Origin: an uncultured Marinilabiliaceae bacterium
GTDB lineage: Bacteria > Bacteroidota > Bacteroidia > Bacteroidales > Marinilabiliaceae
Assembly (NCBI GenBank): GCA_905235955.1
Contig: CAJONN010000001.1
Location: 1 to 28,498, forward strand
Reading direction: 5' to 3'
DNA: 28,498 nucleotides
The position numbers were made by a program, and so were the translations under genes. The notes beneath the pieces were generated by a model, which ran no database searches, was not told where the DNA came from, and was given only the letters and a program-made list of their open reading frames with translations. Shown piece by piece: positions 1 to 28,498 of the stretch; within the stretch, counting starts at the first letter, position 1; each line of letters begins with the position of its first letter.

Positions 1-114
1 AACAGCGACGAGTTCTTTTTGTTACTTTTTCTGTCGGCACAGAAAAAGTAAAATTAATGGGAAGGTCGTATTTGTGGATTTGTTTGTAGTACATTTCTAT
101 TTGCGAAACTTAAG
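1..114 (+). repeat. Right-end part of dispersed MITE-like repeat (copy R1)
   Basis: Positions 79-114 match the right end of the complete copy at 10793-10958 with only two differences over 36 bases (TGTTTGTAGTACATTTCT core, then a TTGCGAAACTT-AG end). Similarity continues leftward: AATGGGAAGGTCGTATTTG here corresponds to AATGAAAAAGCCGTGTTTG there. Bases 1-56 have no counterpart in the short copy and carry a perfect hairpin. The copy starts outside the window, so only its right part is visible. It lies beyond the 3' end of rny. No coding region is seen in 1-191. Confidence 0.75.
22..51. other. Perfect 13-bp inverted repeat (hairpin) inside repeat copy R1
   Basis: TTACTTTTTCTGT at 22-34 and its exact reverse complement at 39-51 flank a 4-nt CGGC loop. 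The A/T-rich arms and small loop would form a stable hairpin on either strand. It could terminate transcription leaving the window's left edge, or be a structural part of the repeat. Which of these it does is not decided by the sequence. Confidence 0.7.
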
Positions 115-124
115 ATACTAATTG

Positions 125-165
125 AAACGGATTGTCTCAAAAAAAATATATGAGACAATCCGTTT
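125..165 (-). terminator. Hairpin terminator downstream of rny
   Basis: AAACGGATTGTCTCA at 125-139 pairs perfectly over 15 bp with 151-165 around an 11-nt A/T loop. It begins 26 nt after the rny stop codon on the minus strand. The U-run following the stem is short in that direction (TTTCAATT), so it may act partly through the stem alone. The stem is strong enough to protect the 3' end of the zapA-rny transcript. Confidence 0.7.
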
Positions 166-191
166 TTCAAAAAATATCAAAAAATGCTTAT

Positions 192-1733
192 TTACTTAGC
201 GTAGCTTACAGCGCGTGTTTCGCGTATTACTGTAATCTTTACTTGACCCGGATAGGTCATTTCTGTCTGAATCTTACGAGCAAGGTCTACTGAAATTGTT
301 TCAGCCTCTTTGTCTGAAATCTTTTCGCTGCCTACTATTACGCGCAGCTCTCTACCTGCTTGTATGGCGTAGGTTTTTATTACGCCCGGATACGACATTG
401 CCATATTCTCCAAGTCGTTGAGGCGCTTGATGTAAGCCTCTATCACTTCGCGGCGAGCACCCGGACGTGCACCTGATATGGCATCGCATACCTGAACTAC
501 AGGAGCTATGAGTGTGTTCATCTCAACCTCGTCGTGGTGAGCACCTATGGCGTTGCATATTTCTGGTTTCTCTTTGTATTTTTCGGCTATCTTCATACCC
601 AATATTGCGTGTGGCAACTCTGGGTCTTCGTCTGATACTTTGCCAATATCGTGGAGTAAGCCAGCGCGCTTTGCCTTTTTGGGGTTGAGTCCGAGTTCTG
701 AAGCCATCACTGCACACAAGTTGGCTGTTTCGCGTGCATGTTGAAGCAGGTTCTGACCATACGATGAGCGATATTTCATCTTGCCTATTAGCTTGATGAG
801 TTCTGGGTTCAAGCCGTGTACGCCCAAGTCGATGGTGGTGCGCTTGCCTGTTTCGATGACCTCTTCTTCTACTTGCTTGCGTACTTTGTTTACCACCTCT
901 TCGATGCGAGCTGGGTGAATGCGTCCGTCGGTAACGAGCTGATGCAGAGCCAAACGTGCTATTTCACGACGCATTGGGTCAAAGGCTGAAAGTACGATGG
1001 CTTCTGGCGTGTCGTCAACTATTATTTCTACGCCCGTCGCTGCTTCAAGGGCGCGTATGTTGCGTCCTTCACGACCAATTACTCTGCCTTTTATCTCGTC
1101 GTTGTCGATGTGGAATATCGTTACAGAGTTTTCTATGGCTGTCTCTGTTGCAACGCGCTGAATAGTCTGAAGCACTATTTTCTTAGCCTCTTTGTTGGCG
1201 TTGATTTTAGCTTCGTCCATTATGTCGTTGATGTACGACATGGCATCGGTACGAGCTTCTGCTTTCATGCTTTCGATGAGCGACTCTTTGGCTTCTTGTC
1301 CGCTCATACCTGAAATGGCTTCGAGTTTTTCTATTTGTTGCCTATGTATTTTCTCTATGTCTTCGCTTCTGTGCTCAATGGCTTCTTGCTGCATTGAGAG
1401 TTTTTGCTGAGTGAGTTCAAGGTCTTTTTGCTTGCGTTGGCAGGCTTCGAGTTGCCTACCCAAGTCGGCCTCTTTTTGGCGTATGCGATTTTCAGCAGCA
1501 ACTACTTTTGAGTTGCGAGCATTTACCTCTTTTTCGTGCTCGGCTTTGAGTTGCAAAAATTTTTCTTTTGCTTGTAAAATTTTATCTTTCTTTATTACTT
1601 CTGCTTCGCTTTCTGCATCTTTAATTATTTGTGTGCTTTTCTTTTTTAGGGCTGTGTTGATTAGCACCCATGTGAAGATGCCACCTACCAGTAGTCCGCC
1701 AACCGAAGCACTGATTAAGATTGTTATATCCAT
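192..1733 (-). CDS. rny: Ribonuclease Y
   Basis: Membrane-anchored endoribonuclease that starts mRNA decay (family knowledge). The 513 residues show the full family layout: an N-terminal membrane helix at about 5-25, a long charged coiled coil at about 35-160, a KH RNA-binding domain around the [15 protein letters not shown] motif (216-230), and an HD phosphodiesterase domain with H332 and the LLHDIGK motif carrying H361/D362. Length is typical. The start is an ATG followed directly by the hydrophobic anchor. It lies 101 nt downstream of zapA on the same strand. I saw no TAnnTTTG promoter in that gap, so cotranscription from the promoter before the coiled-coil gene is likely. A hairpin terminator follows. 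Confidence 0.97.
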
Positions 1734-1834
1734 TATTCCAATTACTTAATTAATATATTAATGGCTGTTTTACAGCTCTTGTTTGTTTGGTAAGTAAATG
1801 GCATGGGTACGGGATGTATATTTTGTTTGGTATA

Positions 1835-2137
1835 TTATTTCAATATATCTAATATTTCATCGAGAGAATCGTTTATTTTTTCAAACGAATATTGCACTGT
1901 GCTTTCGTCTTGACTTCTTTTCTCTTTATGATAATTAGAAGCATATTCTACGGCAATAAAAGACAATATATCAGTAATGTCGAGCTTTGGATTTTTGTCC
2001 TTGAATTTGGCTATTTTTTCGTCCACATCCTTGGCACCGGCTCTCACATACTCTTCATTTTGTGGGTTTATTCTGAGTGTAAGAGTTTTATTCCCTATCC
2101 TTACAGTTATAGATTGTTTGTTATCTTCAACTGACAT
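1835..2137 (-). CDS. zapA: Cell division protein ZapA
   Basis: 100-residue ZapA-family protein, a positive regulator that bundles FtsZ protofilaments at midcell. The N-terminal half (SITVRIGNKTLTLRI, then NEEYVRAGAKDVDEKIAKF) matches the ZapA globular fold. The rest is a helix suited to coiled-coil dimerisation (SFIAVEYASNYHKEK onward). The ATG at 2137 is preceded by an AGAGG sequence 8 nt upstream, a better ribosome site than most here. It starts 12 nt after the stop of a coiled-coil gene and is followed by rny. I recall zapA-rny adjacency as common in Bacteroidota, but have not verified this. Confidence 0.92.
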   Translation of the reverse strand: MSVEDNKQSITVRIGNKTLTLRINPQNEEYVRAGAKDVDEKIAKFKDKNPKLDITDILSFIAVEYASNYHKEKRSQDESTVQYSFEKINDSLDEILDILK

Positions 2138-2149
2138 TAATAACCTCTT

Positions 2150-2437
2150 TTATTTGTTTAGTAGTGCTATGCACTTGTCTATTTCCCGCACCATTTGGTT
2201 TATAAACTTGAGTGCTTGTCCTTTGTCGGCACTTGCTTTTAGTAGCATCATCGACTCTTTATAGACATTAAACTCAGCCGAAAGCTTATTATAGCTTTCA
2301 GTTACTTCTTGTTTCTCGTCAATAAGTTGCTGGTTTTTTGCTTCAAGCTGGGCAATGCGAGATTTCATCTCTTTGCATTTTGAATTTATTTGAGCAACTT
2401 TTTCCGAAGTTTTCTGAGCTAATTCCTCTAAGTTCAC
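2150..2437 (-). CDS. Small coiled-coil protein, possible ZapB-like partner of ZapA
   Basis: About 95 residues, almost wholly heptad-like coiled coil (VAQINSKCKEMKSRIAQLEA, then KNQQLIDEKQEV), with no catalytic motif or membrane segment. There is no ATG near the 5' end. The frame opens at a TTG at 2461, but a TAACTTTG -7 box overlaps that codon, so a start at GTG 2437 fits better; the first in-frame ATG is at 2368. The gene ends 12 nt before zapA, so the two are very likely cotranscribed. A coiled-coil partner beside ZapA recalls proteobacterial ZapB, which is all coiled coil and binds ZapA. Sequence homology to ZapB cannot be shown here, so the role is inferred. Confidence 0.75.
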   Translation of the reverse strand: MNLEELAQKTSEKVAQINSKCKEMKSRIAQLEAKNQQLIDEKQEVTESYNKLSAEFNVYKESMMLLKASADKGQALKFINQMVREIDKCIALLNK

Positions 2438-2458
2438 TTTTACCAAATTTAGCCACAA

Positions 2459-2466
2459 CAAAGTTA
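2459..2466 (-). promoter_or_regulatory. -7 box (TAACTTTG) for the coiled coil-zapA-rny operon
   Basis: On the minus strand TAACTTTG matches the Bacteroides TAnnTTTG -7 consensus. Twenty nt upstream lies TTTC, one mismatch from the -33 TTTG. A second match, TAAATTTG, sits at 2444-2451 without a good -33. Both lie in the 57-81 nt gap after the nuclease gene, so this operon can be transcribed on its own even if the nuclease operon reads through. Confidence 0.55.
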
Positions 2467-2518
2467 ATCCTATTTTTTAAGAAAAGGAAACACTTTAAGC
2501 ATATTTTAACTTCATTTT

Positions 2519-3499
2519 TCAAAATCCCCATGCTGATGGGGTTACATTGGCTTCTACTATCTCTTCTATGTTGTCTGGCAGGTTGTGAAAAAAGTCGATA
2601 CCTGTATATTCTTCCAATTGGTCTATCGACACTATTTTGCTTTTCATTTCAGCATTTTTGTCTGTTATGTTTTTTGTGTCGTAGTCTTTGTGCTCTATCC
2701 AAAATGCTAATGTTGAATAGGTGTTGTTTTTCACTTTGAGCAGAGCCATGTAGTAGTATTTTGGTATTGGTATCCGACCTCGGCATGTGTAGCCAAGTAT
2801 GTTTTCGTCGGTGTCTATTGTGCCACCTTTGACTACGTAGAGTGTGTCAGCAAACGATATGTCGCGTCCTTTGTTTTGTACATATTCTTCGTAGTATGTC
2901 CAATATTTTTGGTTGAAATTGGATAGTTGTGGGCTCATATTGGTCATGTAGAAGGTGTTGTCGTTGGCGGCGCGACTATAGAGTCGGTCGGCCGAGGCAC
3001 AGAGGTGACCGTGGTCGTAGCCTGCACCAAACGATTCGTCGTCGTCGATGGCAAATTGCATTGGCAAGACGTCATCGTGTGGATATTGTGGCACTGCTCT
3101 GTTGTCTTTGCGCGAAACGTTTTTGGGGCGTGTTGCGGCATCGAAGCGGAAGGCTATCCAACGCGAGTGATATTTGGTTGTGTCGTATTCAAAGCTGTAG
3201 GTTACTATGGTGTCTGTGCCTTCTATTGATGAGTGATAGAAGAAGCATTTGTTGTCTTTGATGGCTGGCACTTCTAACCTGCTTGCACAGTTGATGGTGG
3301 TGCGAGCTGCTGTTGGTTTTGGGGTGCGTGTGTTGTCGCTGCCATTGTTGTCTGATGTGGTGTCGTCGGTGATGTCAGTTGTTTTGGCTATGCCAAATAT
3401 TATGTTGCTATCGTCGTCGTCATCATCGCAAGCAACAACCGCTATCAAAGCGGTTGCTACTGCAGCGACAATAGTATATTTGTATGCTGTATGTTTCAT
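2519..3499 (-). CDS. Surface lipoprotein nuclease, DNA/RNA non-specific endonuclease (NUC1) family
   Basis: 326 residues from the ATG at 3499, which starts a clean lipoprotein signal: MKHTAY, a hydrophobic stretch, then AVVAC with C24. Six aspartates follow the cysteine, resembling the acidic export signal of surface-exposed Bacteroidota lipoproteins. The frame extends 14 codons upstream but would overlap the previous gene and bury the signal. A linker of about 50 residues rich in D, T and N precedes the nuclease domain. Its active-site motif is YDHGHLCASADR (D162-H165), followed by TFYMTNMSPQLSNFNQ, which supplies the metal-binding Asn region. The usual DRGH is DHGH here. It is the last gene of the five-gene operon and probably cleaves extracellular DNA and/or RNA. 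No clear terminator follows before the zapA-operon promoter. Confidence 0.9.
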   Translation of the reverse strand: MKHTAYKYTIVAAVATALIAVVACDDDDDDSNIIFGIAKTTDITDDTTSDNNGSDNTRTPKPTAARTTINCASRLEVPAIKDNKCFFYHSSIEGTDTIVTYSFEYDTTKYHSRWIAFRFDAATRPKNVSRKDNRAVPQYPHDDVLPMQFAIDDDESFGAGYDHGHLCASADRLYSRAANDNTFYMTNMSPQLSNFNQKYWTYYEEYVQNKGRDISFADTLYVVKGGTIDTDENILGYTCRGRIPIPKYYYMALLKVKNNTYSTLAFWIEHKDYDTKNITDKNAEMKSKIVSIDQLEEYTGIDFFHNLPDNIEEIVEANVTPSAWGF

Positions 3500-3510
3500 T
3501 GGTTGTTTTT

Positions 3511-5640
3511 TTATTTTATACTTACTGACTGTATTATCCATGTGCCTTTAGTATCGGTAAAGCGGAAGGCTATGTATATTGGTTTGCCTTTGTATGCTGA
3601 TAGGTCGGCTGTGGCATTGGCAGAAGTTATATTATAGTTGTTGCTGACTTCCGGATAGCCATTGAATTGTATGGTTGTCCATGTCTTTTTGTCGGTTGAT
3701 ATTTGCAAAGTGAGGTTCTTAGTCATTGCCTCTTCTGACTCAAAGAATTGTTGTGAGTGATTAAACGATAGTGTAACATTGTCGGTTGATGGCAATGCTA
3801 TGAGTGGCGATACGAGGCGCGACTCTATTTCTGTTACTCCGTCTCCGACATCAGCTTTTATGCCTTTGCCGCTTTCGTAATTCCACACTTTATTTTGTAT
3901 GTTTTGTGTGGTTTGCTCTACCCAACCGCTAAAGCCGTTGGTGGCAAAGTTTATATTGTAAGCATCAGGCTCTTCTACTGTTTCGCCATCGCTACCTGCT
4001 GCAATTGAGAGGTTTTTGACTTCCCAAGTAGCACTTTTAGTTTTGGCTGTAAATGAGAAGGCTATGCGAACAGTTTTGCCTACAAATTTGCTTGGCACAT
4101 TTACATTAGCAGTAACGAAGTTTGTCCAATCAGAGCCTTCGGTATGGTCGTTTTTGAGTGTTGTCCATGTGGCTGTTGAGGCATTGCCAGCATAGTCGTC
4201 AGAAATCAAGAGTGTGTAGTATGAGTTGTCCTCAATATAGCGCAATATGTATTCGTAGCTTATGTGTGCAGCTTCGCTAATTTTTACTGGTGCTGATATA
4301 AGCATATATTGTCCGGCTGTATTGGTTTTGGTAGCGTTGTCGTAGTTGGTTGCTCTGGCTGTATTGTAGTCGTTGACCCAAGTACCTTCGCCTGATATGA
4401 GTTCTGACTTGAATGAGCCAAGCGATGAACTAAACGACTCTTCGTATGGCAATGTGTGCTCTATGTCGTTATTTTCTTCGTCGTTATTCTCTTCGGGTAT
4501 TACATTCTCTTCTGAGCTGCCACCATTGCCTGCTGCAATTGTGAGGTTTCTTACTTCCCATGTGGCGCTTCCGCTCGATGTACATTCAAAATAGAGTGCT
4601 ACATAAACTGTTTTGCCTATGTAGGCTGAAGGTATGCTAACATCGGCTTTTTCAAAGTTGGTCCAATCTTTACCTTCGGTATGGTTGTTTTTGAGTGTTG
4701 TCCATGTAGCTGTTGAGGCGTTGCCTTTGTAGTTGTCAGAGATGACGAGTTTGGTATATCCGTCTTTTTGCTTGTAGCGCAAGATGTATTCATAGCTTAT
4801 GTGTGCTGCTTCGCTAATGTTTACAGGTGCCGACACAAGCATGTATTTGCCAGCGGTGTAGTGGTTGCTATAGCCTGTAGCTTTTGCAGTTTTGTAGTCG
4901 ATAATCCAACTGCCACTGCCCGATATGAGTTCTGATTTGAATGTACCAAGCGATGTTTCAAATGTTTCAGTATATGGTAGTTTTTGTATATCGGCAGGGT
5001 TTATTGTTTGGCTTGACATAAATGAGTTGTGCGAACCTCGATATACAACAAAGTTGCATATTTCCCATGTAGCGGCTTTAGCTTGAGCTATATAGCGGAA
5101 GGCTATGGTAGTTTTTTCGCTTTTGAGGTTTTGAGGTATGTCAAGATAATTGCCTTCGTGCCATGTGTTGTAGTCAGCACTTTGCACTGGGTTATAGTCG
5201 AGTGTTGTCCATGTAGCTTCGGTTGGGTTGCCATCGTAGTCGTCGCTAACGAGGAGCTGATAGTTGGTGGTCATTTCAGCTGAGTTGGCATAACGCAAAA
5301 TATATTTGAAGTAGATGCAAGCCGAGTCTACATTGCTAAGGTCAATATATGGCGATATGAGCCAACTGTCTGATTTATAATCTACTGAGTTTTCATACGA
5401 TGTTGCTTTGGCATAGTCGCGCTCTTGTATCCACGGATAGTTTCCAACAAAGTCGAATGTTTCAAAATCGCCCAATGATGTGGCAAAGTCTTGCTTGTAT
5501 ATTACAAGGTCTTCAATTTTGTTTTCGTTGTCCTGTGTGTTAGCTTCAGGGTTGAGTTCGTAGGGGGCAGGCACATCTTCGCACGATGTAAATGCCATAG
5601 CTGCTACAAGGCTCAAGATGCTTAAAATATATTTTTTCAT
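3511..5640 (-). CDS. Lipoprotein with four choice-of-anchor-J / DUF5017-like beta-sandwich modules
   Basis: 709 residues. The signal ends at the lipobox TSC with C20, followed by EDVPAPYEL. Four related modules follow, at about 45-205, 218-371, 396-551 and 560-709. Each has an F-E-T/S-S-LG-x-F type opening, a W-[IV]-x-DY-x-x-A-[KR]-A-[TS]-x-Y patch, a D-[DN]-Y-x-G-x-[AP]-[ST]-x-ATWTTL strand and a closing ATWE[IV] strand; module four is the most divergent. Modules two and three are near-copies. Such modules are adhesin- or carbohydrate-binding-like, but their ligand is unknown. The gene lies 38 nt after the DUF5689 gene and 11 nt before the nuclease, so it is probably a surface binding protein of the same system. 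No catalytic residues are evident. Confidence 0.85.
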   Translation of the reverse strand: MKKYILSILSLVAAMAFTSCEDVPAPYELNPEANTQDNENKIEDLVIYKQDFATSLGDFETFDFVGNYPWIQERDYAKATSYENSVDYKSDSWLISPYIDLSNVDSACIYFKYILRYANSAEMTTNYQLLVSDDYDGNPTEATWTTLDYNPVQSADYNTWHEGNYLDIPQNLKSEKTTIAFRYIAQAKAATWEICNFVVYRGSHNSFMSSQTINPADIQKLPYTETFETSLGTFKSELISGSGSWIIDYKTAKATGYSNHYTAGKYMLVSAPVNISEAAHISYEYILRYKQKDGYTKLVISDNYKGNASTATWTTLKNNHTEGKDWTNFEKADVSIPSAYIGKTVYVALYFECTSSGSATWEVRNLTIAAGNGGSSEENVIPEENNDEENNDIEHTLPYEESFSSSLGSFKSELISGEGTWVNDYNTARATNYDNATKTNTAGQYMLISAPVKISEAAHISYEYILRYIEDNSYYTLLISDDYAGNASTATWTTLKNDHTEGSDWTNFVTANVNVPSKFVGKTVRIAFSFTAKTKSATWEVKNLSIAAGSDGETVEEPDAYNINFATNGFSGWVEQTTQNIQNKVWNYESGKGIKADVGDGVTEIESRLVSPLIALPSTDNVTLSFNHSQQFFESEEAMTKNLTLQISTDKKTWTTIQFNGYPEVSNNYNITSANATADLSAYKGKPIYIAFRFTDTKGTWIIQSVSIK

Positions 5641-5678
5641 AATATCTGTTTTTCAAAAAAAAGGTGATGACAATGGTT

Positions 5679-6644
5679 TTATTGTAGTTCTTCGTATCGT
5701 TCTACGTCGGTGATTGTGCGTAGTGTAAGTTGCCAATTGCTGTAGTAGGTGAGTTGGCCTGTATACGAACGCACATCAGTAGGGAGGTGTAGAAACGAAC
5801 ATTCGTTTTGTGTTGAGGTTCGGATGGTAAGCGTTTTGTCTGACCGGTAGTTGAGTGTGCGATCAACAGCGTAGCCATCGTCGTAGAGGGCTTCTGGGGC
5901 AAATATTTTTGGTAGTGGCTCGTCGTTGCCACTAAGTGCGCCTGTAGCTGGTATGCGCGATTGTATGCCTTGCATTTCGGCTATCAAACCGCGCACGGTG
6001 GCAAGTAGTGGTGTGTGATAAGGTGTTTGGTTGCCTCTGTTGTTGAGCCATGCTATGCCTTCTTGTGTGGTAAGGTCTATTGGTACAAGCTCTGGTGCTG
6101 ACAAATCTGGCTCGCCTACCAACTCTATGTTGGTTTTGCAAAGCTCAAATAGCATCGGACCAAGGCGCAAGTTGCCTTTAGAGGTATAATATGGCTGACC
6201 AATTTTAGGTACTCTGCTGTAATTGCCTATATATAAACCGTTTAAGTTTATCTTTACGCGTTGTCCGAGTTTGAAATAGGGCGAGAGAAATGTATTTTTT
6301 ATGCCGATGCTAATACATTGGTCGTAGGCATCGTCGGTGGTTGGTTTGGTAGTATCGATGCTTCTGATGATGAGTGTTTGGTAGAGGTTGCCCCCTTCAT
6401 CGTTGGCACATACTACGCCTTCAAACACTATGTCGGTGTTTACTTTTTCAAATGTATTGTTGTTGGCAAGCACTGAGCTAAATTTGTTTTTGAGCTCATA
6501 TATGGTTGTGTTGACTTCCCCTATATTCTCGGTGCTCGTTACCAAAAAAGTGTTGGTGTCGGGCTCATCGGTATCGTCCATACACGATGTGCAAACAAGT
6601 GTTGCTGTAGCCAACAGACTTATATATATATTCCTAATATTCAT
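5679..6644 (-). CDS. DUF5689 lipoprotein with OB-fold-like domain
   Basis: 321 residues. A lipoprotein signal ends at CTSC with C21, and acidic MDDTDEPD follows, compatible with surface export. The section at about 65-175 (DIVFEGVVCANDEGGNLYQT, then a CISIGIKN strand and LGQRVKINLNGLYIG) has the pattern of the OB-fold-like domain of DUF5689 proteins. The C-terminal half, with ATVRGLIAEMQG and RTLNYRSDKTLTIRTS, looks like a second beta domain. It begins 15 nt after the TonB-dependent receptor gene. No SusD homologue is present, so this protein may play the receptor-partner or substrate-capture role; OB folds often bind nucleic acid. The family assignment is fairly secure, the role is inferred. 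Confidence 0.82.
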   Translation of the reverse strand: MNIRNIYISLLATATLVCTSCMDDTDEPDTNTFLVTSTENIGEVNTTIYELKNKFSSVLANNNTFEKVNTDIVFEGVVCANDEGGNLYQTLIIRSIDTTKPTTDDAYDQCISIGIKNTFLSPYFKLGQRVKINLNGLYIGNYSRVPKIGQPYYTSKGNLRLGPMLFELCKTNIELVGEPDLSAPELVPIDLTTQEGIAWLNNRGNQTPYHTPLLATVRGLIAEMQGIQSRIPATGALSGNDEPLPKIFAPEALYDDGYAVDRTLNYRSDKTLTIRTSTQNECSFLHLPTDVRSYTGQLTYYSNWQLTLRTITDVERYEELQ

Positions 6645-6659
6645 ACTGTTATCTCCTTA

Positions 6660-9578
6660 TTAGAATTTAAATCCGATATTGAGGAATGCATTGAGCGAAT
6701 TGGCATAATAGTATTTTGAATTTCGTGAGAAGCGATAGGCTTTGCCTTCGCCTTTGGTGTATATGCCGTTGCTCTCGCTATAATAGTAGTCGTCGCGGTT
6801 TTGCTCATATCCGCCTGTGCGCATATTGGTGTTGTTTGTGAGATTGTTGACCGACAAATTGATGCTCAGCGACTTGCGACGTAAACGTATGTTTTTGCCT
6901 ACCGACAAATCTATCATATAGTCGCCACTGAAACGCTCTTGATGTGCAGCATAGCTCTTCACAAATTGTCCGCTATTGTCGTATAACAATCCTCCATTCT
7001 CTTTTATGTCGGCTTTGGTTACTTCGTAAGCCAAACGTCCTAAGTTGTCGACGCTCGATGGGGTATATACTCTACCATTAGTTTTGTATGTGCTTGTGAG
7101 TCGTCGGTAGGGCGAGAAGGCTATGTATATACGGTCGTAGTAGTTGATGTTAGCTTCAAAAAACCAACCATTTATGTTGTAGTTGATGCCAAAGTTGAGG
7201 GCTGTAAGTGGTGTGCCGCTTACACGCATATTTTCTGCCACTACACGTAGTTGCTCGGCTTCGCCACTGGGTGTTGTGTAGCTATTGAGCTTTTGCACTT
7301 CGTTGTAGTCCATACCTTCGTAGCTTATTTGCGCAAGCGGATTGTTGGTATATTTGGCATCGGCTACTGTACCTATTGCATGCACTGATAGGCTGCTGAG
7401 TATCTGATAGTTGAGAGCTACTTCTATGCCATAATGCTCTTTCTCTATATTGCTCATTGTGAGGTAGGTAAAGGTGCTTTGTTGGTCGTTGTAGAAGGCT
7501 GTTTGCTCCACTTGGTCAGCAAATTGTGTGTAGTAGCCACTCACTTTGCCAAAGAGGTTTGCTATGCGAAACTGATATGATGCTTCGCCACTCAATATTT
7601 TTTCGAGTTCAAGGTTGTTGACAAAGTTGTTTTGTATGCTTGCTGATACAAAGCTATTGCGAGCTTGTGGTGCAATGGCTGCATAACCTCCACCTACGCT
7701 TATATAGTGGTTGGCTCCGGGATGATAGGTAACCGATGCTCCCACTTCGCTGCCTACAAATTGGGCTTTGCCACTCTTGCCGTATGAGTTGTGTGGTGCT
7801 CTGCCATTTTGCATTTTACCATTGCGCTCTATCGAGGTTGCTTCTACGCCAAGTTGTGCATTAGCTGTTAGCGGACCGTATGCAAACTGATATTGTCCCC
7901 ATGCTCGAGCCTTCAGCACATCGATATTGTAGTTGTAGCCAAACTTATCGTCTACACCTATTTGCCTATTGGGGTGGCGCATATCGTTTTGTGCTTCGTT
8001 GCTTTTTGCGCCGTAGTCGTTTACTGAATATTTGTCAAGGTCGGTATACTTCGAAGCACCAAGTAGGTCGGCCATTGTTTTGTAGTGCATACCTCGAGTT
8101 GCATTGCCAAATATGCCTGCCGTATACTTGTGATGTTGGTTTACGTTGTGCTTCCAAGTAGCACTAAGCAAACCTGCTGCCTGATTGTTGTGTCTGCGCT
8201 CTTGATAATAAAGAGCCTCGCCACCATTTGCTTCGCTCACACTGTTGACGTAGTACATGCGGTCCCAATCTATCTGCCTATTGGCTTTGTCTGATGTCCA
8301 ATGATTGAGCAAAGTATTGTATTGGTCAATAAAGTACGGATTTTGTGCCAAATATTCGCCATTGTTTTTCGTTTCGTCATAAACATCAAACACCGACGAT
8401 GGCAAATTCTTATAATAGTCGGGGCGTGGGTCGTAGGCATCGCCCGCCCAGCCAAGTGCCGTTGTGCTATATAATGCATATTTGAATCCGCCCGATACAG
8501 TTAGGCGCGAGTCAGTTGTTGCGTCCCAGTCCCAAGTGATAATAGTTGTTGGCTCGTAGTCGTTTACTATGCGAGCGTTGCGTTTTTCGCCATTTTGATA
8601 GCCCCAATTGGGGTTGTAGTAGTGGCTGTTGGCAAGCCAATAAGCCTCTTCGGTTGATGCAGCTTGTTGGGCACGCTCAGTGGGTGCGCCAAATGTTGCG
8701 AGCGAGATGCTATGCTTGTCGTTGATGTGTTTTTCGGCTGAAAGAAAATAGCTAAGCGAATTGTAGAATGTGCCCTCTATTACACCTTCATTGGCCCACC
8801 TATAACCCACCGAACCTGCAAATGCCCATCCGTTGGCAAGCAAGCCTGTAGCGTAGGTGTACATGGCGCGTGCTTTGTAGTTGCGGTTGCATACTGACAC
8901 TGTGAGTTTGTTGCCAGTTGCAAATTGGCTTGCACGTGTGTTGATGTTCGATGCACCGCCTATATTGTTTAGTCCAAAATGGTTGTATTCGTGGTGCGAA
9001 ACGCTTTCTTGATTGCGTGTAGCATCGTTCATGCCACCTATCAATGCGTAGTTGAAGTTGCCTCGCTCTATGTCGTTGAATAGCAATCCATTTATGTAGG
9101 TTTGGCTATACTGATTCTCATAGGCTCTGACGCGAAAACGCATTGCGCTAAATAGATATCCAACTTTCGATGCATAAGGGTCGTTGTTGCCTGAAAGTAC
9201 TGATGTTACGGTTTGTGATACATCGCTGTCATCGTCGAGCTGACTCTCGGTGAAGGTGAAATCTGAGTTGTCGTCGTCAGAATAGAGTTCGGCAGTAGCA
9301 AGTGCTATGCGCAGAGGTTCGGCTGACGAAATGTGTACTGTTTGTTCCTGATAGCCAATATATGACACAACTATGTCAGTTGGCAAAGTGAGAGCTGACA
9401 GCCTAAATTGTCCGTTGGCATCAGCTATTGTGCCTTGTGTTGTATGTGCTATAGTTAGCGCGGCACCTGCCAGAGGCTGACCTGTTTGGGCATCAACTAC
9501 TACGCCCAATACATCGCTCTGCGCTGATGCTATGGCTACATTAAGCACCAACAACATTAGTAGCAAAAGGTTTTTCAT
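6660..9578 (-). CDS. TonB-dependent outer-membrane receptor with carboxypeptidase-regulatory-like N-terminal domain
   Basis: 972 residues. A signal peptide (cleavage after ASA, near residue 19) precedes a CarboxypepD_reg-like domain at about 23-95 (DVLGVVVDAQTGQPLAGAAL, then IVVSYIGYQEQTV). Next come an acidic linker (97-120, with DDDNSD and LDDDSD), a plug at about 125-235 (FRVRAYENQYSQTYINGLLF, then NNIGGASNINTRAS) and a large aromatic-rich beta barrel ending in LNIGFKF, with the expected C-terminal Phe. It is not followed by SusD, so it is not a classical Sus pair. It sits 59 nt after an exported DNase I-like hydrolase and 15 nt before the DUF5689 lipoprotein. The substrate is inferred from those neighbours to be nucleic-acid breakdown products. 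Energy would come from a TonB complex such as the one at 19277-21322. Confidence 0.93.
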   Translation of the reverse strand: MKNLLLLMLLVLNVAIASAQSDVLGVVVDAQTGQPLAGAALTIAHTTQGTIADANGQFRLSALTLPTDIVVSYIGYQEQTVHISSAEPLRIALATAELYSDDDNSDFTFTESQLDDDSDVSQTVTSVLSGNNDPYASKVGYLFSAMRFRVRAYENQYSQTYINGLLFNDIERGNFNYALIGGMNDATRNQESVSHHEYNHFGLNNIGGASNINTRASQFATGNKLTVSVCNRNYKARAMYTYATGLLANGWAFAGSVGYRWANEGVIEGTFYNSLSYFLSAEKHINDKHSISLATFGAPTERAQQAASTEEAYWLANSHYYNPNWGYQNGEKRNARIVNDYEPTTIITWDWDATTDSRLTVSGGFKYALYSTTALGWAGDAYDPRPDYYKNLPSSVFDVYDETKNNGEYLAQNPYFIDQYNTLLNHWTSDKANRQIDWDRMYYVNSVSEANGGEALYYQERRHNNQAAGLLSATWKHNVNQHHKYTAGIFGNATRGMHYKTMADLLGASKYTDLDKYSVNDYGAKSNEAQNDMRHPNRQIGVDDKFGYNYNIDVLKARAWGQYQFAYGPLTANAQLGVEATSIERNGKMQNGRAPHNSYGKSGKAQFVGSEVGASVTYHPGANHYISVGGGYAAIAPQARNSFVSASIQNNFVNNLELEKILSGEASYQFRIANLFGKVSGYYTQFADQVEQTAFYNDQQSTFTYLTMSNIEKEHYGIEVALNYQILSSLSVHAIGTVADAKYTNNPLAQISYEGMDYNEVQKLNSYTTPSGEAEQLRVVAENMRVSGTPLTALNFGINYNINGWFFEANINYYDRIYIAFSPYRRLTSTYKTNGRVYTPSSVDNLGRLAYEVTKADIKENGGLLYDNSGQFVKSYAAHQERFSGDYMIDLSVGKNIRLRRKSLSINLSVNNLTNNTNMRTGGYEQNRDDYYYSESNGIYTKGEGKAYRFSRNSKYYYANSLNAFLNIGFKF

Positions 9579-9637
9579 TGTTTGAGTTTGTCCGTTAGTT
9601 TTTTGTTTTGAGAAGAATATTATCTGTTGTTGAAAAA

Positions 9638-10678
9638 TTAGTCTGCAATTTCTTTAATAAGGTATACACTTGTGGGCAAGTGGTCGCTATAGCCGTTGAG
9701 CCAAACGCCACCAGCATGTGTACGCAGTGGTGAACCCTTGTATTTGCCATCTTGCTGAAGCAGATAGTCGCGTACAAATACCTCAGAACTAAAGTATTTT
9801 ATGTCCTTTCGGTCAGTGCCAATAAGTGCGCCCGATATTATAATTTGGTCAAACAGATTCCATTTGCCATTGTAGAGCAAAGTGCCTTGACCTTTACTAT
9901 ATAGTATATCCCAAAAAGGGTTGTACATATCGTTGTTGTTCTTTACATCTTTGATGCGATGCACAGCACCGAGTCCGTCAGTTACGCTTTTGTTGTTCGG
10001 GTCATCATTGAGGTCGCCCATTACTATCACTTTCGAACCCGGATATGCACGCAAGAGCGAATCTTTAACGGCACGTAATTGCACTCCAGCACGTTCGCGC
10101 ACTGCACTTTCAGCAGCTCTCGATGGCCAGTGATTGACCACTACGTGCAATGTCTCGCCAGCCATTTTGCCAGTGGCAACCAGAAAACCGCGTGTGATGT
10201 GTGTAGTGTCGTTGTTAGGATATACGTAAGGTACAAGGCATGAATCAGTAAGCTGAAAGAAACGCGGATTGTAGAGCACTGCGCACTCTACACCACGCCT
10301 ATCCGGACCATCGATGTGCATTATCTTGAAGCCTCTGTCGCGCAATGCTGGCTGACGTAGCAAATCTTCGAGTACGCCCCTATTTTCGACCTCTGAAACG
10401 CCTATGATTGAGGCACCAGCTTTTATTTTGCTTGTGCAAAGTTCGCTCAGCACTCTCGACAAATTAGTAAGTTTGGCTCTGTATTTCTGGCCTGTCCATT
10501 TATATGAGCCGTTGGGCAAAAATTCCCAATCGTTTTTGCCATAGTCATGACAAGTATCGAAAAGGTTTTCGAGGTTGTAGAATGCCACGCCATAGAGTGC
10601 GTATTTCTTTTGCTGCGCTGTGGTTGCTAACACTATTGCAAGCATTGCTACCAACACAGCCATAAAACGTCTGCTCAT
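9638..10678 (-). CDS. Secreted endonuclease/exonuclease/phosphatase (DNase I-like) family hydrolase
   Basis: 346 residues with an N-terminal signal (MSRRFMAVLVAMLAIVLATT, cleavage near AQQ), so exported. The DNase I-like fold motifs are present in order: FYNLENLFD (N35, E37), the metal-binding SEVENR (E96, E98), NHWPSR (N182, H183), GDLNDDP (D222, N224), DQIIIS, and terminal SDHLP (D332, H333). All catalytic residues expected of the family are therefore intact. Substrate may be DNA, RNA or another phosphodiester; sphingomyelinase-like members share the fold but not the neighbours seen here. It is the first gene of the five-gene operon, with a TATCTTTG box about 37 nt upstream, and it diverges from rpsA. 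Confidence 0.92.
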   Translation of the reverse strand: MSRRFMAVLVAMLAIVLATTAQQKKYALYGVAFYNLENLFDTCHDYGKNDWEFLPNGSYKWTGQKYRAKLTNLSRVLSELCTSKIKAGASIIGVSEVENRGVLEDLLRQPALRDRGFKIMHIDGPDRRGVECAVLYNPRFFQLTDSCLVPYVYPNNDTTHITRGFLVATGKMAGETLHVVVNHWPSRAAESAVRERAGVQLRAVKDSLLRAYPGSKVIVMGDLNDDPNNKSVTDGLGAVHRIKDVKNNNDMYNPFWDILYSKGQGTLLYNGKWNLFDQIIISGALIGTDRKDIKYFSSEVFVRDYLLQQDGKYKGSPLRTHAGGVWLNGYSDHLPTSVYLIKEIAD

Positions 10679-10714
10679 ATTGTCTATTATTCGTGTTTTT
10701 CACATTTTATGTGG

Positions 10715-10722
10715 CAAAGATA
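10715..10722 (-). promoter_or_regulatory. -7 box (TATCTTTG) for the nuclease/receptor operon
   Basis: Minus-strand TATCTTTG is a perfect match to TAnnTTTG, about 37 nt before the start codon of the DNase I-like gene. No TTTG is found at the ideal -33 distance; a nearby TTTG is only 10 nt away. An alternative sigma factor or an activator could compensate. The rest of 10723-10792 holds nothing recognisable. Confidence 0.5.
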
Positions 10723-10792
10723 CTGAATATCACAAATTGCATAGTATGTATAAGGTTGCTTTTTGTCTAAAAATACCTTAAATAATAGTGCT

Positions 10793-10958
10793 AACTCAAG
10801 TTTTGTAAATAGGAATGCACAGAAAATAAGCCCTGAGAATGGGCGAAAGAAATATACTCAACAAATTGTTTTTCAACAATGAGCACGAAACTCGACTAAT
10901 GAAAAAGCCGTGTTTGGAAATTTGTTTGTAGTACATTTCTACTTGCGAAACTTGAGTT
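10793..10958. mobile_element. MITE-like element, complete copy R2 (166 bp with inverted terminal repeats)
   Basis: The ends are imperfect inverted repeats: AACTCAAGTTTTGTAAATAG at 10793-10812 and CTACTTGCGAAACTTGAGTT at 10939-10958, 17 of 20 bases pairing. Weaker similarity extends to about 28 bp. A GCT triplet directly flanks both sides and could be a 3-bp target duplication. Inside are a GCCC-N7-GGGC hairpin (from about 10830) and an ATTGTT-TTTC-AACAAT hairpin (10865-10880). No reading frame of useful length exists, so movement would need a transposase supplied elsewhere. It lies in the 505-bp region between the divergent nuclease operon and rpsA. Related copies occur at 1-114, 19103-19200 and 28351-28498. 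Bases 10959-11078 are A/T-rich with nothing recognised. Confidence 0.7.
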
Positions 10959-11078
10959 GCTATATAAATATCCGTTTATTTTATTGATTTATAATACTTT
11001 AACTTAAGTAAGAAAGTCGGGCTAAATGAAAGAGCTATAGTGTTTTTATAAAAAGAGGTGTTAAGGGTGGTCAAAAAT

Positions 11079-11110
11079 TTTGATAATTAGATGTACAATT
11101 TGTAATTTTG
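11079..11110 (+). promoter_or_regulatory. Promoter of rpsA (TTTG-N20-TAATTTTG)
   Basis: TTTG at 11079-11082 and TAATTTTG at 11103-11110 are separated by exactly 20 nt. This is a perfect match to the Bacteroidota housekeeping consensus (-33 TTTG, -7 TAnnTTTG). Transcription would start near 11117, giving a leader of about 67 nt before rpsA. This is the best promoter match in the window, as expected for a ribosomal protein gene. Confidence 0.8.
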
Positions 11111-11148
11111 CGCCCGTTAGTCTGCACCAAAGTGTGCGGAACAGCATA

Positions 11149-11187
11149 ATGTCTAATCTATTAATTAGTAATTTTAAAATTCAATGA
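11149..11187 (+). other. 12-codon upstream reading frame overlapping the rpsA start (ATGA)
   Basis: Downstream of the predicted transcription start, an ATG at 11149 opens a frame encoding MSNLLISNFKIQ. It ends in TGA at 11185-11187, which overlaps the rpsA ATG at 11184 as ATGA. That is the usual geometry of translational coupling. It may also be chance: the leader is A/T-rich and no Shine-Dalgarno sequence is seen for either start. Confidence 0.35.
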
Positions 11188-12959
11188 GTAACGAAGTTCA
11201 AGGCGTTGAAGGTTTCGACTGGGAAGCGCTTGAGAATGGCGGTGTTACCGCAGAGCTCTCGAAAGACGAGCTTGTAAAGAAGTATGACGAGTCACTTACC
11301 TCTATTATAGAGAAAGATGTGACAAAGGGCGTTGTGATTTCGCTCAACAAACGTGAAGTAGTAGTAAACGTTGGCGCTAAGTCTGATGGTATCGTTAGCC
11401 GCAACGAATTCCGCTACAACCCTGACCTCAAAGTTGGTGATGAGGTTGAAGTATACGTAGAAAACCAAGAAGACAAGAGCGGTCAGCTCGTACTTTCACA
11501 CAAGAAAGCACGCGCAATGCGCTCATGGGACAGTGTAAACGCTGCTCTCGAAAAAGACGAAATTGTAAAGGGCTACATCAAGTGCCGTACAAAGGGTGGT
11601 ATGATTGTAGATGTATTTGGCATCGAAGCATTCCTTCCTGGCTCACAAATAGATGTTAAGCCAATTCGCGACTACGATGTATTCGTAGGTAAGACAATGG
11701 AATTCAAGATTGTAAAAATCAACTCAGAATTCCGCAACGTTGTTGTTTCGCACAAGGCACTCATCGAAGCCGAACTCGAACAACAGAAGAAAGAAATTAT
11801 CTCTAAGCTCGAAAAAGGTCAGGTACTTGAAGGTATCGTTAAAAATATCACTTCATACGGTGTATTCATCGACCTTGGCGGCGTAGATGGCTTGATTCAT
11901 ATCACCGACCTCTCTTGGGGTCGCGTATCTCATCCTGAAGAAATCGTTCAGCTCGACCAAAAAATCAACGTTGTTATTCTCGACTTCGACGACGAGAAAA
12001 AGCGCATAGCTCTTGGTCTCAAGCAACTCACTCCTCACCCATGGGAAGCACTCGATGCTAACCTCAAAGTAGGCGACAAGGTGAAGGGCAAAGTAGTTGT
12101 TATGGCTGACTATGGTGCATTTGTAGAGATAGCACCGGGCGTAGAAGGCCTGATACATGTATCAGAAATGTCATGGTCACAGCACTTGCGTTCAGCTCAA
12201 GACTTCTTGAAAGTTGGCGACGAAATTGAGGCACAAATCCTCACTCTCGATCGTGAAGAACGTAAGATGTCGCTTGGTATCAAGCAACTCCACCCAGATC
12301 CATGGGCAGAGATCGAAACTAAATATGCCGTTGGTTCTAAGCACACTGCAACAGTTCGCAACTTTACCAACTTTGGCGTATTTGCTGAAATCGAAGAGGG
12401 TATCGATGGTCTTATCCACATCAGCGACCTCTCTTGGACTAAGAAGATCAAACACCCAGCTGAGTTTACTAAAGTAGGCGATAAAATTGAGGTAGTTGTT
12501 CTTGAAATAGACAAAGAAAACCGTCGTTTGAGCCTCGGTCATAAGCAACTCGAAGAAAATCCATGGGATGTATTCGAAACAATCTTCACAGTAGACTCAG
12601 TACACGAAGGTACAATCACTGAAATCTTCGACAAGGGTGCTGTAATAGCATTGCCTTATGGCGTTGAAGGCTTCGCTACACCTCGTCACTTGACCAAGGA
12701 GGATGGCTCACAAGCTAAAGTTGATGAGAAGCTCCCATTCAAGGTGCTCGAATTCAACAAGGGTGCAAAACGCATCATTCTCTCTCACTCACGTACATTT
12801 GAAGAGGCTAAGGCTGACGAGAGCAAGAAAGCTAAGACAACTAAGAAAGCTGCCACTAAGAAAGTAGAAAAAGCTGCTGAAGCAAGCACTACACTTGGCG
12901 ACATCTCAAGCTTGGCAGCTCTCAAAGAGCAGTTCGAAGCAGCTGAGAAAAAAGACTAA
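11184..12959 (+). CDS. rpsA: 30S ribosomal protein S1
   Basis: 591 residues with six consecutive S1 (OB-fold) repeats at about 37-107, 122-195, 208-280, 295-367, 380-454 and 465-540. Repeats three to five are the most canonical, each with a YGVF/YGAF/FGVF core followed by a [DE]GLIH[IV]S/T motif. S1 holds mRNA on the small subunit and is important where Shine-Dalgarno sequences are weak, as here. A Lys/Ala/Glu-rich tail (about 545-591) follows the last repeat. The gene has its own consensus promoter and a hairpin terminator, so it is probably monocistronic. Length and domain number match the family. Confidence 0.97.
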   Translation: MSNEVQGVEGFDWEALENGGVTAELSKDELVKKYDESLTSIIEKDVTKGVVISLNKREVVVNVGAKSDGIVSRNEFRYNPDLKVGDEVEVYVENQEDKSGQLVLSHKKARAMRSWDSVNAALEKDEIVKGYIKCRTKGGMIVDVFGIEAFLPGSQIDVKPIRDYDVFVGKTMEFKIVKINSEFRNVVVSHKALIEAELEQQKKEIISKLEKGQVLEGIVKNITSYGVFIDLGGVDGLIHITDLSWGRVSHPEEIVQLDQKINVVILDFDDEKKRIALGLKQLTPHPWEALDANLKVGDKVKGKVVVMADYGAFVEIAPGVEGLIHVSEMSWSQHLRSAQDFLKVGDEIEAQILTLDREERKMSLGIKQLHPDPWAEIETKYAVGSKHTATVRNFTNFGVFAEIEEGIDGLIHISDLSWTKKIKHPAEFTKVGDKIEVVVLEIDKENRRLSLGHKQLEENPWDVFETIFTVDSVHEGTITEIFDKGAVIALPYGVEGFATPRHLTKEDGSQAKVDEKLPFKVLEFNKGAKRIILSHSRTFEEAKADESKKAKTTKKAATKKVEKAAEASTTLGDISSLAALKEQFEAAEKKD

Positions 12960-12974
12960 AACAGAAAAAAGTTT

Positions 12975-13015
12975 GTGTGCTACAAACTAAAAAAGTAGCA
13001 CACTCACTTTTTTTA
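12975..13015 (+). terminator. Rho-independent terminator of rpsA
   Basis: GTGTGCTAC at 12975-12983 pairs perfectly with GTAGCACAC at 12995-13003 around an A-rich loop. A run of seven T bases follows within 12 nt. It starts 16 nt after the rpsA stop codon. Confidence 0.85.
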
Positions 13016-13028
13016 GTCAGAATAATAG

Positions 13029-13078
13029 CGGACGTAGGACTTGCTCGCAAACACAATAAGCGTGTAGCCCTACGTCCG
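13029..13078 (+). other. Hairpin in the leader of the STAS-rnz unit
   Basis: CGGACGTAGG at 13029-13038 pairs perfectly with CCTACGTCCG at 13069-13078, enclosing a 30-nt loop. The stem is G/C-rich in an otherwise A/T-rich gap and is not followed by a T-run, so it is not a simple terminator. It ends 34 nt before the STAS start. No TAnnTTTG box was seen between the rpsA terminator and this gene. It may be a regulatory structure, an operator or a repeat fragment. Confidence 0.6.
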
Positions 13079-13112
13079 TATTTATACAAGAAAGAACAAA
13101 CATCTTTTGGCG

Positions 13113-13448
13113 ATGAACTTCAAAGTAGAAAAAAGAGAAACGTATTCGGTAGTTACCATGCTTTCGGAACGTCTCGATACATATACAACAGCAGAATTGC
13201 GTTCAGAATTGGTATTGTTGGCAGGTGATTCGGTAAAAAATATTTTGCTCGATCTTACAACATGTACTTATTGTGACACATCAGGATTGAGTGCCATACT
13301 TATTGCTCATCGCTTGTGTAAAGATGGAAAATTGGTGTTGGTAACTACCAGTACGAGCGTTGAAAATATGCTCTCTATTCAGCGTTTCGAGCCGATGGTT
13401 ATAGTGGTTGATACACTTGCTGACGGCGAAGCAGAGATGTTGAAATAA
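13113..13448 (+). CDS. STAS-domain protein, anti-sigma factor antagonist-like
   Basis: 111 residues forming a single STAS domain. The family motif is present as CDTSGLSA, with S57 in the position that is phosphorylated in SpoIIAA/RsbV-type antagonists. The beta strand NILLDL precedes it and a regular helix follows. The frame could begin at a TTG two codons upstream (13107), but ATG at 13113 fits the family N-terminus (MNFKVEKRE). It is followed 43 nt later by rnz on the same strand. No anti-sigma kinase or sigma factor is encoded nearby, so its partner is unknown. Direct evidence supports the fold, not a specific pathway. Confidence 0.85.
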   Translation: MNFKVEKRETYSVVTMLSERLDTYTTAELRSELVLLAGDSVKNILLDLTTCTYCDTSGLSAILIAHRLCKDGKLVLVTTSTSVENMLSIQRFEPMVIVVDTLADGEAEMLK

Positions 13449-13491
13449 GACAAACTTCAAGGAACAATAAACTCAACGTAGACAAATAGAT

Positions 13492-14403
13492 ATGTCAATG
13501 GAGCTTACTGTCCTCGGCTGTAATTCGGCATTGCCTACATCACAACGAAACCCGTCCGCTCAGATACTCAACGTGTCAGGGCGGACTTTTCTTATCGATT
13601 GTGGTGAAGGTACGCAGTTTCAGATACGGAGGGCTCACATCAATTTTATGCGCATCGAATATATCTTTATTTCGCATACGCATGGCGATCATACTTTCGG
13701 ACTGATAGGGTTGCTCTCAACCATGTCACTTATGAACCGCACATCGCCACTCACCATTTTTTGCGACCCCCGACTGGAGGAGATGCTAAAACCACAAATA
13801 AACTTCTTCATAGACAATTTATCGTTTGAGTTGCATTTTTCGCCTTTGCGATTTGATAAACCTGAGATAATTCTCAATATCAAAGGCGTTGTAGTTCACT
13901 CTATTCCGCTCAAACACAGAGTGCCTACTTGTGGCTTCGTGTTTAAAGAACAGACAAAAGAGCCCAACATAAAAAAACAAGCCATATATAAATATGGACT
14001 GACAATAGCCGACATAGTTTCGATAAAAGGTGGCAAGAAATACTTTGATATTGACGGCAGTGAAGTGCCTCGTTCTGAGCTTGTTACTGAGCCGCCTGCA
14101 CCTCTTAGCTATGCCTATATAAGCGATACTGCATTTATGCCAGAGATAGTGGCGCACATACATGGCGCATCGCTACTTTATCATGAAGCAACATTTGCTG
14201 AAGATAATGCTTTGCTCGCCCAAAAAACATTACATTCTACTGCTATTCAGGCTGCTACAATAGCTCGTTTGGCAAATGTTGGTAAATTGTTGCTCGGACA
14301 TTTCTCAAGCCGATACAAAGATACTGACGTGATAGAGGCAGAGGCACAAACTGTTTTTGCTGATTCTACGGCTGTTTTTGACGGCTTCAAAATACTCTTT
14401 TGA
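13492..14403 (+). CDS. rnz: Ribonuclease Z (tRNA 3'-processing endonuclease)
   Basis: 303-residue metallo-beta-lactamase-fold protein. The zinc-binding motif SHTHGDH (H62, H64, D66, H67) is complete. N-terminal LGCNSALPT and LIDCGEGTQFQIRR are typical of short-form tRNase Z, as are the late SDTAF and LLGHFSSRYKD motifs. The enzyme removes 3' trailers from pre-tRNAs so that CCA can be added or exposed. Length agrees with bacterial RNase Z. It lies 43 nt after the STAS gene, probably cotranscribed, and a weak hairpin follows its stop. An alternative ATG two codons downstream is equally possible. Confidence 0.95.
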   Translation: MSMELTVLGCNSALPTSQRNPSAQILNVSGRTFLIDCGEGTQFQIRRAHINFMRIEYIFISHTHGDHTFGLIGLLSTMSLMNRTSPLTIFCDPRLEEMLKPQINFFIDNLSFELHFSPLRFDKPEIILNIKGVVVHSIPLKHRVPTCGFVFKEQTKEPNIKKQAIYKYGLTIADIVSIKGGKKYFDIDGSEVPRSELVTEPPAPLSYAYISDTAFMPEIVAHIHGASLLYHEATFAEDNALLAQKTLHSTAIQAATIARLANVGKLLLGHFSSRYKDTDVIEAEAQTVFADSTAVFDGFKILF

Positions 14404-14438
14404 GTCAATATCTCTCTATTTTTCAGATATTTTTGACT
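14403..14438 (+). terminator. Possible weak terminator after rnz
   Basis: AGTCAATATCT at 14403-14413 can pair with 14425-14438 (AGATATTTTTGACT) with a 3-nt bulge, followed by AATTTTA. The stem is A/T-rich and imperfect, so termination may be partial. Confidence 0.4.
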
Positions 14439-14475
14439 AATTTTATTCTCAATATATATCAATTAGTATTGAATT

Positions 14476-15669
14476 GTGAAAATTTACAACTATATAACCC
14501 TTGCGTTGATGCTTTTTGCAACAAATATAGTTAGTTCGCAAACATTTTCAACAACGGCAAAACTCATATCTCTTGTTGATGTCGACTCTGTTTTTTGGTT
14601 TTCTGATTGGTCAGATGCTAATATTTGTGTTTCAGAGCTTGGCAATGATGCAGTAGTAGAGTGGTATGCATTTGATGAGGTTACAACTAATTTTGGTGCA
14701 CTTTTGCAGTCAGATGAAGGCACATCGAGTTGCTTACATATAGAGCAAAATGGTGGTTTTTTGTGCAAAATAACTACTCTGAGTGGTGTGTCAGAACATC
14801 GTTTTTGGGCTGATGTGCCTGTTATTAGTCAGTTGTCGTTTAGCATAGATAGTATCGATTGCGACCAAATGGAAGTAACGGCTCAGCCTGAAGCACCATC
14901 AACACGTGTGTACAATTTTGCATCAGCAGAATGGCAAGAGGTGGAGCAAAAATTGGTTTATGACTGGTATGTGGCTGATACATTGCAATTTACTACAAAT
15001 AGAAAAGATGCAATTCTTGAGTCTCCAATGGACGATACAGAGCTAAAACTTGTGGTACACAACCAAATAGAAAACAGTAATCAGGCTACATATTTGGTTG
15101 GAAGCTATGCAGTGATGGCACGGTTTACATATTCAGAACGCAAACGTGAAGTGGCCAATGAGATAACAACAGGCGATGCTTATTCAGCTCCGGCAGAAAT
15201 AGAATTTAAGAGCAATTCAAAAGGTAATATTACTGTATATGAGTGGATTATGGGCGATGTGTCGAGGTTGTATGAAAAAGATCCGGTCTATTCGTTTCAG
15301 AACTCAGGCGAATATAAAATCAAGCTCATTGTTACTGACGAAAATACAGGTTGCAGCAATGTAGATTCTACCTTGTCGCTTACCATCACCGATGCTTTTA
15401 TGGGCTTCCCACAAGTGTTTACGCCCAATGGCGACGGAGTCAACGATGAATTTAGAGCAGCATACAAATCATTGAAAAGTTTTGACCTGAAAATATATAA
15501 CCGATGGGGACGCAGAATTTATTACTCTACAGACCCATCGCAAGGGTGGAACGGAAAAGAAGGCAATGCAGAAGCAGCTGAAGGTGTATATATGTATGTG
15601 GCTGAGGCTGAGGGGTTTGACAAGGGGGTGAAGATACGAAAGCATGGCTCTGTAACATTAGTAAGATAG
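14476..15669 (+). CDS. Secreted protein with PKD-like domain and T9SS type B (CHU_C) sorting domain
   Basis: 397 residues. A signal peptide (MKIYNYITLALMLFATNIVS, cleavage near SSQ) begins at a GTG; no upstream ATG is available and the next ATG would cut the signal. The middle is low-similarity beta-rich sequence, followed by a PKD-like domain at about 228-305 (YEWIMGD, YSFQNSGEYKIKLIVTD). The last 85 or so residues carry the hallmark FPQVFTPNGDGVNDEF, KIYNRWGRRIYYS, GWNGK and EGVYMYV of gliding-motility-associated C-terminal domains. These direct proteins through the type IX secretion system. It lies 12 nt before rsh, which suggests a shared transcript. Function beyond secretion is not visible. 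Its presence implies a T9SS elsewhere in the genome. Confidence 0.88.
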   Translation: MKIYNYITLALMLFATNIVSSQTFSTTAKLISLVDVDSVFWFSDWSDANICVSELGNDAVVEWYAFDEVTTNFGALLQSDEGTSSCLHIEQNGGFLCKITTLSGVSEHRFWADVPVISQLSFSIDSIDCDQMEVTAQPEAPSTRVYNFASAEWQEVEQKLVYDWYVADTLQFTTNRKDAILESPMDDTELKLVVHNQIENSNQATYLVGSYAVMARFTYSERKREVANEITTGDAYSAPAEIEFKSNSKGNITVYEWIMGDVSRLYEKDPVYSFQNSGEYKIKLIVTDENTGCSNVDSTLSLTITDAFMGFPQVFTPNGDGVNDEFRAAYKSLKSFDLKIYNRWGRRIYYSTDPSQGWNGKEGNAEAAEGVYMYVAEAEGFDKGVKIRKHGSVTLVR

Positions 15670-15681
15670 AGGTTTTGGAAT

Positions 15682-17922
15682 ATGTCACAAGATTTATTTT
15701 CGACACAAGAACAAGAAGATCAGGCACGCAATCAAGTGCTCGACTTGATTGCACAATGTCCGCGATGTCATCAGAAAGAAGACGACGTGCAGATGATACG
15801 CAAAGCCTTTGAGCTTGCCAACGATGCACATCGAGGTATGAAGCGCCGAAGCGGTGAACTATACATATTTCACCCCGTATCAGTGGCTCGCGTAGTGGCA
15901 GAAGAGATAGGTCTTGATGCCAAAAGTGTAACTGCCGCCCTGCTTCATGACGTAGTGGAAGATACTAGCATAACGCTGGGCGACATCGAGTCGCTCTTTG
16001 GCTCAAAAGTAGCTGGCATAGTCGACGGACTAACAAAACTTGAGGGCGTTTTTGACCAATCAGCATCGTTGCAAGCCGAAAACTTTAGAAAATTGCTTGT
16101 CTCAATGATAGAAGATGTGCGTGTCATCTTGATAAAACTTGCTGACCGACTGCACAATATGCGCACACTATCATCTATGCCAGAACATAAACGTTATCGC
16201 ATATCGGCCGAAACTCTCTACATTTATGCCCCAATGGCTCACAGACTCGGATTGTTTAATATAAAAACAGAACTCGAAGATTTGAGCCTCAAATACGAAC
16301 ACCCAAATGAATATGCTGAGATAGAAGAAAAACTAAAACAAAGTTCAGAGATATATCAGCAAGTGATTGATAGCGTGTCGGTTCCGATACGTGAAAGACT
16401 CGAAGCGCAAGGCTACGAATATGAACTCAAAGCACGTCCGAAGTCAATATATTCTATTTGGCACAAGATGAAAAACAAAAATGTGCCATTTGAAGAGATA
16501 TACGACATCTTTGCCATGCGCATCATATTCAAGCCCAAAGAAGAAATATCAGAAAAAGTGCAATGTTGGAACATCTACTCCATCATCACAGACCTCTACC
16601 AACCCAAGCCCGACCGACTACGCGACTGGGTAAGTACGCCAAAATCAAACGGATACGAGGCATTGCACACCACCATAATGAGTCCGGGCGGACGATGGGT
16701 TGAAGTGCAAATACGCTCAGAGCGCATGAACGACATAGCCGAGCGCGGTTTTGCTGCACACTGGAAATATAAAGAAAATGGCAAAGAAACTGAGATAGAC
16801 AATTGGCTGAAAAGCATTAGAGATATGCTTGAAAATGCTGACTCTGACTCAATGGAATTTCTTGATAATGTGAAACTTAATCTCTTCTCGCAAGAGATGA
16901 TGATATTCACACCAAAGGGCGAAGTGAAGATAATGCCCGTAGGCTCAACAGCCCTTGACTTTGCCTTTGAAATACACTCAAAACTTGGTTGCCACTGCAT
17001 TGGTGCCAAAGTAAACTACAAACTCGAGCCATTAAGCCACGAGCTCAAAAGTGGCGACCAAGTAGAGATAATAACATCAGACAAGCAGACTCCGAAATAC
17101 GAATGGATAAACTTTGTAACTACCGTAAAAGCAAAGAGTTGCATAAAAGAAATATTCAGAGAAGAACGTCACGGATATATTCAAGCAGGCGAAAATGCAC
17201 TATCTGAAGAGTTGCAAAAACGCAAACTCTCAATCAATGCGCGCATACTCAAAAAACTGATGCGAACATATCACGTCAGCTCGCGCGAAGACCTCTATTA
17301 TCAGATAGGCAAAGGCACAATCAAACTTGACAATATAGAAAAATCGCTCACACAAAAATCGACAAGTAAGTGGGTGAAAATGTGGAGGTTGACCTTTGGT
17401 AATAAAAATACTGACGACGAAGAAGACCCCGACGATAAAGAGGCTATAGGTATGCCCGATGGTAAAAAAATAGTGCTTACCGATGAGGCACAACGCCAAT
17501 TTACAACAGCCTCATGTTGCAATCCAATACCGGGCGACGATGTGGTGGCCTTTGTTGATGATGATAATACGCTTGTGCTCCATTCGCGTCGATGTCCGGT
17601 CTGTCTCAAACTTATGTCGAGCCGTGGCAACAGAATAGTTTCGGCACAATGGGAATCGCACAAAGTACTGTCATATTTGGCAATAATAGAACTCTCAGGC
17701 ATCGACAGACAAAGTTTGGTGAGCGATGTGACTAAAATCATATCGATGGAGCAGAAGGTAAATATGCGTTCAGTACATTTTGAAAGTCATGATGGCGTAT
17801 TCTCTGGTAGCATCTATTTGTATATTTATGACACAGTCGACTTGCAAGTATTGATAGATAAATTACTGAAAGTGAAGGGAGTGCATAGCGTTGTAAGAAA
17901 GGAACGCAACGAGTTGAATTAG
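15682..17922 (+). CDS. rsh: Bifunctional (p)ppGpp synthetase/hydrolase, RelA/SpoT homologue
   Basis: 746 residues with the complete long-RSH architecture. The HD hydrolase carries H64, H89-D90, E93-D94 and D155 (in LADRLHNM). The synthetase at about 235-365 shows ARPKSIYSIWHKM, YDIFAMRIIF, STPKSNGYEALHTT and EVQIRSERMNDIAERGFAAH. A TGS domain follows at about 405-465 (FTPKGEVKIMPVGSTALDFA), and a C-terminal ACT domain at about 665-740. Both catalytic halves look intact, so it should make and degrade (p)ppGpp in the stringent response. No TAnnTTTG promoter was seen in the 12-nt gap before it, and tgt follows after 31 nt. Among RSH proteins I cannot decide RelA-like or SpoT-like regulation from sequence alone. 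Confidence 0.96.
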   Translation: MSQDLFSTQEQEDQARNQVLDLIAQCPRCHQKEDDVQMIRKAFELANDAHRGMKRRSGELYIFHPVSVARVVAEEIGLDAKSVTAALLHDVVEDTSITLGDIESLFGSKVAGIVDGLTKLEGVFDQSASLQAENFRKLLVSMIEDVRVILIKLADRLHNMRTLSSMPEHKRYRISAETLYIYAPMAHRLGLFNIKTELEDLSLKYEHPNEYAEIEEKLKQSSEIYQQVIDSVSVPIRERLEAQGYEYELKARPKSIYSIWHKMKNKNVPFEEIYDIFAMRIIFKPKEEISEKVQCWNIYSIITDLYQPKPDRLRDWVSTPKSNGYEALHTTIMSPGGRWVEVQIRSERMNDIAERGFAAHWKYKENGKETEIDNWLKSIRDMLENADSDSMEFLDNVKLNLFSQEMMIFTPKGEVKIMPVGSTALDFAFEIHSKLGCHCIGAKVNYKLEPLSHELKSGDQVEIITSDKQTPKYEWINFVTTVKAKSCIKEIFREERHGYIQAGENALSEELQKRKLSINARILKKLMRTYHVSSREDLYYQIGKGTIKLDNIEKSLTQKSTSKWVKMWRLTFGNKNTDDEEDPDDKEAIGMPDGKKIVLTDEAQRQFTTASCCNPIPGDDVVAFVDDDNTLVLHSRRCPVCLKLMSSRGNRIVSAQWESHKVLSYLAIIELSGIDRQSLVSDVTKIISMEQKVNMRSVHFESHDGVFSGSIYLYIYDTVDLQVLIDKLLKVKGVHSVVRKERNELN

Positions 17923-17953
17923 CATACACTCTCTGATATTTTTTTTAGCAGAT

Positions 17954-19084
17954 ATGAAATTTGAATTACAACACACTGACCCAAATTCAGCAGCACGTGC
18001 AGGCAAAATAACCACCGATCATGGTGAGATACTTACACCTATTTTTATGCCAGTTGGCACAGTAGGTTCTGTCAAAGGTATTCATTTTAAAGAAGTAGAT
18101 GATGATGTGAAAGCACAAATTATTTTAGGCAACACATATCATCTCTATTTGCGTCCCGGCACAGAGGTGCTAAAGGCAGCAGGCGGCTTGCACAAATTCA
18201 ATGGCTGGAACAAGCCCATACTTACTGATAGTGGTGGCTTTCAGGTATTTTCACTTGCCGCTAATCGGAAACTTACTGAAGAAGGAGCAACATTTAGGTC
18301 GCACATCGATGGTTCTAAACATCTGTTTACACCAGAAAAAGTTGTTGATATTCAGCGTATTATAGGTTCGGATATCATGATGGCGTTTGATGAATGTCCG
18401 CCCGGCAACTCTGATTACAAATATGCTTCAAAGTCGCTCGACCTGACGCTCAAATGGCTTGTGCGTGGTCTGAAGCATTTTGACGAAACAGAGCCACTTT
18501 ATGGTCATTCGCAAACATTTTTCCCAATAGTGCAAGGCGCTGCACATCGTGATTTGCGCATCAAGTCGGCTGAGTTTATAGCCAATTTGCAGCGCGAAGG
18601 CAATGCCATTGGCGGCTTAGCTGTAGGCGAGCCAACAGAGGTAATGTATGAGATGGTTGAGCTTGTCAACGGCATATTGCCACAAGATAAACCACGCTAT
18701 CTGATGGGTGTCGGTACGCCAGCTAATATATTGGAAAATATAGCATTAGGTGTTGATATGTTCGACTGTGTAATGCCAACTCGCAATGGCAGAAACGGCA
18801 TGATATTTACCCAAAATGGCATAGTCAATCTGCGCAATGAGAAGTGGCGTATGGACTTTTCAGAACTCGACCCTGATGGTACTTCGTTTGTTGATCATCG
18901 CTACACCAAAGCCTATGTGCGTCATCTGTTTATAGCAGGTGAGATGCTCGGTCCGCTCATTGCCAGCCAACACAATATAGCCTTCTATTTGTGGCTCGTT
19001 GGTGAAGCACGCAAGCACATCGTTGCAGGCGATTTCAGAGAGTGGAAAGATGTGATGGTCAAGAGAGTAACTACTCGAATATGA
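17954..19084 (+). CDS. tgt: tRNA-guanine transglycosylase
   Basis: 376 residues, a TIM-barrel enzyme that exchanges G34 for the queuosine precursor in tRNAs with GUN anticodons. Active-site motifs are present: TDSGGFQVFS (D92), AFDECPP (D146, C148), GGLAVGE (V224) and MFDCVMPTRNGRNG, whose D271 aligns with the catalytic nucleophile. C148 and V224 match the residues linked with preQ1 rather than queuine use in bacterial enzymes. The zinc site is unusual. In ungapped alignment with E. coli Tgt the three ligand cysteines become G309, S311 and D314, and only H340 remains. The gene follows rsh by 31 nt. A rearranged repeat copy starts about 20 nt after its stop. Confidence 0.95.
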   Translation: MKFELQHTDPNSAARAGKITTDHGEILTPIFMPVGTVGSVKGIHFKEVDDDVKAQIILGNTYHLYLRPGTEVLKAAGGLHKFNGWNKPILTDSGGFQVFSLAANRKLTEEGATFRSHIDGSKHLFTPEKVVDIQRIIGSDIMMAFDECPPGNSDYKYASKSLDLTLKWLVRGLKHFDETEPLYGHSQTFFPIVQGAAHRDLRIKSAEFIANLQREGNAIGGLAVGEPTEVMYEMVELVNGILPQDKPRYLMGVGTPANILENIALGVDMFDCVMPTRNGRNGMIFTQNGIVNLRNEKWRMDFSELDPDGTSFVDHRYTKAYVRHLFIAGEMLGPLIASQHNIAFYLWLVGEARKHIVAGDFREWKDVMVKRVTTRI

Positions 19085-19102
19085 TGGCTGTTTTTTCGTA
19101 AG

Positions 19103-19200
19103 TTGTTTGTAATGTCACTCAAGTTTCGCAAGTAGAAATGTACTACAAACAATTTTTCAAACATATTGATTCCCCAAAATGAAAGAGCCGTGATGAAAAC
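19103..19200. repeat. Rearranged copy of the MITE-like repeat (copy R3)
   Basis: Positions 19118-19153 are the reverse complement of the 36-bp right end of copy R2, differing at one base. On its far side AATGAAAGAGCCGTG (from about 19180) matches the R2 interior in the opposite orientation, so the copy is a fusion of the two halves. TTGTTTGTA at 19103-19111 and TACAAACAA at 19144-19152 form a perfect 9-bp inverted repeat with a 32-nt loop. It fills most of the 192-bp gap between tgt and exbB and may also end the tgt transcript. Confidence 0.7.
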
Positions 19201-19232
19201 ACTATTGTGTTCTATACAAAAAAGATATTTTG

Positions 19233-19240
19233 TATCTTTG
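19233..19240 (+). promoter_or_regulatory. -7 box (TATCTTTG) for exbB-exbD-tonB
   Basis: TATCTTTG matches TAnnTTTG perfectly and lies 36 nt before the exbB start. No TTTG is present at the ideal -33 distance; a TTG is 25 nt upstream. A small AACAC-TATT-GTGTT hairpin at 19197-19210 lies just upstream. Confidence 0.6.
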
Positions 19241-19276
19241 CGCAGAATATAGGCAAACAAATTTTTAATAAAAACG

Positions 19277-19963
19277 ATGATACAAGATTTGGCTACACAG
19301 GTTGATGCCTTAGCAGAAGGTGCAGAAACCGCAGAACCCGTAACTCTCAATGTAATAGACCTTGCCATTCAGGGCGGATGGATAATGGTTGTACTTTTAT
19401 TGCTCTCTATCTATGCCATATACGTCTTTGTTGAGCGCACTTTTGCTCTCACTCGTGCTCTGAAAGAAGACAAAACATTTATGGGCAAGATAAAAGACTA
19501 CATTCATAGTGGCAACATCGATTCGGCACGTGCCCTTTGTCAGGCTACTGATACGCCTGTATCGCGCATGATAGAAAAAGGTATCTCGCGCATCGGTCGC
19601 CCACTAAACGACATCCAAACTACCATTGAAAATGTTGGCAACATAGAAGTAAGCCGTTTGGAAAAAGGATTGGCTGGTTTGGCATCAGTGTCGGGCGGTG
19701 CACCTATGATAGGCTTCTTTGGTACAGTAACTGGTATGATTCAAGCATTCTTTGAAATGGCTAATGCTGGTAACAATATAGAAGTGAGCACATTAGCAGG
19801 TGGTATATACACAGCATTGGTTACAACCGTAGGCGGTTTGGCTGTAGGCATTGTAGCCTATTTTGCATACAACAACCTTGTAGCGCGTGTTGATAAAGTT
19901 GTGCTCATACTCGAAGCTCGCACAATGGAATTTATGGATCTATTAAACGAACCGGGAGAGTAG
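19277..19963 (+). CDS. exbB: MotA/TolQ/ExbB proton channel family protein
   Basis: 228 residues, an inner-membrane motor subunit that, with ExbD, couples proton flow to TonB. Three membrane segments are visible at about 27-50 (GGWIMVVLLLLSIYAIYVFV), 135-160 (SGGAPMIGFFGTVTGMIQAF) and 172-200 (GGIYTALVTTVGGLAVGIVA), with the large cytoplasmic loop between the first two. The GT-V-GMI-AF and TALVTT-GGL-VGI motifs are the family signature. It starts the exbB-exbD-tonB operon behind a -7 box, with 4 nt to exbD. TolQ cannot be formally separated from ExbB on sequence, but the neighbouring TonB-type C-terminal domain favours ExbB. Confidence 0.92.
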   Translation: MIQDLATQVDALAEGAETAEPVTLNVIDLAIQGGWIMVVLLLLSIYAIYVFVERTFALTRALKEDKTFMGKIKDYIHSGNIDSARALCQATDTPVSRMIEKGISRIGRPLNDIQTTIENVGNIEVSRLEKGLAGLASVSGGAPMIGFFGTVTGMIQAFFEMANAGNNIEVSTLAGGIYTALVTTVGGLAVGIVAYFAYNNLVARVDKVVLILEARTMEFMDLLNEPGE

Positions 19964-19967
19964 GCCT

Positions 19968-20360
19968 ATGGCACTTAAGAGAAGCAACAAACTGAGCGCA
20001 TCGTTTAGTATGTCGTCTATGACCGACATCATATTTTTGCTGCTCATCTTCTTTATGCTCACCTCAACGCTAGTGCACCCAAACGCACTCAAATTGCTAT
20101 TGCCTCAGAGTAGCAACCAGACATCGGCAAAGCCAAACACCTCAGTGTCAATAACCAAAGACTTGCGCTACTATGTAGAAACTAAGCGAGTAAACTTTGA
20201 CCAACTTGAGCCAACACTGCAAGCAAAACTTGGCGAAAACTCTGAAATATATATATCGTTGCATGTTGATGAGAATGTTCCGATGAAAGAGGTGGTAAAG
20301 GTTATGAATATAGCCAAAAAGAATAAATACAAGCTCATTTTGGCAACAAGGAGCAAATAA
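19968..20360 (+). CDS. exbD: Biopolymer transport protein ExbD/TolR
   Basis: 130 residues with one N-terminal membrane helix holding the essential aspartate (SSMTDIIFLLLIFFML) and a periplasmic alpha/beta domain (ISLHVDENVPMKEVVKVMNI). It works with ExbB in the energy-transducing motor. Length is typical. It begins 4 nt after exbB, and its stop codon shares one base with the tonB start (TAATG), so the three are translationally linked. Confidence 0.92.
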   Translation: MALKRSNKLSASFSMSSMTDIIFLLLIFFMLTSTLVHPNALKLLLPQSSNQTSAKPNTSVSITKDLRYYVETKRVNFDQLEPTLQAKLGENSEIYISLHVDENVPMKEVVKVMNIAKKNKYKLILATRSK

Positions 20361-21322
20361 TGGAAAGAGAAGAAAAAAATTATAAACGCGAAGGCATCAT
20401 TGGTACCATTGTAGTACACTTGTTGCTGATAGCAGTGCTTTTCCTGACCGTGATGAGCACCACACCGCCCGAAGAAGAGGCTCTGATACTTGACTATGGC
20501 GCAAGTGGTGGTAGCTCAGGCTCGGCAGGTGGCGCAACAGCTGTAGCGCAGCAAACGGCTCCACCTGCGCCAGCACCAGAGCCTACGCCAGCTCCTGCGC
20601 CCGCAGCTCGTGCCGATGGACAAAGCATGACGACGCAAGACTTTGAAGAGGCAGCAGCTCTGAAAGAGGCTAAGCGCAAAGCTGAAGCTGATGCAAAAGC
20701 TAAAGCCGAAAAGTTGGCCAAGGAGAAGGCTGCTGAAGATGCTGCTAAGCGTAAAGCTGCCGAAGAGGCTGCTGCACGACAAAAAGCGGCTGCTGAAGAG
20801 GCAGCACGACAAAAGGCTGCAGCCGAAGAAGCAGCAAGGCAAAAAGCAGCAGCTGAAGAGGCAGCAAGAAAAAAGGCAGCTGAAGAGGCTGCCAAAAAAG
20901 CTGCAGCGCAAAGTGCTATATCAAAAGGCTTTTCGGGCAGTGGTACAGGTAGTGCATCGGGCACGGGCAATGGTAGTGGTAGCGGACAAGGCAACCTCAC
21001 TGGTACAGGTAGCGGCACAGGTAGTGGCACTGGCATAGGCAACGGCATTGGTACATTCTCGCTTGCTGGCAGATCGCTTGTTGGCAACTTGCCCGTACCA
21101 AAAAGCAATGTGCAAGAGGCAGGCAAAGTGGTAGTTGAGATAGTTGTAAACAAATATGGCAAAGTAACAGCTGCCTCCGTAACCCCCAAAGGCACAACAG
21201 TGCAAAACCAAACGTTGTGGAATCAGGCCGTAGCAGCCGCTAAGCAAGCCAAATTCAATAGCGATGCAAGTGCTGCAGCTGTACAAACAGGCACAATAAC
21301 ATATACATTTAAGTTGCAATAA
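20360..21322 (+). CDS. tonB: TonB-family energy transducer with TolA-like helical linker
   Basis: 320 residues. An N-terminal membrane anchor (GIIGTIVVHLLLIAVLFLTV) with the family His leads to a short Pro/Ala stretch (PPAPAPEPTPAPAPAA) at about 70-87. Next are a long Ala/Glu/Lys-rich helix at about 94-187 built partly of 10-residue repeats, a Gly/Ser/Thr linker at about 192-234, and a C-terminal TonB domain at about 238-320 (VVEIVVNKYGKVTAASVTP, then WNQAVAAAKQAKF). The long charged helix recalls TolA domain II, while the end domain and exbBD neighbours favour TonB. It should span the periplasm to energise outer-membrane receptors such as the one at 6660-9578. That specific pairing is inferred. 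Confidence 0.88.
   Translation: MEREEKNYKREGIIGTIVVHLLLIAVLFLTVMSTTPPEEEALILDYGASGGSSGSAGGATAVAQQTAPPAPAPEPTPAPAPAARADGQSMTTQDFEEAAALKEAKRKAEADAKAKAEKLAKEKAAEDAAKRKAAEEAAARQKAAAEEAARQKAAAEEAARQKAAAEEAARKKAAEEAAKKAAAQSAISKGFSGSGTGSASGTGNGSGSGQGNLTGTGSGTGSGTGIGNGIGTFSLAGRSLVGNLPVPKSNVQEAGKVVVEIVVNKYGKVTAASVTPKGTTVQNQTLWNQAVAAAKQAKFNSDASAAAVQTGTITYTFKLQ
20751..20900 (+). repeat. 30-bp tandem repeat within tonB
   Basis: About five units of 30 nt encode the 10-residue pattern KAAAEEAARQ. Units at 20781-20810, 20811-20840 and 20841-20870 are the most alike; a degenerate unit precedes them and a shortened one follows. Synonymous differences between units show the repeat is not brand new. Unit number may vary between strains and would alter the length of the periplasm-spanning helix. 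Confidence 0.8.
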
Positions 21323-21343
21323 GTTTTTTGAGAGGGGGCATTT

Positions 21344-22510
21344 ATGCTACAATTGTCAATAATACTTATTTGTTTTCTTTCGCCACTCTTCATACTTTGG
21401 CTTACATATAAATATCCTATACTGAACAAAGTAGGCACAATGGTGTTGGCCTATGCAATAGGTTGCTTGCTTGGCTTGACGGGTATTATACCGTCAACCG
21501 ATGAGGCACACGCAACCCAAACTTTGGTTGCAACAATTACAATTCCGCTTGCCATTCCGCTGATGCTCTTTTCGGCAGACATAAAAGCGTGGATGCACTT
21601 AGCACCTATGTTTCTAAAGTCGCTACTGATGGGCATATTGGCATGTGTTGGTGCAGCATTGGTATCTTATGCATTTTGTTGTAAAGATTACAATGAGCTA
21701 TATGCTAATATATGTGGCATGCTTACAGGACTTTACACTGGTGGTAATGCCAATTTAGCATCGCTCAAAGTGGCTTTGAATGTGAGCGATGAAGATTATT
21801 TGCTCATCAACACATACGATATGGCAGCCAGCGCCATTTACCTTATCTTTGTCATCTTCTTCGGACAAAAAGTGCTACAATATCTTCTGCCACGTTTCAA
21901 AGGCGATAAAGATAAGGTGTCGACTGAAAATATAACAACTGAAGACTATAGTAGCCAATTATTTATGGGATTGTTCAGAACCGACAATCTGAAAGATTTG
22001 CTCTTGTCTATTTTGCTAACATTGGCAGTAGTAGGCGTGGGCGCAGGCGTGGCAATGCTCTTCCCGTCAGATATGTTTCAGTCAATCTTCATATTAGCTA
22101 TTTCAACTTTTGCTGTTTTAGCTTCGCTCAACAAACGAGTGAAGAGTCTGAAGCGCACATTTGAAGCTGGAATATATTTTATATTGGTCTTTAGCATAGC
22201 AGTATCGTCGCAGATGAATCTGAGTATGTTTTCAAATCCTGATCCTACATTGCTCAAACTCACCTTTCTGATGACATTTTTAGTGCTCATATTTCATGTA
22301 GTGCTGAATGCTTTGTTACGCATAGATGTAGATACAACCCTCACAACTTCTATTTCGCTTATATGCAGTCCGCCATTTGTGCCAGTAATAAGCTCAGTAT
22401 TAGGCAATAAAGCAGTGATTGGGCCGGGCATTGTAGTAGGACTATGTGGTTATACCATAGGAACGTATTTAGGATTTGGCGTAGCAATGTTATTGCAGTG
22501 GATTGGATAA
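21344..22510 (+). CDS. DUF819 family integral membrane protein
   Basis: 388 residues with about ten hydrophobic segments across the chain, starting LSIILICFLSPLFILWL. The GNANLASLKVALN segment and the closing CSPPFVPVISSVLGNKAVIG are consistent with the DUF819 (YjcL-like) permease-like family, whose substrate is not established. It begins 21 nt after tonB on the same strand, so it may be cotranscribed with the exbBD-tonB motor. A functional link to TonB is not evident. I see no frameshift or truncation. Confidence 0.8.
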   Translation: MLQLSIILICFLSPLFILWLTYKYPILNKVGTMVLAYAIGCLLGLTGIIPSTDEAHATQTLVATITIPLAIPLMLFSADIKAWMHLAPMFLKSLLMGILACVGAALVSYAFCCKDYNELYANICGMLTGLYTGGNANLASLKVALNVSDEDYLLINTYDMAASAIYLIFVIFFGQKVLQYLLPRFKGDKDKVSTENITTEDYSSQLFMGLFRTDNLKDLLLSILLTLAVVGVGAGVAMLFPSDMFQSIFILAISTFAVLASLNKRVKSLKRTFEAGIYFILVFSIAVSSQMNLSMFSNPDPTLLKLTFLMTFLVLIFHVVLNALLRIDVDTTLTTSISLICSPPFVPVISSVLGNKAVIGPGIVVGLCGYTIGTYLGFGVAMLLQWIG

Positions 22511-22608
22511 ATTTGGTGATATCCCCACTTTTTGAATCTTTTACTTTTAAAATTGTGTGCCCAAAGCGATGAAAAAAAAATTATTCATCGTCGTTCTCTG
22601 ACAAAATT

Positions 22609-22640
22609 TTTGTATGATTAAGCATATTGTTTTAATTTAG
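22609..22640 (+). promoter_or_regulatory. Promoter of the alkaline phosphatase-YibE/F unit
   Basis: TTTG at 22609-22612 is followed after exactly 20 nt by TAATTTAG at 22633-22640, one mismatch from TAnnTTTG. It lies 25 nt before the phosphatase ATG. Just upstream, CGATGAA at 22567-22573 and TTCATCG at 22584-22590 form a 7-bp inverted repeat that could be an operator. No consensus Pho box was recognised. Confidence 0.6.
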
Positions 22641-22665
22641 TCGCCAAAAAACAAAAATTACTATA

Positions 22666-24210
22666 ATGAATCAAACCAAACTATTTTTTAGCTCACTACT
22701 CACTTGTGCACTACTTGCATCGTGTGTAGGGCTAACCAACAACAGTGCTACATCGGGCGATGTTTATTCTGGCAAAAAAGCAAAATACATATTCTACTTT
22801 ATTGGCGATGGCATGAGTCAGCCACAAATAACAATGGCTGAAAAGGCTATCAACGAGCCTGAATTTTTGCAACAGTTCAACACTCAGACATGCAACATAT
22901 ATAATATAGGTGCAAACTATCAGCTCAATGTAAAGAAATTTCAGAGCGCAGGCATGGCAACCACCAATGCTGAAAACCGATTTATCACATGCTCAGCTGC
23001 TGCAGCTACCGCACTTGCTACCGGACACAAAACAACCATCAACACCATATCGAAAAATGGTGAACGCACTGAAAACCTCAAGACAGTAGCCGAAATGGCT
23101 CACGAAGCTGGCATGAAGGTGGGCATCATATCGTCAGTAAGCATAGACCACGCTACACCTGCTTGCTTCTATGCACATGAAGACGACCGCAACAGCTACG
23201 AAGCTATCGGACAATGGCTGTTAAAGTCAGACTTCGACTTCTTTGGTGGCGGCAATGTGCGCTGGGATACCTACAAAAACATCACAAAAGAGCAATATTT
23301 TGAAGCATTGCAAAACAAAGGTTACACCTTGGCTACAAACTTACAAGCCTTCAAAGCACTCAACAGCAATAGTGGCAAAGTGTTTGCCACCATACCCAAA
23401 AATATGGATGCCGTACACGATGCCAGCACATTGCCCTACAACATCGACCTCGACATACAAAAATCTGACGACGACCGCATTGTGCTACGCGACTTTGTAA
23501 AAAAAGCCATTGAAGTGCTTTACAATACTGACAAAGGCTTTTTCTTGATGACCGAAGGTGGCAAAATAGACTGGACCGACCATGCCAACGATGCCGTGTC
23601 GAACATATATGAAACTATAGCCCTTGACCAAGCTATAGGCGTGGCAATGGAATTCTATAAGCAACACCCTGATGAAACACTCATAGTGTTTACTGGCGAC
23701 CACGAGTGTGGCGGACTGACACTCGGTTTTGCTGGCACACACTACGAGTCGGCATTCAACCTAATGAAAAATCAGACCATATCGTATCAAGAATTTTCTG
23801 ACCAAAACAAACAATTCTTCCGTCAAGAGCAACGCCCAACATTTGAGCAAACACTTGATTGGATAAAGCAAAACTTCGGATTGGGCGATGATGCCTCATT
23901 GCCACTGAGCGACTACGAACGTAAACGCTTACAAGAGGCTTATGATGAAACAATTAGCAAACTCGACAATCAGAAATCAACCCTCTCGAAAGAAGAAAAA
24001 TACCTCTACTACGGCAACTACGACTATATTTGCGTTACAGCCACACACATACTCGACAACAAAGCTGGTGTAGACTGGGCAAGCTACTCGCACACAGCGC
24101 TGCCCGTGCCCATATATGCCACAGGTTGCGGTGCCGACCTCTTAGATGCTTACATCGACAACACCGATATACCAAAGACAATAATGAAAGTGGCAGGCTT
24201 CATAAAATAA
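22666..24210 (+). CDS. Alkaline phosphatase lipoprotein
   Basis: 514 residues. The signal ends at the lipobox LASC (C20), so it should be membrane-anchored outside the cytoplasm. Alkaline-phosphatase motifs are all present: metal ligand D48 in FIGDGMS, nucleophile S110 in TCSAAAATALATG, EGGKIDWTDHAND, TGDHECGG at about 344-351, and a late His in YSHTALPVPIYATG. The residue before the nucleophile is Cys where E. coli PhoA has Asp. The E. coli Lys328 position appears to be Trp, as in some other bacterial phosphatases. It would release phosphate from extracellular esters, including nucleotides. YibE/F follows after 1 nt, so the two form an operon. Confidence 0.93.
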   Translation: MNQTKLFFSSLLTCALLASCVGLTNNSATSGDVYSGKKAKYIFYFIGDGMSQPQITMAEKAINEPEFLQQFNTQTCNIYNIGANYQLNVKKFQSAGMATTNAENRFITCSAAAATALATGHKTTINTISKNGERTENLKTVAEMAHEAGMKVGIISSVSIDHATPACFYAHEDDRNSYEAIGQWLLKSDFDFFGGGNVRWDTYKNITKEQYFEALQNKGYTLATNLQAFKALNSNSGKVFATIPKNMDAVHDASTLPYNIDLDIQKSDDDRIVLRDFVKKAIEVLYNTDKGFFLMTEGGKIDWTDHANDAVSNIYETIALDQAIGVAMEFYKQHPDETLIVFTGDHECGGLTLGFAGTHYESAFNLMKNQTISYQEFSDQNKQFFRQEQRPTFEQTLDWIKQNFGLGDDASLPLSDYERKRLQEAYDETISKLDNQKSTLSKEEKYLYYGNYDYICVTATHILDNKAGVDWASYSHTALPVPIYATGCGADLLDAYIDNTDIPKTIMKVAGFIK

Positions 24211-24211
24211 T

Positions 24212-25336
24212 ATGACGTTTGTAAAAAACAAAAACATAGTATTCACTCTTTTTGTGGGAATTGTTGCTATAATATTGGCAATGATTCCCACAAGATTTGA
24301 AAATCCGTCGCTCACTGAAAATATACTCTACGAAGAGGGCGAAATAGTTGCTACCGACGATAGCCAACTGCATAGCATATCGGTGGTAACCATTGGCACG
24401 CAAAAACTCAAAGTAAAGATAGCGTCTGGCAAATTTAGTGGCGAAATATTCGACGCTGAAAACATCCTCAACGGACAGAAAAACATAGACAAAGTATTCT
24501 CAGTAGGCGATAAAGCCCTCATAGTACTTTCGCTCAGCAAGCAAACAGGCAACGTGCTGACTGTCAAGGCACAAGATTTCTATCGCACCAATGCCGAAAT
24601 ATTTTTGATAGTTGTTTTTGTAGTGGCACTCATAGCTCTTGCTGGCTTCACGGGGCTAAAAGCTGTGCTAAGTTTCATCTTCACAGCCTTGTGTTTCTGG
24701 AAGTTACTGTTGCCAATGTATCTGAGCGGTCAGAATCCGCTCATTGTTGGCATCTCAATAACATTCTTGACGGCTATGGTTGTGATTCTGCTTGTTTCTG
24801 GCGTAAGCAAAAAAGGCATTACGGCAATGTGTGGTTGCTTTTGTGGCATAGCTTTTACGGCGCTAATATCAGTAGTGGCAGGTAGTTGGTTTAAGATACC
24901 AGCTACAGTTCAAGACTACTCTGAAGCGCTTATTTATAGTGGGTTTCAGCTCGATTTTTCAAATATCTTTATAGCATCTGTATTCATATCGGCATCTGGT
25001 GCGCTAATGGATGTATGCACCGACATTGCTGCCGCCCTCGACGAACTGCACGAGCGACTTCCACACCTATCATCAGCAGAGCTTATAAAATCTGGCTTCC
25101 GTATTGCACGTCCTGTAATTGGCTCAATGACAACAACTTTACTCTTTGCCTACTCTGGTAGCTTTATGTTCGCATTTATGGCATTTATGGCCAAAGGTAT
25201 GCCATTTGTTTGCATTATGAACTCTAACTTTATATCAGCCGAATTTTTGCATACAATGGTTGGTAGCTTAGGACTTGTACTTTCAGCCCCACTCACTGCC
25301 GTAGTTGGCGGATTGATATATGGCAAAAAGGCTTAA
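24212..25336 (+). CDS. YibE/F family membrane protein
   Basis: 374 residues. One N-terminal membrane helix is followed by a soluble beta domain at about 35-125 (EGEIVATDDSQ, KLKVKIASGKFSGEIFDAEN) and then seven or so membrane helices. The membrane part holds the family-like FTGLKAVLSFIFTALCFWKL, the VCTDIAAALDELHER loop and the late PVIGSMTTTLLFAYSG. The family function is unknown. Its start overlaps no gene but lies one nucleotide after the phosphatase stop, so coupling is likely. Its stop is only 4 nt from the stop of the convergent aldo/keto reductase gene, with no terminator visible between. Confidence 0.85.
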   Translation: MTFVKNKNIVFTLFVGIVAIILAMIPTRFENPSLTENILYEEGEIVATDDSQLHSISVVTIGTQKLKVKIASGKFSGEIFDAENILNGQKNIDKVFSVGDKALIVLSLSKQTGNVLTVKAQDFYRTNAEIFLIVVFVVALIALAGFTGLKAVLSFIFTALCFWKLLLPMYLSGQNPLIVGISITFLTAMVVILLVSGVSKKGITAMCGCFCGIAFTALISVVAGSWFKIPATVQDYSEALIYSGFQLDFSNIFIASVFISASGALMDVCTDIAAALDELHERLPHLSSAELIKSGFRIARPVIGSMTTTLLFAYSGSFMFAFMAFMAKGMPFVCIMNSNFISAEFLHTMVGSLGLVLSAPLTAVVGGLIYGKKA

Positions 25337-25340
25337 GTCT

Positions 25341-26729
25341 TTAAAACTTATTCTGTTTCAGTTGCTCTACGTAGTTGTCAATGCGCGTCATTTGCTCAGC
25401 TATTCTGATGCTTTGTGGGCAATGCTCTTCACACTGTCGGCAACCAATGCAATGGTTGGCTTGACGTAATTTGGGCACACTGCGGTCGTAGCCTACAAGG
25501 AAGGCACGACGAGCTTCGGCATAGTTGCTTTCGGTGGTGCTGAGCGGATTGTTGCCTTGGTTGATGCACTTGTTGTAGTGTGCAAATATGGCTGGTATGT
25601 TGATGCCATACGGACAAGGCATGCAATATTGGCACGCAGTGCAAGGTATGAGCGAAAATTTGAGATACTGATTGGCCATATTTTCCAAGAAGTCGAGTTC
25701 CTCTTGTGTGCATGGCACGAGTGGTGAATATGTTTTAAGGTTGTCTTGCAAATGCTCCATATAGGTCATGCCGCTTAGCACTGTGAGTACGCCTTTGGGA
25801 GTGCCTGCAAACCTAAACGCCCACGAGGCTACGCTATCTTCTGGCTTGCGTTGCTTGAGGCGCGTAACAATATGGTCTGGCATTCGCGATAGCTGTCCGC
25901 CAAGCAAGGGCTCCATAATAACGGCTGGTATGCCACGTTTTTCGAGTTCGGTGTATAGGTATTCAGCTTCAGTATTGCTTGCATTTATCTCTTTAGCATG
26001 GTGCCAATCAACGTAGTTGAGCTGTATTTGCACAAAGTCCCATTTATATTCATCGTGCCTTGAAAGTAGGTAGTCAAAAGCCTTGATGTCGCCATGATAT
26101 GAGAATCCGAGGTTGCGTATGCGTCCTGCTTTGCGTTCTTCTACCAAGAAGTCGAGTATGCCATTTTTGAAGTATCGCTCCATAGTGTTGTCTATTCCGC
26201 CCATGCCTATGGCGTGTAGCAACATATAATCTATGTAGTCTACTTGCAAGCGTTCAAATGAGTTGTGATACATTTTTATCGACTCCTCTCGACTCCATAC
26301 TGATTGGCTGAAGTTTGAGAGTTTGGTAGCTATGTAGTATGTGTCGCGTTTGTGACGACTTAAAGCTATGCCAGTGGCTGCCTCTGATCTACCTTGACAG
26401 TAGACGGGCGATGTATCAAAGTAGTTTACGCCGTGTTCTATAGCATAGTCAACAAGCTTATTTACAGCTTCTTGATCTATTTCATCACCTTGTCCGTCGT
26501 TGTCCGGATCGGACTTCATGGGCAAGCGCATCATGCCGTAGCCAAGTAACGACACCTTGTCGCCTGTCGATGGAGTGATGCGATATGTCATTTCTCCATC
26601 GGTGGCAGATTGTTGTTGTTGTTGTGCAACATCGGCTACGGTATTGTTGCGGCACGAAGCAAGAGCTGTGGCTATTGCGCCTAAGCCTATCCGACGTACA
26701 AATTCTCGTTTGGTTATGTTGTGTTCCAT
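25341..26729 (-). CDS. Aldo/keto reductase with C-terminal 4Fe-4S domain and Tat-like lipoprotein signal
   Basis: 462 residues from the ATG at 26729. An in-frame extension exists but would put a second hydrophobic patch before the signal. The N-terminus reads ITKREFVRRIGLGAIATALASC, a Tat-like KR motif, a hydrophobic stretch and a lipobox (C26). The aldo/keto reductase barrel follows with NYFDTSPVYCQG (catalytic Asp and Tyr), YIATKLS (Lys) and MLLHAIG (His), then VIMEPLLGGQLS and VLTVLSGM. The last 100 or so residues contain CTACQYCMPCPYG and CIGCRQCEEHCPQ, binding one or two 4Fe-4S clusters. It follows a membrane iron-sulfur protein by 47 nt. The physiological substrate is unknown. Confidence 0.88.
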   Translation of the reverse strand: MEHNITKREFVRRIGLGAIATALASCRNNTVADVAQQQQQSATDGEMTYRITPSTGDKVSLLGYGMMRLPMKSDPDNDGQGDEIDQEAVNKLVDYAIEHGVNYFDTSPVYCQGRSEAATGIALSRHKRDTYYIATKLSNFSQSVWSREESIKMYHNSFERLQVDYIDYMLLHAIGMGGIDNTMERYFKNGILDFLVEERKAGRIRNLGFSYHGDIKAFDYLLSRHDEYKWDFVQIQLNYVDWHHAKEINASNTEAEYLYTELEKRGIPAVIMEPLLGGQLSRMPDHIVTRLKQRKPEDSVASWAFRFAGTPKGVLTVLSGMTYMEHLQDNLKTYSPLVPCTQEELDFLENMANQYLKFSLIPCTACQYCMPCPYGINIPAIFAHYNKCINQGNNPLSTTESNYAEARRAFLVGYDRSVPKLRQANHCIGCRQCEEHCPQSIRIAEQMTRIDNYVEQLKQNKF

Positions 26730-26776
26730 TCTTTTTCTCTTTTTTCTGATAAATAAAAAACCTAAGATGCAAGCTA

Positions 26777-28240
26777 TCAAATTGTTCTGTGTACTTCATG
26801 TCCCTCAACGTAGATGGCTGAGAATGGGCGAGCCGGACAAAGATTTTCGCAAGCTCCGCAACCTATACAGCGTTCTTCGTTTACGATAGGTATCTTGCGA
26901 GAATCGTTGTTGTTTGGGTCAGAAGGTACCATGCTTATAGCACCTGCTGGGCAGTGGCGAGCGCAGTTGCCACAGTCAACATCGTCGGTTAGCGGAATGC
27001 AGTTTTTCTTCACCCAAACAGCATGTCCTATTTGTGTCGACGACTTGAGTGCAGTGTCTATTTTCACTATGGCACCTGCCGGACAAACCTCTGAGCAGCG
27101 TGTGCACTCTGGGCGACAATAACCTCGCTCATACGACATTTGGGGCTTTAGCATAACATCGGGGCGCAATACTTCGTTGGGGCACACCGATACACAAAGC
27201 TGGCAGCCTACGCACTTGCTCAAGAAGTTGCTTGCCGATGCAGAGCCTGCTGGCACTAAGCGAGTGTTGCGCTGAGGTGCTTGTTTGTCGGCAATAAACG
27301 CTAAGCCGCCATCATTTTTTATCTGTGCCTTCACCGCAGTAGTAGCTATGAGAGCTGTGGTGGCAATGAATGCGCGTTTGTTTTGGTCGGGTTCGGTTAT
27401 AGTTGGCGCATTGCTATTGTTGCCAAAACTCCATTTATAGCTGATAGCCTGTTTGTTGCATTTTTCAATGCAGTTGCCACAAACAACGCAACGCGAGTGG
27501 TCGATGACGTGTTGCTTTGCATCGATACATGAGGCTTTGCAGTTGCGTTGGCAAAGTGTGCAGCCGTTGCATTTGGTTGTGTCGATGTCAATTTTTAGTA
27601 ACGAATAACGTGACAAAATGCTGAGCAATGCACCTACAGGACAAATAGTATTGCAATATGTGCGACCATTGCGCCATGCTAAAATAGCTATTGCTATTAT
27701 TGATACAATGCTAATAATCAATACACTAACACCTTTTAGCCAAACATCAACTTGATAGAAAGCATAGCTGTCGAGCTCTTCGGCAATGAGCGCAAACAGA
27801 TTGTTGCTCCACTGCCACAATGGTTGCAATAGTTGGTTGGCTGTCCGACCAAAAATAGCGTATGGGTCGAGCAATGCAGTCACGATGCCTACACCAGCAA
27901 TGCATGCTATAGCGTATATAGCTAAAATACTATATCTTAGTATATTGCGAGCTTTTGAGGGTGTAAAGCGATTTTTCTTTTTTCGGCCAGCAATATGCGA
28001 AATAATGTCTTGTGTAATGCCAAGCGGACAAATAACAGAGCAATATGCACGACCAAAAACAAGCGTAAGCAATGCCAAAATAGCAATGACTACAATGTTT
28101 ATGCTCAATATGGCTGGCATTATTTGCACCTTAGCAACCCAACTAAGATAGGTGTGTATGGTGCCACTAAAATCGAGAAAAATAGCCAATGCGGCTATAA
28201 AAAAAAGTGTGGCAAATGTTATTCTGATACGTCGTAACAT
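26777..28240 (-). CDS. Membrane polyferredoxin, NapH-NapG-like fusion
   Basis: 487 residues from the ATG at 28240. The frame can open at TTG 28273, but a -7 box overlaps that codon. The first half is NapH-like: membrane helices with two cytoplasmic CxxxCP motifs (C67-C71, C196-C200), then two ferredoxin motifs (224-238, 251-261). An internal Tat-like segment, NKRAFIATTALIATTAVKAQ (287-306), separates it from a NapG-like half with four further cysteine clusters starting near 343, 375, 414 and 458. In nitrate reduction NapH and NapG are separate quinol-oxidising proteins. Here no nitrate reductase is nearby, and the next gene is an Fe-S aldo/keto reductase, a possible electron partner. That link is inferred. 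Confidence 0.87.
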   Translation of the reverse strand: MLRRIRITFATLFFIAALAIFLDFSGTIHTYLSWVAKVQIMPAILSINIVVIAILALLTLVFGRAYCSVICPLGITQDIISHIAGRKKKNRFTPSKARNILRYSILAIYAIACIAGVGIVTALLDPYAIFGRTANQLLQPLWQWSNNLFALIAEELDSYAFYQVDVWLKGVSVLIISIVSIIAIAILAWRNGRTYCNTICPVGALLSILSRYSLLKIDIDTTKCNGCTLCQRNCKASCIDAKQHVIDHSRCVVCGNCIEKCNKQAISYKWSFGNNSNAPTITEPDQNKRAFIATTALIATTAVKAQIKNDGGLAFIADKQAPQRNTRLVPAGSASASNFLSKCVGCQLCVSVCPNEVLRPDVMLKPQMSYERGYCRPECTRCSEVCPAGAIVKIDTALKSSTQIGHAVWVKKNCIPLTDDVDCGNCARHCPAGAISMVPSDPNNNDSRKIPIVNEERCIGCGACENLCPARPFSAIYVEGHEVHRTI

Positions 28241-28270
28241 ATAGGTATATGTCTTTGGTTTGTTTTTGAG

Positions 28271-28278
28271 CAAAAATA
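28271..28278 (-). promoter_or_regulatory. -7 box (TATTTTTG) for the polyferredoxin-reductase operon
   Basis: Minus-strand TATTTTTG matches TAnnTTTG and lies 31 nt before the chosen ATG. No TTTG occurs at the ideal -33 spacing. Its position makes the alternative upstream TTG start unlikely. Bases 28279-28350 hold nothing else recognised. Confidence 0.5.
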
Positions 28279-28350
28279 TGAAAAGCTATTGTACTTTTGG
28301 GGAATATGGTACTATTTATAAAAATTAAAAATAGACACTTGACTAAATAG

Positions 28351-28498
28351 CTCAAGTTTCGCAAGTGAAAAACGCACAGAAAATAAGAATGGGCAGGGGA
28401 ATATAACCACCAAATTGCTTCCAACAATTAGCACGGAACCCGATTTTCACCTCGCGGTTGTCGCCTTTGGCACGGAGCGTAAAGAAAATTATCGTAGC
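28351..28498 (+). repeat. Left-end part of the MITE-like repeat (copy R4), cut by the window edge
   Basis: The left end CTCAAGTTTCGCAAGTG matches the repeat terminus. The next section (GCACAGAAAATAAG, AATGGGC, CAAATTG, CAACAAT, AGCACG) tracks the left half of copy R2 up to about 28445. Beyond that the sequence (ATTTTCACCTCGCGGTTGTC and onward) is absent from R2, so this looks like a longer form of the element. The copy runs off the window end. No gene was recognised here. Confidence 0.7.

Follow-up and report, generated by a model that had tools for sequence, protein, structure and literature searches.

The window analysed here is a stretch of 28,498 nucleotides from an uncultured Marinilabiliaceae bacterium. 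Five open reading frames are packed as one operon on its minus strand, from position 10678 to 2519. All five ORFs are present in the ORF list, and the five-gene operon described in an earlier reading of the letters alone (the sequence-only reading) is confirmed. The first three intergenic gaps, taken from the ORF coordinates, are 59, 15 and 38 nt. With the nuclease start placed at an internal Met at base 3499, ahead of a lipoprotein signal recognized by eye, the fourth gap is 11 nt, and the spacing of 11-59 nt given earlier is recovered. The first ATG of the same gene, at 3541 as called by the ORF tool, produces a 31-nt overlap with the preceding gene. Lipobox signals were recognized by eye in the operon lipoproteins and in the nuclease. 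Ahead of gene 1, TATCTTTG resembles the -7 promoter element of Bacteroidota and is a weak promoter candidate; a full -33/-7 promoter pattern was not found upstream of this gene.

Table 1. Genes of the operon and the promoter candidate preceding them (positions in the window).
Feature	Position	Strand	Basis
DNase I-like (Exo_endo_phos_3) nuclease, operon gene 1	9638..10678	-	PF19580, E=3.8e-102; Sec-type signal by eye
TonB-dependent-receptor-like outer-membrane protein, N-terminal carboxypeptidase regulatory-like domain	6660..9578	-	PF13715 CarbopepD_reg_2, E=8e-15
DUF5689 surface lipoprotein	5679..6644	-	PF18942, E=3.7e-29
Lipoprotein with four choice-of-anchor J modules	3511..5640	-	NF038128 choice_anch_J, 4 stretches, E=1.2e-34
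NUC1/EndA-type (Endonuclease_NS) nuclease lipoprotein	2519..3541, likely true start 3499	-	PF01223, E=1.1e-40
TATCTTTG	10715..10722	-	36 nt before ATG of gene 1; weak promoter candidate

An alkaline phosphatase and a TonB motor had also been pointed out in the window. Both are present, but outside the operon. Genes for ExbB, ExbD and a probable TonB occupy 19277-21322 on the other strand, about 9 kb from the operon, and the probable TonB has no Pfam match. The alkaline phosphatase gene is located 12 kb from the operon on the opposite strand. Phosphatase and motor were rejected as operon members because of this strand and their distance of 9-12 kb. No nucleoside permease, 5'-nucleotidase or regulator was detected among the five operon proteins with Pfam and NCBIfam models. 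A protein with PKD and CHU_C (type IX secretion signal) domains is encoded at 14476-15669.

To compare the DNase I-like (EEP) nuclease with its relatives, 32 copies were aligned, namely the window protein, that of Riemerella anatipestifer and 30 from fetched loci. Residues N35, E98, H183, D222, N224, D332 and H333 of the window protein, which we take to be the catalytic positions, are identical in 32/32 copies, in agreement with the earlier description of an enzyme with its catalytic motifs. A sequence search of this protein against solved structures gave zero matches. An EEP gene is found within 3 kb of the receptor gene at 27 fetched loci, on the same strand at 3 of them, as in the window, and on the opposite strand at 24. 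The genome from which the window derives encodes a second EEP nuclease (G000:C142:4153-5040) and a second Endonuclease_NS nuclease (G000:C23:5555-6154).

The nuclease at the end of the operon matches the solved nuclease chain 2o3b (E=3.5e-18), and a run of Asp residues was seen by eye after its lipobox Cys. Its placement in the NUC1 family holds at the level of the family match, but the DRGH motif is absent and reads DHGH. The L094 nuclease, the most similar among seven fetched relatives, has QHGH. Since DHGH and QHGH replace DRGH, activity of the window nuclease is not to be assumed. In genome G281 an Endonuclease_NS gene (L119:9837-10697) is found upstream of the receptor in divergent orientation, separated from it by one gene, at roughly the place that the EEP gene takes in other genomes.

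The second gene had been called a TonB-dependent receptor. The protein has the N-terminal CarbopepD_reg_2 domain, and the Pfam Plug domain was detected in 15/39 proteins of the receptor orthologue alignment (the barrel model in 1/39), but in the window protein itself neither a Pfam plug nor a barrel was found. A receptor profile matched the barrel of OprC weakly (E=0.004), and the matches obtained in a sequence search against solved structures cover the N-terminal extension only. With the SusC/RagA model TIGR04056, whose cut-off is 368.25 bits, the receptor scored 57.5 bits, over residues 23-95 only. No SusD-family match was obtained among the five operon proteins with Pfam or NCBIfam, as had been stated before. 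A Sus-type locus was thus rejected, the receptor being without a SusC/RagA-type score and the SusD-family partner absent, and the Sus-like logic suggested for the operon is not upheld. One in-frame TAA each was present in two receptor orthologues (G223:C16:29532-32249 and G285:C130:1100-3607), which are perhaps decayed copies or assembly errors.

For the third and fourth genes, the Pfam and NCBIfam families agree with the proposed DUF5689 and four-module adhesin-like lipoproteins. The Cys21 at the lipobox is invariant across 30 aligned DUF5689 proteins. Both lipoproteins are acidic, with a computed pI of 4.7 for DUF5689 and 4.6 for the anchor-J protein. The window DUF5689 protein matched NF052645 (the M949_1556 family) at E=1.9e-14, below the cut-off, and the DUF5689 neighbour of the receptor in R. 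anatipestifer scored 590.8 bits with the same model. DUF5689 and one anchor-J module form a single protein in R. anatipestifer, and this ties the anchor-J lipoprotein of the window to the system.

Sequence searches of the window DUF5689 protein against solved structures gave best matches with E values of 0.61 or worse. With the DUF5689 profile one chain, 8jiy, was matched (1.3e-8) at profile positions 284-401 only, a region beyond the stretch that corresponds to DUF5689 in the long members. Of the many phylum matches, seven long DUF5689 proteins encoded elsewhere than in such operons were hand-picked and inspected, and in 6/7 DUF5689 is joined to an Exo_endo_phos domain, the arrangement also known from ExeM. 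A T9SS tail was matched on all six fusions, the score passing the cut-off in all but L112, and one fusion, L081, has a lamin-tail domain. The seventh protein, L114, matched OB-fold and ExeM models below their cut-offs; when scanned at full length it gave no match to the Pfam DUF5689 model. The view of DUF5689 as an OB-fold-like domain receives only indirect support. The fusions (L112, L113, L115, L116, L117 and L081) come from other classes of the phylum and one same-class genome, and a receptor was not seen within 20 kb of L081.

The window receptor and a receptor of R. anatipestifer are reciprocal best matches. The search from the window gave 4.4e-66 for the best match and 2e-20 for the next, and the back-search 4.1e-66 and 1.7e-26, at an identity of only 26-27%. 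In a tree of 43 rows, three of them on long branches, the two receptors fall with 37 other orthologues apart from 4 paralogues (support 100/99). A second, related receptor is present in the window's own genome (G000:C176:211-2907, L111) and in R. anatipestifer (G316:C12:14661-17156), and these two group together in the tree. The R. anatipestifer locus consists of recA, four genes, comEC, two genes, the EEP gene on the strand opposite to the receptor, the receptor and DUF5689. This order fits the tags RA0C_RS04870, 04895, 04910, 04915 and 04920; the genome used is that of strain CCUG25054, and its equation with the ATCC 11845 tags rests on gene order. By the reciprocal best matches and the tree, the window receptor is orthologous to the R. 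anatipestifer protein whose place matches RA0C_RS04915. The DUF5689 gene of the window lies directly downstream of the receptor, as RA0C_RS04920 does next to RA0C_RS04915.

In R. anatipestifer, a transposon screen followed by markerless deletion established that loss of RA0C_RS04915 or RA0C_RS04920 abolishes natural transformation, which fell below detection in either deletion (~4e-10 vs 5.4e-5) (PMC8459023). There, 04915 is described as a carboxypeptidase-regulatory-like outer-membrane protein and 04920 as a DUF5689 plus anchor J protein, and DNA binding by 04920, with 04915 as the carrier, is put forward by the authors as speculation. An equally complete loss is reported there for comEC and dprA insertions; the readout for the 04915 and 04920 mutants is the loss of transformants, not the point at which DNA stops, and the EEP neighbour (04910 by position) is outside the 16 markerless mutants listed there (PMC8459023). 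According to the same text, Flavobacterium johnsoniae has all the homologues, yet is not transformable under the conditions used (PMC8459023).

Iron, phosphate and peptone are needed for transformation of R. anatipestifer (PMC8383284). Transformation is lowered, and not reported as abolished, in tonBA and tonBB mutants, and is unaffected in a tbfA mutant (PMC8383284). Only the tonBB mutant is iron-deficient, the tonBA mutant being not so; the authors ascribe the tonBB effect to iron, whereas for that of tonBA they propose a role in nutrient transport (PMC8383284). A further mutant, M949_1556, is attenuated according to a review, which cites it under a title on altered antigenicity and pathogenicity (PMC12566107). 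M949_1556 probably belongs to the same DUF5689 lipoprotein gene family, to go by the family name. A wider envelope role of DUF5689 may be considered because antigenicity and virulence are altered in this mutant.

ComEC is present in the window's own genome, on another contig than the operon. In 40 other loci, fetched with up to 20 kb of sequence each, R. anatipestifer ComEC gave zero matches, and linkage to comEC, seen in R. anatipestifer only, was rejected as a general rule. DprA was not found in the window's own assembly, which is 81% complete. Among 80 genomes hand-picked from a pool of 168 (those of the class and of the order, the own genome and that of R. anatipestifer), DprA was found in 78, the own assembly and G280 being the exceptions; being near-universal, it cannot discriminate.

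The distribution of the operon genes was compared in two sets of genomes; for the receptor, the 4 to 7 best candidates of each genome were scored. The class and the order referred to here are probably Bacteroidia and Bacteroidales. Across 198 genomes of the phylum (197 and the own genome), the receptor profile scored at least 904 bits in 27 same-class genomes and the own genome, with the next score at 266. DUF5689 scored at least 147 bits in exactly the 27 receptor-bearing genomes, of 48 same-class genomes, and receptor and DUF5689 are within 6 kb of each other in 26/27. The order set (118 genomes and the own genome, 119 in all) contains 57 receptor loci in 56 genomes at 737 bits or more (next 424). 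The same 56 of 118 genomes have DUF5689 at 79 bits or more, within 6 kb at 55/57 receptor loci. These comparisons include DUF5689 matches of at least 79 bits only in the order and of at least 147 bits only in the phylum; at any strength, DUF5689 occurs in 70/119 order genomes and 92/198 phylum genomes. The sole same-family genome sampled, G222, is without the receptor system.

At no fewer than 41/57 order loci and at 17/27 class loci, a DNase I-like gene is located 6 kb or less from the receptor. EEP matches of at least 395 bits were obtained in 45 order genomes, of which 44 have the receptor, linked or not, and the receptor is carried by 12/73 order genomes below this score, a threshold chosen post hoc with several receptor-less genomes just under it. 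The NUC1-type gene is found within 10 kb of the receptor at 7/57 order loci against 0.29 expected (P ~2.5e-8, taking genomes to average 3.4 Mb and with a chosen 10 kb limit, relatedness being uncorrected). For the order and class counts, rows were entered by hand; in the order, the NUC rows were those near the receptor, the EEP rows were part of the matches listed, and the EEP position in G298 was taken from the L094 gene map. The linkage of the operon genes is far beyond chance. Linkage in relatives, proposed earlier as a check, is strong between the receptor gene and those for DUF5689 and the DNase I-like enzyme, and the NUC1-type gene accompanies them in a minority. The receptor-DUF5689 pair is the constant core and the nucleases are the variable part.

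Since two of its genes match genes that R. anatipestifer needs for the uptake of foreign DNA, the operon is read here, with a probability of about 0.6, as a system for DNA uptake across the outer membrane that includes two exported nucleases. The substrate, nucleic acid, is well supported, and to that extent the exported surface system foreseen by the sequence-only reading stands; DNA as the cargo, a TonB drive, the roles of both nucleases and transformation in this organism are what we infer beyond it. The DUF5689 and anchor-J lipoproteins would catch extracellular DNA, the former as the likely capture subunit, in line with the part assigned to it before, and the four-module anchor-J protein as a proposed accessory one. 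The receptor, as the putative DNA channel, would use TonB power to move the DNA across the outer membrane. Both nucleases, DNase I-like and EndA-type, would cut or trim it at the surface or in the periplasm, and ComEC, encoded elsewhere in the genome, would take a single strand inward. For membrane nucleases of the DRGH type an entry role is possible, because EndA and NucM act in this way in competence.

Other readings of the operon were weighed against DNA uptake. If the operon served nutrition, the nucleases would digest DNA or RNA outside the cell and the receptor would import oligonucleotides as a source of phosphate, carbon or nucleosides. The presence in one operon of two nucleases that carry export signals would suit such a use, extracellular EEP nucleases such as ExeM do act on extracellular DNA, and the layout of receptor and lipoproteins is like that of nutrient uptake systems. 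However, permease, 5'-nucleotidase and regulator are missing from the operon, the phosphatase is distant and on the other strand, SusD is absent and the receptor is not SusC, and the deletion data on the orthologues concern transformation; nutrition alone appears unlikely. Nutrition had been the default purpose in the sequence-only reading and is not kept as such; the functional data found on orthologues concern natural transformation and, probably for the same lipoprotein family, antigenicity and virulence. A single uptake route can serve both nutrition and transformation, and the DNA may be used as donor DNA, as food, or as both.

It is less probable still that the receptor and lipoproteins serve another ligand or an envelope function and that the loss of transformation is indirect. 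The phenotypes of the M949_1556 mutant, the need for iron, phosphate and peptone, the nutrient-related interpretation of the tonB effects by their authors and the acidic nature of the lipoproteins are consistent with this explanation, but the frequent linkage to nucleases and the DUF5689-nuclease fusions point to nucleic acid, and transformation is lost as completely as in comEC and dprA insertions. Very improbable is a role in defence or matrix turnover, where surface nucleases would degrade the DNA of biofilms or neutrophil traps with the receptor as a mere neighbour: Moraxella NucM is an extracellular nuclease with a biofilm role, but the constant core here is the receptor-DUF5689 pair and it is the nucleases that vary.

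To our knowledge, how DNA crosses the outer membrane in Bacteroidota is unsettled, and DNA, being a polymer, would be an unusual cargo for TonB-driven import by this receptor family. If DNA uptake is the correct reading, a receptor system known from gene deletions in a single duck pathogen would reach 56/118 sampled genomes of the window's order, two candidate entry nucleases would sit in the same operon as the receptor, and DNA uptake in these bacteria would be directly testable by gene deletion. A broader and more tentative idea, to which we give somewhat less than even odds, is that the class has its own general outer-membrane route for DNA, in which a TonB-powered receptor, together with DUF5689 as the capture lipoprotein and with nucleases dedicated to entry, would replace type IV pili and secretin. 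Such a route would be common to the Riemerella side and the window's order, and the EndA-type nuclease would have joined the operon in the window's lineage.

The receptor-DUF5689 pair has been described in Flavobacteriaceae, and the authors found no homologues of their outer-membrane genes in known machineries (PMC8459023). No follow-up outside Riemerella was found in open-licence PMC papers, among the matches listed, and in this limited search no open-licence paper was found that reports the pair from the window's order or connects it with EEP and EndA-type nucleases. Within that literature, the extension to this order and the tie to both nuclease types appear to be new.

Compared with known systems, the operon shares with Sus and other polysaccharide utilisation loci a surface lipoprotein, a TonB-type receptor and a surface hydrolase, but it is without SusD, its receptor is outside the SusC/RagA subfamily and its hydrolases are nucleases. 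EndA of Streptococcus pneumoniae and NucM of Moraxella catarrhalis are DRGH nucleases that act as entry nucleases and are needed in competence (PMC6384898). They share with the window nuclease the superfamily by name, and are exported and wholly or partly membrane-associated, whereas the window nuclease has DHGH instead of DRGH and is encoded together with a TonB-type receptor. In ExeM an OB-like region and an EEP domain are combined in one protein, and the OB-like region is needed for activity (PMC6085458). ExeM and ExeM-NucH resemble the operon in that an EEP nuclease domain acts together with an OB-like region, which in the operon would be that of DUF5689, but are one polypeptide without a receptor, whereas the window has separate genes without a lamin-tail domain. 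With respect to RA0C_RS04915/RA0C_RS04920 of R. anatipestifer (PMC8459023), the window differs in its co-directional EEP gene, in separate DUF5689 and anchor-J genes, in the EndA-type nuclease that ends the operon and in comEC on another contig; the two loci are alike in the receptor directly upstream of DUF5689 and in the EEP gene adjoining the receptor.
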